Source: an uncultured Gemmiger sp. (lineage in GTDB: Bacteria > Bacillota > Clostridia > Oscillospirales > Ruminococcaceae). Taken from it: DNA of 54,676 bases. The DNA lies in contig CALXIA010000010.1 in assembly GCA_944388245.1 (NCBI GenBank), positions 1 to 54,676 of the forward strand. The letters are read 5' to 3'. A program made the translations under genes and the position numbers. Under the pieces are notes generated by a model that saw nothing but the letters and a program-made list of their open reading frames with translations, ran no database searches and had not been told where the DNA came from. Below, in pieces: positions 1 through 54,676 of the stretch (positions within the stretch are counted from its first letter, which is position 1; every line of letters starts with the position of its first letter).

Positions 1-1257
1 GTAGTTCACCACCGCCATGATCTGCTCCGGCGGCTCGCCCTGGGCCAGCCGGTCGGCGCAGTTGCCCCGGGTCTGCAGATCGTCGATCTCCTCCAGGCTG
101 GTGAACTTCCGGTTCACAAGCCCCAGCTCCTCCCCCTGGAAGATATAGGGGGTGCCCTGCATCAGGAACAGGCAGGTGGCCAGCATCTTGGCCGAGCGCA
201 CCCGCTTCTCCTCGCTGCCGGTATCCCCAAAGCGGGAGACGCTGCGGGGCTGGTCGTGGTTTTCCCAGAACAGGGCGTTCCAGGCCCGGCCGTCCAACCG
301 GGTCTGCCAGCGGGTCATCACCGCTTTGATGTCCGCCAGTTTCCAGCACCGGTGGGCGCTCCACTTGTCCCGCTCACCGCCGTCCACATCCATCAGGTCA
401 AACTGGAACGCCATCTTCAGCTCGCCCGCGTCAAAGCCGGCGTACTGGCAGGCCAGTTCCGGGGTGTTGCCGGCGTTCTCGCCCACTGTCAGGCAATCGT
501 AGCGGCTCAGGACCCGGCGATTCATCTCCCGCAAAAACTCGTGTACCCGCGGGCCGTTGGCGCACTGGGGCGTCGGGTCTCCGTACAGGCCGTCCGGCCG
601 CAGAGGGCCGTCGGCGTAACCGGCTTTGGAGATCAGGCTGATCACATCCATGCGGAACCCGTCGATCCCTTTTTGGAACCAGAAGTCCATCATCTCGAAC
701 ACCGCGTCCCGCACGGCCGGGTTCTCCCAGTTCAAATCCGGCTGTTCGGGGGCGAACAGATGCAGATAATACTGGCCGGTGGCCGCATCCAGGGTCCAGG
801 CCGGGCCGCCGAAATTGCCGCCCCAGTTGTTGGGCGGGCCATCGCCGGCCCCGTCCCGCCAGATGTACCAGTCCCGTTTGGGGCTGGTTTTGCTCTGCCG
901 GCTCTCGATGAACCAGGGGTGCTGGTCGGACGTGTGGTTCACCACCAGGTCCATCACCAGACGCATCCCCCGGCGATGCAGATCCGCCAGCAGGGCTTCA
1001 AAGTCCGCCATGGTGCCGAACTGCGGGTCGATGTCCCGGTAATCGCTGATGTCATAGCCGTTGTCCACCCCGGGAGAGCGGTAGATCGGGTTGAGCCAGA
1101 TGGCGTCCACCCCCAGGCGCTGCACATAGTCCAGCTTCTGCCGGATGCCCTGCAGATCGCCCACCCCGTCCCCGTTGGAATCGCAGAAGCTGCGGGGGTA
1201 GATCTGGTAGACCGCCGCCTCTTTCCACCAGGCGCGGACCGGCTGTTCCGCTTTCAT
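1..1257 (-). CDS. GH13 oligo-1,6-glucosidase / alpha-glucosidase, 3' end outside window
   Basis: Cytoplasmic glycoside hydrolase that removes glucose from short alpha-glucosides. The first 419 residues are visible; the C-terminal part lies beyond base 1. The ATG at 1255-1257 follows a GGGAGGAAAC ribosome site. GH13 motifs seen: VVNHTSDQH, then GFRMDVIS with the nucleophile near D204, VGENAG with the acid/base near E260, and ENHDQPR with D335; spacing matches Bacillus oligo-1,6-glucosidases (GH13_31). The residue after the nucleophile is Val, which in this family is linked to alpha-1,6 activity (isomaltose), whereas Ala or Thr goes with alpha-1,4. It is the last visible gene of the operon, 16 bases after pgmB. 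Isomaltose-type substrate is inference; the family is secure. Confidence 0.92.
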   Translation of the reverse strand, partial: MKAEQPVRAWWKEAAVYQIYPRSFCDSNGDGVGDLQGIRQKLDYVQRLGVDAIWLNPIYRSPGVDNGYDISDYRDIDPQFGTMADFEALLADLHRRGMRLVMDLVVNHTSDQHPWFIESRQSKTSPKRDWYIWRDGAGDGPPNNWGGNFGGPAWTLDAATGQYYLHLFAPEQPDLNWENPAVRDAVFEMMDFWFQKGIDGFRMDVISLISKAGYADGPLRPDGLYGDPTPQCANGPRVHEFLREMNRRVLSRYDCLTVGENAGNTPELACQYAGFDAGELKMAFQFDLMDVDGGERDKWSAHRCWKLADIKAVMTRWQTRLDGRAWNALFWENHDQPRSVSRFGDTGSEEKRVRSAKMLATCLFLMQGTPYIFQGEELGLVNRKFTSLEEIDDLQTRGNCADRLAQGEPPEQIMAVVNY

Positions 1258-1273
1258 GGTTCGTTTCCTCCCT

Positions 1274-1915
1274 TCAGTCCAGCAGCGCCGCCGGCAGCGC
1301 GGTCACGTCCGGCAGAGCGTAGGCGGGCGCAAAGGGCCAGTCGGCGCCGCCCACACCGGCGCAGTCCATGCCCGCCGCTCGGGCAGCCTCCAGGCCGGCG
1401 GGCGCGTCCTCCACCACCAGGCACGCCTGCGCCGGCAGGCCCAGCATCCCGGCCGCTTTGAGAAAGACCTCCGGATCGGGTTTGGAGCGGGTGATCTGGG
1501 TGCCGTCGCAGATGGCGTCGAAATAGGACACGGCCTCCAGCCGCTCCAGGATAAAGCGGGCGTTCTTGCTGGAGGAGCCCACCGCCAGCTTCAGCGAGGC
1601 CTCCCGCAGCCGGGTTAGGGCCGCGCGCACCCCGTCGGTCATGTCGGCGGGGGTCATCTGCCTCAGCAGCTGGCGATAGCGGGCGTTCTTTTCCTCCGCC
1701 ATCCGCTCCTTTTCCGCCTGGGTAAAGGTGAGCGGGCTGCCCTCCAGAATGATCTCCAGGCTCTCCATGCGGCTGACCCCCCGCAGGCGCTGGTTCACCG
1801 TCTCATCGAAGGGCGCCTGCGCCTCCCGGGCCGTCTGCTGCCAGGCCTGATAATGGAATCGGTCGGTGGAGCAGAGCACCCCGTCCAGGTCAAAGATAAT
1901 GCCTTTGTATTTCAT
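1274..1915 (-). CDS. pgmB: Beta-phosphoglucomutase (HAD family)
   Basis: Converts beta-glucose 1-phosphate, the product of inverting GH65 phosphorylases, to glucose 6-phosphate. It has 213 residues, the usual length for the family. The HAD motifs are visible: FDLDGV with the D9 nucleophile and D11, a GSSSKN motif II, KPDPEVF with the motif III lysine, and VEDAPAGLEAA motif IV. The ATG overlaps the stop of the GH65 gene upstream (ATGA), with GGAGG just before it, so the two are translationally coupled. Pairing with GH65 makes beta-phosphoglucomutase much more likely than a generic HAD phosphatase. Confidence 0.93.
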   Translation of the reverse strand: MKYKGIIFDLDGVLCSTDRFHYQAWQQTAREAQAPFDETVNQRLRGVSRMESLEIILEGSPLTFTQAEKERMAEEKNARYRQLLRQMTPADMTDGVRAALTRLREASLKLAVGSSSKNARFILERLEAVSYFDAICDGTQITRSKPDPEVFLKAAGMLGLPAQACLVVEDAPAGLEAARAAGMDCAGVGGADWPFAPAYALPDVTALPAALLD

Positions 1916-4239
1916 GCGTTTTCCTCCGCGGATTCCGGGGTGACCGGTCTCCCGTCCACCAGAACGGTGATGGCATTGCCGCTCAGCCGTTTGAGTTGTA
2001 TGCCAGTTTCATGGTCCAGCCGCACCGCCAGCCGCGTGCCACGCCACGCAACGGCAAATTCCAGGCTCTTCCAGCTGGCCGGCAGATGGTTTTCCAGCAC
2101 AAGCTGGCCGCCCTCCCAGCGCAGGCCGGCAAAGCCGCAAACCGCGCACTGCCAGCTATTGCCCATCGAAGCGCTGTGGATGCCCTCGTCCGACGAGGTG
2201 GGATTCGGCCCCAGATCGATGGCGATGGCGTGGCGGTACAGCTCCAGCGCCATGTCGTCCAGCCCCATCCAGGCCGCCAGCACGCAGTGCTGGCCATGGC
2301 TCAAGGAGGAGTCGTGCAGGGTGCGGGATTCGTAGAACAAAAAGTTCCGGCGGCGGGTCTCCGGATCGAACAGATCGGGCATCACCCGCAGCAGCATCAC
2401 CAGGTCGGCCTGCTTGGAGACCATCAGCTGGTTCATCTGGGCGGGGCTGTAATCCTCGTAGATGGAGGATACCCCCTGCTGCGCCTTGTACCGGGTCAGA
2501 TCCACCCGGGTCAGGCTCAGATACTGGTCGTTCTGCGGCACCAGGCCGTCCTCGGCGCGGGGGCCGGGCTGATACAGCTTGCCGCGCTTTTCGTCAAACT
2601 CCGCCGCCAGCGCCCGCAGGTCATGCCGCTGGCCCAGGGTCGCCCAGGCGACCGGCCAGGCCTGGGGCATTTGCCCGATCACCAGGCTGGCGACCCGCAG
2701 ATTCTCCGCCGCTAGATAGTTGGTGAAGGCGTTGTTGTCCACGTGTTCCTTGTACTCGTCCGGCCCGATCACGTTGCAGATCTCGTAGCGGCCAGCGTCC
2801 GGTTTCCACTCCAGCCGGCTTTCCCAGAACCGGGCGGTTTCCACCAGCAGTTCACAGCCGCACCGCTCCATAAAATCGTCGTCGCCGGTGGCCTGGTAGT
2901 AGAGCCAGACGCCCCAGGCCACGTCGGCGGTGATGTGGTGCTCCAGCATGCCGGTCAGGATCGGGATACTCTGGCCGGTGACCACGTCGGCCGCGCCGAA
3001 CAGCGGGGTTACCTCCCCGTCGGACAGCCAGGCGCTCTCCCAGGGGAACATGGCGCCCTGCCAGTTGTTTTCCCGTGCTTTGCGGAAGGCCCCCGGCAGG
3101 CTGCGCCAGCGGTATTCCAGCAGGGTGCGGGCGGCGGCGGGGTCGGTCAGCAGGTAGTGGGGCAGCAGGAACATCTCGGTGTCCCAGAACGAGTGGCCCT
3201 TATAGCCCTCGCCGGTCATCCCCTTGGCGCCGATGCCCACCCGGGAATCGTCCCGCTTGATCATGATGTTCAGGTGATACAAAGCAAAGCGCAACCCCAG
3301 CTGGTCCATGGGGTCGGGGCTGTCCACCCGCACGTCGGTCTGGTCCCAGTACTCCGCCCAGCGGGCGGCGGATTCCGCCAGCAGCGTTTCATAGCTGCCG
3401 GTCCGCGCCTTGCGCAGAATCTCCAGCCCCGCGGCGGTGACCAGTTCCCCGTCCTTCGCCCCGTCCAGCTGGCCAAACTCCGCGAACATCCGGTCGCGTC
3501 CGGTGGAATAGCAGGCGATTTTGTCCATCCGCAGCGTCCGGCCGGCCTCCAGCCGGAAGCACACCCGCTGCACAAAGCGGCGGCGCTCCATCACCGGCAG
3601 GCTGTGGTCCGGCTGCTGGGAAAAGCGGTGGACGCAGTGCACCGTGACCGGAATGTCCGACTGGTTGGTGCGGGTGGCCAGCTGCAAAATCTCCCCGTCC
3701 ACCAGCCGCTTTTCCCCTTCGGTGCAGTGCTGCGAGCCGGTGTTGGTCACGCGGCCGCAGATGCCGCTCTCCAGCCGGATCTCCACCGGCCCGTCCAGGC
3801 TGGTGATCTCGGTGCAGAAGGCGGCCAGATGTTCCTGCGCCAGCGAGACAAACCGGCGAAAGCGCAGGTTCAGTCGCGCGCCCGCCGGGCTGGTCCAGCA
3901 GAGGGTGCGCTCCACCTCGCCGGTGCGCAGATCCAGCTGCCGGCGATAGTGTTCCAGCCGGCCGGTCTCCATCGAGAACCGCTCTCCGTTTACAAAAAGC
4001 CGCAGTTCGGTCACGTCGGGCAGATTGGGCAGTTCGGTCACCTCGTCCGGCAGCGCTTTGTTGAAGGTGCCGGTGATAAAGGCCCCGCGGCGCTGGCCTA
4101 CGTAGTCTTCCTCCAGCGCGTCGCGCAGGTTGATGTATCCGTTTCCCTGCGCGAAGATGGATTCGCATTTGGCGATATGGAGGGCGTCAAACGCGTCCTC
4201 CACCACGACCCAGCCCAGCGGCTGTGCGTCATAGTTCAT
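1912..4239 (-). CDS. GH65 disaccharide phosphorylase (maltose/kojibiose/nigerose type)
   Basis: Cytoplasmic inverting phosphorylase that splits an alpha-glucosyl disaccharide with phosphate into beta-glucose 1-phosphate and glucose. It has 775 residues, typical for GH65: an N-terminal beta-sandwich, then an (alpha/alpha)6 barrel. Seen in the barrel are FWDTEMFLLP, the NWQGAMFPWES segment and VIGPDEYKEHVDNNA, in which the Glu near residue 494 is the expected general acid. The ATG at 4237-4239 follows GAGGAGGAAG. It shares an operon with sugar ABC genes and pgmB, which supports phosphorolysis. Whether the substrate is maltose, kojibiose, nigerose or trehalose cannot be decided from motifs alone; the neighbouring alpha-1,6-type glucosidase hints at mixed alpha-glucosides. 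Confidence 0.9.
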   Translation of the reverse strand: MNYDAQPLGWVVVEDAFDALHIAKCESIFAQGNGYINLRDALEEDYVGQRRGAFITGTFNKALPDEVTELPNLPDVTELRLFVNGERFSMETGRLEHYRRQLDLRTGEVERTLCWTSPAGARLNLRFRRFVSLAQEHLAAFCTEITSLDGPVEIRLESGICGRVTNTGSQHCTEGEKRLVDGEILQLATRTNQSDIPVTVHCVHRFSQQPDHSLPVMERRRFVQRVCFRLEAGRTLRMDKIACYSTGRDRMFAEFGQLDGAKDGELVTAAGLEILRKARTGSYETLLAESAARWAEYWDQTDVRVDSPDPMDQLGLRFALYHLNIMIKRDDSRVGIGAKGMTGEGYKGHSFWDTEMFLLPHYLLTDPAAARTLLEYRWRSLPGAFRKARENNWQGAMFPWESAWLSDGEVTPLFGAADVVTGQSIPILTGMLEHHITADVAWGVWLYYQATGDDDFMERCGCELLVETARFWESRLEWKPDAGRYEICNVIGPDEYKEHVDNNAFTNYLAAENLRVASLVIGQMPQAWPVAWATLGQRHDLRALAAEFDEKRGKLYQPGPRAEDGLVPQNDQYLSLTRVDLTRYKAQQGVSSIYEDYSPAQMNQLMVSKQADLVMLLRVMPDLFDPETRRRNFLFYESRTLHDSSLSHGQHCVLAAWMGLDDMALELYRHAIAIDLGPNPTSSDEGIHSASMGNSWQCAVCGFAGLRWEGGQLVLENHLPASWKSLEFAVAWRGTRLAVRLDHETGIQLKRLSGNAITVLVDGRPVTPESAEENA

Positions 4240-4287
4240 TGTTTCTTCCTCCTCGATGTTTGGAAAAAGGGGGATGGGCGGGGGCGA

Positions 4288-5121
4288 TCATCCCTTTATG
4301 CCGGTGGCCGCCACACTGGCCTGCACCTGCTCCTGGGCGAACACATACAGCAGGATGCCCGGCAGGATGACGATGGTGAGCGCGGCGAACAGGTTGGTAT
4401 AGTTGTAGGAAAATTCGCTGGTGAAGAAGGAGAGGGCGATGGGCAGCGTGCGCTGGGAATCCGAATGGGTCAGCAGGGAGGCGAAATAGTATTCGTTCCA
4501 GTTGCCCAGGAACATCAGGATGCCCGCCGTGGACAGCGCGCTCTTCGCCAGCGGCAGATTGATCAGCAAAAAGGTGCGCATAAAGCCCGCGCCGTCGATG
4601 ATGGCGGCTTCATCCAGGCTTTTGGGGATCGCCATGAAGCCCGCTTTCAGCACGAAGATGGACATGGCCATACCGGCGGACAGATACACCAGGGTGACGC
4701 CCCAGATGCTGTCGAACAGGCCCAGATCGCTGATCAGCGAGAAGATGGGCTGGGATTTACTGTGACCGGGCACCAGCAGGGTGATGGTGAACAGCACGAA
4801 CAGCAGCCGGCGGCCCGGGAAGTTGAACTTTGCGATGACATACGCCCCCATGGCGTAAAAGAACAGGGACACCAGGGTGGAGATCCCCGCCGCCAGCAGC
4901 GAGTTCAGAAAATAGATCGGGAAACTGTAGTTCTGGAACAGGTGGATGAACGCGTCCAGGGAGAAGGAGGTGGGCAGCGCCAGGGGCGAGGTGAGGATCT
5001 CGCCGTTGGTCTTGAACGAGGACATGATCACCCACAGGATGGGAAAGACCGACAGCACGATTACCACCAGTTCGACGAAATACATCAGCGCCTGCGAGGC
5101 GCCCTTTTTCACAAGTTTCAT
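4288..5121 (-). CDS. CUT1 sugar ABC transporter permease, MalG type
   Basis: Inner-membrane permease of an alpha-glucoside importer, 277 residues with about six membrane segments. The second half carries the EAA loop that docks the ATPase (LDEAAIIDGAGFMRTF, followed by INLPLAKSAL), and the protein ends in the MalG-like KG tail. I chose the ATG at 5119-5121 because GAGGTG lies 6 bases upstream; a GTG nine bases earlier is also in frame. The gap to the MalF-type gene is 10 bases. No ATPase gene lies in the visible operon, so a shared MsmK/MalK-type ATPase encoded elsewhere is assumed, as is common in Firmicutes. Confidence 0.9.
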   Translation of the reverse strand: MKLVKKGASQALMYFVELVVIVLSVFPILWVIMSSFKTNGEILTSPLALPTSFSLDAFIHLFQNYSFPIYFLNSLLAAGISTLVSLFFYAMGAYVIAKFNFPGRRLLFVLFTITLLVPGHSKSQPIFSLISDLGLFDSIWGVTLVYLSAGMAMSIFVLKAGFMAIPKSLDEAAIIDGAGFMRTFLLINLPLAKSALSTAGILMFLGNWNEYYFASLLTHSDSQRTLPIALSFFTSEFSYNYTNLFAALTIVILPGILLYVFAQEQVQASVAATGIKG

Positions 5122-5131
5122 GCGCGTCACC

Positions 5132-6043
5132 TCAATAGTCGGTCTCGTCCATGCGGAAGAGACGGTTGACTACCCACAGGATCACCAGCCCGATCAGGAA
5201 CATCAGCACGCCCACCGCGTTGGCGTATCCGTAGCGGTAGTCGGTGATGGCGTTCACCAGCAGGATCGGCAGGCTCACGGTCTGGTAGTCCGGGCCGCCG
5301 GCGGTGGTCAGCGCGATCTGCTCGTACATGGCGATCCGGGAGGTCAGCGAACAGATGATGCTGGTGCCGATGGCCGAGCGGCACAGCGGCAGGTGCACGT
5401 AGCGGATCAGCTGCCAGCCGGTGGCGCCGTCGATGTGGGCGGCCTCGGTCAGCTCCTGCGGGATGTTGAGCAGGTCCCCCAGCACGATCAGGGTCACGAT
5501 CACGGCGTAGAACAGCCAGGTAAAGGTGACCGACCAGAACGCCCAGGGCGACACATAGAACCAGTCCACGCTGAAATCCGGGTTGAAGATCCGGATCAGG
5601 CTGTTCAGGATCCCGATATCGTCGTTGAAGATAAACCGGTAGATCATGGCCCAGGCGGCGGCGCTGATCACGTTGGGGATCATGTAGACCGCCCGGGTCA
5701 GCTTCCAGCCGCGGGGGCGATGGAACAGCACGAAGGCCACCAGGGTGCCGAATCCCACATGCAGTGTCATGGCGATGACGCACCACCAGAACAGGTTTTT
5801 CAGGCTGGTCAGGAAGGAATGGCTGGTAAACAGGTTGATGTAGTTGCGGATGCCGTTGAAGCTGGGGGCGTTAAAGCCGTCCCACTGGGTGAAGGATGTG
5901 GCGAACACCTCCACGATGGGCACCACATAGAACATGGCGAAGATCAGGACGGTGGGCAGCAAAAACAGATAGATCCACTTGTAGTTGGCCCGCTGCAGCC
6001 GGCTGGACCTGTACCGGGCCGACCGTTTTCCTTTTGCTTCCAA
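5132..6043 (-). CDS. CUT1 sugar ABC transporter permease, MalF type (TTG start)
   Basis: Partner permease, about 303 residues with six predicted membrane helices. The first is YLFLLPTVLIFAMFYVVPIV, and the EAA loop reads LTEAAHIDGATGWQLIRYVHLPLCRSAI. The frame is open upstream to 6118, but those codons run through a GC hairpin and have no ribosome site. The best start is the TTG at 6041-6043, preceded by AAGGAGGG at 6053-6060. It lies 100 bases after the solute-binding protein gene, separated from it by the hairpin at 6074-6114. Confidence 0.87.
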   Translation of the reverse strand: MEAKGKRSARYRSSRLQRANYKWIYLFLLPTVLIFAMFYVVPIVEVFATSFTQWDGFNAPSFNGIRNYINLFTSHSFLTSLKNLFWWCVIAMTLHVGFGTLVAFVLFHRPRGWKLTRAVYMIPNVISAAAWAMIYRFIFNDDIGILNSLIRIFNPDFSVDWFYVSPWAFWSVTFTWLFYAVIVTLIVLGDLLNIPQELTEAAHIDGATGWQLIRYVHLPLCRSAIGTSIICSLTSRIAMYEQIALTTAGGPDYQTVSLPILLVNAITDYRYGYANAVGVLMFLIGLVILWVVNRLFRMDETDY

Positions 6044-6052
6044 AGCGCGGGT

Positions 6053-6060
6053 CCCTCCTT
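6053..6060 (-). promoter_or_regulatory. Shine-Dalgarno that decides the TTG start of the MalF-type permease
   Basis: On the minus strand this reads AAGGAGGG, nine bases before TTG at 6041-6043. Candidate starts further upstream have no such site, so it fixes the start. Confidence 0.75.
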
Positions 6061-6073
6061 TCACAAAACAGAA

Positions 6074-6114
6074 GCGGCGCGCCGCCCGGCCGATGCCGGA
6101 ATACGGCGCGCCGC
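6074..6114 (-). terminator. Intra-operon hairpin (attenuator or mRNA stabiliser) between binding-protein and permease genes
   Basis: Perfect 11-bp arms GCGGCGCGCCG (6074-6084) and its complement (6104-6114), with a nested CCGGC/GCCGG stem inside. On the minus strand the stem is followed only by a loose T-rich stretch, so partial termination or protection of the upstream message is more likely than a full stop. Such stems after malE-like genes commonly let binding protein exceed permease; that role is inferred here. Confidence 0.65.
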
Positions 6115-6143
6115 GCAAAACTTACATGTGTACAGCCGCGGGT

Positions 6144-7496
6144 TTATTCAGCGGTGGCCTCGGTGGCAGCCTGCGTCATGCGCTGGGCAAAGTCCTCCGG
6201 GGTGAAGGTGCCGTCCGCCAGGCTGGGCAGCAGCATGCCGAAGTCCGAGTTGGCGACGGAGGAGGGGATCACGTCCAGGATGCAGGGCACAAAGACCGCG
6301 TCCGCCGTGGTGTCAGCGGCCAGATCGGCCAGCACCTGGGTCTTGCTCTGCTCTTCCTTGAAGCCGTCGGAATAGGTCAGGCCGGGGGCGTCGCCGCCTT
6401 CCGCCAGCAGGTAGGCCTCGATCTCCTCGGGGCTGTTGATGAACTCCAGGAAAGCCAGGGCCAGTTCGATCTCCTCGGGAGAGGCGCTGGCGCTGATGAA
6501 CCATTCGCCGTAGGTGGCGGTGTTCGCGATGCCCACCTGGCCCGGGAACAGCGCGGCGCGAACGTCGGCGCCGTCAAAGCCGTTGCTCCAGTTGGCGGAG
6601 TTGGTGGAGGCGAAGTCGGCCGACATCCAGGGGCCGTTGGAGATCAGGGCCGCCTGGTTGCTCATGAAGGAGTTGGCGGCGTCCGCGTAGGTGGCGCCGA
6701 TGGAGTTGGGGGCCGCGTTGTTCTGCAGCAGCTGCTGCAGGGTGCCGATGGCGTTGAGGAAAGCGGGCTCGCTGAAGTCCACGATGCGGTTCTCCACGCC
6801 GGACTGCAGCCACTCGATGCCGCCTTCCTCGTTCGCGATGGCGGCGGTCAGGAACAGGGCGGCGACCCAGCCGTTCTCCGCGGTGGAGAAGGCGATCTTC
6901 TGGTCGCCCATGGCGGTGATGAACTCATCCATGGTCATGGCGCTCAGGTCCTCCTGGGTATCCCACAGCGCCGAGTTCCAGAAAAACCCGGTGGGGCGAA
7001 CGGTGGCCAGCGGCATGCTGTAGACCGCGCCGCTCTCGTCGGTGCAGAAGGCCAGGCCGTCCGGCATCAGGCGGGCTTTCAGATCGGGGTGCTCGTCCAG
7101 CCAGCCGCTCAGGTCATAGGCCAGGCCGTTGGGGTAGACCACGTTGGACAACCAGTCCACGTCGCCGGATTGCACCAGCACCGGCAGCTCGCCCTGCTGG
7201 GCCAGCATCTTCATCTGGTCCAGGAAGGTGTCCTGGGGCACGCTCTCCAGGGTGATGTGGTACTGGCCCTCATAGGCGGCGTTGAACCGCTCGACCTGCG
7301 GCTCAAAGAACACAGCGCCCACATTCTCGCCGGTCTTGTAGGACGGAATGGTGACCTCCACCACGCCGGCGCTGCTGCCGGACGCGGCAGCCGAACCGGG
7401 GGTGCTGGCGCTGCTGGGGGCGGAATTGCAGCCCGCGAGGGTCGCTGCCAGAAGGGCGCCGGCCATGACCCCGGCAAACAAACGAGTCTTCTTCAT
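6144..7496 (-). CDS. Sugar ABC transporter solute-binding lipoprotein
   Basis: Captures the sugar outside the cell and delivers it to the CUT1 permeases. 450 residues. A signal peptide MKKTRLFAGVMAGALLA ends in a lipobox LAGC, so the mature protein is lipid-anchored; an Ala/Ser/Gly-rich linker follows the Cys. Family 1 features include the NGLAYDLSGWLDEHPDL and PEEIEAYLLAEGG regions. The ATG at 7494-7496 is chosen because AAGGAGGACAAC precedes it and the signal peptide begins there; an upstream in-frame ATG would add seven residues ahead of the signal. It is the first gene of the alpha-glucoside operon, downstream of two LacI operators. Confidence 0.92.
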   Translation of the reverse strand: MKKTRLFAGVMAGALLAATLAGCNSAPSSASTPGSAAASGSSAGVVEVTIPSYKTGENVGAVFFEPQVERFNAAYEGQYHITLESVPQDTFLDQMKMLAQQGELPVLVQSGDVDWLSNVVYPNGLAYDLSGWLDEHPDLKARLMPDGLAFCTDESGAVYSMPLATVRPTGFFWNSALWDTQEDLSAMTMDEFITAMGDQKIAFSTAENGWVAALFLTAAIANEEGGIEWLQSGVENRIVDFSEPAFLNAIGTLQQLLQNNAAPNSIGATYADAANSFMSNQAALISNGPWMSADFASTNSANWSNGFDGADVRAALFPGQVGIANTATYGEWFISASASPEEIELALAFLEFINSPEEIEAYLLAEGGDAPGLTYSDGFKEEQSKTQVLADLAADTTADAVFVPCILDVIPSSVANSDFGMLLPSLADGTFTPEDFAQRMTQAATEATAE

Positions 7497-7601
7497 GTTG
7501 TCCTCCTTTTTTGTCACTTGCCTCTATCAAAACGACGGATGCCGTTTCGTGCGAAAAAAATTGTTGCCGACCGGGCGGTTCCGGGCCGTTTCAATCGGTT
7601 T

Positions 7602-7615
7602 CAAAAACGTTTTCG
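7602..7615. promoter_or_regulatory. LacI-family operator, copy 1 (imperfect)
   Basis: CAAAAACGTTTTCG with a 10-bp perfect core AAAACGTTTT at 7604-7613. It is the same motif as three further copies at 7692, 8805 and 8897. It lies about 105 bases before the binding-protein start and is probably the operator of the transport operon. Confidence 0.75.
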
Positions 7616-7644
7616 GGCTTGGCGTAAAAAATTTTCTTGGAACT

Positions 7645-7675
7645 GCGCCGGTACCGGGAGGAAACCCGTACCGCG
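7645..7675 (-). terminator. Hairpin after the LacI gene, possible weak terminator
   Basis: GCGCCGGTACCGGG pairs with CCCGTACCGCGC with one bulge around an AGGAAA loop. On the minus strand a T run occurs only about 15 bases later, so it is not a classical terminator. It separates lacI from the transport operon, between two operators. No clear -35/-10 pair for the transport operon was found in 7497-7741. Confidence 0.35.
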
Positions 7676-7691
7676 CTGCGTCCGAAGAAAT

Positions 7692-7705
7692 CAAAAACGT
7701 TTTTG
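7692..7705. promoter_or_regulatory. LacI-family operator, copy 2
   Basis: Perfect 14-bp palindrome CAAAAACGTTTTTG in the gap between the LacI gene and the transport operon, 36 bases after the regulator's stop codon. It is about 88 bases from copy 1, so a looped repressor tetramer bridging copies is possible. Confidence 0.8.
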
Positions 7706-7741
7706 GAACCGGCAAAAGAAAAGGCCGTTTCCGCCCGCCGC

Positions 7742-8767
7742 TTACCAGGCGGGCGGAGCCACGCTGTCCTTTATCGAAAGGGTATGCGGCAGAACCAGCC
7801 GCTGGGTCTGCCGTTTGCCGTCCAGCATATCCATCAGGAGATGGGCCGCCTCGTACCCCTTCATTCGGATGTTCTGGTCGATGGTGGTGATGCGCGGATC
7901 GGTGAACTCGGTCACATCCAGCCCGTCGTATCCCACTACGGAATAATCGCGGGGCACCTTGTACCCCAGGCTTTTGATGGCCTCGATCGCGCCGATGGCC
8001 AGCATATCGCTCATGCACAGGAAGGCGGTGACCCCCTTGGGGTCATGGGTCTGCAGATAACTGCGCACCCCTTCGTAGGCCTCTTCCCGCAGGAAATTGG
8101 TGTAGATGATCTGGTCGTGGGTCAGCGGAAGCCCGTTGCGCTGCATCGCCTGATGCGCGCCCGCCAGCCGCTCCATGCTCACCATGGCCTCCTTGCGGCC
8201 GTGTACCAGCACGATGCGCCGGTGCCCCTGATCGATCAGGTACTGGGTCAGTTCGTCAAAGGCGGCGATGTGGTCCAGGGTGACGTTGCTCACATTCGGC
8301 CCCTTTACCTGGGTATCGATGGTGACGCAGGGCGGGCTGCCCGCCGGGAATCCCTCGCAATAGGGATCGGTGGTTTTCAGCCCCAGCAGCACCGCGCCGC
8401 TGAGATTGTGCTCATAACAAAGCTGCTCGTAGCTTTTCTGGTGCTGGATCTCGGAGTTGATGATGTGCATGGAGAGTTCTACCCCCCGCTCCAGCGCGAA
8501 CTGGTAGCAGCCCTTCATCAGCATCGTCTCAAAGTGGTTGAACATCTTTTCTTCCAGAAAGCCGGAAACGATCAGCGCGATGCGGCGGGCGTGCTTGCTG
8601 GAAAGGCTGCGGGCCACCAGGTTCGGGTGGTACCCCAGTTCCCGTGCGGTGCGGATGATCCGCTGACGGGTGTTTTCGTTTACGTCCGCGTAGTTGTTCA
8701 GCGCCCGGGAGACCGTGCCCACCGTAACGCCGGCGGCTTTTGCCACATCCTGTATGGTCACGGACAT
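7742..8767 (-). CDS. LacI-family repressor of the alpha-glucoside operon
   Basis: DNA-binding repressor that should release DNA when a sugar ligand is bound. 341 residues from the ATG at 8765-8767. The N-terminus is the LacI helix-turn-helix (VTIQDVAKAAGVTVGTVSRA), followed by the hinge (ELGYHPNLVARSLSS) and a periplasmic-binding-protein-like effector domain. An in-frame GTG at 8800 would add 11 residues unlike the family. It is transcribed with the transport operon downstream, has its own sigma-A promoter at 8832-8860, and has palindromes CAAAAACGTTTTTG on both sides of the gene, so it very probably represses itself and the transport genes. The ligand is not known. Confidence 0.93.
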   Translation of the reverse strand: MSVTIQDVAKAAGVTVGTVSRALNNYADVNENTRQRIIRTARELGYHPNLVARSLSSKHARRIALIVSGFLEEKMFNHFETMLMKGCYQFALERGVELSMHIINSEIQHQKSYEQLCYEHNLSGAVLLGLKTTDPYCEGFPAGSPPCVTIDTQVKGPNVSNVTLDHIAAFDELTQYLIDQGHRRIVLVHGRKEAMVSMERLAGAHQAMQRNGLPLTHDQIIYTNFLREEAYEGVRSYLQTHDPKGVTAFLCMSDMLAIGAIEAIKSLGYKVPRDYSVVGYDGLDVTEFTDPRITTIDQNIRMKGYEAAHLLMDMLDGKRQTQRLVLPHTLSIKDSVAPPAW

Positions 8768-8804
8768 CCCGGCACCCCCGCTCTTTTTTGAGGAAGTCAC
8801 GAAT

Positions 8805-8818
8805 CAAAAACGTTTTTG
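8805..8818. promoter_or_regulatory. LacI-family operator, copy 3
   Basis: Perfect palindrome CAAAAACGTTTTTG just downstream of the lacI -10 box, where bound repressor would block RNA polymerase. It supports negative autoregulation. Confidence 0.85.
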
Positions 8819-8831
8819 TTCGTCTGTCTTT

Positions 8832-8860
8832 GTTATACAGGAGCCCCAGGAAATTGTCAA
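8832..8860 (-). promoter_or_regulatory. Sigma-A promoter of the lacI gene at 7742-8767
   Basis: On the minus strand: TTGACA (8855-8860), a 17-base spacer, TATAAC (8832-8837). Transcription would start near 8825, just upstream of operator copy 3. Confidence 0.85.
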
Positions 8861-8896
8861 GTGTCCAAAGGCAAAAACGGCAGAATGTACGCAAAG

Positions 8897-8912
8897 CCAA
8901 AAACGTTTTTGG
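8897..8912. promoter_or_regulatory. LacI-family operator, copy 4
   Basis: Perfect 16-bp palindrome CCAAAAACGTTTTTGG, the longest of the four copies, about 37 bases upstream of the lacI -35 box and 92 bases from copy 3. That spacing suits DNA looping across the promoter. Confidence 0.82.
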
Positions 8913-9006
8913 AACATCTCACAGTTTTCGTGGCGGGATGCCCGTGCCCCCGGCCCGCCGGCGGCAGAAAAACGGCCGCCTTGCCCTCTTCCTGGTCTTT
9001 CCAGCA

Positions 9007-9046
9007 GCAGCCCGCCGGGCCGGAGTTTTCCGGCCCGGCGGGCTGC
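9007..9046. terminator. Strong GC hairpin downstream of the second LacI gene
   Basis: An 18-bp perfect stem (9007-9024 with 9029-9046) around a GTTT loop, 17 bases past the stop of the LacI gene on the minus strand. No good T run follows on either strand, so it may work with Rho or act as a processing stem. Confidence 0.5.
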
Positions 9047-9063
9047 TTGTCAGGCGGTATTTT

Positions 9064-10098
9064 TCAGCGCAGCGGGCGGGTCGTGGCCCGCCAGACCGGC
9101 GTGGTCTGCACATAGCAGCACCGGTAGGGCAGCGTCGGGCGCTGGATGCGGTCCAGCAGGATGCCGGCCGCGATAAACCCCATCTCGCTGCTGGCGATGC
9201 GCACGGTGGACAGCTGCGGTTCGGCCACCGAGGCCTCCGGCGAATCGTCAAAGCCCACCACCATCACATCCTCGGGGATGCGTACCTGCATGCGCTTGAG
9301 CGCCTTGATCAGGTGGATGGCCAGATAGTCGTTGGCGCAGACAAAGGCGTCCGGCAGGCGGGGCATGGCCTGCAGGTGTTCCACCAGCCAGGCCGTCTCG
9401 CCGTAGGGGAAGCGGTTCGGCTCGGTGATGCACAGCTGGGCCGGAAGGGTCAGACCGCTGCGGGCCAGCGCGGTGCGAAACCCGTTGAACCGCTCATAAA
9501 AACTGTTACAATGGGTATGGTCCCCCACAAATCCCAGCGTGCGGGCCCCCAGGGCGATCAGCCGGTTGGTCACCGCAATGGAACTGGTGGTGTTTTCCAT
9601 CGAGATAAAGTCGCCGGACATGGCCGAAAAGTCCGCCCGGGCATAGGTGTCGGAAAAGATCACCGGCAAACCCAGCTTGCCGATAAAGTCGGTGTAGCGC
9701 TGGTCGAACATCTCAATGCAGAGGATGCCCGCGGTGTTCTCCAGCACAAAGTTGGCGGGCAGACGGCAGTCCCGGTGCTCGTCCGGCTGGATCTCGTAGA
9801 TCACCAGCGTATAGCCCGCCCGGCTCATGCGATTGGCAAAGCTGGAGATAAAGTTGGAGCCGTAATGATTCCGCCCCGGCATGCACAGGGTCAGCAGCGC
9901 GATGCTGCGGCTCTGCGGCACAGAATGCCCCACCGGTTCCGGCAGCTGCCGGTAACCCATCTGCCGCGCCTTGTCCAGCACCTGCTGGCGCGTGGCCTCC
10001 GGCACGCTGCCCCGACTGTTGAACACCTTGGACACCGTATTGCGCGACAGCCCGCAGGCATCGGCAATATCCTGCATCGTGATTTTCTTCGCGGCCAT
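9064..10098 (-). CDS. LacI-family regulator of the sucrose/fructan operon
   Basis: 344-residue repressor. The N-terminal helix-turn-helix is ITMQDIADACGLSRNTVSKV, followed by a hinge (ARQMGYRQLPEPVGHSVPQ) and a two-lobed ligand domain (for example VMVVGFDDSPEAS and PQLSTVRIASSEMG). The ATG at 10096-10098 is preceded by GGAGGGAAGG; a TTG five codons earlier lies on that ribosome site and is less likely. It is divergent from the permease/GH32/fructokinase operon, which is the likely target; a fructan or sucrose derivative would be the ligand by inference. Confidence 0.92.
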   Translation of the reverse strand: MAAKKITMQDIADACGLSRNTVSKVFNSRGSVPEATRQQVLDKARQMGYRQLPEPVGHSVPQSRSIALLTLCMPGRNHYGSNFISSFANRMSRAGYTLVIYEIQPDEHRDCRLPANFVLENTAGILCIEMFDQRYTDFIGKLGLPVIFSDTYARADFSAMSGDFISMENTTSSIAVTNRLIALGARTLGFVGDHTHCNSFYERFNGFRTALARSGLTLPAQLCITEPNRFPYGETAWLVEHLQAMPRLPDAFVCANDYLAIHLIKALKRMQVRIPEDVMVVGFDDSPEASVAEPQLSTVRIASSEMGFIAAGILLDRIQRPTLPYRCCYVQTTPVWRATTRPLR

Positions 10099-10128
10099 CT
10101 TCCTTCCCTCCAATGCGGCTTTTCTTTA

Positions 10129-10156
10129 ATTATAACGCAAAAATGCAAAAGCACAA
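10129..10156 (-). promoter_or_regulatory. Promoter of the LacI gene at 9064-10098
   Basis: On the minus strand: TTGTGC (10151-10156), 16 bases, TATAAT (10129-10134). A TGCAAAAGCA palindrome-like element at 10144-10153 overlaps the -35, placed for autoregulation. Confidence 0.65.
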
Positions 10157-10256
10157 TAGTGTAAACTTTTGTAAACGCAGGATTTCGCATTTGCACAATC
10201 CTACAGCGGCCCGCTTGTGAAAGCCGACAAATCCTTTGAAAACGCCATTTTTTCGA

Positions 10257-10285
10257 TTGACAACCGGCCAAAAGCGGCGTATAGT
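10257..10285 (+). promoter_or_regulatory. Sigma-A promoter of the sucrose/fructan operon
   Basis: TTGACA (10257-10262), a 17-base spacer, TATAGT (10280-10285). Transcription should start near 10292, just ahead of the palindrome at 10312-10326. Confidence 0.85.
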
Positions 10286-10311
10286 AAACCCAGAAAGTTA
10301 CAAAACGTAAA

Positions 10312-10326
10312 TTGCATAATGTGCAA
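10312..10326. promoter_or_regulatory. Operator palindrome for the second LacI regulator
   Basis: TTGCA-N5-TGCAA, immediately downstream of the predicted start of the sucrose operon message. Its half site ATTTGCACA recurs at 10189-10197, and a related TGC-AAAA-GCA element lies at 10144-10153 by the divergent promoter. The position suits a roadblock repressor; binding is inferred. Confidence 0.6.
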
Positions 10327-10349
10327 ATGTAAACTTCGGAGATGAAGTC

Positions 10350-11534
10350 ATGCATTCACAAAAATCGCTTTCTGCACAGACTCGCCGCAAAAAGTTGGTT
10401 TACATCCGAAACAACTGGCAGCTGTACATATTCTTTGCGTTGCCGGCTGTGCTGCTGACCTTCATCTTCAAATACCTGCCGATGGGCGGGCTGGCCATCG
10501 CCTTTGAAAACTACAACAACCGGCTGGGCATCTTCGGCAGCGAATGGATCTGGTTTGAAAACTTCCAGCGGTTTTTATCCTCCACCGAGTTTCCCCGCCT
10601 GATGATCAACACCCTCAAGCTCAGCGTGTATGGTCTGCTCTGGGGATTTTTCCCTCCGATCATCCTGGCGATCCTGCTGTCCCGGGTGCGGCGGGTGGGG
10701 CTGCGCAAAAAGATCCAGCTGCTGATCTACGCGCCCAACTTTATCTCGGTGATCGTTCTGGCCGGCATGGTGATCGCCTTCCTGTCCCCGGTGGGGCCGA
10801 TCAACGCCGCGCTGGGGATCCAGTCCAACCTGATGACCGATCCGGCCGCCTTCCGCCCCATCTACATCATCAGCGGCATCTGGCAGGGGGCCGGCTGGGC
10901 CTCGATCATCTATACCGCCGCGCTGTCCGGGGTCAGCAGCGATCTGGTGGACGCCTGCAACATCGACGGCGCCAGCCTGCTGCAGCAGATCTGGAACGTG
11001 GACATCCCCGCTTTGAAGCCCATCATGGTGATCCAGTTCATCCTTTCCGCCGGCCAGATCATGAACATCGGCTTTGAAAAGGCGCTGGCTCTGCAGACCG
11101 ACCTGAACCGGTCGGCCTCCGAGATCATCCCCACCTATGTGTATCGCCTGGGCCTTGAGATCGGGGACTATGGATACTCCACGGCGGTGGGTCTGTTCAA
11201 CGCGGTGATCAACGTGGCCCTGCTGCTGGCTGTCAACGCCATCGTAAGCCGTCTGAACGACGGCGAGGGCCTGATCGACTCGGAAGTGTTCACCCACGAC
11301 TACAACACCTACGTGTCCAAGGCCGCCAGCGACCGGTACGGGCTCTTCCTCGCCTGGGACAACACCAGCGCCGGCACGCCGGACAACTATGTGGCGCTGC
11401 CCCCGCTGAACAACGCCGACGGCCAGCCCGCCGTGACCCGGCAGAACGCCATGGGCTTTGAGATCGGCCACTGCGTGATCACCGGCACCAATCCCACCCC
11501 CCCTGACCGCCAAGTGGATCGCCCTGCTCTATGA
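10350..11534 (+). CDS. LplB-type ABC permease fused in frame to a solute-binding-protein fragment
   Basis: 394 residues. Residues 1 to about 306 are a near-complete CUT1 permease of the LplB/YtcQ-linked kind: MGGLAIAFENYNN near the start, six membrane helices, and an EAA-type loop LVDACNIDGASLLQQIWNV. After NAIVSRLNDGEGL, where such permeases normally end, the frame continues into DYNTYVSKAASDRYGLFLAWD and VALPPLNNADGQPAV, which is solute-binding-protein sequence. The frame then derails at a C7 run (11497-11503) and stops at 11534. Ribosome site GGAG at 10338-10341. The second permease normally next to lplB is absent. The transporter is therefore probably non-functional, though the permease domain alone may still be made. 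Confidence 0.8.
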   Translation: MHSQKSLSAQTRRKKLVYIRNNWQLYIFFALPAVLLTFIFKYLPMGGLAIAFENYNNRLGIFGSEWIWFENFQRFLSSTEFPRLMINTLKLSVYGLLWGFFPPIILAILLSRVRRVGLRKKIQLLIYAPNFISVIVLAGMVIAFLSPVGPINAALGIQSNLMTDPAAFRPIYIISGIWQGAGWASIIYTAALSGVSSDLVDACNIDGASLLQQIWNVDIPALKPIMVIQFILSAGQIMNIGFEKALALQTDLNRSASEIIPTYVYRLGLEIGDYGYSTAVGLFNAVINVALLLAVNAIVSRLNDGEGLIDSEVFTHDYNTYVSKAASDRYGLFLAWDNTSAGTPDNYVALPPLNNADGQPAVTRQNAMGFEIGHCVITGTNPTPPDRQVDRPAL

Positions 11535-12030
11535 CCCGATCCAGTCGATCCAGGACAACTGGGGCACCTACGGCGATACCACCCAGGACAATGTGTTCGC
11601 CCAAAAGGAGGACGGCACACTGGAGCATCTGGCCATTCCCGAGGGCGTGGTGCCCTACGAACTGCGGATGAAGACCAACCTGGGCGGTCCGCTGGCGGTG
11701 CTGGACAGCTACTACGGCGTCTACACCACCATGCCCAGCGACGCCACCCTGCGTCTGGAGGGGATCGCCCAGCTGTTCGCCCCCGCCATGGAGAGCGACT
11801 ACAACTACCCGCCCATCTTCTTTGACATAGACACCACCGACCGCATCACCCAGATCGAGACCGATCTGAAGCCCTACGCGGAGAGCCAGAAGGCCTCCTG
11901 GATCATGAACGGCGGCGCCGCCGAGGAGTGGGACGATTGCATCGCCCGGCTCAACGAGATGAACCTGCCGGAACTGCTGCAGCTCAAGCAGACCGGCCTG
12001 GACGCCTATTTCGCCAGCATGGGCCGCTGA
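11271..12030 (+). pseudogene. C-terminal remnant of an LplA-type solute-binding protein, frameshifted
   Basis: About 250 codons matching the back half of the roughly 500-residue lipoproteins that serve LplB/LplC permeases. From the junction near 11271 the first part is in the permease frame. One extra C in the C7 run at 11497-11503 moves the rest to the next frame, which continues as LTAKWIALLYDPIQSIQDNW and GVVPYELRMKTNLGGPLAVL to a stop at 12028-12030. The signal peptide and N-terminal lobe are missing. A deletion from the end of lplB through lplC into the binding-protein gene explains this; a sequencing error could explain the C run but not the fusion. Confidence 0.8.
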
Positions 12031-12070
12031 CAACCGGCCGCCCGCGCGGGCGGCCTATTCCGATGGAGAG

Positions 12071-13543
12071 ATGACTATGGAACCAAGCTATACCCTGTCC
12101 CGCGCCCGCCGGTATGAAGCGCAGCACCGCACCGATCCGGCACACCGCCCGGTATTCCACGCCACGCCGCCGGTGGGCTGGTGCAACGACCCCAACGGCT
12201 GGTCGTACTTCGGCGGGCAATACCACCTGTTTTACCAGTACCACCCCTACAGCACCAGCTGGGGGCCCATGCACTGGGGCCACGCGGTGAGCACCGATCT
12301 GCTGCACTGGCAGGATCTTCCCTGCGCCCTGGCGCCCGACGCGCCCTTTGACCGGAAGGGCTGCTTTTCCGGCGGGGCGGTGGAGTGGAACGGCAAACAC
12401 CTTCTTCTCTATACCGGCGTGATGCCGCAGGGCGAGGGCGAGATCCAGCAGCAGTGCCTGGCGGTGGGCGACGGGCAGAACTACACCAAGGCCGACGCCC
12501 CGGTGCTGCCCTGCGACCAGCAGCCGGACGGCTGTTCCCGCCAGGATTTCCGGGATCCCTTCCTGTTCCGGGACAAGGACGCACTGTGCCTGCTGGTGGG
12601 CGGCCGGGGCGCCGACGGAAACGGCCGGCTGCTGCTCTACCGCAATCCCCGCCCGGACGATCCCGCCGCCCCCTGGACCTTCGTGCAGGTGCTGGCGGAA
12701 AACGACGGCCGGCTGGGCGGCATGTGGGAATGTCCCGGTCTTTTCACCCTGGAGGGGCGCACGGTGCTGCTTCTCTCCCCCCAGTTCGTGCGGCAGACCC
12801 CGGACGACCGGTATCACAACGGCAACGACACCGCCGTGCTGATCGGCCGCTGGGACGGGCCCGGCACCCCGTTCCGCCGCCAGGCGGACGCACCGCTGGA
12901 CTGCGGGCTGGATTTCTACGCGCCCCAGACGCTAAAGACCCCTGACGGCCGGCGGGTGCTGATCGGCTGGCTGCAGAACTGGGATCACTGCTACCCGCCG
13001 CCGGGCGCTTCCTGGTACGGCCAGATGACCCTTCCCCGGGAACTGTTCTGGCAGGGCGAGACCCTCTGCCAGCGCCCGGTGGCGGAACTGGATGCCGCCC
13101 GGCAGCTGCGGGTCGCCTACCAGGATGTGCCGGTGCACGAAGAACCGGTGATCCTGCCCCAGGTCCGGGGCCGGGTGCTGGACTGCGAACTGCGGGTGCG
13201 GCTGGACCGGGCCCGGCGGTTCGGGATGCGGTTCGCCTGCGGAAATGGCCGCTGGACCGAACTGCGGCTGGACCTGGAGGACGGCGTGCTGCGGATCGAC
13301 CGCCGCCATGCGGGCGGTTTCCGGGACGGGATGGAACTGCGGGAAACGCCCCTCATCGCCCTGGACGGGGTGCTGGAGTTGCGGATGGTCCTGGACCGCT
13401 ATTCCGCCGAATTCTTTCTGCAGGGCGGGCGGCAGGTGGCCAGCCTGGCCCTCTATGACACCCCGGCCGACGCCGACGGCATTGAATTTTTTGCCCGTGG
13501 GCAAGCCAGCCTGGATCTTCGGCTCTGGGACCTGGCGCTGTGA
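12071..13543 (+). CDS. GH32 sucrose-6-phosphate hydrolase / fructan beta-fructosidase
   Basis: Releases fructose from sucrose, sucrose 6-phosphate or short fructans. 490 residues, no signal peptide, so cytoplasmic. A five-bladed GH32 propeller: WCNDPNG with the nucleophile D40, FRDPF with the stabilising D162, and MWECPG with the acid/base E220; then a C-terminal beta-sandwich from about residue 340. GGAG precedes the ATG; a second in-frame ATG follows two codons later. It sits between the broken ABC genes and fructokinase. ABC rather than PTS context favours unphosphorylated fructo-oligosaccharides or sucrose as substrate, but motifs do not settle this. Confidence 0.92.
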   Translation: MTMEPSYTLSRARRYEAQHRTDPAHRPVFHATPPVGWCNDPNGWSYFGGQYHLFYQYHPYSTSWGPMHWGHAVSTDLLHWQDLPCALAPDAPFDRKGCFSGGAVEWNGKHLLLYTGVMPQGEGEIQQQCLAVGDGQNYTKADAPVLPCDQQPDGCSRQDFRDPFLFRDKDALCLLVGGRGADGNGRLLLYRNPRPDDPAAPWTFVQVLAENDGRLGGMWECPGLFTLEGRTVLLLSPQFVRQTPDDRYHNGNDTAVLIGRWDGPGTPFRRQADAPLDCGLDFYAPQTLKTPDGRRVLIGWLQNWDHCYPPPGASWYGQMTLPRELFWQGETLCQRPVAELDAARQLRVAYQDVPVHEEPVILPQVRGRVLDCELRVRLDRARRFGMRFACGNGRWTELRLDLEDGVLRIDRRHAGGFRDGMELRETPLIALDGVLELRMVLDRYSAEFFLQGGRQVASLALYDTPADADGIEFFARGQASLDLRLWDLAL

Positions 13544-13557
13544 AAGGAGCTGATCGT

Positions 13558-14508
13558 ATGAAAGACGTTGTTGCACTGGGCGAGTTGCTGATCGACTTCG
13601 CCCCCCTCGCCACCGATGCCGCCGGGTACCCCTCGCTGCAAGCCCAGCCGGGCGGCGCGCCGGGCAATTTTCTGGCCGCGCTGCAACAGTACGGCTGCTC
13701 TACCGCGCTGCTGGGCAAGGTGGGCGACGACGCGTTCGGCCATCTGTTGGTGGACACCCTGCGCCAGCGGGGGGTGGAGGTGCGGGGCATCGTCTTTGAC
13801 CCGACCGTTTTCACCACCCTGTCCTTCGTCACCCTGGACCCGGCGGGCAACCGTTCCTTCAGCTTTGCCCGCAAGCCCGGGGCGGACACCTGCCTGCGGG
13901 CGTCGGAGTTGGATCTGGCGCTGCTGGACAGCTGCCGGGTGTTCCATTTCGGCTCGCTGAGCCTGACCGACGAACCAGCCCGCGCCGCCACCCAGATCGC
14001 GGTGGAACGCGCCAAAAAACGCGGCAAGCTGATCAGCTTCGATCCCAATCTGCGCCGCCCCCTCTGGCCCGGCGAGGACGCCGCCCGCCAGCAGATCGAA
14101 TGGGGGCTGCGCCAGGCGGACATCGTCAAGATCAGCGACGAGGAGATCGAATTTCTGTGGGGCCTCTCGCCCCGGCAGGGGGCGCAAAAACTGCTGCGCG
14201 AGTACGGCGCGCGGCTGGTTTACGCCACGCTGGGGCCATCGGGCTGCCATTTCGCCAACCCCAACGGCTGCGGCGACGTGCCCTCCCCCGACCACATCCG
14301 GGTGGTGGACACCACCGGCGCGGGGGATATCTTCGGCGGCAGCGCCATGAGCCGGTTTCTGCGGCTGAACAAGGCTCCGGAGGCTTTGTCCGTGGAGGAA
14401 ATGCGGGCCATCACCCGCTTTGCCTGCTGCGCGGCCAGCCTGTCCACCCAGACCCACGGCGGCATTGGCAGCGTCGTGCCGGAAGAGCAGGTCCAGGCCA
14501 TTCTGTAA
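13558..14508 (+). CDS. Fructokinase (PfkB family)
   Basis: Phosphorylates the fructose released by the GH32 enzyme, giving fructose 6-phosphate. 316 residues. The N-terminal signature ALGELLIDFAP and GGAPGNFLAAL and the C-terminal DTTGAGDIFGGS with catalytic base D257 are typical of PfkB sugar kinases. The ATG at 13558-13560 has AAAGGAGC upstream; that site overlaps the end of the GH32 gene, so the two are coupled. It is the last gene of the operon, with a terminator 13 bases downstream. Confidence 0.92.
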   Translation: MKDVVALGELLIDFAPLATDAAGYPSLQAQPGGAPGNFLAALQQYGCSTALLGKVGDDAFGHLLVDTLRQRGVEVRGIVFDPTVFTTLSFVTLDPAGNRSFSFARKPGADTCLRASELDLALLDSCRVFHFGSLSLTDEPARAATQIAVERAKKRGKLISFDPNLRRPLWPGEDAARQQIEWGLRQADIVKISDEEIEFLWGLSPRQGAQKLLREYGARLVYATLGPSGCHFANPNGCGDVPSPDHIRVVDTTGAGDIFGGSAMSRFLRLNKAPEALSVEEMRAITRFACCAASLSTQTHGGIGSVVPEEQVQAIL

Positions 14509-14520
14509 ACCTTTTCTTTG

Positions 14521-14568
14521 TCCCGCAAAGCCCGGATGCCGGGCCTTGCGGGATATTTTGTTTTGTTT
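14521..14568 (+). terminator. Rho-independent terminator of the sucrose operon
   Basis: TCCCGCAAAGCCCGG / CCGGGCCTTGCGGGA stem with an ATG loop and one internal mismatch, followed by a T-rich tract (TATTTTGTTTTGTTT). Confidence 0.85.
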
Positions 14569-14592
14569 GCGATGCAAGCCGGGCAAAAGCCT

Positions 14593-14621
14593 TTGACTTC
14601 ATCGCTTTATCCCGCTATAAT
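14593..14621 (+). promoter_or_regulatory. Sigma-A promoter of the desulfhydrase/NhaC operon
   Basis: TTGACT (14593-14598), a 17-base spacer, TATAAT (14616-14621). Transcription should start near 14628, about 42 bases before the ATG. Confidence 0.85.
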
Positions 14622-14669
14622 GCTAGCGTGCTGTTTCGACAAATTCCAGCACAGGAAAGAGGACGGCAG

Positions 14670-15659
14670 ATGGAACCGCTGATGGAATTTCTGGCCCGGG
14701 CTCCCCGGGTCGCTTTGCTGCCCGGGCCCACCCCGCTGCACCCGCTGGCGCGGTTCTGTGCCCGGCCCGGGGTGCAGCCGCTGATCAAGCGGGACGATAT
14801 GACCGGCGTGGGGCCGGGTGGAAACAAGATCCGCAGTCTGGAATTTCTGCTGGGCCAGGCGATGGCCCAGGGCTGCGACTGCGTGCTGGCCGCCGGGCCG
14901 GAGCAGTCCAACCTGTGCACCCTGACCGCCGCCGCCTGCGCCCGGGCGGGCCTGGCCTGCGAGCTGGTACACGACAGCCCGCCGCCCGAACAGGCCCGGG
15001 GCAATCTGCTGCTCAACCGGCTGCTGGGGGTGAAGGCCCATTACCTGGGGCCGGTCTCCGGGGAGGAGCGCAACGCCTGGATGGAGCGGCTCAGCGAGGA
15101 CTACCGCCGCCAGGGCCGCCGCCCCTTCGTGGTGCGCAACGGCGCCAGCACCGGCTGCGGGGCGCTGGGCTACGCGGCGGCCGCGGCGGAACTGCGGGAA
15201 CAATGCCGCCAGCAGGGGCTTTCGTCCCTGACCCTGTTTGTTCCCGGCGGAAACGGCGGTGTGGCCGCCGGGCTGGTGTACGGCAACGCGCTGCTGGGAA
15301 GCCCGTTCCGGATCGTGGTGGTCAGCGTGGAGGACGAGGCCCCCGTGCTGGAAGCCCACATGGAGGCGGTGATCCGGCAGGCGGAGGCCATCACCGGTCT
15401 TTCCTGCCCCGCGCCGGTGAACCGGCTGTGCACCATCACCGACCAGTACCGGGGCGGGGGCTGGGGGATGAACACCCCCGCCAGCGCCGCGATGGTGGAG
15501 ACCTTCGCCCGGCAGGAGGGGCTCTTTGTGGAGAACGTCTATACCAGCAAGGTGCTGGTGGGAATGGAGGACTGGGTCCGCGCCGGAAAGGCGGGCGGGC
15601 CGGTCTGTTTCCTGCATACCGGCGGGTTCGGCTCCCTGTTCAGCCAGTATGAGGGGTAA
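14670..15659 (+). CDS. PLP-dependent D-cysteine desulfhydrase / ACC-deaminase family enzyme
   Basis: 329 residues of the fold II PLP family that holds D-cysteine desulfhydrase and 1-aminocyclopropane-1-carboxylate deaminase. Seen: PLIKRDDMTG followed by GGNKIRSLEFLL, where the Lys in GGNK is the PLP-binding lysine, then AAGPEQSNLCTLTAAAC, and the glycine-rich phosphate cradle VPGGNGGVAAG. The ATG at 14670-14672 follows AAAGAGG and lies about 42 bases after a strong promoter; codons open upstream of it belong to the previous operon region. It is co-transcribed with an NhaC-family antiporter 24 bases downstream. Substrate (D-cysteine, 2,3-diaminopropionate or another D-amino acid) is undetermined. 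Confidence 0.85.
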   Translation: MEPLMEFLARAPRVALLPGPTPLHPLARFCARPGVQPLIKRDDMTGVGPGGNKIRSLEFLLGQAMAQGCDCVLAAGPEQSNLCTLTAAACARAGLACELVHDSPPPEQARGNLLLNRLLGVKAHYLGPVSGEERNAWMERLSEDYRRQGRRPFVVRNGASTGCGALGYAAAAAELREQCRQQGLSSLTLFVPGGNGGVAAGLVYGNALLGSPFRIVVVSVEDEAPVLEAHMEAVIRQAEAITGLSCPAPVNRLCTITDQYRGGGWGMNTPASAAMVETFARQEGLFVENVYTSKVLVGMEDWVRAGKAGGPVCFLHTGGFGSLFSQYEG

Positions 15660-15683
15660 CATAAGGAGGAGGAAACAACCACT

Positions 15684-17114
15684 ATGGAATACGGATTTTT
15701 GAGTTTGCTGCCGCCGGTCATCGCGATCGTGGCGGCCGTCGCCTTCCGGAAGGTGGCGCTGGCGCTGCTGATCGGCATCTTTTCCGGCGAGCTGATCCTG
15801 TTCGGCTGGAACCCGTTCGTGGCGGCGGACGCCACCGTCAACGCGGTCCTGAGCGTCTGCACTGATACCGGCAACCTGAAGACCTTCCTGTTCACCGCGC
15901 TGATGGGCGCCTTCGTCATCATGGTGGAGGTGTCCGGCGGTGTGGACGGCTTCGTGAACTACCTGACTGTCCAGGGGCAGAAGGTCAAGAGCAAGCGGGC
16001 CGCCATGCTGATCGCCTACTGCATCGGCATCCTGATCTTCATCGACGGGCTGCTGAGCATCATGTTCACCGGCGTGGTGACCCGGCCGCTGATCGACAAG
16101 TACAAGGTCTCCCGGGAGAAGCTGGCCTACATCTGCGACGCCACCTCCGCCCCGGTGAACGCGATCATCCCGCTGAACTCCTGGGGCGCCATGCTGATGG
16201 GGCTGATCGCCGCCCAGATCGGCGCCGGCTTCATCACCGGCGACCCGATGACCCTGCTGGTGTCGAGCCTGCCGTTCCAGTTTTACAGCATCCTGTCGCT
16301 GCTGTTCGTGCTGTTCTACATCCTCACCGGCAAGGACTGGGGCCCGATGAAGAAGGCCGAGCAGCGGGTGCAGACCACCGGCGCGCTGTACGATGAGGGG
16401 GTCACCCCGCTGCTGAACGACCGGGACGGCATCGAGCGGCTGGTGCCCGCCGGCAAGGGCAACAAGTGGAATATGATCTGGCCCCTGCTCGTGCTGATCG
16501 GCGGCACCTTCGTCGGGCTGCTGGTCACCGGCGGCGGCAGCATCATCGACGGCGACGGCACCGTTTCCATCCTGTACTCGGTGATCATCACCCTGCTGTT
16601 CATGGGGGTGCTCTACACCCGCCAGAAGATCATGACCGGCAAACAGTTCGGGGATCTGCTGATGAAGGGCGTGAGCAACATGCTGGGCCTGGTCTGCCTG
16701 CTGGTGCTGGCCTTTGCCATCGGTGACGTGGTCGAACAGCTGGGCACCGGCCTGTTCCTGGCCGGCCTGATCGGTGACCAGATCAGCGGCGCGCTCTGCC
16801 CGGCCATCATCTTTGTGCTGGGCGCGGTGATGGCCTTTGCCACCGGCACCAGCTGGGGCACCTTCTCCATCATGATGCCCATCGCCATCCCCATGGCCGC
16901 GGCCATGAACGCCAACATGCTGCTGACCATCGGCGCCGTGATCTCCGGCGGCATCTTCGGGGACCACTGCTCCCCCATCTCGGACACCACCATCCTGTCC
17001 TCCATGTCGGTGGGCACCGACCTGTTCTCCCACGTAAAGACCCAGCTGCCCTACGCGCTGGTGGCGGCGGCCCTGTCCACCGTGCTCTACGTGGCCTTCG
17101 GGTTTGCCATGTAA
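15684..17114 (+). CDS. NhaC-family Na+/H+ antiporter-like membrane protein
   Basis: 476 residues with about 11-12 hydrophobic segments, of the Na+/H+ antiporter NhaC family. Conserved family stretches are seen: IDGLLSIMFTGVVTRPL, CDATSAPVNAIIPLNSWG, FATGTSWGTFSIMMPIA and GGIFGDHCSPISDTTILSS. An AAGGAGGAGG ribosome site lies 15 bases upstream. Members act as Na+/H+ antiporters or as organic-acid or amino-acid exchangers such as MleN; the link to a PLP amino-acid lyase makes an amino-acid-related substrate plausible. The operon ends at the terminator at 17130. Confidence 0.88.
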   Translation: MEYGFLSLLPPVIAIVAAVAFRKVALALLIGIFSGELILFGWNPFVAADATVNAVLSVCTDTGNLKTFLFTALMGAFVIMVEVSGGVDGFVNYLTVQGQKVKSKRAAMLIAYCIGILIFIDGLLSIMFTGVVTRPLIDKYKVSREKLAYICDATSAPVNAIIPLNSWGAMLMGLIAAQIGAGFITGDPMTLLVSSLPFQFYSILSLLFVLFYILTGKDWGPMKKAEQRVQTTGALYDEGVTPLLNDRDGIERLVPAGKGNKWNMIWPLLVLIGGTFVGLLVTGGGSIIDGDGTVSILYSVIITLLFMGVLYTRQKIMTGKQFGDLLMKGVSNMLGLVCLLVLAFAIGDVVEQLGTGLFLAGLIGDQISGALCPAIIFVLGAVMAFATGTSWGTFSIMMPIAIPMAAAMNANMLLTIGAVISGGIFGDHCSPISDTTILSSMSVGTDLFSHVKTQLPYALVAAALSTVLYVAFGFAM

Positions 17115-17129
17115 CAGTCTGTATCTGCC

Positions 17130-17168
17130 GCGCCGCGCATGCCGCTTTGGTGTGCGCGGCGCTTTTTT
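17130..17168 (+). terminator. Rho-independent terminator after the NhaC-family gene
   Basis: Perfect 10-bp stem GCGCCGCGCA / TGCGCGGCGC (17130-17139 with 17153-17162) followed by six T. Confidence 0.92.
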
Positions 17169-17195
17169 CTGCTCGCGTTTTTCCTGCCGGCAGGG

Positions 17196-17201
17196 TATAA
17201 T
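17196..17201 (+). promoter_or_regulatory. -10 box of the LytTR two-component operon
   Basis: TATAAT 44 bases before the response-regulator ATG. No good -35 is seen 17 bases upstream, which suggests an activator-dependent or weak promoter. Confidence 0.55.
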
Positions 17202-17244
17202 ACAAGGGAATGGACCATCCCCCTGCCGGAAAGGACGGAACTGT

Positions 17245-17943
17245 ATGAACCTGCATCTTGCCATCTGCGACGACTGCGCCGCCGACCGGGACCTGCTGGC
17301 GGGCCTGGCCCGCCGCTGGGCCGCCGGCCGGGGCCACGGGCTGCGCCTGGAACTGTACCCCTCGGCGGAGAGTTTTCTGTTCGCCTACGCGGAGGACAAG
17401 CGGGTGCAGATTTTGCTGCTGGACATCGAGATGGGCAAAATGGACGGGGTGACCATGGCCCGCACCCTGCGCCGGGACAACGACGGGGTGCAGATCGTGT
17501 TCATCACCGGCTACTCCGACTATATTGCGGACGGCTACGAGGTGGAGGCGCTGCACTACCTGATGAAGCCGGTGGACGAGGGCAAGCTGTTCGCGGTGCT
17601 GGACCGGGCGGCACAGAAGCTGCGCCGCAACGAAGCGGTGCTGACCCTGGAACTGGGCGGGGAGATGGTGCGGCTGCCGGTGTATCAGATCCGCTGTGCC
17701 CAGGTGCAGGGCAACTATGTGACCATCCACGCCCGGGAGGACTACACCGTCAAGATGACCCTGAGCGAACTGGAGAGCCAGCTGGACGAGAACTTTTTCC
17801 GGCTGGGGCGGTCGGCGCTGGTGAATCTGGGCGGCGTGGCCCGGGTGACCCGCACGGCGGTGACCCTGGCCGACGGCAGCACCCTGCCGCTGCCCCGAGG
17901 CGCCTACGAGCGGCTCAACCGGGCCATTATTCAAAGGGGGTAA
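17245..17943 (+). CDS. LytTR-type response regulator (AgrA/LytR class)
   Basis: 232 residues. The receiver domain (about 1-120) shows acidic DD at 9-10, the phospho-acceptor D60 in LLLDIEMGKMDG, and the KP motif in LMKPVDEG. The C-terminal LytTR DNA-binding domain (about 130-230) holds QVQGNYVTIHAREDY and FFRLGRSALVNLGGV. The ATG follows AAAGGACGGAA. The gene is 7 bases from the kinase gene downstream. LytTR regulators in this class usually answer peptide signals and control bacteriocins, exporters or wall functions; the adjacent ABC exporter is the obvious candidate target. Confidence 0.93.
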   Translation: MNLHLAICDDCAADRDLLAGLARRWAAGRGHGLRLELYPSAESFLFAYAEDKRVQILLLDIEMGKMDGVTMARTLRRDNDGVQIVFITGYSDYIADGYEVEALHYLMKPVDEGKLFAVLDRAAQKLRRNEAVLTLELGGEMVRLPVYQIRCAQVQGNYVTIHAREDYTVKMTLSELESQLDENFFRLGRSALVNLGGVARVTRTAVTLADGSTLPLPRGAYERLNRAIIQRG

Positions 17944-17950
17944 GAGGGAT

Positions 17951-18613
17951 ATGGGATGGCTTTCCCGGCGCATCGACCGGCAGCTGGCCGCCTACCAGCG
18001 GGAACTGATCGACACCCACTACCGGGAAGTGGAAAACATGTACCGGCAGATACGGGGCTGGCGGCACGACTACCGCAACCACATCCAGGTGATGAAGGCG
18101 CTGGCCGCAAACGGTGACCTGGACGGGCTGAAGGCCTATCTGGACGAGCTGGACACCGACCTGAACACGGTGGACACGGTGATCAAGACCGGCAACGCCA
18201 TGGCGGACGCGATTCTGAACAGCAAAATCAGTCTGGCCCGGTCCCGGAACATCCCGGTGCAGGCGGACGCTCACATCCCGGTGCGTCTGCGGATGTCGGA
18301 ACTGGACCTGTGCGTGATTCTGGGCAATCTGTTCGACAACGCCATCGAGGCCAGCCTGGCGCTGCCGGAGGGGCAGCGGATGATCCGGGTGTACATGGAT
18401 ATGAAAGGCACCCAGCTGTACATCAGCTTTACCAACCTGACCGCCGGCCGCAAGCAGGCCCGCATCGGGCGTCTGTTTGCCACCACCAAAGGGGAGGGCC
18501 ACGGCTTCGGGCTGGTGCGCATCGACCAGATCATCGACCGCCTGGACGGGTACTTAAGCCGCAACAGCGAGGATGGAGCCTTTACCACCGAGATCCTCAT
18601 CCCGCAGGTGTGA
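17951..18613 (+). CDS. Short GHKL histidine kinase lacking a membrane sensor domain
   Basis: 220 residues of the AgrC/GHKL kind. The H box is WRHDYRNHIQVMKAL (His near residue 38), the N box LGNLFDNAIEA, and the G box GHGFGLVRID. AgrC-like kinases normally have five to seven membrane helices before the H box; here only about 30 hydrophilic residues come first, so the protein is soluble. There is no frameshifted sensor upstream because the response regulator sits 7 bases before it. It must sense something in the cytosol or dock on another protein such as the exporter. It ends just before a terminator. Confidence 0.88.
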   Translation: MGWLSRRIDRQLAAYQRELIDTHYREVENMYRQIRGWRHDYRNHIQVMKALAANGDLDGLKAYLDELDTDLNTVDTVIKTGNAMADAILNSKISLARSRNIPVQADAHIPVRLRMSELDLCVILGNLFDNAIEASLALPEGQRMIRVYMDMKGTQLYISFTNLTAGRKQARIGRLFATTKGEGHGFGLVRIDQIIDRLDGYLSRNSEDGAFTTEILIPQV

Positions 18614-18642
18614 TGCAGTTCGTCCCCCGCAGACCGCCATTC

Positions 18643-18669
18643 ATCCCCGGAAACCGCCGGGGATTTTTT
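18643..18669 (+). terminator. Rho-independent terminator after the histidine kinase
   Basis: 8-bp stem ATCCCCGG / CCGGGGAT, AAACCG loop, run of T. It lies between the kinase and ABC genes. A TGCTAGAGT sequence just after it (18674-18682) could be an extended -10 for the exporter, without a visible -35. Confidence 0.8.
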
Positions 18670-18702
18670 CTTGTGCTAGAGTAGGGGCAAGAGGTGAACG
18701 CA

Positions 18703-20526
18703 ATGGAACAAACCAAAAAGCCGCGGTATTCCACCCGGCAGAACCTGGGCTTCATGCTGGGGCTTGCCTGGCAGGAGGCCAAAAGCATCCCCTTCTACTG
18801 CATCGGCATCGCTGTGGCCACGGCGGGCGGCACCATCGCCCAGCTGTTGCTGGCGCCGCTGGTGCTGCAAAAGGTGGAGGCGCGCGCCCCCCTGACCGCT
18901 CTGGCCGGCACCATCCTGCTGTTCAGCGCGGTGCTGTTTGTGCTGTACGGGCTGCGGTCCTATCTGTTTTTTAACGCCATGTACGGCCAGATCACCGTGC
19001 GGATGCGGCTGCTGCGGATGATCATGGACAAGATCGCCGGCACCTCCTTTGTGAACACGCTGGACTCCACCTTTCTCAAACGGCTGGAGCGGGCAGCCAA
19101 CTCCTGCACAGACAATTCCCAGGCTGCTGAGGCGATCTGGACCACCCTGACCGACCTGCTGGCCAGCCTGCTGGGATTTGCCGTGTATCTGGCGCTGCTG
19201 TCCGGGCTGCATCCGGCGCTGCTGGCGGTGGTGATCGCCACCACGGCGGTGGGTTGGCTGGTGCGGCGGCGCACCGCCCGGTGGGTCTACGACCACCGGG
19301 ACGAACAGGAACGCTACCTGGGCCAGGTCCACTATCTGCGCACCACCGTCACCGGCCGGCCCTTTGCCAAGGACCTGCGCATCTTCGGGCTGCGGACCTG
19401 GATGGATGAGGTGTGGGAACGGCTGATGCGTCTGTACCGGGGTTACCTGAACCGGCTGGAGCGGCACCTGCTGTGGAACGACGCAGCAGACCTGGCACTG
19501 ACCTTTGCCCGGGACGGCATCGCCTACGTCTACCTGATCGCGCTGGCGCTGCGCCAGGGGCTGCCCGCTTCCCAGTTTCTTTTGTATTTTACCGCGGTGA
19601 GCGGCTTTACCCAGTGGGTGGGCGGCATTCTGGAAAAGAGCGCCGAACTGCACCGGCAGTCGCTGGAACTGTCCCAGCTGCGGGAGGTGGTGGACTGGCC
19701 GGAACCCTTCCGGCTGACCGGCGGCACGCCGGTGCCCCGCACCCCGGGGATGGCCTGCGAGATCAAGCTGGAACAGGTAAGCTACCGATATCCCGGGGCG
19801 GAAAAAGACACCCTGCACCGCATCGACCTGACCATCCATGCCGGGGAGAAGCTGGCCATCGTGGGGCTGAACGGCGCGGGCAAGACCACCCTGGTGCGGC
19901 TGGTCTGCGGCTTTCTGGACCCCACCGAGGGGCGGGTGCTCTTCAACGGGCAGGATGTACGGCAGCTGAACCGGCGGGACTACTACGCCCTGTTTTCGGC
20001 GGTGTTCCAGGACTTTTCCCTGCTGGAGGCCAGTGTGGCGGAAAACGTGGCCCAGCGCACCGAGGGCATCGACACCGATCGGGTGTGGAAGTGCCTGGAC
20101 CAGGCGGGGCTGACCGAGACCGTCCGGGCGCTGCCCGGCGGGCTGGACACCAAGCTGGGGCGGCGGGTGTTCGAGGACGGGGTGGAGCTGTCCGGCGGGC
20201 AGACCCAGCGGCTGATGCTGGCCCGGGCCCTGTACAAGGACGGCCCCATCCTGGCCCTGGACGAGCCCACCGCCGCCCTGGACCCTCTGGCGGAGGACGA
20301 CATCTACCGCAAGTACAACGAGATGACCGCCCATCGGACCTCGCTGTTCATCAGCCACCGGCTGGCGTCCACCCGGTTCTGTGACCGCATTCTGTTTTTG
20401 GAAAACGGCCGCATTACCGAGCAGGGCACCCATGAAGAACTGCTGGCCCGGGGCGGCGGCTACGCAAAACTGTTCCAGGTGCAGAGCCGCTATTATCAGG
20501 AAGGAGGCGAGGCAGATGGCGAGTAA
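18703..20526 (+). CDS. ABC exporter half-transporter, first subunit
   Basis: 607 residues: six membrane helices (about 1-320), then an ATPase domain. The ATPase shows Walker A GLNGAGKTT, Q loop SAVFQDFS, signature LSGGQTQ, Walker B ILALDEPTAALD and switch ISHRLAS. The ATG at 18703-18705 has GAGGTG 6 bases upstream. It overlaps the next ABC gene by 11 bases, so the two very likely form a heterodimer. The gap to the LytTR kinase is 89 bases with a terminator between. Exported substrate unknown; peptide or drug are both possible. Confidence 0.9.
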   Translation: MEQTKKPRYSTRQNLGFMLGLAWQEAKSIPFYCIGIAVATAGGTIAQLLLAPLVLQKVEARAPLTALAGTILLFSAVLFVLYGLRSYLFFNAMYGQITVRMRLLRMIMDKIAGTSFVNTLDSTFLKRLERAANSCTDNSQAAEAIWTTLTDLLASLLGFAVYLALLSGLHPALLAVVIATTAVGWLVRRRTARWVYDHRDEQERYLGQVHYLRTTVTGRPFAKDLRIFGLRTWMDEVWERLMRLYRGYLNRLERHLLWNDAADLALTFARDGIAYVYLIALALRQGLPASQFLLYFTAVSGFTQWVGGILEKSAELHRQSLELSQLREVVDWPEPFRLTGGTPVPRTPGMACEIKLEQVSYRYPGAEKDTLHRIDLTIHAGEKLAIVGLNGAGKTTLVRLVCGFLDPTEGRVLFNGQDVRQLNRRDYYALFSAVFQDFSLLEASVAENVAQRTEGIDTDRVWKCLDQAGLTETVRALPGGLDTKLGRRVFEDGVELSGGQTQRLMLARALYKDGPILALDEPTAALDPLAEDDIYRKYNEMTAHRTSLFISHRLASTRFCDRILFLENGRITEQGTHEELLARGGGYAKLFQVQSRYYQEGGEADGE

Positions 20527-22393
20527 TACCGAAAACGCCTGCGGCTACCGGGAGGCCTGGCGGCTGAACTGGCGGATCTGGCGGATCTGCATGCGCTGGA
20601 GGCCGGGCTATTTTGTCTCCGCGGCGCTGAGCGCGGCCGGGCAGGCGCTGGCCCCCTATGTGACCATCTGGCTGTCCGCCCGGGTCATCGCGGAGCTGGC
20701 CGGTGGACGCAACCCGCAGCAGCTGGCCTTTTGGGCGGCGCTGACGGTGGGGCTGACAGCGGTGATGGCGCTGGCCAACGGGCTGCTGAAACGCTGGGCC
20801 CAGTATGAGGAAAACGCGCTGACCGTGCAGAAACACAAGCTGCTGATGGACAAGATGGCCGCGCTGGACTATGCCGACAGCGACCGGCAGGAGGTGCAGG
20901 ACCTGTACAGCCAGATCAAGCAGAACGACAACTGGAGCGGCTATGGCATCCACCGCGCGGTGCAGTGTTATATCGAGCTCTGCCAGGCGGCGGTGCAGGT
21001 GCTGGCCGGGGTAGGCTTCACCCTGACCCTCTTCTTCACCAACGTACCGGCGCACAGCCCGCTGGCCGTGCTGAACAGCCCGCTGTGTATGGCGGGGGTG
21101 CTGGCCGCCATGGTGGCCACCGTTCTGGCCTCCGGCGCCTTTGGCAGCCGGGCCGACCTGCTGCTGAGCCAGCAGGCCGCCACCATGCGGGAAGGCAACC
21201 GGTATTTCAGCTTCTTTGGCTTCATGGCGATTGAGCTGCCCCGCGCCGCCGATCTGCGCATCTACCGCCAGCAGGAAAATGTATGCAGCCGCTATATGAA
21301 GGATCACGGCTTCACCCCCCGCTCCCCCATCGCCCGGCTGTCCCGGGGCCGGATGGGGCTGCTGCAGGGGCTGTCCCAGGCGCTTTCGGCGCTGCTCACC
21401 GGGGTGGTGTATCTGTATGTCTGCCTGAAAGCCTGGGCCGGAGCCTTCGATGTGGGGGCGGTGACCCAGTATGTGGGAGCCGCCACCCAGCTGTTCGGCG
21501 GCATTTCACTGGCGCTGCAGACGCTGAGCTACATCCGGGCCAACGGGGTGTTCCTGCGGCTGACCTTTGCGCTGCTGGACCTGCCCAACCCCATGTACCA
21601 GGGCAGCCTGACCACCGAAAAGCGGGCCGACCGGCAGTATCAGGTGGAGTTCCGGGATGTGTCCTTCCGGTATCCGGGCAGCGACGCCTGGGCGCTGCGG
21701 CATGTGAACCTGACCTTCCGGGTGGGCAGCCGCCTGGCGGTGGTGGGCCCCAACGGCAGCGGCAAGACCACCTTTATCAAGTTGCTCTGCCGGCTGTACG
21801 ACCCCACCGAGGGGGTCATCCTGCTCAACGGCATCGACATCCGCAAGTACCGGTACGACGACTATATCGCCCTGTTCTCGGTGGTGTTCCAGGATTTCCG
21901 GCTGCCCTCTTTGCCGCTGGGCGAGAATGTGGCCGGGGCCGTGAACTACGACCGGGACAAGGCCGCCCGCTGCCTGGCGGACGCGGGGCTGACGCTGCCC
22001 TCCGACAAGCTGCCCCAGGGGCTGGATACCTGGCTGTACAAGGACATGGAGGAAGGGGTGAACCTGTCCGGCGGCGAGGCCCAGAAGGTGGCCATCGCCC
22101 GGGCGCTGTACAAGGACGCGCCTTTCCTGATTTTGGACGAGCCCACCGCCGCTTTGGACCCGATCGCGGAGGCGGAGATCTACGAAAAGTTCGACGCCAT
22201 CGCCGGGGACCGCACCGCCGTCTACATCAGCCATCGGCTGTCCAGCTGCAAGTTCTGCGATACCATCGCGGTGTTTGACCAGGGCGCCATCCTGCAGTTC
22301 GGCAGCCACGCCGATCTGGTGGCGGACACAAGCGGTCTGTACCACCGGCTGTGGCAGGCCCAGGCCCAGTATTACACCCAGCCCGCCGAATGA
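20516..22393 (+). CDS. ABC exporter half-transporter, second subunit
   Basis: 625 residues, with the same layout: membrane part to about residue 360, then an ATPase with Walker A GPNGSGKTT, SVVFQDFR, signature LSGGEAQ, Walker B FLILDEPTAALD and ISHRLSS. The ATG at 20516-20518 is preceded by AAGGAGG inside the end of the first subunit gene. Both ATP sites appear intact, unlike heterodimers with one degenerate site. The unit ends at a strong bidirectional terminator. Confidence 0.9.
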   Translation: MASNTENACGYREAWRLNWRIWRICMRWRPGYFVSAALSAAGQALAPYVTIWLSARVIAELAGGRNPQQLAFWAALTVGLTAVMALANGLLKRWAQYEENALTVQKHKLLMDKMAALDYADSDRQEVQDLYSQIKQNDNWSGYGIHRAVQCYIELCQAAVQVLAGVGFTLTLFFTNVPAHSPLAVLNSPLCMAGVLAAMVATVLASGAFGSRADLLLSQQAATMREGNRYFSFFGFMAIELPRAADLRIYRQQENVCSRYMKDHGFTPRSPIARLSRGRMGLLQGLSQALSALLTGVVYLYVCLKAWAGAFDVGAVTQYVGAATQLFGGISLALQTLSYIRANGVFLRLTFALLDLPNPMYQGSLTTEKRADRQYQVEFRDVSFRYPGSDAWALRHVNLTFRVGSRLAVVGPNGSGKTTFIKLLCRLYDPTEGVILLNGIDIRKYRYDDYIALFSVVFQDFRLPSLPLGENVAGAVNYDRDKAARCLADAGLTLPSDKLPQGLDTWLYKDMEEGVNLSGGEAQKVAIARALYKDAPFLILDEPTAALDPIAEAEIYEKFDAIAGDRTAVYISHRLSSCKFCDTIAVFDQGAILQFGSHADLVADTSGLYHRLWQAQAQYYTQPAE

Positions 22394-22395
22394 CG

Positions 22396-22432
22396 AAAAA
22401 CCGCCCGCGCTCAGCTGAGCGCGGGCGGTTTT
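22396..22432. terminator. Bidirectional terminator between the ABC exporter and the flavodiiron gene
   Basis: Near-perfect palindrome: A run, CCGCCCGCGCTCAG / CTGAGCGCGGGCGG, then TTTTGTTT. It serves both convergent genes. Confidence 0.92.
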
Positions 22433-22448
22433 GTTTACTGGGAAAGGA

Positions 22449-25229
22449 TCAGGCCAGGAAGTCCTTCAAGGGGCGGTGTTCCTTCATGGCGGCGATGGCG
22501 TCAGCCATGCCGGACACATCCCCCACCAGGTTCACGCCGCACAGCTTGCCCTCGGCAAAGTAGTAGCGGGCCAGATGGCCGCGGGCGTCGTCCCGCAGTT
22601 CCAGAGTGCGGTAGTGGGTATCCGGCCGCTTGCCCGGATCGCCCAGGGAGAACAGCTCGGTGCCCATGCCGTGGAAGGAGAGGATCGGCTGCTCGGCGGT
22701 GTAACTCACCGCGTCGCCGGTGGCCCGGGCGCCGGCCACCTTGCCCTGTGCCTGGGCTTCCGGCCACAGCGCGTAGTTGACCCCGTTCAGCTGGGCGCAG
22801 TCGCCGCAGGCGAACACGCCGGGCAGGTTGGTCTCCATGCCCTCGTTCACCACGATGGCCCGGTCCACCGTCACGCCGGCGGCCTTGGCCACCGCGGTGT
22901 TGGCCCGCACGCCGCAGGACACCACCACCAGCTGGGCGGGGATCACTTCCCCGCTGCCCAGCCGCACGCCGGTGACCTGGCTGTCGCCCTCCAGGGCGGT
23001 GATCTGCACGCCCAGTTCCACCCGCACGCCGGCCTCGGCGCACTTGTCCAGCAGCAGCTTGGCGGCAGCGTCGTCCAGCTGGCGGCCCATCAGGGTGGGG
23101 GCCAGCTCCAGCACGGTGACCTGGCAGCCGTTGCGGCGCAGTTCCGAGGCCGCTTCCAGCCCCAGCACGCCGCCGCCGATGACCACCGCCTGCTCCAGCG
23201 GGGCCATGGCCCGGATCTTCTCCACGTCGGCCAGCCGGCGGATGGCCACCACGCCCTGGCGGTCATGGCCGGGGATGGGCGGAATGAAGCACTCGCTGCC
23301 CAGCGCGAAGATCAGCTTGGTATAGGCCACTGTCTCCCCGCCGTCCAGCACCACGGTGCGGTTTTCCGTGTCCACACGCTCCACCTGGCGGTGCAGCATC
23401 TGCACGATGCCCTGGCTCTCGTACCAGCCCTGGGGATGCAGGGCCATCAGGTCGGCGTCCAGCCCGGAGAACAGCGCCTTGGTGAGCATCGGCCGCTGGT
23501 AGGCCGGGCCCTCGTTGGAGATCAGCAGGATGGTGCCGGTCTTGTCCCGTTCCCGGATGGCCTCCGCGGCGCTGACCCCCGCGCAGCCGTTGCCCAGGAT
23601 CACATAGGTGTTGCGGGTGTCGTGGTGGTAGGAGACCGCTTCCACCTCCACCTCCACGAACTTGTCCTGGCCCACGCCGCACACCGGGCAGGTGTCCAGC
23701 GAGGCGTCGAAGATCTCGCCGCAGACCAGGCACTTGACCAGCTTGCGGGGTCCGGGGGCGGCGGTGGGGTTGTCAATCTTTTCCACCGGCTCATAGTAGT
23801 TCTTGCCCACGCCGCAGACCGGGCACTGGGGCGCGTCCGCCCGGAAGATCGCGCCGCAGACGGTGCAGCGCACCTCCGGGGCCTGCGCCGGGGCGGGCGC
23901 GGCTTCGGTGGCGGGCACAAAATGGCTGGCGTCCATCTTGCAGACCGGGCAGATCTCCTCGCCCTCGTCGAACACCGCGCCGCAGACGGTGCAGCGCACC
24001 TTGGCCTTGGGGGCCCGCTGCACCGGCCGCAGATCGGCCAGCAGCGCCTCGCCAAAGGCCTTGCCGTACTCCCGCGCTTCGCCCAGCTGGTCCTCGTTCG
24101 GCTTGAACCGCACCCGCAGCGGGTCCACCAGGCGCAGCTTCAGCTGGCCCAGCCGTTCCATGATGTGGGGCACGCCCTCACCGCTCCAGCCGTAGCTGCC
24201 GAAGGCGCTGGCCAGCTTGCCCCCGTGGGTGCCGGCGAACATGCCGGTGGTCAGGTCCCAGATGGGCTTGAGGGCCTCGCCCACGATGGTGGGGGTGCCC
24301 AGCAAGAAGCCGTCCGCGTAGAGCAGCTCCTCGGCCACCTTGGCCGCGTCGGCGGTGACCATGTCGTAGCAGCGCACGTCGATGCCGCCCACGCCGCGGA
24401 TGCCCTCCGCGATGGCCTCGGCCAGCTGGCCGGTGTAGCCGTAGGCGCTCACATAGGCCAGGATCGCGGTGGGCCGGGGATTGGGATTGATCACGGTGGA
24501 CCAGCCCTCGTAGGTGTCCAGCATCCAGTCGATGTCGCAGTCCAGCACCGGGCCGTGGCCGGGGCAGATCATGTCCAGCTGCAGGGTGCGCACCCGGCGC
24601 AGCGCGTCCAGCATAAAGTCCTTGAAGGGCCCGATGATACAGTCAAAGTAGTATTTGGTGGCCCGCAGATAGCCCTCCCGGTCGGTGACCTTGCTGGCCA
24701 GGATGTCGTCGCAGGCGTAGTGGGAACCGAAGGAGTCGCAGGTCACCAGCACCTTGTCCTCCCGGATATAGGTGTACATGGTGTCGGGCCAGTGCAGGTT
24801 GGGCACCACCATGAACTCCAGGGTCTTGTCGTCCAGGGTCAGGGTCTGGCCGTCCCGCACGGCGATGGAGTAGAAGTCCCGGTTGACGATCTCCTTGAGG
24901 AAGCTGATCGCGCAGCCGGTGGCCACGATCTTGATGCGGGGGTTCAGCTCCAGCAGCTTTTCCACGCTGCCGCTGTGGTCCGGCTCGGTATGGCTGACCA
25001 CCAGATAATCCACCTGCTCGATCGGGGTGATGGCCCGCACCTTCTCCAGCCAGCTGTCCAGGCATTTGACCTTGGCGGTCTCGAACAGCACGGTGTGATT
25101 CGCGGTCTTGAGCACATAGGAATTGTAGGTGGTGCCGAACTCGGTGTACATGATGATGTCAAAGACCCGCAGGTCGTGATCCAGCGCACCGGTGAAGTAA
25201 AAGCCGGGTTTGAGCTGCAAAAGTTCCAT
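22449..25229 (-). CDS. Class F-like flavodiiron protein fused to three rubredoxin-like modules and an NADH:rubredoxin oxidoreductase
   Basis: 926 residues, reducing O2 to water (or NO) with electrons from NAD(P)H inside one chain. Order: metallo-beta-lactamase diiron domain (1 to about 248; SHTEPDHSG, NLHWPDT, CDSFGSH and CPGHGP supply the iron ligands), flavodoxin domain (about 251-400; SAYGYTGQLA binds FMN), three short rubredoxin-like modules each with two CxxC pairs (about 411-440 CTVC/CPVC, 453-482 CTVC/CPVC, 498-527 CLVC/CPVC), and an FAD/NAD(P) reductase (about 538-926; GNGCAGVSAAEA and VIGGGVLGLEAASEL). Class F proteins of this architecture are known, but usually with one rubredoxin. 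ATG preceded by AAGGAG. Its own promoter lies at 25314-25343. Confidence 0.93.
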   Translation of the reverse strand: MELLQLKPGFYFTGALDHDLRVFDIIMYTEFGTTYNSYVLKTANHTVLFETAKVKCLDSWLEKVRAITPIEQVDYLVVSHTEPDHSGSVEKLLELNPRIKIVATGCAISFLKEIVNRDFYSIAVRDGQTLTLDDKTLEFMVVPNLHWPDTMYTYIREDKVLVTCDSFGSHYACDDILASKVTDREGYLRATKYYFDCIIGPFKDFMLDALRRVRTLQLDMICPGHGPVLDCDIDWMLDTYEGWSTVINPNPRPTAILAYVSAYGYTGQLAEAIAEGIRGVGGIDVRCYDMVTADAAKVAEELLYADGFLLGTPTIVGEALKPIWDLTTGMFAGTHGGKLASAFGSYGWSGEGVPHIMERLGQLKLRLVDPLRVRFKPNEDQLGEAREYGKAFGEALLADLRPVQRAPKAKVRCTVCGAVFDEGEEICPVCKMDASHFVPATEAAPAPAQAPEVRCTVCGAIFRADAPQCPVCGVGKNYYEPVEKIDNPTAAPGPRKLVKCLVCGEIFDASLDTCPVCGVGQDKFVEVEVEAVSYHHDTRNTYVILGNGCAGVSAAEAIRERDKTGTILLISNEGPAYQRPMLTKALFSGLDADLMALHPQGWYESQGIVQMLHRQVERVDTENRTVVLDGGETVAYTKLIFALGSECFIPPIPGHDRQGVVAIRRLADVEKIRAMAPLEQAVVIGGGVLGLEAASELRRNGCQVTVLELAPTLMGRQLDDAAAKLLLDKCAEAGVRVELGVQITALEGDSQVTGVRLGSGEVIPAQLVVVSCGVRANTAVAKAAGVTVDRAIVVNEGMETNLPGVFACGDCAQLNGVNYALWPEAQAQGKVAGARATGDAVSYTAEQPILSFHGMGTELFSLGDPGKRPDTHYRTLELRDDARGHLARYYFAEGKLCGVNLVGDVSGMADAIAAMKEHRPLKDFLA

Positions 25230-25313
25230 GATCGTTTCTCCTTTTTGTCAACAGCTTCGAGCGGGGGCGCAGCCTGGCAGGACCGGCCGGCCGCGGGAGG
25301 TCTCTCCAGGTCG

Positions 25314-25343
25314 AGTATACAACAGAATCGGCAGGGCCGTCAA
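25314..25343 (-). promoter_or_regulatory. Sigma-A promoter of the flavodiiron gene
   Basis: On the minus strand: TTGACG (25338-25343), an 18-base spacer, TATACT (25314-25319). Confidence 0.75.
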
Positions 25344-25502
25344 CGGATATTCCCCCCTTTTGCGGCGGCGCTTTTTGCCGGTTTTCGGCGGACCGCCAAC
25401 CCCGGTCCGGACCGCTTTCGGCCTACCATTATACGGCCCCCCTCGGGCGCTGTCTGTTGCGAGGGCAACCCGCGGGAGGAAACCGCCGCCCGCAAAAGCC
25501 CG

Positions 25503-25531
25503 ATGACACGGGCCGCGGACTGTGCTATACT
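25503..25531 (+). promoter_or_regulatory. Sigma-A promoter of pepF, extended -10
   Basis: ATGACA (25503-25508), 17 bases, TGC-TATACT (-10 at 25526-25531). Confidence 0.72.
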
Positions 25532-25598
25532 GGAATCGTATGGTTCACCGCGCCTTGCGGCCGGCTGCATAGAATTCAATGAAAAAGGAGATACCAAT

Positions 25599-27401
25599 AT
25601 GGTACAATCCATTCCCGCTCGGGACCAGCTGGACCCGAAGCACACCTGGAATCTGACCGATCTTTTCCCCAGCGACGAGGCCTGGCAGGCCGAGTTCACC
25701 CGGCTTCGGGAATCGCTCAAACAGCTGGCGGGGTATAAGGGCCGGCTGGGCGAGAGCGCCCGCACCCTGCTGGAGTTTCTTCGGATGCAGGACCAGCTGG
25801 ACGTGGACGGCGACCGGCTGCTGTCCTACGCCTTCCGCAAGACCGACCAGGACACCCGGGAGGCCGTCTATCAGGAGATGAGCGCCCAGGCCCGCAACTT
25901 TGTGGTGGAATGGGAGCAGGCGCTGGCCTTCGTCACCCCGGAGGTGCTGGCCATCGAGGAGGACCGTCTGGCCGCCTTCTATCAGGACCAGCCCGATCTG
26001 GAACACTACCGGCTGCTGCTGACCCGCATCCGCCGCAAGAAGGAGCACACCCTCTCGGCCGAGGGGGAGAACCTGCTGGCCGCCGCCGGCAGCATGGGCC
26101 AGGCCCCGGGCGGCATCTTCGCGCTGCTGAACAACGCCGACATGACCTTTGCGGACGCGGCGGACAGCCAGGGCGAATCCCATCTCGTGACCCACGGCAG
26201 CTACATTCCTCTGATGGAATCCCCCGACCGCGCCCTTCGGGAGTCCGCTTTCCGTTCTCTGTACGCCGGGTACGGCAAGCTGAAGAACACCTGCTCCGCG
26301 GTGCTCAGCGCCCAGATGAAGCAGCTGCAGTTCTTTGCCGACGCCCGCCGCTATCCCTCGGCGCTGCACGCGGCCCTGGCGGGCACCGAGGTGCCGGTGG
26401 AGATCTACTACAACCTGATCGACACGGTACACGAGCATCTGCCCACCCTGCACCGGTACGTGCGGCTGCGCAAGAAGCTGCTGGGGCTGGACGAGCTGCA
26501 CTACTACGATCTGTACGCCCCCATGGTGGCCGACGTGCAGATGGAGGTGCCCTTTGAGCAGGGCAAGGAGATGGCCCGCGCCGCGCTGGCCCCGCTGGGC
26601 GAGGACTATCTGCGGATGCTGAACGAGGGCTTTGCCAACCGCTGGATCGACGCGTACGAGAACCAGGGCAAGCGCTCCGGCGCCTATTCCTCCGGGGTGT
26701 ACGGCGTGCATCCCTACGTGCTGCTCAACTACACCGACACCCTCAGCGACGCCTTCACCCTGGTGCATGAGATGGGCCACGCGCTGCACTCCTATCTGTC
26801 CAACACCCACCAGAGCCCCACCTACGCCAGCTACAAGATCTTTGTGGCGGAGGTGGCCTCCACCTGCAACGAGGCGCTGCTGATCCACCATCTGCTGGAC
26901 GGCACCCAGGAGCCCCGCCGCCGCGCCTACCTGATCAACCACTTCCTGGAGCGGTTCCGGGCCACCCTCTACCGGCAGACCATGTTTGCCGAGTTTGAGC
27001 TGTGGTGCAGCGAACAGATCCATCAGGGCCGGGCCCTGACCGCCGAGGGGCTGTGCGCCAAATACGGCGAGCTGAACCGGCTGTACTACGGGGAGGAGAT
27101 CGTGGCCGATCCCGAGATCGCGCTGGAGTGGGCCCGCATCCCCCACTTCTATTACAATTTCTATGTCTACCAGTACGCCACCGGTTTTGCCTCGGCGGTG
27201 GCGCTGTCCCGCCGCATCCTGCGGGAGGGCAAGCCGGCGGTGGACGACTACCTGCGGTTCTTGTCCGGCGGCTGCTCCGCCGACCCGGTCACCCTGCTCA
27301 AGGGCGCCGGCGTGGACCTGTCCACCCCCGCCCCCATCGTGGACGCGCTGCGGTATTTTGACAGCCTGATCGGGGAAATGGAATCGCTCATGTCCTTGTA
27401 A
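25599..27401 (+). CDS. pepF: Oligoendopeptidase F (M3 metallopeptidase)
   Basis: Cytoplasmic zinc endopeptidase that trims imported peptides. 600 residues, standard for PepF. The zinc site is HEMGH (H390-H394) with the third ligand in the AEVAST segment near residue 417; the family's C-terminal YNFYVYQYATGFASA is also seen. The ATG at 25599-25601 has AAAAAGGAG eight bases upstream. The frame is open far upstream, but that part is antisense to the flavodiiron gene and not coding. The gene lies just before the oligopeptide ABC operon, which fits peptide use. Confidence 0.95.
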   Translation: MVQSIPARDQLDPKHTWNLTDLFPSDEAWQAEFTRLRESLKQLAGYKGRLGESARTLLEFLRMQDQLDVDGDRLLSYAFRKTDQDTREAVYQEMSAQARNFVVEWEQALAFVTPEVLAIEEDRLAAFYQDQPDLEHYRLLLTRIRRKKEHTLSAEGENLLAAAGSMGQAPGGIFALLNNADMTFADAADSQGESHLVTHGSYIPLMESPDRALRESAFRSLYAGYGKLKNTCSAVLSAQMKQLQFFADARRYPSALHAALAGTEVPVEIYYNLIDTVHEHLPTLHRYVRLRKKLLGLDELHYYDLYAPMVADVQMEVPFEQGKEMARAALAPLGEDYLRMLNEGFANRWIDAYENQGKRSGAYSSGVYGVHPYVLLNYTDTLSDAFTLVHEMGHALHSYLSNTHQSPTYASYKIFVAEVASTCNEALLIHHLLDGTQEPRRRAYLINHFLERFRATLYRQTMFAEFELWCSEQIHQGRALTAEGLCAKYGELNRLYYGEEIVADPEIALEWARIPHFYYNFYVYQYATGFASAVALSRRILREGKPAVDDYLRFLSGGCSADPVTLLKGAGVDLSTPAPIVDALRYFDSLIGEMESLMSL

Positions 27402-27522
27402 GGCGGACAATTTTACGATTTAAACGAGCGAAGAATCCATACTTTTTATCCGATTCTATCACCGTTTTCCCTCAAAAATTTCTTCATTTTTTATAAAAGT
27501 TTGCCCAAAACTAGAGATTTAG

Positions 27523-27551
27523 TTGCTTTTTCTCTGTATTCTTGCTACAAT
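27523..27551 (+). promoter_or_regulatory. Sigma-A promoter of the oligopeptide ABC operon
   Basis: TTGCTT (27523-27528), 17 bases, TACAAT (27546-27551), inside a 120-base AT-rich stretch that contrasts with the GC-rich surroundings. The leader to the oppA ATG is about 95 bases and contains a small CCGTT-CGC-AACGG stem. No pepF terminator is obvious in 27402-27500. Confidence 0.7.
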
Positions 27552-27652
27552 AATACAGATTTAACCGTTCGCAACGGCGCGGGACATTTGTCCTTGTCTG
27601 AGCGTCCGGTCGGATCAAATCTACTGTATTGGGACAGGAAAGGAAAGTACAC

Positions 27653-29554
27653 ATGAAAAAGACAAAACTCATGTCCTTGTTGCTGGCGGGCGTAATGGCC
27701 GCTTCCCTGGCTGCCTGCGGCAGTCAGGCGCCCGTCACCAACAACGCGGGCAGCGCCGGCTCCCAGACGGGGAGCAGCGCCTCGACAGCCGCCGAGAGCA
27801 CTCGGCCGACCGAGCCGCAGGGCCAGCTGGTCATTGGCAGCACTACCCAGATGGGCAATGACTTCTATGACCCCAGCTTCTCCAACAACGCGGTCAACTA
27901 CAAGATCTACGACCTGCTGCACGGCTATGGCACCGTTGTCTCTGACATCGACGGCAACTACGTATACGATCCCACCGTCGTGGCCAGCCACACCGAGACC
28001 GAGAACGAGGATGGCACCAAGACCTACACCGTGACCATCAACGACGATCTGGTTTGGAGCGACGGCACCCCCATCACCGCCAAGGACTACGTCTTCCAGC
28101 TGCTGCTGGAGAGCAGCCCCGAGATGAACGGCGTGGACGGCTATCCCAGCCAGGCCGGCTATTCTCTGGTGGGCTACGATGAGTTCTTCAGCGGCGCCAC
28201 CAAGAACTTTGCCGGTGTGCACCTGGTGGACGACATGACCTACTCGGTCACCGTCCGTGCCGAGGAACTGCCTTACCACTACGACATCACCTACGCCTCC
28301 GCTATGCCCCGTCCGATGCATGTGATCGCCCCGGGCTGCGACGTGGTGGATGCTCCGGAAGGCGCCACCATCACCGGTGAGTTCACCACCGATCTGCTGC
28401 TGGAGACCATCAACAACACCACCACCGGCTACCGCTACGTGCCGAAGGTCACCTGCGGGCCCTACCTGTTCGATTCCTTCGACGTGGCCAGCGCCCAGTG
28501 CACCCTGACCGTCAACCCCACCTATGTGGGCGACTACCGCGGTGTGAAGCCGGTCATCGAGAAGCTGATCATCAAGATGGTCAAGACCGACACCATGATC
28601 AACGAGCTGAAGTCCGGTTCCGTTGACCTGCTGTTCCAGTGCAGCGGCGCCGACACCATCAACGCCGGTCTGGATCTGGTGGACGCCGGCGAGGCCCAGG
28701 ACAACACCTTCTTCCGTAACGGTTACGGCAAGGTGCAGTTCGACTGCAGCCAGTTCCCCACCGACTCCGCGAATGTCCGTAAGGCCATTGCCTACTGCCT
28801 GGACCGCAACGAGTTTGCCCGTCAGTACAGCGGCGGCTACGCGGCGGTCGTGCACTCCTACTACGGCCTGGCCCAGTGGGAGTACCAGGAGTCCAAGGAC
28901 TGGATCGACCAGAACCTGAACAACTACGAGCGCAACCTGGACGAGGCCAAGGCTCTGCTGGAGGCTGACGGCTGGACCCTGAACGCCGACGGCACCGAGT
29001 ACTCCGGCACCGGCCTGCGTTACAAGGACGTGAACGGCGAGCTGAAGCCGCTGGTCATCGAGTGGGCCAACACCGACGGCAACCCCGTTTCCGACCTGCT
29101 GGCCACCATGCTGCCCGAGGCTATGGAAGAGGTGGGCATGCAGCTGAACGCCACCACCATGGACTTCCCCACCCTGCAGGCTGCGATCACCCATACCGGT
29201 GACAAGATCTACAATATGTACAACCTGGCCGTGGGCTTTGCGCTGGCCAGCAGCCCCTGGTACTACTACTCCACCGATCCTGTCTGGATGCAGGGCGGTT
29301 ACAACAGCAACTGGATTGCTGACGAGGAGCTGGCTGCTTCCGCCGAGGCCCTGAAGACCATCCCCTTCGACGACAAGGACACCTGGCTGACCGCCTGGCA
29401 GAACTTCATCGCCGTTTGGAATGACAAGCTGCCCGACATCCCCCTGTACTCCGATGAGTACTACGACTTCTTCTCCAACAAGCTGCACGGCTGGTACTCC
29501 ACCTCCGTTTGGGAGTGGTCCCGTGCCGTTCTGGATGCCTGGGTTGACGCCTAA
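27653..29554 (+). CDS. oppA: Oligopeptide ABC transporter substrate-binding lipoprotein
   Basis: 633 residues of the family 5 solute-binding proteins, somewhat longer than the usual 530-560. The signal MKKTKLMSLLLAGVMA ends in a lipobox LAAC, so it is membrane-anchored; a Ser/Gly/Thr linker follows. Family features: DDLVWSDGTPITAKDYVFQ, VTVRAEELPYHYD and VRKAIAYCLDRNEF. The ATG at 27653-27655 follows GAAAGGAAAG; upstream codons would precede the signal peptide. The code is richer in favoured codons than its neighbours, as expected for an abundant protein. Ligand is inferred to be peptides from operon make-up. Confidence 0.92.
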   Translation: MKKTKLMSLLLAGVMAASLAACGSQAPVTNNAGSAGSQTGSSASTAAESTRPTEPQGQLVIGSTTQMGNDFYDPSFSNNAVNYKIYDLLHGYGTVVSDIDGNYVYDPTVVASHTETENEDGTKTYTVTINDDLVWSDGTPITAKDYVFQLLLESSPEMNGVDGYPSQAGYSLVGYDEFFSGATKNFAGVHLVDDMTYSVTVRAEELPYHYDITYASAMPRPMHVIAPGCDVVDAPEGATITGEFTTDLLLETINNTTTGYRYVPKVTCGPYLFDSFDVASAQCTLTVNPTYVGDYRGVKPVIEKLIIKMVKTDTMINELKSGSVDLLFQCSGADTINAGLDLVDAGEAQDNTFFRNGYGKVQFDCSQFPTDSANVRKAIAYCLDRNEFARQYSGGYAAVVHSYYGLAQWEYQESKDWIDQNLNNYERNLDEAKALLEADGWTLNADGTEYSGTGLRYKDVNGELKPLVIEWANTDGNPVSDLLATMLPEAMEEVGMQLNATTMDFPTLQAAITHTGDKIYNMYNLAVGFALASSPWYYYSTDPVWMQGGYNSNWIADEELAASAEALKTIPFDDKDTWLTAWQNFIAVWNDKLPDIPLYSDEYYDFFSNKLHGWYSTSVWEWSRAVLDAWVDA

Positions 29555-29577
29555 GGTTTGATTCCAGTTTGAAAGTG

Positions 29578-29619
29578 TCCGGCGGGACCCCGCATTGTGG
29601 CCGGGTTCCGCCGGATTTT
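29578..29619 (+). terminator. Attenuator hairpin between oppA and oppB
   Basis: TCCGGCGGGACCC pairs with GGGTTCCGCCGGA (13 bp with one G-T) followed by only four T. Its place after a binding-protein gene suits partial termination, so that OppA exceeds the membrane subunits. Confidence 0.75.
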
Positions 29620-29714
29620 CCATATCACTGCATTTGCGCACGGCGCAGGCCGATTCTGCCGCCTCCGCGCAAAAGAAGCGATACCCAATACTCTTGAAAA
29701 CGGAGGAACGGCGA

Positions 29715-30707
29715 ATGGGAAAAGGCAGATACCTGCTGAAGCGATTGATCTATATCGTCTTCGTCTTTTTTATCATTTCCATCCTGATGTTCTGGATCTA
29801 TAAATCCATGCCCGGCGATCCTGTCGATATCATGCTGGGCAGCAGCAAAACCACCATGAAACCCGACGCCTATCAGCTTCTCTACGAAAAGACCCGGGCG
29901 TCTCTGGGGCTGGATAAGCCTCTGCCGATCCAGTATTTTGCCTGGATGGGCAATATGCTCACCGGCCATTTCGGCTACTCCACCCAGTACAAGCAGGAGG
30001 TCGTCAACGTCATCGGCGCGCCCATGTTCAACACAGTGCTGCTGAACCTGCTGACCATGTTCGTGGTGTTCGTGATCTCCATTCCCCTGGGCATTGCCAC
30101 AGCAGTGCGCAAGAACGGCGCCTTTGACAAGAGCGTTCAGGTGCTGACCATCGTGGGCTACAGTATACCCACCTTTATCATAGCTTTGCTGGCGATCTTC
30201 CTGCTGGCGGTCAAGTTCCCGATCTTCCCCATCAGCGGCGTGCGGACCGCCGGCTCCACAGCTACCGGCCTGGCAGCCATAGGGGACATGCTATGGCACA
30301 TGGCATTGCCGGTGCTGGTCATGTCCATTTCGGGCATCGGCGGCATCACCCGCTATGTGCGCGCCGCCATGATCGACGTACTGCGCATGGACTACATCAA
30401 GACCGCCCGGGCCAAGGGTCTGCGGGAAAAGACGGTCATCTACGTACACGCGTTCCGCAACGCGCTGATCCCGGTGGTCACCGTTACCACCTGGTGGGTC
30501 GTGGGCCTGTTCGGCGGCTCGATCGTTATCGAGTCGGTGTTCCTGTGGCCCGGCCTCGGCAAGATGCTGATCGACGGCCTGCTGCAGCGTGACTTTGCCG
30601 TGGTTCTGACCATGCAGATGTTCTACGTGGTGCTGTCCCTGGCCGGCAATGTGATCATGGATATCGCCTACACGATGGTAGACCCCCGTGTGCGGCTGGA
30701 CGGCTAA
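29715..30707 (+). CDS. oppB: Oligopeptide ABC transporter permease OppB
   Basis: 330 residues with six membrane helices. The N-terminus MGKGRYLLKRLIYIVFVFFI and the following SMPGDPVD are typical of OppB/DppB. The docking loop is YIKTARAKGLREKTVIYVH, followed by RNALIPVVT. The ATG at 29715-29717 is preceded by GGAGGAACGG; the longer open frame reads through the attenuator and is rejected. Twelve bases separate it from the OppC gene. Confidence 0.93.
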   Translation: MGKGRYLLKRLIYIVFVFFIISILMFWIYKSMPGDPVDIMLGSSKTTMKPDAYQLLYEKTRASLGLDKPLPIQYFAWMGNMLTGHFGYSTQYKQEVVNVIGAPMFNTVLLNLLTMFVVFVISIPLGIATAVRKNGAFDKSVQVLTIVGYSIPTFIIALLAIFLLAVKFPIFPISGVRTAGSTATGLAAIGDMLWHMALPVLVMSISGIGGITRYVRAAMIDVLRMDYIKTARAKGLREKTVIYVHAFRNALIPVVTVTTWWVVGLFGGSIVIESVFLWPGLGKMLIDGLLQRDFAVVLTMQMFYVVLSLAGNVIMDIAYTMVDPRVRLDG

Positions 30708-30719
30708 GGAGGAACGAGG

Positions 30720-32528
30720 ATGCTGAACAACAAAAAGAGAAAGCGCTCCACAGCAGCCATAGCCGCCCAGCGCATGGCTCTGGGCGGGCTTCCCCAGCAG
30801 GAAGAGGAAGAGGTTCTGCAGAGCCCGCTTCAGATGGTGGTCGGATCCTTCGTGCGGGACAAGATCGCCATGACCGGCGTGATCCTGTTCTCCTTTATTT
30901 TCCTGTGCTGCATTTTTCTGCCCATTTTCTTCCCTATTGACCTGTATTACCAGGACGTGACCCAGGCCAACGTGGCGTCCGGATTCGGCATGCTCAGCGT
31001 GCCTTCCCAGCTGCAGGGCAACGTCCAGGATATCACGGTGGGCAGCTCCTTCTCGGTGGGGCTGGACAAGAACGGCAACGTGTATGAATGGGGCACCTTC
31101 CCCAACAACAAGCTCAAAAACATCCCCAGCACCAGCGAGACCGGCAAACTGGTCCAGGTCTCGGCCGGTCTGGACCATGTGGTCGCCGTCAATGAGGACG
31201 GCCAGATCTTCACCTGGGGCAACGACCGGATGGGCCTGGCCACCATTCCCATGGAGCTGCGCAGCGGCGGCAACAACATCAAGCAGATCCTGGCCGGCTA
31301 CCAGATCTCGCTGGCGCTCACCGAAGAGGGCCGGATGTACAACTGGGGCAGCGACTATCTGCTGAGCATCACCTACCCCGAAGGGGTCCAGGGCAACATC
31401 GAAAAGTTTGCCGCCAGCACCAACATCGTCATGGTGCTGACCAAGGACGGCGAGGTGGTGCCCCTCACCAACAAGCCCTCCGCCTACACCAACATCCCGG
31501 AGGAGATCCAGGGCAATGTGGTGGACCTGGCGCTGACCGATGAGTGCGCCGCGGCGGTCACCGCCGACGGCCGGGTCTATACCTGGGGCAACAACATCAA
31601 AAAGGGCCTGAACGTGCCCGAGGACATCCAGGGCCAGGTGGTCGCGGTCTCCGGCGGCCGGTATCATTTCACCGCCGTGCTGAAGGACGGCACCATGCGC
31701 GGCTGGGGCGACAACACCCACGGCCAGGCCAGCGCCCCCTCCGGCGTGACTGTCTCCTCGGTGGAGAGCGGCTACTACGCCAACTACGCCATTACCCAGG
31801 ACGGTTCTGTGACCTCCTGGGGCCTGAAGGGCTACCTGATGGGCACCGACGATCTGGGCCGCGATCTGTTCCGCCGTATGCTGGTGGGCGGCCGCATGAC
31901 CATGACCGTGGGCGCCATCGCCGTTGTGATCTCCACCATTATCGGTATCGTGGTCGGCGGTATCTCCGGCTACAAGGGCGGCAAGGTGGATAACCTGCTG
32001 ATGCGCCTGACCGAGATCGTTTCCTCTATTCCTTTCCTTCCTTTCTGTATTATCCTGTCCTCGATCCTGGGCAACTCGATCAGCGAGACCCAGCGTATCA
32101 TTCTGATCATGTGCATCCTGGGCCTGCTTTCCTGGCCCGGCATCGCCCGTCTGGTGCGCGGCAGCGTGCTGGCCGAGCGTGAGCAGGAGTTCGTCACCGC
32201 CGCCAAGGCGCTGGGCGTGAAGGAGTTCGGCATCATCTTCCGCCACATCCTGCCCAACATCATCACGGTCATCATCGTGAACGCGACCCTCAACTTCGCC
32301 ACCTGCATGCTGACCGAGTCTTCCCTGTCCTTCATCGGCTTCGGCGTTACCGAGCCCAATGCCACCTGGGGCAACATGCTCACCGGCGCGCAGAACGGCC
32401 AGGTCATCGAGAACTACTGGTGGCGGTGGGTGTTCCCGGCTTTGATGCTGGGCATCTGCACCATCAGCATCAACTGCATTGGCGACGGCCTGCGCGACGC
32501 CATCGACCCCAAATCGAAGGAGAGGTGA
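30720..32528 (+). CDS. oppC: OppC-type permease with an inserted RCC1-like seven-repeat propeller
   Basis: 602 residues, twice the length of a normal OppC. Residues 1-45 are cytoplasmic; helix 1 (about 48-72, GVILFSFIFLCCIFLPIFF) is followed by a block of about 275 residues (98-372) of seven RCC1/BLIP-II-like repeats, each with a DG turn and mostly WG: YEWG, FTWGN, YNWGS, a degenerate fourth, YTWGN, RGWGD, TSWG. The permease then resumes exactly at the conserved GTDDLGRDLFRRMLVGGR, with five more helices and the docking loop VTAAKALGVKEFGIIFRHILPN. By OppC topology the propeller lies outside the membrane. Reading frame and codon use are continuous. The permease is sure; the propeller's role (lid, peptide or OppA contact, wall binding) is unknown. 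Confidence 0.92.
   Translation: MLNNKKRKRSTAAIAAQRMALGGLPQQEEEEVLQSPLQMVVGSFVRDKIAMTGVILFSFIFLCCIFLPIFFPIDLYYQDVTQANVASGFGMLSVPSQLQGNVQDITVGSSFSVGLDKNGNVYEWGTFPNNKLKNIPSTSETGKLVQVSAGLDHVVAVNEDGQIFTWGNDRMGLATIPMELRSGGNNIKQILAGYQISLALTEEGRMYNWGSDYLLSITYPEGVQGNIEKFAASTNIVMVLTKDGEVVPLTNKPSAYTNIPEEIQGNVVDLALTDECAAAVTADGRVYTWGNNIKKGLNVPEDIQGQVVAVSGGRYHFTAVLKDGTMRGWGDNTHGQASAPSGVTVSSVESGYYANYAITQDGSVTSWGLKGYLMGTDDLGRDLFRRMLVGGRMTMTVGAIAVVISTIIGIVVGGISGYKGGKVDNLLMRLTEIVSSIPFLPFCIILSSILGNSISETQRIILIMCILGLLSWPGIARLVRGSVLAEREQEFVTAAKALGVKEFGIIFRHILPNIITVIIVNATLNFATCMLTESSLSFIGFGVTEPNATWGNMLTGAQNGQVIENYWWRWVFPALMLGICTISINCIGDGLRDAIDPKSKER
31011..31838 (+). repeat. Seven RCC1-like coding repeats inside oppC
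   Basis: Tandem units of about 38-47 codons, each opening with a GN-hydrophobic strand (QGNVQDITVG, GKLVQVSAG, GNNIKQILAG, QGNIEKFAA, QGNVVDLAL, QGQVVAVSGG, TVSSVESG), then an x-DG-x turn and the WG motif. The fourth lacks WG. Protein identity between units is low at DNA level, so this is an old domain, not a recent DNA duplication. Confidence 0.85.
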
Positions 32529-32535
32529 GAAACGT

Positions 32536-33531
32536 ATGAGTCTGTTGGAAGTCAAGAATCTGCACACCTATTTCACCACCAAAAAGGGTATCGTCAAGGC
32601 GGTCAACGACGTGAGCTATACCCTGGAGGCCGGCAAGACCCTGGGCATCGTGGGCGAGTCCGGCTCGGGCAAGAGCGTTTCCGCCATGAGCATCATCAAG
32701 CTGCTGGACGGCAACGGCTATATCGACAGCGGCGAGATCCTGTTTGACGGGCGCAACATTCTGCAGGCCAGCCTCAAGGATCTGCACCACATCCGCGGCA
32801 ACGAGATCTCGGTGATCTTCCAGGAGCCGATGACCTCCCTGAACCCGGTGTTCACGGTGGAGCGCCAGATCGGTGAGGTGCTGCAGCTGCACCAGCACAT
32901 GAACAAAAAGGACGCCCGCGCCAAAGCGGTCTCGCTGCTGGCGGACGTAAAGATCCCCAACCCGGAGCGGGTGGCCAAACAGTACCCGTTCCAGCTGTCC
33001 GGCGGTATGCGCCAGCGGGTCATGATCGCCATGGCCCTGGCCTGCAAGCCCAAGCTGCTGATCGCGGACGAGCCCACCACCGCCCTGGACGTGACCATCC
33101 AGGCCCAGATCCTGAAGCTGATGAACGAGCTGAAGGCCCAGACCGGCACCTCCATCCTCTTCATCACCCACGACCTGGGGGTCATCCACGAGATGGCGGA
33201 CGAGGTGGCCGTCATGTACTGCGGCCAGATCGTGGAAAAGGCCGACGCCAAGACCATCTTCCACGACGGCACCTACTCCCACCCCTACACCGAGGGCTTG
33301 ATGATCTCGATCCCCCGGCTGAACACCCCCAAGGACAAGCGGCTGGAAGCCATTCCGGGCGCGGTTCCCAACCCGCTGTATCTGCCGGTGGGCTGCAAGT
33401 TCGGCCCCCGCTGCAAGTACTGCACCGAAAAGTGCAAGGCCAGCGAACCCCCGCTCCAGGAGGTGGCCCCGGGCCACTTCATCCGGTGCTTCTATCCCGA
33501 AAAGGCGGTGAGAAACAAACATGGAGAATGA
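32536..33531 (+). CDS. oppD: Oligopeptide ABC transporter ATPase OppD
   Basis: 331 residues. Walker A GESGSGKS, Q loop IFQEPMTSLNPV, signature LSGGMRQR, Walker B LLIADEPTTALD and switch ITHDLGV are all present. The C-terminal oligopeptide/dipeptide domain carries the iron-sulfur-type cysteine cluster CKFGPRCKYCTEKC. The ATG at 32536-32538 follows AAGGAGAGGTGAG, which overlaps the end of oppC. It overlaps oppF by 11 bases. Confidence 0.94.
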   Translation: MSLLEVKNLHTYFTTKKGIVKAVNDVSYTLEAGKTLGIVGESGSGKSVSAMSIIKLLDGNGYIDSGEILFDGRNILQASLKDLHHIRGNEISVIFQEPMTSLNPVFTVERQIGEVLQLHQHMNKKDARAKAVSLLADVKIPNPERVAKQYPFQLSGGMRQRVMIAMALACKPKLLIADEPTTALDVTIQAQILKLMNELKAQTGTSILFITHDLGVIHEMADEVAVMYCGQIVEKADAKTIFHDGTYSHPYTEGLMISIPRLNTPKDKRLEAIPGAVPNPLYLPVGCKFGPRCKYCTEKCKASEPPLQEVAPGHFIRCFYPEKAVRNKHGE

Positions 33532-34531
33532 GAATCGCAAAGTACTGCTGACCATTCGGGATCTGAAGCAGTATTTCCCCGTGAAAAAGACCAAGCTGCG
33601 GGAAAAGCAGCGGTATGTGCGCGCCAACGACGGCATCTCGCTGGACATCTACGCCGGCGAGACGCTGGGGCTGGTGGGCGAATCCGGCTGCGGCAAGTCC
33701 ACCCTGGGACGTACCCTGCTGCAGCTCTATCCCCAGACCGAGGGCCAGGTCATCTACCACAAGGGCGATCAGGACATTGACCTGAAGAGCCTGCCCAAAG
33801 AGGAGATGCGGGTGCTGCGCAAGGACCTGCAGCTGATCTTCCAGGATCCCTATTCCTCGCTGAACCCCCGCATGACGGTGGGCCAGATCATCGGGGAGGG
33901 CCTGGTGTCCCACGGCGTGTTCAAGCGCGGCGACCCGGCCATGCGGGACTATATCTTCAAGGTCATGGAGAACTGCGGGCTGGACACCTACATGTTCGGC
34001 CGGTATCCCCATCAGTTCTCCGGCGGCCAGCGCCAGCGTATCGGCATCGCCCGCAGCCTGGCGCTGAACCCGGCCTTTGTGGTCTGCGACGAGGCGGTGT
34101 CCGCGCTGGACGTGTCCATCCAGTCCCAGATTTTGAACCTGCTGTCCGATCTGAAGGAAAAGCAGAACCTGACCTACCTGTTCATCACCCACGATCTGAG
34201 CGTGGTGAAATACATCAGCGACCGGATCGGCGTGATGTATCTGGGCAACATGGTGGAGCTGGCCTCCACCGAGGAGCTGTTCGCCAACACGCTGCACCCC
34301 TACACCGAGGCGCTGCTGTCGGCCATCCCGGTGGTGGACGAGAACGACAAGCGGGAGCGCATCCTGCTGGAGGGCGATATCCCCAGCCCGGTGAATCCCC
34401 CCTCCGGCTGCAAGTTCCACACCCGCTGCCGTTACTGCCAGCAGAAGTGCAAAGAGGTGGTCCCGGAGTGGACCGACGTGGGCAACAACCATTATGTGGC
34501 CTGCCACTTCCCGCTGCAGCACAAAGGGTGA
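33521..34531 (+). CDS. oppF: Oligopeptide ABC transporter ATPase OppF
   Basis: 336 residues. Walker A GESGCGKST, IFQDPYSSLNPR, signature FSGGQRQR, Walker B FVVCDEAVSALD (DEAVSALD is the usual OppF variant) and ITHDLSV. The C-terminal cysteine cluster is CKFHTRCRYCQQKC. It starts inside oppD with ribosome site AAGGCGGTGAG. With OppD it forms the heterodimeric motor of the importer. Confidence 0.94.
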   Translation: MENENRKVLLTIRDLKQYFPVKKTKLREKQRYVRANDGISLDIYAGETLGLVGESGCGKSTLGRTLLQLYPQTEGQVIYHKGDQDIDLKSLPKEEMRVLRKDLQLIFQDPYSSLNPRMTVGQIIGEGLVSHGVFKRGDPAMRDYIFKVMENCGLDTYMFGRYPHQFSGGQRQRIGIARSLALNPAFVVCDEAVSALDVSIQSQILNLLSDLKEKQNLTYLFITHDLSVVKYISDRIGVMYLGNMVELASTEELFANTLHPYTEALLSAIPVVDENDKRERILLEGDIPSPVNPPSGCKFHTRCRYCQQKCKEVVPEWTDVGNNHYVACHFPLQHKG

Positions 34532-34537
34532 CGCGCC

Positions 34538-34744
34538 ATGCTGTTCGGCAAAAAGATCGACCGGGTGCTCAACATCCGCAAGGCGGAGGAGCGCTTTGAA
34601 AAGGAGCGGGAGGAACTTCCGCTGGAAAAGCACGACCGTCTGGCCATGATCCTGGCCGCCCTGATCGTGTTCATTCCGGTCTTCATCGGCGTGGTGGCCA
34701 TTCTGCTGCTGGTGTTGTACCTGTTTTTCTTCCGCTTTCTGTAA
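34538..34744 (+). CDS. Small single-span membrane protein at the end of the opp operon
   Basis: 68 residues: a charged N-terminal half (FGKKIDRVLNIRKAEERF, EREELPLEKHD) that looks like an amphipathic helix, then one long hydrophobic helix (about 37-66) to the C-terminus. It starts 7 bases after oppF and ends just before the operon terminator, so it is co-transcribed. I do not recognise a family. A small accessory subunit of the transporter is possible; only position supports it. No strong ribosome site is seen, which suggests coupling to oppF. Confidence 0.65.
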   Translation: MLFGKKIDRVLNIRKAEERFEKEREELPLEKHDRLAMILAALIVFIPVFIGVVAILLLVLYLFFFRFL

Positions 34745-34760
34745 TCCTGTTCCCGTATTT

Positions 34761-34790
34761 CCAGGCCCGGCTTGCCGGGCCTGGTTTTTT
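34761..34790 (+). terminator. Rho-independent terminator of the opp operon
   Basis: Perfect 10-bp stem CCAGGCCCGG / CCGGGCCTGG, CTTG loop, six T. Confidence 0.94.
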
Positions 34791-34836
34791 ATGAGCAAAA
34801 CGCCGGATTCATCTACCCAAATCCCGGCAAATCTGC

Positions 34837-34842
34837 TATACT
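34837..34842 (+). promoter_or_regulatory. Extended -10 for the miniprotein/sigma cassette
   Basis: TGC-TATACT about 92 bases before the miniprotein ATG, with no convincing -35 (TACCCA at the expected place). It is followed by an A/T-rich GAAAAATTTTTTC palindrome (34843-34855). Control by the cassette's own ECF sigma factor cannot be excluded. Confidence 0.5.
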
Positions 34843-34933
34843 GAAAAATTTTTTCATTTCGTGAATGGATTCCTCCCGCCCAATCGTGTTAGGGACAAAA
34901 TCGCTCAAAAAGAGCAACCAAGGAGTACCCATC

Positions 34934-35110
34934 ATGAAAAAAATTGCTATGAGTGTCGTCGCGGCTGTCCTTTTGTCTACGATAGCCGCCACCAGCGCCT
35001 TTGCCGCCGGCCGCGGCGCGGGCTTCACCGATTCCGACGGCGACGGCGTCTGCGACTACTACGGCACCGGCCGCGGCGCGGGCTGCGGGCGCGGGGGACG
35101 CTGGGCGTAA
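34934..35110 (+). CDS. Tiny exported DxDxDG protein with GRGAG repeats
   Basis: 58 residues. MKKIAMSVVAAVLLSTIAA plus TSAFA forms a clear signal peptide with an AxA-type site (SAFA/A). The mature peptide of about 34 residues has two GRGAG segments flanking DSDGDGVCDYYG, which resembles the calcium loop DxDxDGxxD of thrombospondin type 3 or dockerin-like repeats, plus two cysteines. AAGGAG lies eight bases before the ATG at 34934-34936. It is 30 bases upstream of the ECF sigma gene and probably in its operon. Similar Gly/Arg-rich DGDGxCD miniproteins occur in clostridia, to my knowledge without an assigned function. Confidence 0.8.
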   Translation: MKKIAMSVVAAVLLSTIAATSAFAAGRGAGFTDSDGDGVCDYYGTGRGAGCGRGGRWA

Positions 35111-35140
35111 GCCGAAACGAAACGGCAGGCGGGGAGTTTC

Positions 35141-35623
35141 ATGCGGAGTGAGCAAGCGGTAAACAGAGCGATCGAGCAGTACGCGGACACGGTGAAACGG
35201 GTCTGCGTACTGCACCTGAAAAACGACGCGGACACCGAAGACATCTTTCAGACGGTATTTTTGAAGTACGCGTTGAGCTCCACCGCGTTTGAAAACGAGG
35301 AGCACGAAAAAGCCTGGCTGATCCGTGTGACCATCAACGCCTGCAAAGACCTGCTCAAAAGCTTCTTCCGCAGCCGCATGGTCTCCCTGGAAGACGTGCG
35401 GGAGCGGGCGGCCGTACCACAGACCTCCAGCGAGGTGCTGGAGACCGTGCTGCGACTGCCGGAAAAGTACCGGCAGGTCGTGTATCTTCCCTACTACGAA
35501 GGCTACACCGCGCCGGAGATCGGGCGGATCCTGGGCAAGAACGTGAACAGCGTCTACACCCTGATCACCCGGGCCCGGCAGATGCTCAAGCAAGCGTTGG
35601 GAGGTGAAGAGTTTGCCACATGA
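35141..35623 (+). CDS. ECF RNA polymerase sigma factor
   Basis: 160 residues, sigma-70 regions 2 and 4 only. Region 2: DADTEDIFQTVFLKYA and HEKAWLIRVTINACKDLLKS. Region 4: RLPEKYRQVVYLPYYEGYTAPEIGRIL, which ends in the -35-recognising helix (GKNVNSVYTLITRARQML). The ATG at 35141-35143 has GGCGGGGAG upstream. It overlaps the anti-sigma gene at its 3' end, the usual arrangement for a sigma/anti-sigma pair. Confidence 0.94.
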   Translation: MRSEQAVNRAIEQYADTVKRVCVLHLKNDADTEDIFQTVFLKYALSSTAFENEEHEKAWLIRVTINACKDLLKSFFRSRMVSLEDVRERAAVPQTSSEVLETVLRLPEKYRQVVYLPYYEGYTAPEIGRILGKNVNSVYTLITRARQMLKQALGGEEFAT

Positions 35624-36386
35624 ATGGAAAGAGGCGCTGGACCAGATCCACGCCGACGAAGCGCTGAAACAGCGCACCCGCCAGTTTGTGCAGCAGAACA
35701 TGGCCCGGCAACGTCGCCCGCCCGCGATGCGTGTGGTACGGCGAACCCTGTATGCCGCCTGCGCCTGTTTGGCCGTGTGCCTGCTGGCGGCCGGATATTA
35801 TCTGTATTTCACCCCCACCTCCATCATCAGCGTGGATATCAACCCTTCGCTGGAGTTGAGCGTCAACCGTTTTGACCGCGTGATCGATGTGACCGGCTAC
35901 AACGAGGATGGCGAGCAGCTGGCCGGAACGCTGGATCTGCTGTACCAGGACTTTACCCAGGCCGTCACCCAGCTGCTGGACAGCGAAACGGTGCAGACCT
36001 GCCTGGCCCGGGATGAATTTCTCTCCATCGCGGTGGTGGAGATCGATCCCCAGCAGGGCCAGACGATCCTGCAATATGTGTCCTCCTGCACCGCGCAGCA
36101 CCGAAACGCCTACTGCTACAGCCTGGCCCCGGAAGAGGCGGAACACGCCCATGAAACGGGACTGTCCTACGGCAAGTACAAGGCCTACCAGGAAATTCTG
36201 GCCTACACCGACGCCTACACCCCCGAACAGATCAACGCCATGACCATGCGTCAGATCCGGGAACTGCTCTACAGCCTGCAGACCGGGCAAGAGCCGTCTG
36301 CCGTCACGCCTTCCGCGGGCGGCGGTTACGGCCACGGCGGCGAACACGGAAACGGAAACGGGTACGGGCGGCACAACGCGGAATAA
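35613..36386 (+). CDS. RsgI-like membrane anti-sigma factor
   Basis: 257 residues from a TTG at 35613-35615, which has GGGAGGTGAAG upstream; a GTG three codons earlier is possible but sits on that site. Order: short cytoplasmic domain (PHEWKEALDQIHADEALKQR) to hold the sigma factor, one membrane helix (about 46-66, TLYAACACLAVCLLAAGYYL), then an outside domain opening with SIISVDINPSLELSVNRFDRV, the hallmark of RsgI periplasmic domains. The tail is Gly/His-rich. In cellulolytic clostridia RsgI proteins sense polysaccharide; no carbohydrate-binding module is present here, so the signal is unknown. Confidence 0.88.
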   Translation: MPHEWKEALDQIHADEALKQRTRQFVQQNMARQRRPPAMRVVRRTLYAACACLAVCLLAAGYYLYFTPTSIISVDINPSLELSVNRFDRVIDVTGYNEDGEQLAGTLDLLYQDFTQAVTQLLDSETVQTCLARDEFLSIAVVEIDPQQGQTILQYVSSCTAQHRNAYCYSLAPEEAEHAHETGLSYGKYKAYQEILAYTDAYTPEQINAMTMRQIRELLYSLQTGQEPSAVTPSAGGGYGHGGEHGNGNGYGRHNAE

Positions 36387-36400
36387 GCGCATACACATCA

Positions 36401-36441
36401 AAGCGAGGGGCAGGAACCTGAAAGGTTCCTGCCCCTCGCTT
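36401..36441. terminator. Bidirectional hairpin between the anti-sigma and MarR genes
   Basis: Perfect 19-bp stem (36401-36419 with 36423-36441), 3-base loop, flanked by short T-rich stretches on each exit side. It serves both convergent units. Confidence 0.85.
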
Positions 36442-36448
36442 ATTTCTC

Positions 36449-36910
36449 TTATTCCTCTTTTTTTGAGCGGCTGGGCAAAGGGATCTCGGGCATCAGTTCA
36501 TCCGCGATCACCTGCAGCATCTGCTCGATCTTCTGCTCGTCCTCGGGGCTGAAGCGGGCCTTGATCCGCTCCATCACGGTGGACAGGTAGGAATAGCTGA
36601 TGTTGTAGTAGTCCAGATACTTTTGGGTGGGTTCCAGGTGGTATTCCCGCCGATCGTTCGGGGACTGGACCTTGCGCAGATACCCTTTCTGAATCAGGCT
36701 GTTCACCTTATAGGCCGCGTTGGGCGGCGAGATCTGCACAAAACTGGCAAATTCATTGACGGTGGGATTCTCCAGCGCCTGAATGATCTCCATACAGAAA
36801 CTCTCCACCGTGGTCAGGCTGGCCTCCCGGTCCTGGAAGCGCTCAAACACCTTCCGGTAGAAATGCAGCTTAAATTTTGTGTACACCCGGGCAAACGCTT
36901 CGTCCAGCAT
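36449..36910 (-). CDS. MarR-family regulator of the fatty-acid operon (FabT-like)
   Basis: 153 residues, the length of FabT. The winged helix is seen: NEFASFVQISPPNAAYKVNS (recognition helix), IQKGYLRKV, then the wing SPNDRREYHLEPT. ATG at 36908-36910 with GAAAGGATG upstream; codons further upstream overlap its promoter and are rejected. It is the last gene of the fatty-acid cluster with its own promoter. FabT proteins repress fab genes with acyl-ACP as co-repressor; the two AT palindromes by the acpP promoter (47118-47145) are the likely sites. FabT identity is inferred from context and length. Confidence 0.85.
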   Translation of the reverse strand: MLDEAFARVYTKFKLHFYRKVFERFQDREASLTTVESFCMEIIQALENPTVNEFASFVQISPPNAAYKVNSLIQKGYLRKVQSPNDRREYHLEPTQKYLDYYNISYSYLSTVMERIKARFSPEDEQKIEQMLQVIADELMPEIPLPSRSKKEE

Positions 36911-36946
36911 GGAAACGACATCCTTTCCGAAACACCGTTTTCCTTT

Positions 36947-36975
36947 ATTATACCTGTCCCGGGCGCACAAATCAA
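36947..36975 (-). promoter_or_regulatory. Sigma-A promoter of the MarR gene, within the end of fabZ
   Basis: On the minus strand: TTGATT (36970-36975), 17 bases, TATAAT (36947-36952). It allows the regulator to be made independently of the operon. Confidence 0.82.
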
Positions 36976-37397
36976 CGGACGGCAAAGGTCAGTTCGGCGG
37001 TAGCCGCCAGCTGCCCGTCCACCCGGGCCACCGCCTTGCCCATCCCCACCGGGCCGCGCCGGGCGGTGAGGACGCACTCCATCTCCAGCACATCGCCGGG
37101 GGTGACCGGCCGCTTGAACCGGGCGCTCTTTACCCCGCCAAACAGCACGATCTTGCCCTTGTTTGCCTCCTCGGTGAGCAGCGCCACCGCCCCCACCTGG
37201 GCCATGGCCTCCAGAATCAGCACCCCCGGCATCACGTGCAGCTGGGGAAAATGGCCGCAGAAAAAGGGCTCGCCCACCGACACGCACTTGCGGCCCTCGG
37301 CCCGCACGCCCGGCTCACAGGCGGTGATGCGGTCCACCAGCTGGAAAGGAAACCGGTGGGGCAGCACCTTCATGATCTCGTTGGAATCCAGGGTCAT
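36972..37397 (-). CDS. fabZ: (3R)-hydroxyacyl-ACP dehydratase FabZ
   Basis: 141 residues. Dehydrates 3-hydroxyacyl-ACP. The N-terminal IMKVLPHRFPFQLVDR and the active-site stretch GHFPQLHVMPGVLILEAMAQ (catalytic His and Glu) are typical hot-dog-fold FabZ. The ATG at 37395-37397 overlaps the fabF stop (ATGA), preceded by GGAGGAAG. Confidence 0.95.
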   Translation of the reverse strand: MTLDSNEIMKVLPHRFPFQLVDRITACEPGVRAEGRKCVSVGEPFFCGHFPQLHVMPGVLILEAMAQVGAVALLTEEANKGKIVLFGGVKSARFKRPVTPGDVLEMECVLTARRGPVGMGKAVARVDGQLAATAELTFAVR

Positions 37398-38641
37398 TTT
37401 TCTTCCTCCCATCGTTTCAGCAGGATGCTGGCGTTGTGCCCGCCAAATCCCAGCGAGTTGGACATGGCGTACTCCACCCGGACCTCGCGGCCGGCGTTGG
37501 GCACCACGTCCAGATCGCAGGCCGGATCGGGCTGTTCATAGTGGATGGTGGCGGGCAGGAAGCCGTCCCGCAGCGCCATCGCTGTAAAGGCCGCCTCCAC
37601 CGCCCCGGCGGCCCCCAGCAGATGGCCGGTCATGGACTTGGTGGAACTGATCGCCAGCCGGTAGGCCTGTTCGCCAAAAGCCAGCTTGACGGCGGCGGTC
37701 TCCCCCGCGTCGTTCAGCGGGGTGGAGGTGCCGTGGGCGTTGATATACCCCACCTGTTCCGGCGCTATGCCCCCGTCGGCCAGCGCCAGGGTCATGGCCC
37801 GGGCCGCGCCGGAGCCGTCCGGCAGGGGGGCGGTGATGTGGTGGGCGTCACAGGAAGCGCCATATCCCGCCACCTCTGCCAGGATCGGCGCGCCCCGGCG
37901 CACCGCGTGTTCGTATTCCTCCAGCAGCAGCGCGCCCGCACCCTCCCCCATCACAAAACCGGACCGGCGCGCGTCAAAGGGCACCGAAGCGCAGGCAGGG
38001 TCCGCGCCGGTATACAGCGCGTGCAGCGAGGTGAAGCCGCCCATGGCCAGCGAGGTGATGGCCGCTTCGGTTCCACCGGCCAGGGCCACCTCCGCATAGC
38101 CGTCCCGGATGTGGCGGAAGGCGTCCCCCACCGCGTTGGTGCCGGAGGCGCAGGCGGTCACCGGGCAGGTGCACATTCCCTGGAATCCCAGCCGGATGGC
38201 CACATTGCCCGCCGCCATATTGGCGATGACCATGGGGATGAAGAAGGGCGAGACCCGGTCGTATCCCTTTTCTTCCCCTTTCCGGCACTCGGCCTGCAGG
38301 GTGGCGAAACCGCCGATCCCGCTGGCAAAGAACACCGCGCAGCGCCCGGCGTCCTCCGCCTCCATCCGCAGCCCGGCCGCCGCCACCGCCTGATCGGCGG
38401 CCGCCAGCGCGAACTGCACGCACCGGTCCAGTTTGCGGACCTCCTTTTTGTCCAGAAAGGCGGTGGCGTCAAAGCCCTTGACCTCCGCCGCCAGGCCCAC
38501 CTTCTGCCCGGCGGGGTCGTAGAGGGTGATGGGCCCGATGCCGCACTCCCCCCGTTTGACCGCCGCCCAGCTGTCCGCCAGGTTCAGCCCCAGCGGGGTC
38601 ACCGCGCCCATGCCGGTGATCACTACCCGTCGTTTTTCCAT
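37394..38641 (-). CDS. fabF: 3-oxoacyl-ACP synthase II FabF
   Basis: 415 residues. Elongating condensing enzyme. Cys-His-His triad: TACASGTNA (C164), NAHGTSTPLND and KSMTGHLLGAAGA; N-terminal VVITGMGAVTPLG. The ATG at 38639-38641 has AGGAGGGCAAG upstream. It lies 13 bases after fabG and is coupled to fabZ. Confidence 0.96.
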   Translation of the reverse strand: MEKRRVVITGMGAVTPLGLNLADSWAAVKRGECGIGPITLYDPAGQKVGLAAEVKGFDATAFLDKKEVRKLDRCVQFALAAADQAVAAAGLRMEAEDAGRCAVFFASGIGGFATLQAECRKGEEKGYDRVSPFFIPMVIANMAAGNVAIRLGFQGMCTCPVTACASGTNAVGDAFRHIRDGYAEVALAGGTEAAITSLAMGGFTSLHALYTGADPACASVPFDARRSGFVMGEGAGALLLEEYEHAVRRGAPILAEVAGYGASCDAHHITAPLPDGSGAARAMTLALADGGIAPEQVGYINAHGTSTPLNDAGETAAVKLAFGEQAYRLAISSTKSMTGHLLGAAGAVEAAFTAMALRDGFLPATIHYEQPDPACDLDVVPNAGREVRVEYAMSNSLGFGGHNASILLKRWEEEK

Positions 38642-38654
38642 CTTGCCCTCCTGT

Positions 38655-39401
38655 TCACATGGCCATGCCGCCGTCCACACAGAGCACCTGGCCGGTGATG
38701 TAAGCCGCCTGGGGCGAGGCGAGGAACGCCACCGCCGCGGCCACCTCCTCCGCCGCGCCCAGCCGGCCCAGCGGGATCTGCCCCAGCAGGTCGGCGCGCA
38801 CCGATTCCGGCAGCGCGGCGGTCATATCTGTCTCGATAAAGCCCGGCGCCACGCAGTTCACCGTGATCCCCCGGCCCGCCAGTTCCCGGGCGGCGCTCTT
38901 GGTCAAGCCGATCAGCCCCGCCTTGCTGGCGGCGTAGTTGGCCTGGCCCACATTGCCCCGCAGCCCCACCACGCTGGACAGATTCACGATCCGCCCCCAG
39001 CGCTGTTTCATCATGGGCCGGGCCACCGCCTGCATACAGCTAAACGCCCCTTTCAGGTTGGTGGCCAGCACCGCGTCAAAATCCGATTCCCGCATCCGCA
39101 GCAGCAGCCCGTCCCGGGTGATGCCCGCGTTGTTCACCAGCACGTCCACGCCGCCCAGCCGTTCGCTCACCGCGTCCACCAGCGCCCGGACCTGCTGCGG
39201 GTCGGCTATATCCGCCTGGACCGCGAAGGCCTCCGGCGCGCCCCGGCGCTTGCACTCCTCTGCCACCTGCTCGGCGGCGTCCCGGCTGCCCGCGTAGTTC
39301 ACCGCCACCGACAAGCCCTGCTCCGCCAGCGCCAGGCAGACCGCCCGGCCGATGCCCCGGCTGCCGCCGGTGACCAGCGCCCGTTTTGCCGTCTGTTCCA
39401 T
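38655..39401 (-). CDS. fabG: 3-oxoacyl-ACP reductase FabG
   Basis: 248-residue short-chain dehydrogenase, NADPH-dependent. [11 protein letters not shown] cofactor loop, NNAGIT, catalytic Ser in NLSSVVG, and YAASKAG with the Tyr and Lys. Its ATG directly abuts the fabD stop. The context inside the fab operon fixes the role. Confidence 0.95.
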
Positions 39402-40346
39402 TCAGTGTTCCTCCTGTATCCGCTCTACCGCGTCGGCCAGTTCCTGCGCGGTCTCCACGCAGAGCACCGGCACCTTGCGCTCGGTCACCGTCTTTTTCCA
39501 CAGCCCGGCCAGCACCCGGCCCGGGCCCACCTCGATCACCCGGTCCACCCCCTGGTCCGCCAGGCGGCGCAGGATGTCCTCCATGTACACGCCGGAACGC
39601 ACCTGCCGCTCCAGCAGCGCGGGGATGGTGTCCTCCGGGCCCATCGGCCCGCCCAGGCAGTTGAAGTAGACCGGGAACGCCATCGGGCCAAAGGTCTCCT
39701 GCTGGAACCGCTGCGCCAGCGCGGCGGCGGCGGGGGCCATCCGGGAGGTGTGGAACGGCCCGGAGACCTTCAGCGGCACACAGCGCCGCGCCCCCGCCTG
39801 TTTGGCCAGTTCGCAGGCCCGTTCCACCGCGGCGGCGTCCCCGGCAATGGCCATCTGGCCGGGGCAGTTGTAGTTGGCGATCTCCACCACCCCCAGCGCC
39901 GACGCGCCGGCGCACACATCCGCCAGGGTCTTGCGGTCCAGCCCCAGCACGGCGGCCATGCCGCCGGCGTGGCCCTGCACCGCCTGTTCCATCGCCGCGC
40001 CCCGGAAGGCCGCCAGTTCCACCGCCTGCCGGGGGGTGAACACCCCCGCGGCGCACAGGGCGGAGTATTCCCCCAGGCTCAGCCCCGCGGCGGCAAAGGG
40101 CCGCGCGCCCGCCTGCCGCAGCACTCCGGTCACACCGGCGGCAAAGGCCACCATACAGGGCTGGGTATAGCGAGTCTGGTTCAGCATCTCGTCCGGCCCC
40201 GCAAAACAAAGGGACTTCAGGTCAAAATCCACCCCGGCGGCGCAGTCGTCCAGCACCTGCCGGAAGACGGGGAACGCCTCGTACAGATCCGCCCCCATCC
40301 CGGCATGCTGGGCTCCCTGCCCCGCGAACAACAGCGCCAGTTTCAT
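39402..40346 (-). CDS. fabD: Malonyl-CoA:ACP transacylase FabD
   Basis: 314 residues. Loads malonyl groups onto ACP. FAGQGAQHAGMG at the N-terminus, nucleophile Ser in GLSLGEYSAL, and the His in GPFHTSRM. ATG at 40344-40346 with GGAGGGCG upstream; it overlaps the stop of the preceding gene (ATGA). Longer open codons upstream belong to that gene's span and are not used. Confidence 0.95.
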   Translation of the reverse strand: MKLALLFAGQGAQHAGMGADLYEAFPVFRQVLDDCAAGVDFDLKSLCFAGPDEMLNQTRYTQPCMVAFAAGVTGVLRQAGARPFAAAGLSLGEYSALCAAGVFTPRQAVELAAFRGAAMEQAVQGHAGGMAAVLGLDRKTLADVCAGASALGVVEIANYNCPGQMAIAGDAAAVERACELAKQAGARRCVPLKVSGPFHTSRMAPAAAALAQRFQQETFGPMAFPVYFNCLGGPMGPEDTIPALLERQVRSGVYMEDILRRLADQGVDRVIEVGPGRVLAGLWKKTVTERKVPVLCVETAQELADAVERIQEEH

Positions 40347-41413
40347 GCAAACGCCCTCCATTCGGTTTTCCAGTGTTTCATCAGCCAGGCCACGCTGTGC
40401 ATCCCCTCCAGGCGATGCACGCCGGCCCCGCAAAAGAACAGCCCGTTCTCATAGTCGCCCCGCACCGCCCGGATCAGCGCCCGCGCGATGCAATAGAGCG
40501 CCGTACTGCGGCCGCAGGGCCGCAGGCAATCCACGCAGCGGGAGGGAGCCAGCCGCAGCCCCTCCTCCAGACGGCGCACCAGCGGGGTGCGCAGCGCCCG
40601 GCCGGGCATCCCCACCGGGCTGTCCACCAGCGCCACATCCTGGGGCCGGGCCGCCAGCATCACGTCTTTATAGGCCTGGCTGGCGTCACATTCCGGGGTG
40701 GCGATAAACCGGGTGGCAAACTGCACCCCCGCCGCGCCGGCCGCCTCCATCCGGGCCGCGTCGGCGCCGGTCCACAAACCGCCCGCCGCGAACACCGGGA
40801 TCGCCCGGCCCCGCTGCCGACCAAAGGGCGCCAGCGCCTCCACCGTGCGGGCCACCAGTTCCGCCAGGGAGGGCGCGGTTCCCGCTCGCAGCGTCTGGCG
40901 GTCAAACCCCAGATGGCCGCCGGCCTCGCTGCCCTCCACCAGCACAAAATCCGGCAGACGGCCCCGCTTTTGCCAGGCCCGCGCGATCAGGCCGGCCGCC
41001 CGGGGGCCGGACACCACCGGGGCCAGCAGCACATCCGCGCCCTCCGCGATGGCGGGCAGTTCCAGCGGCAGCCCCGCCCCGGACACGATCGCGTCCACCC
41101 CCGCCTCGATCGCGGCGCGCACACTGTCCGCGTACTGGGTGGTGGCCACCATGGCGTTGACCGCCACCAGCCCGCTCTTGCCCGCGATCTCCCGGGCGCG
41201 GCGCACCTCCCGGCGCAGAGCGCGCAGGTTGGCCCCCTGCGGGTCCCGAGCAAAATCCGGCTCGTCGAAACCGGGCACGGCCGTACTCACCGTTCCCATG
41301 CCGCCGCAGGCGGCCACCGCGCCGGCCAGCCGGCCCAGCGAGACCCCGACCCCCATGCCGCCCTGCAGAATGGGCACCTCCAGCCAGCGCCGGCCCAGTT
41401 CGATGCCGTTCAT
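40343..41413 (-). CDS. FMN-dependent NPD/FabK-like oxidoreductase, second copy in the fab operon
   Basis: 356-residue TIM-barrel flavoprotein related to nitronate monooxygenase and FabK: PILQGGMGVGVSLGRLAGAV at the start, GSEAGGHLG with the family His, VFAAGGLWTGADAARM and the GVQFATRFI FMN-phosphate region. It differs from FabK in a C-terminal extension with cysteines (CVDCLRPCGRSTALYC, later LFFCGAGVHR). The ATG is coupled to the fabK stop (ATGA), and its own stop to the fabD start. It may be a second enoyl-ACP reductase with other chain specificity or a distinct oxidoreductase; the cysteines suggest a metal or cluster site. Confidence 0.82.
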   Translation of the reverse strand: MNGIELGRRWLEVPILQGGMGVGVSLGRLAGAVAACGGMGTVSTAVPGFDEPDFARDPQGANLRALRREVRRAREIAGKSGLVAVNAMVATTQYADSVRAAIEAGVDAIVSGAGLPLELPAIAEGADVLLAPVVSGPRAAGLIARAWQKRGRLPDFVLVEGSEAGGHLGFDRQTLRAGTAPSLAELVARTVEALAPFGRQRGRAIPVFAAGGLWTGADAARMEAAGAAGVQFATRFIATPECDASQAYKDVMLAARPQDVALVDSPVGMPGRALRTPLVRRLEEGLRLAPSRCVDCLRPCGRSTALYCIARALIRAVRGDYENGLFFCGAGVHRLEGMHSVAWLMKHWKTEWRAFA

Positions 41414-42357
41414 TCCTGTACCTCCTGCTCCAGCCGGGCCGCTGTCTCCGCACAGCCTTGCCACAGATCCGCGAAGATGTCGGCCAGCGGGCGCACCTGG
41501 TGCAGCATCCCCGCCACCTGGCCGGCCATCAAGCTGCCGGTGACGGTGTCCCCCTCGAACACGGCCCGCCGCAGCGAGCCCAGGGTGAACCGCTCCAGTT
41601 CCATCTTGTCGGCCCCGGCCTTTTCCCGGGCCAGGTAGGCGCGGGTCATCTTGTTTTTCAGCACCCGCACCGGGGTGCCGCCGCTGCGCCCGGTGACCAC
41701 CGTGTCCGAATCCTTGGCCGCCAGCAACGCCTGCTTGTAGTTTTCGTGGATGGGGCACTCGGCGCTGGCCAGCAGGCAGGTGCCCAGCTGAACCCCCACC
41801 GCCCCCAGAGCGAAGGCCGCCGCCAGTTGGCGGCCGTCCGCGATGCCGCCGGCGGCGATCACCGGGATGCCGAACTCGCGCATGGCGTCCGCCACCTGGG
41901 GCACCAGGGCCATGGTGGTCATCTCCCCCACATGGCCGCCGCTCTCGGTGCCCTCCGCGATCACCCCGTCCACCCCGAGCCCTGCCAGCCGGCGGGCCAG
42001 GATGGTGGCGGCCACCACCGGGAACACCTTGATGCCCGCCGCTTTCCACTGCGGCACATAGGCGCCCGGGTTGCCCGCGCCGGTGGTGACCACCTGCACC
42101 CCTTCCTCCACCACGAGTTTTGCCATCTCGGGGGCGGCCGGGTTCATGAGCATGATGTTCACCCCGAAGGGCTTGTCGGTCAGCTGCCGGCAGCGTCGGA
42201 TGTGACCGCGCAGGGTCTCGGCGTCCATGCCGCCCGCCCCGATCAGCCCCAGCGCCCCGGCGTTGGAAACGGCGGCGGCAAACTCACCGGTGGCGATGTT
42301 GGCCATGCCGCCCTGAATAAAGGGATAGTTTGTTCCCAGGATCTTGTCTAAACGCAT
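41410..42357 (-). CDS. fabK: Enoyl-ACP reductase II FabK
   Basis: 315 residues. FMN- and NADH-dependent reduction of enoyl-ACP. YPFIQGGMANIATGEFAAAV, GVNIMLMNP, TESGGHVGEMTT with the conserved His, AAGGIADGRQLAAA and GTCLLASAECP match Streptococcus FabK. It lies 12 bases after fabH. No FabI or FabL homologue is seen, so this is the expected enoyl reductase, naturally not the triclosan-sensitive type. Confidence 0.94.
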   Translation of the reverse strand: MRLDKILGTNYPFIQGGMANIATGEFAAAVSNAGALGLIGAGGMDAETLRGHIRRCRQLTDKPFGVNIMLMNPAAPEMAKLVVEEGVQVVTTGAGNPGAYVPQWKAAGIKVFPVVAATILARRLAGLGVDGVIAEGTESGGHVGEMTTMALVPQVADAMREFGIPVIAAGGIADGRQLAAAFALGAVGVQLGTCLLASAECPIHENYKQALLAAKDSDTVVTGRSGGTPVRVLKNKMTRAYLAREKAGADKMELERFTLGSLRRAVFEGDTVTGSLMAGQVAGMLHQVRPLADIFADLWQGCAETAARLEQEVQE

Positions 42358-42369
42358 AATTCCTCCTTG

Positions 42370-43311
42370 TCACGCCCGCAGCAGTACGCCGCCCCAGGTA
42401 AGCCCCGCGCCAAATCCCGCGCAGAGCACCGTCTGCCCCGCTTGCAGCTGCCCGGACCGGCGCATCTCATCCAGCGCCAGCGGGATGCTGGCCGCCGAGG
42501 TATTGCCGTACCGCTGCATATTCTCGTAGAACCGGGCCGGGTCCTGCCCCAGCTTTTTGGCGATGCTGTGAATGATGCGGCTGTTGGCCTGGTGGCAGAC
42601 CAGCTGGTCTACCTGGTCCAGGGTCAGCCCGGCCTTGTCCAGCACCGCCCGGATGCAGACGGGCACCGTCTCCACCGCGAACCGGAAGACCCCCCTGCCA
42701 TCCATGGCCAGATAGGGATCCTCTTTTCCGCCGCCGTGCAGCATCCGGCTGTCGCCCCGGGCCCCGAACACCGCCGCCCAGGGCGCCTGCGGGTCCAGCC
42801 GCACCACAGCGGCGGCGGCCCCGTCGCCAAACAGCACACAGGTACTGCGGTCGGAAAAATCCAGCAGGCCGCTGATCTTTTCCGCCCCCAGCACCAGCGC
42901 GCAGGGCCCCGCCATCTGGCCGCCCAGCAGCAGGCAGCGGGCCGTTTCCAGCGCGGCGACAAAACCGGTACAGGCGGCGTTCACGTCCAGGCAGAAAGCG
43001 GTTTCGGGCAGGCCCAGCGCCTGGTGCACCTGGCAGGCCAGGGAAGGGGTGTTCCGGTCGGCGGTAAAGGTGGCCACGATGCACAACCCCACCTTCTCCG
43101 GCCCCAGGCCCGCGTCCTCCAGGGCCCGGCGGGCGGCTTCGACCGCCAGCGACGCCGCCGTTTCCCCCTCGGCGCAGAAGTACCGCTGCCGGATGCCGGT
43201 GCGCCCGGCGATCCACTCGTCGCTGGTGTCCAGGGTGCGGGCAAAATCGTCGTTGGTCACCCGGCGGCCGGGCAGGCAGCGCCCGGTGCCCAACAGCTGC
43301 AATCCGTTCAT
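42370..43311 (-). CDS. fabH: 3-oxoacyl-ACP synthase III FabH
   Basis: 313 residues. Starts the chain by condensing acetyl-CoA with malonyl-ACP. Catalytic Cys in NAACTGF (about C114), His in CHQANSRI and Asn in YGNTSAAS. The ATG at 43309-43311 has AAAGGAGACC upstream and overlaps the accA stop (ATGA). Confidence 0.95.
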
Positions 43312-44135
43312 CTGGTCTCCTTTCCGGCGTTCAGCCAGCTGTTTCCCATCTCCCGGAACCGGCGCTGCCGGTGGCGGGCCGGGTCGGCCAGCCTGGCCGC
43401 CCCGCGCAGTTCCTCGGTCAGCGCCTGGTCCAGCGTGCGCCAGAAGGCGATCGGGTCCGCCTGGGCGCCGCCGGCCGGTTCGGGCAGGACCCGGTCGATG
43501 ACCTGGTAGTCCAGCAGGTCGGCGGCGGTGAGCTTCATCACCTCGCAGGCCTCCTGGGCCCGGCTGCTGTCCTTCCACAGGATGGAGGCGAACCCCTCCG
43601 GCGAGAGAACCGAATAGACCGCGTTCTCCGCCATCAGCACCCGGTTGCCCATGGCCAGGGCCAGCGCCCCGCCGCTTCCGCCCTCGCCCAGAATCACCGC
43701 GATCAGCGGCACGGCCAGGGTGCTCATCCGGGCCAGGCAGGCGGCGATGGCCGCCCCCTGGCCCCGGGCTTCGGCCTCAAGGCCCGGATAGGCCCCCGGC
43801 GTATCCACAAAGGTCAGGATGGGGCGGCCGAACTTTTCCGCCTGGTCCATAGCCCGCAGCGCCTTGCGGTATCCCTCGGGGGTGGGCATGCCGAAACGGC
43901 AGGCCAGGTTCTGTTCCAGGTCGGCCCCTTTGCGGGTGCCCAGCACCGTGACCGGCCGCCCGTGAAACAGCCCTATCCCCGCCAGCACCGCCGGGTCGTC
44001 GGCGCACAGCCGGTCGCCCCGGTGCTCAAAAAAGTCGGTGAAGAGGGCCTTCACCGCGCCCGCCACGCCGGGACGGCCCGGCGCCCGGGCCAGCGCCACC
44101 CGCTGGGCGGGGGTCACAGGATCAGATCGCGTCAC
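43308..44135 (-). CDS. accA: Acetyl-CoA carboxylase carboxyltransferase subunit alpha (GTG start)
   Basis: 275 residues, shorter than the E. coli protein because the N-terminal helical part is reduced. [32 protein letters not shown] and [16 protein letters not shown] are the conserved CoA and transferase segments; [12 protein letters not shown] near the end. I choose the GTG at 44133-44135: GGGAGG lies 8 bases upstream, and the start overlaps accD by 14 bases. Pairs with AccD. Confidence 0.92.
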
Positions 44136-45012
44136 GGCGCGCACCTCCCTTTTGATGCAGGCGCAGCAGCAGGGCCAGGGTGTCCCGCATTTTGCCGCGG
44201 GGCACCACCGCGTCCACAAAGCCGTGTTCCTGCAGATATTCCGCCCGCTGGAATCCCTCGGGCAGGGTCTGGCCGATGGTCTGTTCGATGACCCGGGGGC
44301 CGGCAAAGCCGATCAGCGCCTCCGGCTCGGCCAGGGTTACGTCCCCCAGCATGGCGAAGCTGGCGGTGACCCCGCCGGTGGTGGGGTGGGTCAGGCAGGC
44401 AATGTACAGCCCGCCTTTGTCCCGGAACCGGGTCACGGCGGCGGCGGTCTTGCCCATCTGCATCAGGGACAGGATCCCCTCCTGCATCCGGGCCCCGCCC
44501 GAAGCACAGAACACGATCAGCGGGACCCGGGCTTTTTCGGCCGTCTCGGCGGCGCGGGCGATCTTCTCCCCCACGGCCACCCCCATGCTGCCCATGAGGA
44601 ACCGGCTGTCCAGCACCGCCACCACCGCGGGCAGGCCCCCGATCCGGCCCTTGGCGGCCACCGCCGCCTCCCGCAGACCGGTGCGCCGGCGCAGGCCGGT
44701 CAGCTTCTCCCCGTAGCCGGGAAAGGCCAGCGGGTCCCCCGCCGTCAGCTCCGCGTCCAGTTCCTGAAAGGAGCCCTCGTCCAGCACCAGGGACAGCCGC
44801 CGGTAGGCCCCCACCGGCCGGTGAAAGCCGCACGCCGGGCAGACCAGCAGGTTTTTCTCCCACTGGGCCCGGGGCACGGCCTTGTGGCAGCGGGGGCACT
44901 GTTCAAACACCGGCGCGCCGGCCGATAGCCGGGGTTGGAAAGGCCGCTCGCCCTCCCGCCGGACTTTCAGCCGCAGCATCCGCTGCCGCCGGGCGGCAAA
45001 CCAGTTGTTCAT
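44122..45012 (-). CDS. accD: Acetyl-CoA carboxylase carboxyltransferase subunit beta
   Basis: 296 residues. N-terminal zinc finger (CPRCHKAV ... VCPACGFH), then the crotonase-fold transferase: [35 protein letters not shown] and [14 protein letters not shown]. Coupled to accC by ATGA. Confidence 0.95.
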
Positions 45013-46388
45013 TCGCTTGTTTCCTCCACGCGGCTCAGCCGCAGCAGGCTTTCCAGATTCTGCTCCAGAAAGCCGGTATCGTACTCGCCCTTGAGATAGG
45101 CCGGGTGGTACAGGATCATGTGGGCCAGATCGGCCCCGGTGGGGTAGCCCTCCACCACCAGCTCCTCCAGCGCCCGGCGCATCCGGCGGATGGCCTGCAG
45201 GCGGGTGGGGGCGTGGACGATGACCTTGGCCGCCAGGGAATCGTACCAGGGGCTCAATTCGCAGCCGTTGTAGAGGGCGGTGTCCACCCGCACCCCGCAG
45301 CCGCCCGGCAGATGCAGAAACCGGGTGATCCCCGGCGCGGGCCGGAAGTCGCGGGCCGGGTCCTCGGCGTTGACCCGTACCTCGATGGCGTGGCCCTGCA
45401 AGGTCACCTGCTCCTGGCGCACCGGCAGTTCCAGCCCGGCGGCGATCCGCAGCTGTTCCCGCACCAGGTCCACCCCGGTGACCATCTCGGTGATCGGGTG
45501 CTCCACCTGGATGCGGGTATTCATCTCGATAAAGTAGTAGTTGCCCGCTTTGTCCAGCACGAACTCCACCGTGCCCGCGCCCTCGTAGCCGCAGGCCCGG
45601 GCGGCCCGCACCGCGTCCTGGCCCATGCGGGCCCGCAGATCGGCGTTGAGCGCCCGGCTGGGGGATTCCTCCATGAGTTTCTGGTTGCGCCGCTGGATGG
45701 AGCAGTCCCGCTCGCCCAGGTGGATCACATGGCCCTGGCTGTCGGCCAGGATCTGAAACTCGATATGGCGGGGATCCAGGATGAGCTTTTCCAGGTACAT
45801 CTCCCCGTCTCCGAAGCAGGACAGCGCCTCGGCCTGGGCCTGTTCAAACGCGGCGACCAGGTCCTCGGGCGCGAACACCCGGCGCATCCCCCGCCCGCCG
45901 CCGCCGGCGCTGGCCTTGATCAGCACCGGATAGCCGATCCGCTCCGCTACCCGGGCCGCGGAGAGGGCGTCGGGCACCGGCCCGTCCGAGCCGGGCACCA
46001 CCGGCACCCCCGCCGCCTGCATCTGTTTGCGGGCGGCGGCTTTGTTGCCCATGAGGCGGATCACATCCCCGGAGGGTCCAATAAACTTCAGCCCGCAGCC
46101 GGCGCACAGATCGGCAAACTCCGCGTTTTCCGAAAGAAACCCATAGCCGGGATGCACCCCGTCGCAGCCGCTCTCCACCGCGGCGGTGAGCACCGCGGTC
46201 TGGTTGAGATAGCTGTCCGCGGCCCGGGGCGGCCCGATACAGACCGCCCGGGTGGCCAGCTGCACCGGCAGCGACGCCGCGTCGGCGGTGGAGTAGACGG
46301 CCACCGTTTCAATGTCCAGTTCCCGGCAGGCGCGGATGATCCGCACCGCGATTTCGCCCCGGTTGGCGATCAAAACCCGTTTCAGCAT
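45009..46388 (-). CDS. accC: Biotin carboxylase subunit of acetyl-CoA carboxylase
   Basis: 459 residues. ATP-grasp enzyme that carboxylates biotin on AccB. VLIANRGEIAVRIIRAC, the glycine loop SAGGGGRGMR, SIQRRNQKLMEE and EMNTRIQVEHPITE are present. It begins 3 bases after the accB stop. Complete and normal length. Confidence 0.96.
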   Translation of the reverse strand: MLKRVLIANRGEIAVRIIRACRELDIETVAVYSTADAASLPVQLATRAVCIGPPRAADSYLNQTAVLTAAVESGCDGVHPGYGFLSENAEFADLCAGCGLKFIGPSGDVIRLMGNKAAARKQMQAAGVPVVPGSDGPVPDALSAARVAERIGYPVLIKASAGGGGRGMRRVFAPEDLVAAFEQAQAEALSCFGDGEMYLEKLILDPRHIEFQILADSQGHVIHLGERDCSIQRRNQKLMEESPSRALNADLRARMGQDAVRAARACGYEGAGTVEFVLDKAGNYYFIEMNTRIQVEHPITEMVTGVDLVREQLRIAAGLELPVRQEQVTLQGHAIEVRVNAEDPARDFRPAPGITRFLHLPGGCGVRVDTALYNGCELSPWYDSLAAKVIVHAPTRLQAIRRMRRALEELVVEGYPTGADLAHMILYHPAYLKGEYDTGFLEQNLESLLRLSRVEETSE

Positions 46389-46391
46389 GGC

Positions 46392-46829
46392 TCACAACTC
46401 CCGGATCCGGAACAGCGGCGTATCAAAGCCCACCAGTTCCCCGTCCTCTGCCAGCACCGCCAGCACCTCGCAGTCGCAGGGGGCCGTCACCTGGTTGATC
46501 ATCTTCATGGCCTCCAGCAGGCAGACCGGCTCGCCTTTTTTGCGCCGCGCGCCCGGGGTGACAAAGGGGGCCGCGCCCGGCTGTGGGGCCACATAGAAGG
46601 TGCCCACCAGCGGCGCCTTGATGCAGGGCGCGTTCTCCTCCGCCGGGGTCTCCTGCACCTGCGCGGGGGGCGCGGCGACGGCTGCAGCCGCGGCCGGGGC
46701 CGACGTGGCAACGGGCGCCGGCCCCGCCTTTTCCAGCACCAGACGGGCGCCGCCCGCTTCGTACTCCAGACGGGCCAGACTGCCCGCCTCAAATCGGTCC
46801 ATCAATGCAAACAGTTCCGGCTGTGTCAT
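46392..46829 (-). CDS. accB: Biotin carboxyl carrier protein
   Basis: 145 residues. C-terminal biotinyl domain with LLEAMKMINQV (biotin on K109), preceded by an Ala/Pro-rich mobile linker (about 37-65). GGAGGGCTTTGT before the ATG. Second gene of the operon, 29 bases after acpP. Confidence 0.95.
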   Translation of the reverse strand: MTQPELFALMDRFEAGSLARLEYEAGGARLVLEKAGPAPVATSAPAAAAAVAAPPAQVQETPAEENAPCIKAPLVGTFYVAPQPGAAPFVTPGARRKKGEPVCLLEAMKMINQVTAPCDCEVLAVLAEDGELVGFDTPLFRIREL

Positions 46830-46858
46830 ACAAAGCCCTCCTCTCGCGGCCGCCGTTT

Positions 46859-47083
46859 TCAGGCGTGCGCCTCCAGATAGCGCACAATATCCCCCACCGT
46901 CTTCATATTCGGCAGTTCCTCGTCCGGGATGCCGGCGCCCAGTTCATCCTCCAGCGCCATGTTCAGTTCCACCGCGTCCAGGCTGTCCGCTTCCAGATCC
47001 TCCGCCAGGCGCGCGTCCATCGTCACCTGGTCCATCTCACAGTTCAGGGTATCCACCACGATCTTCTTGACCTTTTCCAACAT
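46859..47083 (-). CDS. acpP: Acyl carrier protein
   Basis: 74 residues, acidic. The phosphopantetheine serine is S34 in EADSLDAVEL. The ATG at 47081-47083 is preceded by AAGAAGGA; an upstream ATG would add 12 residues lying over the operator region. First gene of the fatty-acid operon. Confidence 0.95.
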   Translation of the reverse strand: MLEKVKKIVVDTLNCEMDQVTMDARLAEDLEADSLDAVELNMALEDELGAGIPDEELPNMKTVGDIVRYLEAHA

Positions 47084-47117
47084 TCTGGTATCCTTCTTTC
47101 CCGATTTTGATTCAAAC

Positions 47118-47145
47118 ATTTTAATTAAAATAATTTAACTAAATT
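47118..47145. promoter_or_regulatory. Two adjacent AT palindromes, likely MarR/FabT operators
   Basis: ATTTTAATTAAAAT (47118-47131) and AATTTAACTAAATT (47132-47145, two-base centre) are back to back, just after the expected transcription start of the acpP operon. AT-rich inverted repeats of this size are typical FabT-type sites; binding by the MarR protein at 36449 is inferred. Confidence 0.72.
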
Positions 47146-47154
47146 GTTTTAAGC

Positions 47155-47184
47155 ATCTTACACCCACCGGGTCGGGTTTGTCAA
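47155..47184 (-). promoter_or_regulatory. Sigma-A promoter of the fatty-acid synthesis operon
   Basis: On the minus strand: TTGACA (47179-47184), 18 bases, TG-TAAGAT (-10 at 47155-47160). It drives a run of twelve genes from acpP to fabZ. Confidence 0.82.
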
Positions 47185-47212
47185 GGAGAATTTTCTGCAC
47201 CGGCATACAAAA

Positions 47213-47250
47213 AGGGCGGGAGGCGTTCCGTAGGAACAGCCTCCCGCCCT
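47213..47250 (-). terminator. Terminator of the LacI gene at 47289-48362
   Basis: AGGGCGGGAGGC / GCCTCCCGCCCT stem with an inner GTTCC/GGAAC stem, followed on the minus strand by TTTTTG. It stops transcription 28 bases before the -35 of the fatty-acid operon, which shares the strand. Confidence 0.88.
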
Positions 47251-47288
47251 GGGGAGAAACTTATACAGAAAAAAATTGTCCTCTCGGC

Positions 47289-48362
47289 TCACCGGGTGGT
47301 ATTGCAGGGGCCGGTGGAACCGCGCTGGATCAGCTGCGGCGTGTATTCGATCTTGTTTACCATGGCGGGCTGCGCGGCGGACCGCTTCTCATTCTGCGCC
47401 AGGATCATATCCACCGCCGAACGGCAGCGGGTATGCAGATGGTGGTCGATGGTGGTCAGGGCCGGGGTGGTGACCCCGGAGGCGAAGATGTTGTCAAACC
47501 CGCAGACCGAATAATCCCGCGGCACCCGGAACCCCTGGGTCTGCAGTTCGTTCAGAATTCCCAGGGCCGTCATGTCGTTGACCCCGATCAGGGCTGTGGC
47601 CTCCCCTTTTCGGCGCAGAAATTCCGCCGCCAGACGCCGGCCCACCGCGTATTCGTAGGGCATGCCGTCGTCCTGTATGTCGGTCTCGGCCCGCAGATCC
47701 TCCACAATGGCCTCCAGCGCGTTGGTAAGGCCGTGGGATTCCAGTTGCCGGCGGATCCCCTCCAGCCGCTGACCGCGGGCCAGGGTGAACTGGTTGAAGG
47801 GGGTGGACAGAAACGCCAGTTTCCGGTGCCCAAGCTGATACAGGTGTTCCGCCAGCATCGCCCCCGCGTTCACATTGCTCAACTCAATGGAGCAGATCGC
47901 CATATCCGCCTGCTTTTCCCCGATCAGCACTACCGGTGTGGTGGCCGAGACCTGCTCGATCAAATGGGGGAAACTGGGCAGAAAGGTATAGATCACCCCG
48001 TCCACATGACCGCTCAAAAATGTGTCCAAATAGTATTTTTCAAGATCTGATTTACGAAATGTATTGCAAACGATCACCCGATACCCCAAAGAATCGGCAT
48101 AGTCCTCCACCGCCTGGATCAATTCCGAATAATAGGGATTGGTCAGGGTGGGGGTCAGCACCAGCAGCATGCGGCTGCTTTTGCGTGACGGCTGCTTTTT
48201 CCGCCGGGGCAGTTCATACCCCAATTCCTGCGCGGCGGCAAAGACCTTTTCCTTGGTCTCGCTGCTGAAGGTGATCTTATCGCTGTTGTTCAGGATCAGG
48301 GATACGGTGGCCTGGGATACCCCCGCCAGACGGGCAACATCCTGCGAAGTGGCTTTTTTCAT
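47289..48362 (-). CDS. LacI-family regulator next to the PfkB/aldolase operon
   Basis: 357 residues. Helix-turn-helix KATSQDVARLAGVSQATVSL, basic hinge with RRKKQPSRKSSR, then a ligand domain (LVLTPTLTNPYYSELIQAVED, HVDGVIYTF, VCGFDNIFASGVTTP). The ATG at 48360-48362 has AAAAGGAGG upstream; earlier codons overlap its promoter. Divergent from the kinase/aldolase/dehydrogenase operon, its probable target, with AT palindromes by both promoters. Confidence 0.93.
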   Translation of the reverse strand: MKKATSQDVARLAGVSQATVSLILNNSDKITFSSETKEKVFAAAQELGYELPRRKKQPSRKSSRMLLVLTPTLTNPYYSELIQAVEDYADSLGYRVIVCNTFRKSDLEKYYLDTFLSGHVDGVIYTFLPSFPHLIEQVSATTPVVLIGEKQADMAICSIELSNVNAGAMLAEHLYQLGHRKLAFLSTPFNQFTLARGQRLEGIRRQLESHGLTNALEAIVEDLRAETDIQDDGMPYEYAVGRRLAAEFLRRKGEATALIGVNDMTALGILNELQTQGFRVPRDYSVCGFDNIFASGVTTPALTTIDHHLHTRCRSAVDMILAQNEKRSAAQPAMVNKIEYTPQLIQRGSTGPCNTTR

Positions 48363-48398
48363 ACGCCGCGATCCTCCTTTTAATAATATCACACTAAT

Positions 48399-48427
48399 AT
48401 TATAAAATAACTTGCGGCGAAAGTCAA
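48399..48427 (-). promoter_or_regulatory. Sigma-A promoter of the LacI gene at 47289-48362
   Basis: On the minus strand: TTGACT (48422-48427), 17 bases, TATAAT (48399-48404). The element AATAT-N7-ATATT at 48384-48400 overlaps and follows the -10, placed for autoregulation. Confidence 0.85.
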
Positions 48428-48482
48428 ACAAACTGCCCAAATCTACAAAAAATCTTTTGGCAGTTCCAGCGGCTTTATCCTA

Positions 48483-48511
48483 TTGACACAAAACGTTTCC
48501 CGGCATATACT
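48483..48511 (+). promoter_or_regulatory. Sigma-A promoter of the kinase/aldolase operon
   Basis: TTGACA (48483-48488), 17 bases, TATACT (48506-48511). An AAAACGTTT core sits in the spacer. Confidence 0.85.
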
Positions 48512-48537
48512 GTATATGTAATATTTTATTTATACTC

Positions 48538-48557
48538 ATTTATTATTACTAATAAAT
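48538..48557. promoter_or_regulatory. AT-rich operator palindrome ahead of the kinase gene
   Basis: ATTTATTA-TTAC-TAATAAAT, perfect 8-bp arms, about 20 bases past the expected transcription start; a fitting repressor site for the divergent LacI protein. Confidence 0.6.
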
Positions 48558-48596
48558 TATACCAGCGATCCTCACAGTAAAGGCGGTGTGCAAGGT

Positions 48597-49601
48597 ATGG
48601 AAAACACGTGTGACGCCCGACAGCCCGGCGGCATGATCCTGGCGCTGGGCGAACTGTTAATCGATCTGATCCCGGCGCGCGACGGGATGCGACTGGAGGA
48701 CGAGGGCCCGGTGATCAAGACCGCCAGCGGTTCCGCCGGGATCTTTGCCTGCGCGGCGGCGCTGCTGGGCGGCAACAGCGGCTTTATCGGCAAGGTGGGG
48801 CAGGACAGCCTGAGCCGCATGGCCACCCATGTTCTGCGGGAGCAGGGGGTGGACCTCTCCCACCTGGTGCAGACCGACGAGGGGCAGCTGGGGCTGGCCT
48901 TTCTGGAATACTTGCCCGAGGGGCGCAACTACCAATACTACCGCAAAAACTCGGTGGGCAGCACCCTGAGCGCCGACGATCTGGACGAAGCCTATATTGC
49001 CGCGGCCTTTGCGATCCACTTTCCGGGCATGCTGCTGGAGCTGACCCCCCAGATGCGCGGCGCCTGCCAGAAAGCGGTGGAGATCGCCCGGGCCAACGGG
49101 GTGCTGGTGTCCTTTGATCCGAACATCCGCCGGGAACTGACCAGCAACGAGGCCGCGCGGGAGCGGCTGCTCTGGGCGGTGCGCAATGCCGACATCGTGG
49201 CCCCCACCCTGGAGGAAGGCCGGATCGTGACCGGCGAGCGGGAGATCGGGGCGGTGCTGCGGGCGCTGCACGCCATGGGGCCCCGGGTGGTGGCCCTGAC
49301 CCGGGATAAGGACGGGGCGGTGCTCAGCCGGGACGGGCTGGTGGCCTTTGCCCCTGGCATTGACCAGCCGCCCATCGACCCCACCGGCGCGGGAGACACC
49401 CTGGCCGCCGCCCTCTGCGTGGGGGTTCGGGAAGGCATGGACCTGGCCCGGCTGGCCTGTTTCTGCAACTGCGCGGGCACCCTGGCCATCCGGCACAAGG
49501 GCGCCATCGGCATGGCTCTGCCCACCCGGGCGGAGGTGGAGGCCCTGATGGCCTCGGGCGTCTGCCCGGTGACCACCACCCGGCTGAACGAACTGACATA
49601 A
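48597..49601 (+). CDS. PfkB-family sugar (acid) kinase
   Basis: 334 residues. ALGELLIDLIPARDG near the start, SGSAGIFACAAALLGG sugar-binding region, and DPTGAGDTLAAAL with catalytic D267. I take the ATG at 48597-48599; a GTG at 48588 is possible. First gene of an operon with an HpaI-type aldolase and a 2-hydroxyacid dehydrogenase, which suggests a 2-keto-3-deoxy acid or hexose substrate. It is related to but not a close copy of the fructokinase at 13558. Confidence 0.85.
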   Translation: MENTCDARQPGGMILALGELLIDLIPARDGMRLEDEGPVIKTASGSAGIFACAAALLGGNSGFIGKVGQDSLSRMATHVLREQGVDLSHLVQTDEGQLGLAFLEYLPEGRNYQYYRKNSVGSTLSADDLDEAYIAAAFAIHFPGMLLELTPQMRGACQKAVEIARANGVLVSFDPNIRRELTSNEAARERLLWAVRNADIVAPTLEEGRIVTGEREIGAVLRALHAMGPRVVALTRDKDGAVLSRDGLVAFAPGIDQPPIDPTGAGDTLAAALCVGVREGMDLARLACFCNCAGTLAIRHKGAIGMALPTRAEVEALMASGVCPVTTTRLNELT

Positions 49602-49622
49602 GCAAGCAAAAGGAGCGTTTGT

Positions 49623-50387
49623 ATGACAGGACTGAAACAGCGGCTGCAAGCGGGCGAACAGATCCTGGGCACGATGGTGACCACCTTCACCAGCCCGGAT
49701 ATTGCCCGGCTTTTGCAGAACGCGGGATTTGACTATTTTATTGTCGACTGCGAACACGGGGCGTTCACCACCCGGGAGGTGGCCAACATTCTGGCCGAGG
49801 CCCGGGGCATCGGGCTGCCGGGGCTGGTGCGGATCCCGGAGATGCGGCGGGAACACGCGCTGAAGTTCATGGAGATGGGGGCGGCGGGCCTGCTGCTGCC
49901 CAACACCGAATCGGCCGAGCAGGCCCGGATGCTGGTGGACTGTGTGAAATACGCCCCGCTGGGGCACCGGGGGGTATCCCTCTCCCGGCCCCACACCGAT
50001 TTCAAAAAGGTGAACGGCGTCGAGTACATGAAACAGGCCAACGAGAACTCCCTGCTGCTGTGCCAGATCGAGTCCCGGGCCGGGGTGGAACACATTGAGG
50101 AGATCCTGGCGGTGGAGGGCATCGACGTGGCCTTCATCGGCCCCAACGACATGACCCAGGACTACGGCAAGCTGGACCAGTTCGACGACCCGGAGATCGT
50201 GGCCGCCTTTGAGCGGGTGATCGCCGCGGCCCGGGCGGCCGGCAAGTTCTCGGGGGTGCATTTCGGCAGCGCCGCGCCGCTGAAGCCCTGGCTTGGCCGG
50301 GGGATGCAGTGCAACCTGTGGAACAGCGACGCGGGCCTGCTGGGCCTGGGCGCGGCGACCGGCCTGGCCCAGCTGAAAGGAGACTGA
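49623..50387 (+). CDS. HpaI/HpcH-type 2-keto-3-deoxy sugar acid aldolase
   Basis: 254-residue class II aldolase of the citrate lyase beta-like fold. VDCEHGAFTTREV holds the catalytic His/Glu region, GLLLPNTESAEQA the glycine loop, CQIESRAGVEHI a metal Glu, and FIGPNDMTQDYG a metal Asp. Typical members split 2-keto-3-deoxy-rhamnonate or -glucarate to pyruvate plus an aldehyde. AAAGGAG ends eight bases before the ATG. The following dehydrogenase starts 3 bases after its stop. Confidence 0.88.
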   Translation: MTGLKQRLQAGEQILGTMVTTFTSPDIARLLQNAGFDYFIVDCEHGAFTTREVANILAEARGIGLPGLVRIPEMRREHALKFMEMGAAGLLLPNTESAEQARMLVDCVKYAPLGHRGVSLSRPHTDFKKVNGVEYMKQANENSLLLCQIESRAGVEHIEEILAVEGIDVAFIGPNDMTQDYGKLDQFDDPEIVAAFERVIAAARAAGKFSGVHFGSAAPLKPWLGRGMQCNLWNSDAGLLGLGAATGLAQLKGD

Positions 50388-50390
50388 CCC

Positions 50391-51347
50391 ATGAAGATCG
50401 TGATTCTGGACGGATACACCGAAAACCCCGGCGATCTGAGCTGGGCCGGATTCGAAGCGCTGGGGCAGGTGACGGTGTACGACCGCACCCCCCCTTCGGA
50501 GATTCTGGCCCGGGCCAAGGGCGCGGAGGTGTTGCTCACCAACAAGACCCCTCTTTCGGCCGAGACCCTGGCCACCCTGGCGCCACAGCTGCGATACATC
50601 GGGGTGCTGGCCACCGGCTACAACGTGGTGGACGTGGAGGCCGCCAAAGCCCAGGGGGTGCCGGTGTGCAACATCCCCACCTACGGCACCACCGCGGTGG
50701 CCCAGTTTGTCATGGCGCTGCTGCTGGAGTTGTGCCACCATGTGGGGGACCACAGCCGGTCGGTCAAGGCCGGCGACTGGAGCCGCTGCCCGGATTTCTG
50801 CTACTGGAACAGCCCGCTGATCGAACTGGCGGGCAAGACCTTCGGGGTGATCGGGTACGGCCGGATCGGCCGGGCCGCCGCCCGGCTGGCCGCCGCCTTC
50901 GGCATGGAGGTGCTGGCCTACGACACCCACGCCACCGGCATGGACGAGGTAGCCCGGCTGGTCTCGCTGGACGAGGTGCTGGAAAAGAGCGACGTGATCA
51001 GCCTGCACTGCCCGCTGTTTGAGAGCAACCGGGGCATGATCAACCAAGAGAGCATCGCCCGCATGAAGGACGGGGTGCTGCTGATCAACACCTCCCGGGG
51101 GCCGCTGATCGACGAGGCCGCCCTGGCCCAGGCGCTGCACACCGGCAAGGTGGCGGGCGCGGGGCTGGACGTTCTGGAAACCGAGCCCGCCCGGCTGGAC
51201 AATCCCCTGCTGGCCGAGCCGAACTGCCTCATTACCCCCCACATCGCCTGGGCTCCCAAGGAGAGCCGCCAGCGTCTGATGGATATCGCGGTGGCCAACC
51301 TGGCCGCCTGGCTGGACGGCAAACCCCAGAATGTGGTGAATCCCTGA
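50391..51347 (+). CDS. D-isomer-specific 2-hydroxyacid dehydrogenase (glycerate/hydroxypyruvate type)
   Basis: 318 residues. NAD-binding GYGRIGRAAARLAAAFG with an acidic residue after the second strand (AYD), catalytic Arg in NTSRGPLIDEAAL, Glu in DVLETEPA and His in LITPHIAWA. It could reduce a 2-oxo acid or aldehyde-derived acid left by the aldolase step. AAAGGAG upstream. Ends before a bidirectional terminator. Confidence 0.9.
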   Translation: MKIVILDGYTENPGDLSWAGFEALGQVTVYDRTPPSEILARAKGAEVLLTNKTPLSAETLATLAPQLRYIGVLATGYNVVDVEAAKAQGVPVCNIPTYGTTAVAQFVMALLLELCHHVGDHSRSVKAGDWSRCPDFCYWNSPLIELAGKTFGVIGYGRIGRAAARLAAAFGMEVLAYDTHATGMDEVARLVSLDEVLEKSDVISLHCPLFESNRGMINQESIARMKDGVLLINTSRGPLIDEAALAQALHTGKVAGAGLDVLETEPARLDNPLLAEPNCLITPHIAWAPKESRQRLMDIAVANLAAWLDGKPQNVVNP

Positions 51348-51372
51348 ACGATCTCTCCTCACTTTCATCCCA

Positions 51373-51410
51373 ACGAAAAAGGACGCGCCCGCGGGCGCGT
51401 CCTTTTTCGT
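51373..51410. terminator. Bidirectional terminator between convergent operons
   Basis: Perfect 38-bp palindrome: ACGAAAAA, GGACGCGCCC with its complement, TTTTTCGT. It works for both the dehydrogenase and the Gfo/Idh gene. Confidence 0.95.
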
Positions 51411-51422
51411 GCAAGGTTGGGA

Positions 51423-52553
51423 TCACAATTCCACCACCCGGCGCTGGGTATAGGATTCCAGCGCGGCGGTGAGAAGCTGATGGCTGCGCAGCGCCTCGTC
51501 GGGGGTAAAGCACCCGAAGGGGCAATCCAGCCCGCGCAGTTCGCTCACAAAGGCGGCGAACATCTGCAGCAGAGAGTCGGAGAACCCGAACTCAAAGATC
51601 GAGCCGGTGATGGTGGGGTACAGGGTCTTTTGCCCTACCACCAGCCGGGCCCAGGCCTGTTCCCGGCCCACCGCCTGGGTATACCGGATCGCGTTGGGGT
51701 CGTCGGTGGAGAATTTGGCCGACATCTTGAGCCCGTAGATCTCGTACTCCACCGTGTTGGTGCAGCCGGGGGCCATCCGCTTCATCTCCAGCTGCATGGG
51801 GAACCGGTCCCCGGCGTCGTTCTGCGCCTCGCAGAGCAGCAGGGCGTTGTCCCAGGTCTCGCAGGGCACCGGCTCGCCCTTTTCGTTGGGGCGGGTGGGC
51901 ACCAGGTTGGCCAGCTGGGCGCTGACGGTGCGGGGGAACATCCCCAGCCGGAAGGGCAGATGCTGGGTGTGGATGCCCAGATCCCCCATGCAGCCGTAGT
52001 CCCCGTTGGCGGCCCGCATCCGTTTCCAGTTGATGGGCTTGTTCAGGTCCATATCCGAGGAGTGCTTGATGGCGAACCGGGCCTCGATGATCTGCCCGAA
52101 GGCCCCTTCCCGGTACCAGCGCACCATCTGCTGCACCGCCGGATAGTAGGGGAACTCGCTGGCGCACCGCACGAACACCTCCGGGTGTTCCGCCATGGCC
52201 TGGCGGATGGTCTCGCAGGCGGCCAGGTCCATGCCGAAGGGCTTTTCCCCCAGCAGGTGCTTGCCCGCCCGGATCACGTCGCTGTACACCTGGGCGTGCA
52301 GATGGTGGGGCACCGCGCAGTACACCGCCTCCACCTCCGGGTTGGCCAGCATCTCCTTATAATCGGAGTAAAAGTATTTTGTGTCCGGCACCTGCCGGAA
52401 CCAGTCCCGGTTGGCCTGGTTCAGATCACAGGCTGCCACGATCACCGGGCGGGGCAGATCGGCGGCCAGATGCAGCCACCGCATGGACACACTGGCGAAC
52501 TCCCGGCCCATCAGGCCGCAGCCGATCACCCCAAAACGCACAGGCTGGCTCAT
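51423..52553 (-). CDS. Gfo/Idh/MocA-family oxidoreductase
   Basis: 376 residues. N-terminal Rossmann fold (FGVIGCGLMGREFASV), the family's GEKPFG with the catalytic Lys, and GDLGIHTQHL with the active-site Asp/His. ATG at 52551-52553 with AAAGGAGG, overlapping the aminotransferase stop (ATGA). Acts on an unknown sugar or cyclitol; last gene of its operon. Confidence 0.9.
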   Translation of the reverse strand: MSQPVRFGVIGCGLMGREFASVSMRWLHLAADLPRPVIVAACDLNQANRDWFRQVPDTKYFYSDYKEMLANPEVEAVYCAVPHHLHAQVYSDVIRAGKHLLGEKPFGMDLAACETIRQAMAEHPEVFVRCASEFPYYPAVQQMVRWYREGAFGQIIEARFAIKHSSDMDLNKPINWKRMRAANGDYGCMGDLGIHTQHLPFRLGMFPRTVSAQLANLVPTRPNEKGEPVPCETWDNALLLCEAQNDAGDRFPMQLEMKRMAPGCTNTVEYEIYGLKMSAKFSTDDPNAIRYTQAVGREQAWARLVVGQKTLYPTITGSIFEFGFSDSLLQMFAAFVSELRGLDCPFGCFTPDEALRSHQLLTAALESYTQRRVVEL

Positions 52554-54109
52554 CGGGCCGCCTCCTTTCCCCGCTCCAGGGCGGTCAGTTCTTCCTCCAT
52601 CACCGCCAGCAGCCGGTCGGTCATGGATTCGGTCAAAATCAGCGGCAGCTTGGCCAGCGCCACCGGCGGGCAGTTGGGCTTGTAGGTCTGGGCGCTGATG
52701 TCCACGCACCGGTCGTGGTTCATTGCCGTGCAGAAAGCCACCGCGTCCTCCACGCTGTCAAAGCAGAGGGCGGTCATCTGGGCGTCCCCCTCCACCCCGG
52801 TGCAAACGGCCGGGTGCCGGGCGACCATCTGCGCCGCCATTTCGTGATACCGCCGCCCCACCCGGGTGATCGCCTGCCCGTTGGCGGCGATGAACTCCAT
52901 GGTAATGAGATAGGACAGGCTGGCCAGCTCCTCCTGGCCGTTGGTGACCAGCGCCCCAAACTGGTTCAGGCTGTCAAAGGCGCCGCTGGTCAGGATCTTG
53001 CTGGTCGGGTAGCAGCCGCCCGGGAACCCCTTGCCGATGGAGACAAAGTCCGGGGTCAGGCCGTACTGGCGGAAGAGGAACAACCCCTCGTACCAGGCGC
53101 AGGACTGGATCTCGTCGCAGAGCACCGGGGTGTCGGTCTCCCGGCAGACCCGGTAGGCCGCCTGCAAAAACTCCTCCGACAGGCGGATGCCGCCGTAGTT
53201 CATCATCACGATCTCGTGGCAGAAGCCGGCGGTCTTGTAGGGGCCCTCGTTCCAGCGGCGAGCAATGGCCGCGAAGGCGTCCGGGTCGTTGATGGGCACC
53301 GCCACCACCTTGTACAGTTCCGCCGCGTCGGCCTTTTGGGCAAAGCCGGGCCAGAGCCCCCGCAGGGTCTGGGCCAGCACGGTGGTGCCGTGGTAGCCGG
53401 CGGTGATGCCGCCCGCGTTGTCCGCCATGACCAGGAAGACCGGCACCCGGTCCCCGTAGGGGGCGGGCCTGCCGTCGATGGGATAGAAGCGGGCCAGCAT
53501 CATCTTGAGGGCGGCCTCCACCGCCAGCGACCCGGTCTCCAGGTTGATGACGCAGCTTAAAACGCCCGGCTTTTTCTCCCGCAGAATGGTGTCCAGCGCC
53601 GGGTCGTCCGGCGCAAGGCCGTTGGCCGCGGCGATGAGCCGCCGCTCCAGCGTGCGGGTGACAAAGCCCCGGGTGTTGTTGTGGGTGGCGTTGGGGATCC
53701 CCAGCTGTTTGGCCTTTTCCAGCAGGGCGTAGCCCGGGAAGGAATGGCCCAGCGGAATGTGGTAGTGCTCGCTCTTGGCGGCCAGGTAGAGCCGGCCGTC
53801 CTCCCCGATCCGGAAGGCCCCCAGCCCGCTGAGCGGCGCGGCATAGCTGTGCTGGGCAGCCCGGTAGGAATCGGTGGGCGCGCCGTCTTCGCTGTCCGCA
53901 AAGGCGGGCACCAGTCTCTGGCCCAGCCGGTCCATCAGTTCCTCCTGCCGGGCGGCGAAGGGCTCCGGATAAAAGTCCACCTTTTCCTCCGCGATGGCCC
54001 GCAAAGCGGCCTCATCCTCCCCGGTGAGGGCGGCGCGGGCGGCAATGACCCCGTCCAGATAGGCCCCGTCCAGCAGGTCGGCCAGGGAACGGCGAATATT
54101 CTGCAGCAT
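52550..54109 (-). CDS. Class III PLP aminotransferase-like protein
   Basis: 519 residues, longer than the usual 420-450. PVLCDEIQSCAWYEGLF (PLP ring Asp) and FVSIGKGFPGG (Schiff-base Lys) mark class III. The first 130 or so residues are an extra N-terminal region. The ATG at 54107-54109 has AAAGGAG upstream; an in-frame TTG three codons earlier is less likely. It sits between an isomerase-like gene and a Gfo/Idh oxidoreductase, which suggests transamination of a keto sugar or inositol-like substrate. Specific substrate unknown. Confidence 0.82.
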   Translation of the reverse strand: MLQNIRRSLADLLDGAYLDGVIAARAALTGEDEAALRAIAEEKVDFYPEPFAARQEELMDRLGQRLVPAFADSEDGAPTDSYRAAQHSYAAPLSGLGAFRIGEDGRLYLAAKSEHYHIPLGHSFPGYALLEKAKQLGIPNATHNNTRGFVTRTLERRLIAAANGLAPDDPALDTILREKKPGVLSCVINLETGSLAVEAALKMMLARFYPIDGRPAPYGDRVPVFLVMADNAGGITAGYHGTTVLAQTLRGLWPGFAQKADAAELYKVVAVPINDPDAFAAIARRWNEGPYKTAGFCHEIVMMNYGGIRLSEEFLQAAYRVCRETDTPVLCDEIQSCAWYEGLFLFRQYGLTPDFVSIGKGFPGGCYPTSKILTSGAFDSLNQFGALVTNGQEELASLSYLITMEFIAANGQAITRVGRRYHEMAAQMVARHPAVCTGVEGDAQMTALCFDSVEDAVAFCTAMNHDRCVDISAQTYKPNCPPVALAKLPLILTESMTDRLLAVMEEELTALERGKEAAR

Positions 54110-54138
54110 GGCAAACAACTCCTTTCTCGCGATCGGGC

Positions 54139-54676
54139 TTACACCCGGACAAATTCAATGCCGGCCAGCCGGCAGAGCAGGCGGATCCGGGGCTCCGGCG
54201 TGCCGGGCACCAGGATCTCGTGGTGGGTGCCGCCCTGTTCCAGCCAGGCGGTGACGCAGGGGCGCACCCCGCTGTCCGGCCGGAAGAACAGATAGGGCAT
54301 ATCGCACTGTTTCAGCCCGCACTCGTCCAGCACCTGGCCGGGGGCGTAGACCAGACGGAACCGGTCTGCCCCCAGATGCACCAGCGACATCACCGCCATC
54401 GGCCCGGGCTGGGGGCAGAAGATGGGGGTGGGCGGGTTGGACAGGCCCCCCTCGTTGAACACCCGGTCCATCAGGAAGGGTTTGCGGTCCCGGCGGCAGA
54501 GGGCCCAGTTGCCCTCCCCCGCGTGGCAGAAGAGGATGGCCTCCCGGGCCAGGTCCATCATGTACATCTCACTGAAATCCGCCTGCCCGCACAGCCGGAT
54601 CATGGCGGCCATCCACATGGCGGCGGTGGCGTCCCCCTCGGCGGCGTAGCCGTAGCCGTCGGCCATCAGGCTGGAG
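54139..54676 (-). CDS. L-arabinose/L-fucose isomerase-like protein, 5' end outside window
   Basis: The last 178 or so codons are visible; the gene continues beyond base 54676. ADGYGYAAEGDATAAMWMA and MYMMDLAREAILFCHAGEGN resemble the C-terminal domain of AraA/FucI-like isomerases, including the metal-ligand Glu in AEGD and the His in FCHAGEGN. The ending (PRIRLLCRLAGIEFVRV) is also of that kind. It is 30 bases upstream of the aminotransferase gene and in the same operon. The family is likely; substrate not decided. Confidence 0.72.
   Translation of the reverse strand, partial: SSLMADGYGYAAEGDATAAMWMAAMIRLCGQADFSEMYMMDLAREAILFCHAGEGNWALCRRDRKPFLMDRVFNEGGLSNPPTPIFCPQPGPMAVMSLVHLGADRFRLVYAPGQVLDECGLKQCDMPYLFFRPDSGVRPCVTAWLEQGGTHHEILVPGTPEPRIRLLCRLAGIEFVRV

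Follow-up and report, generated by a model that had tools for sequence, protein, structure and literature searches.

The OppC-type permease encoded in the window, the whole stretch of 54,676 nucleotides that was analysed, carries a seven-repeat RCC1/BLIP-II-like propeller between its first membrane helix and its permease core. This OppC-propeller architecture is real and conserved, and it is a variant of a known importer. It is also apparently undescribed; neither a report of an RCC1-type propeller fused to OppC or to another ABC permease nor a function for such a fusion was found in the open-access literature searched, and the first-pass annotation of this DNA had likewise known of no described function for one.

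The OppC protein and its inserted propeller

The oppC gene (Table 1) is an uninterrupted frame of 602 codons. An antisense frame over the same DNA (30291-32567, 758 aa) was taken as spurious. The earlier assignment to the OppC-type permeases was confirmed by two Pfam domains above their cut-offs, OppC_N at residues 35-84 (36.4 bits against 23.9) and BPD_transp_1 at residues 409-599 (126.8 bits against 26.4); the Pfam scan of the frame found nothing beyond these two and the RCC1_2 domain. The top PDB match of the whole 602-residue protein was E. coli OppC. The solved OppC/DppC chains that were matched are only 287-302 residues long, in agreement with the figure of about 300 residues first given for ordinary members of the family, and a protein of 602 residues is therefore unusual. 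OppC-type permeases have six membrane helices, with the GTDxLGRD motif preceding TM2. Six hydrophobic stretches were detected in the window's OppC by a crude hydropathy scan, and comparison with ordinary OppC proteins indicated that the insert replaces a short piece ahead of the GTD motif. From hydropathy and topology the propeller should be extracellular, which agrees with the original placement of the insert in an outside loop. The GC3 values of insert (0.91) and core (0.88) are alike.

Table 1. Features of oppC and its operon in the window (residue numbers are those of OppC).
Feature	Position	Strand	Length	Basis
pepF, oligoendopeptidase F, directly upstream of oppA	25599..27401	+		TIGR00181, 641.5 bits (above cut-off 490.55); HEMGH metal site
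oppA, family 5 solute-binding lipoprotein	27653..29554	+		SBP_bac_5, 145 bits; lipobox by eye
oppB, permease of ordinary length	29718..30707	+	329 aa	BPD_transp_1, 134.6 bits; BPD_transp_1_N
oppC with inserted propeller	30720..32528	+	602 aa	
OppC TM1, hydrophobic residues 44-78	30849..30953	+		Hydropathy scan; OppC_N at 35-84
RCC1/BLIP-II-like propeller, seven repeats, residues 94-368	30999..31823	+		
Joint from the last-blade WG to GTDxLGRD	31824..31841	+	6 residues	
OppC permease core, residues 371-602	31830..32525	+		BPD_transp_1; query for core searches
GTDDLGRD, residues 375-382, start of permease core	31842..31865	+		Translation
oppD, ATPase	32536..33531	+		ABC_tran, oligo_HPY
oppF, ATPase of ordinary length	33521..34531	+	336 aa	ABC_tran, oligo_HPY

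The first-pass count of seven in-frame repeats between TM1 and GTDxLGRD stands. Seven 'P' anchors (residues 95, 136, 177, 220, 260, 300 and 340) alternate with seven 'WG' positions (124, 166, 209, 249, 289, 329 and 367), and the A-B-C elements lie at about 102-125, 144-167, 187-210, 227-250, 267-290, 307-330 and 345-368. The fourth repeat (about 227-250, with its WG position at 249) is degenerate, WG being replaced by LT while spacing and turn are kept. The RCC1_2 profile (PF13540) detected six of the seven individual repeats in the DNA and scored 137.9 bits on the insert (cut-off 22, E 5e-41) in six stretches; the RCC1 profile PF00415 (21.5 bits against 21.7) and the RCC1-like domain PF25390 (126.1 bits against 150) remained under their cut-offs. 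PF13540 was used because PF00415 gave no match anywhere in the window's own genome. In that genome, which is 75% complete, the oppC frame was the sole RCC1_2 match over the cut-off, and the two other OppC-core matches at E 1e-5, to frames 378 and 308 aa in length, lack the propeller.

By sequence, the best PDB match of the insert was BLIP-II (3qhy, 4.8e-34), with UVR8 and RCC1 behind it; these match scores, together with the conservation of the insert across species, place it far beyond chance. BLIP-II (1jtd, 3qhy), the closest solved sequence, shares repeats of approximately 40 residues with WGxNxxG and VP, and is a seven-bladed propeller according to the available parts of two reports (PMC10817188, PMC6121496). 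It is a free secreted inhibitor, whereas the OppC propeller is part of a membrane protein. The first propeller element is an outer element, VP (residues 94-98), and the last is WG; the chain enters by an outer element and exits by an A-B-C element, so that the first and last elements would together make up blade 7. From this repeat pattern we infer a closed seven-bladed ring, in which the chain would enter and exit at the C-D loop of blade 7 and not where it does in BLIP-II.

The opp operon and its neighbours

As first described, the operon is otherwise complete: oppABCDF stand in order, with oppA, oppB, oppD and oppF identified by Pfam, and pepF lies ahead of oppA. The closest PDB relatives of OppA are mostly peptide-binding proteins. 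The best-scoring NCBIfam models for OppC, OppB and OppA were Opp4C, Opp4B and Opp4A, all under their curated cut-offs; the whole OppC scored 320.8 bits with the Opp4C equivalog (NF045476), under 350. The gene set matches that of an Opp4-type importer, but the Opp4C model spans 278 positions and cannot accommodate the propeller.

OppA was found upstream in 44 of the 45 full-length propeller loci described below, the contig of the remaining one (L045) ending first. A further 26 loci gave an OppA match in 25 cases, that of L202 being in pieces, and the remaining locus lies at a contig end. A pepF homologue (at least 65%) is present in 22 of the 45 loci, once on the opposite strand, and in some of the remaining loci the upstream sequence does not extend far enough to reveal one.

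Behind oppF, positions 35141-36386 encode an ECF sigma factor and a further ORF, anti-sigma-like by eye; among L001-L046, some of which are short, both recur in L002 only. The minus strand at 36449-40433 carries a fatty-acid-synthesis-like cluster, read by eye as a MarR-type regulator, dehydratase, ketosynthase, reductase and acyltransferase. OppF itself varies among the propeller operons. The window's OppF has 45 residues between Walker A and FQDP, as in 40 of the 40 measured members of its subclade (L001-L037, L040, L047 and L049), and in distant operons (L038, L039, L042-L046, L048, L189-L203, L205-L209 and L211-L214) the spacing is 177-230 residues. The insert in these distant proteins comprises about 130-185 residues, charge-rich and coiled-coil-like by eye, and was perhaps lost or gained once.

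Distribution and single origin

A scan of GTDB genomes yielded 153 loci, the best 80 of which (L001-L080) were examined. Full-length OppC with the insert was present in 45 of these 80 (L001-L039 and L041-L046), and the propeller loci include the isolate or strain records An120, An200 and An723. L040 and L047-L049 are truncated at contig ends, RCC1 repeats are absent from the OppC proteins of L050-L053, and in L054-L080 the match is confined to the propeller part (L058 being the one checked by Pfam). The long match of L050 (Cytobacillus) was traced to a normal 317-aa OppC fused with its neighbour, and in L053 an ordinary OppC sits in an open frame that overlaps oppB. L052, a Planctomycetota record, is an OppC of 665 aa in which about 400 residues separate the OppC_N match from the core match.

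Samples of 391 genomes from the class and 398 from the phylum, with at most seven candidates scored per genome, gave a sharper picture of frequency. In the class sample 17 of the 391 genomes carry the propeller, the window's own included, and they are the 17 best listed core matches (at least 302 bits); the next listed match (253 bits) is an ordinary 308-aa frame. The 14 carriers among the 398 genomes of the phylum sample are again the 14 best listed core matches (at least 271 bits), followed by a 326-aa frame at 248 bits; the own genome and one other are common to the class sample, and one of the 14 is cut by a contig end. Among the matches listed in both samples, an OppC core of at least 270 bits always came with a propeller. 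These counts and the strict split in core score indicate a distribution that is patchy between species and, as far as seen, strict within the clade. Twenty-eight sampled genomes besides the own carry the propeller; one corresponds to L042 and 27 are new, their OppC proteins being less than 85% identical to the 45 full-length sequences of the GTDB scan. RCC1-type repeats were absent from 29 lower-scoring OppC proteins (L138-L150 and L163-L178) and from ten more (L179-L188).

The search for RCC1-bearing OppC relatives that had been proposed from the window led to one clade. In a tree of 89 OppC cores, all 61 propeller rows fall on one side of one branch (SH-aLRT 100), and one change suffices to explain the propeller, with no visible loss within the clade. 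The tree was built by a quick method with the insert left out; it is unrooted, has some long branches and omits 16 near-duplicates, L177 (motif not found) and the second gene copies L119 and L122-L137. A tight blade pattern missed blades and was kept out of the counts, and a looser pattern served for row grouping only. On this tree the propeller insertion has a single origin and marks an Opp lineage.

Eight of the propeller proteins come from Lachnospiraceae records (L018, L027-L032 and L036) and share 67-76% identity with the window's OppC. In the core tree L018 stands among Oscillospiraceae rows and the others beside them, reflecting either operon transfer or mis-binned MAGs.

Selection, joints and face conservation

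Compared with five close relatives, the propeller had a dN/dS of 0.12-0.22 and the OppC core one of 0.02-0.07; the propeller is under purifying selection. Its joints to the permease are of fixed length. GTD follows the last blade after six residues in all 74 propeller OppC sequences compared (73 of them distinct, near-copies being included), two of which have SG for WG, and this joint follows the pattern G-x-x-G-[YFH] with both glycines invariant. At the other joint, the stretch from the end of TM1 to the first outer element is 18 residues long in all 72 sequences measured. Parts inside the ring, unlike the joints, vary in length. L113 and L135, both from one genome, have a propeller broken up by a long Ser/Glu/Thr-rich acidic stretch between blades 2 and 3 (residues about 180-250), and the motif GTDGNGAD.

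In the propeller alignment, which omits L113 on account of its acidic stretch within the ring and the truncated L153, the face formed by the A-B and C-D loops was better conserved among close relatives, with a mean pairwise identity of 0.75 against 0.61 for the other face (p 0.016). The difference was not significant in the distant set (p 0.18), in all 72 sequences (p 0.077) or with a weighted score (p 0.10).

Rate coupling within the operon

Branch-wise rates of the operon proteins were compared on a fixed tree as partial rho. The first set comprised 37 operons (71 branches), cut from 44, with L041 and L045 skipped as incomplete; the second comprised 24 more distant operons, after L192, L210, L198, L202, L204 and L208 had been dropped as incomplete. 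Five operons are common to both (L038, L043, L044, L046, and L197, which is the L042 contig). The propeller was coupled to OppA with a partial rho of 0.37 (p 0.0015) in the first set and 0.41 (p 0.0048) in the second. Its coupling to the other proteins was 0.14 and 0.08 for OppB, 0.08 and 0.02 for its own core, 0.11 and 0.09 for OppD, and 0.14 in both sets for OppF. In both sets, OppA ranked first among the propeller's partners in 738 of the 1000 bootstraps.

The control pair OppD-OppF was recovered (0.55 and 0.69), and OppA was coupled to OppB at 0.20 and 0.34 and to the OppC core at 0.30 and 0.33. In E. coli Dpp, the available part of a structural account describes contacts between DppB and DppD and between DppC and DppF (PMC12136057). 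The rate method missed both of the corresponding pairs, OppB-OppD (-0.09 and 0.23) and OppC core-OppF (-0.23 and 0.06); coupling of the OppC core to OppD was 0.49 in the first set and 0.19 in the second. Inside the close clade alone the propeller-OppA coupling was weak (0.30, p 0.035; p 0.059 on a log scale), and on terminal branches, on a log scale, the propeller was coupled more strongly to OppF (0.44) than to OppA (0.35). The propeller-OppA coupling may only reflect the common extracellular exposure of the two. An analysis by OppA lobe, for which the lobe borders were guessed, assigned the coupling firmly to neither lobe.

Possible roles of the propeller

The propeller is quite possibly a rigid platform on which the lipoprotein OppA docks, an explanation that we prefer while holding it as somewhat short of probable. 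The clamp on OppA that the first-pass annotation had listed among several roles gains some support from the fixed joints, from the presence of OppA wherever it could be tested for and from the rate coupling in two operon sets. Under this explanation the propeller, rigidly joined within the TM1-TM2 outer loop of OppC, would act as the dock. With both joints at the C-D loop of blade 7, the A-B/C-D face would be turned towards the membrane side, and its A-B (GxxH) and C-D (WGxNxxG) loops would lie next to the mouth of the pore, at the point of contact between OppA and the loop of an ordinary OppC. In BLIP-II this is the face that grips beta-lactamase. OppA held at the pore mouth would be likelier, once loaded, to deliver its peptide to OppBC, and the propeller could, with an OppB scoop, help to seal the delivery chamber. 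The BLIP-II residues that contact beta-lactamase are given in one report (PMC10817188); with an offset of 40, those mapped by hand on the alignment of the insert with BLIP-II (G49, N50, N51, W53, Y73, N112, D131, W152, D206, Y208, F209, F230, E268 and W269) fall in A-B (GxxH) or C-D (WGxNxxG) loops.

Outer additions to importers of this kind have precedents. One is the pneumococcal AmiC, in which one half of the permease likewise has a large extra domain between TM1 and TM2; AmiC is an OppB-type subunit, in contrast to the OppC-type subunit that bears the propeller. The part of the report consulted gives AmiC two extra outer domains, ECD1/ECD2 (residues 31-278), that may clamp the binding protein, a role that comes from an AlphaFold model, and does not there call them a propeller (PMC11192437). 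In the same model the TM1-TM2 part of AmiD (residues 64-99), an OppC-type subunit, meets lobe 2 of the binding protein (PMC11192437). The window's propeller sits at the AmiD-equivalent site. Similarly, the scoop between TM1 and TM2 of E. coli DppB is described, in the part of the account available, as entering the DppA cleft and as a proposed seal of the chamber (PMC12136057). It too is an outer permease element meeting the binding protein, but it has about 30 residues there and is located on DppB, whereas the propeller is on OppC.

Substrate selection is an unlikely alternative role. A selector or funnel would bind peptides, or a peptide-bearing partner, and pass what it had bound on to OppA or into the pore. 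One face of a propeller is often a ligand-binding surface, the OppC propeller would sit at the pore mouth, and the nearby pepF in 22 of the 45 loci points to peptide feeding. Against this, OppA is kept in all testable loci, and the propeller is therefore no replacement for it.

An anchor whose outward face binds the cell wall, the matrix or a surface protein, and so fixes the importer, would suit a propeller that should be extracellular by topology, and large RCC1-repeat proteins of other kinds were found in the same class. It is nevertheless rather improbable. The flexible form of such a tether, another of the roles first listed, is disfavoured by the invariant joint lengths, which a loose tether would not need; moreover, the OppC frame holds no additional known Pfam domain, and among close relatives conservation is weaker in the outward-facing loops.

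Slightly less probable again is a lid or shield that would cover the bare pore mouth and keep out harmful peptides, proteases and phage-type attackers, or else an inhibitor resembling BLIP-II displayed on the cell. The suggestion draws on BLIP-II being the best PDB match of the insert, but that match is a short-repeat likeness common to UVR8 and RCC1, and the rate coupling follows OppA. Finally, an assembly artefact or a neutral decoration has virtually no chance of being correct and is taken as refuted: misassembly of oppC, which the first-pass annotation had named as grounds for discarding the fusion, is ruled out by 45 other full-length loci from other assemblies, isolates included, and by the 27 new genomes, and neutrality is opposed by the dN/dS of the propeller, by its occurrence in one clade without visible loss and by its constant place in the same operon.

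A broader form of the docking explanation is conceivable, with less confidence than the docking role itself: a BLIP-II-type propeller would serve these gut Firmicutes importers as a permanent rigid receptor that grips OppA with its membrane-facing side, and the OppC TM1-TM2 loop would be a recurrent slot in which unrelated repeat domains, the propeller here and a different one in the neighbouring clade described below, have been placed to the same end. Importers of this kind have been described as meeting their binding proteins by fairly short loops. If the explanation is true, there is a clade with a rigid protein-binding ring on one permease half, in which the docking step becomes directly testable, and it could explain the enlargement of this same outer loop in several Opp families.

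The slot does seem to be reused. OppC proteins of a neighbouring clostridial clade (L146, L150, L168 and L179-L188) have a different insert of about 140-330 residues in the same TM1-TM2 place, which by eye looks to consist of a different type of repeat; no Pfam match was obtained for the three inserts scanned (L146, L150 and L168), and in the core tree three OppC proteins with such inserts form a clade separate from the propeller rows. Five other OppC proteins (L143, L145 and L147-L149), of 472-474 aa, have an extra N-terminal part before OppC_N, and four hydrophobic stretches were found in that of L143, the one scanned.
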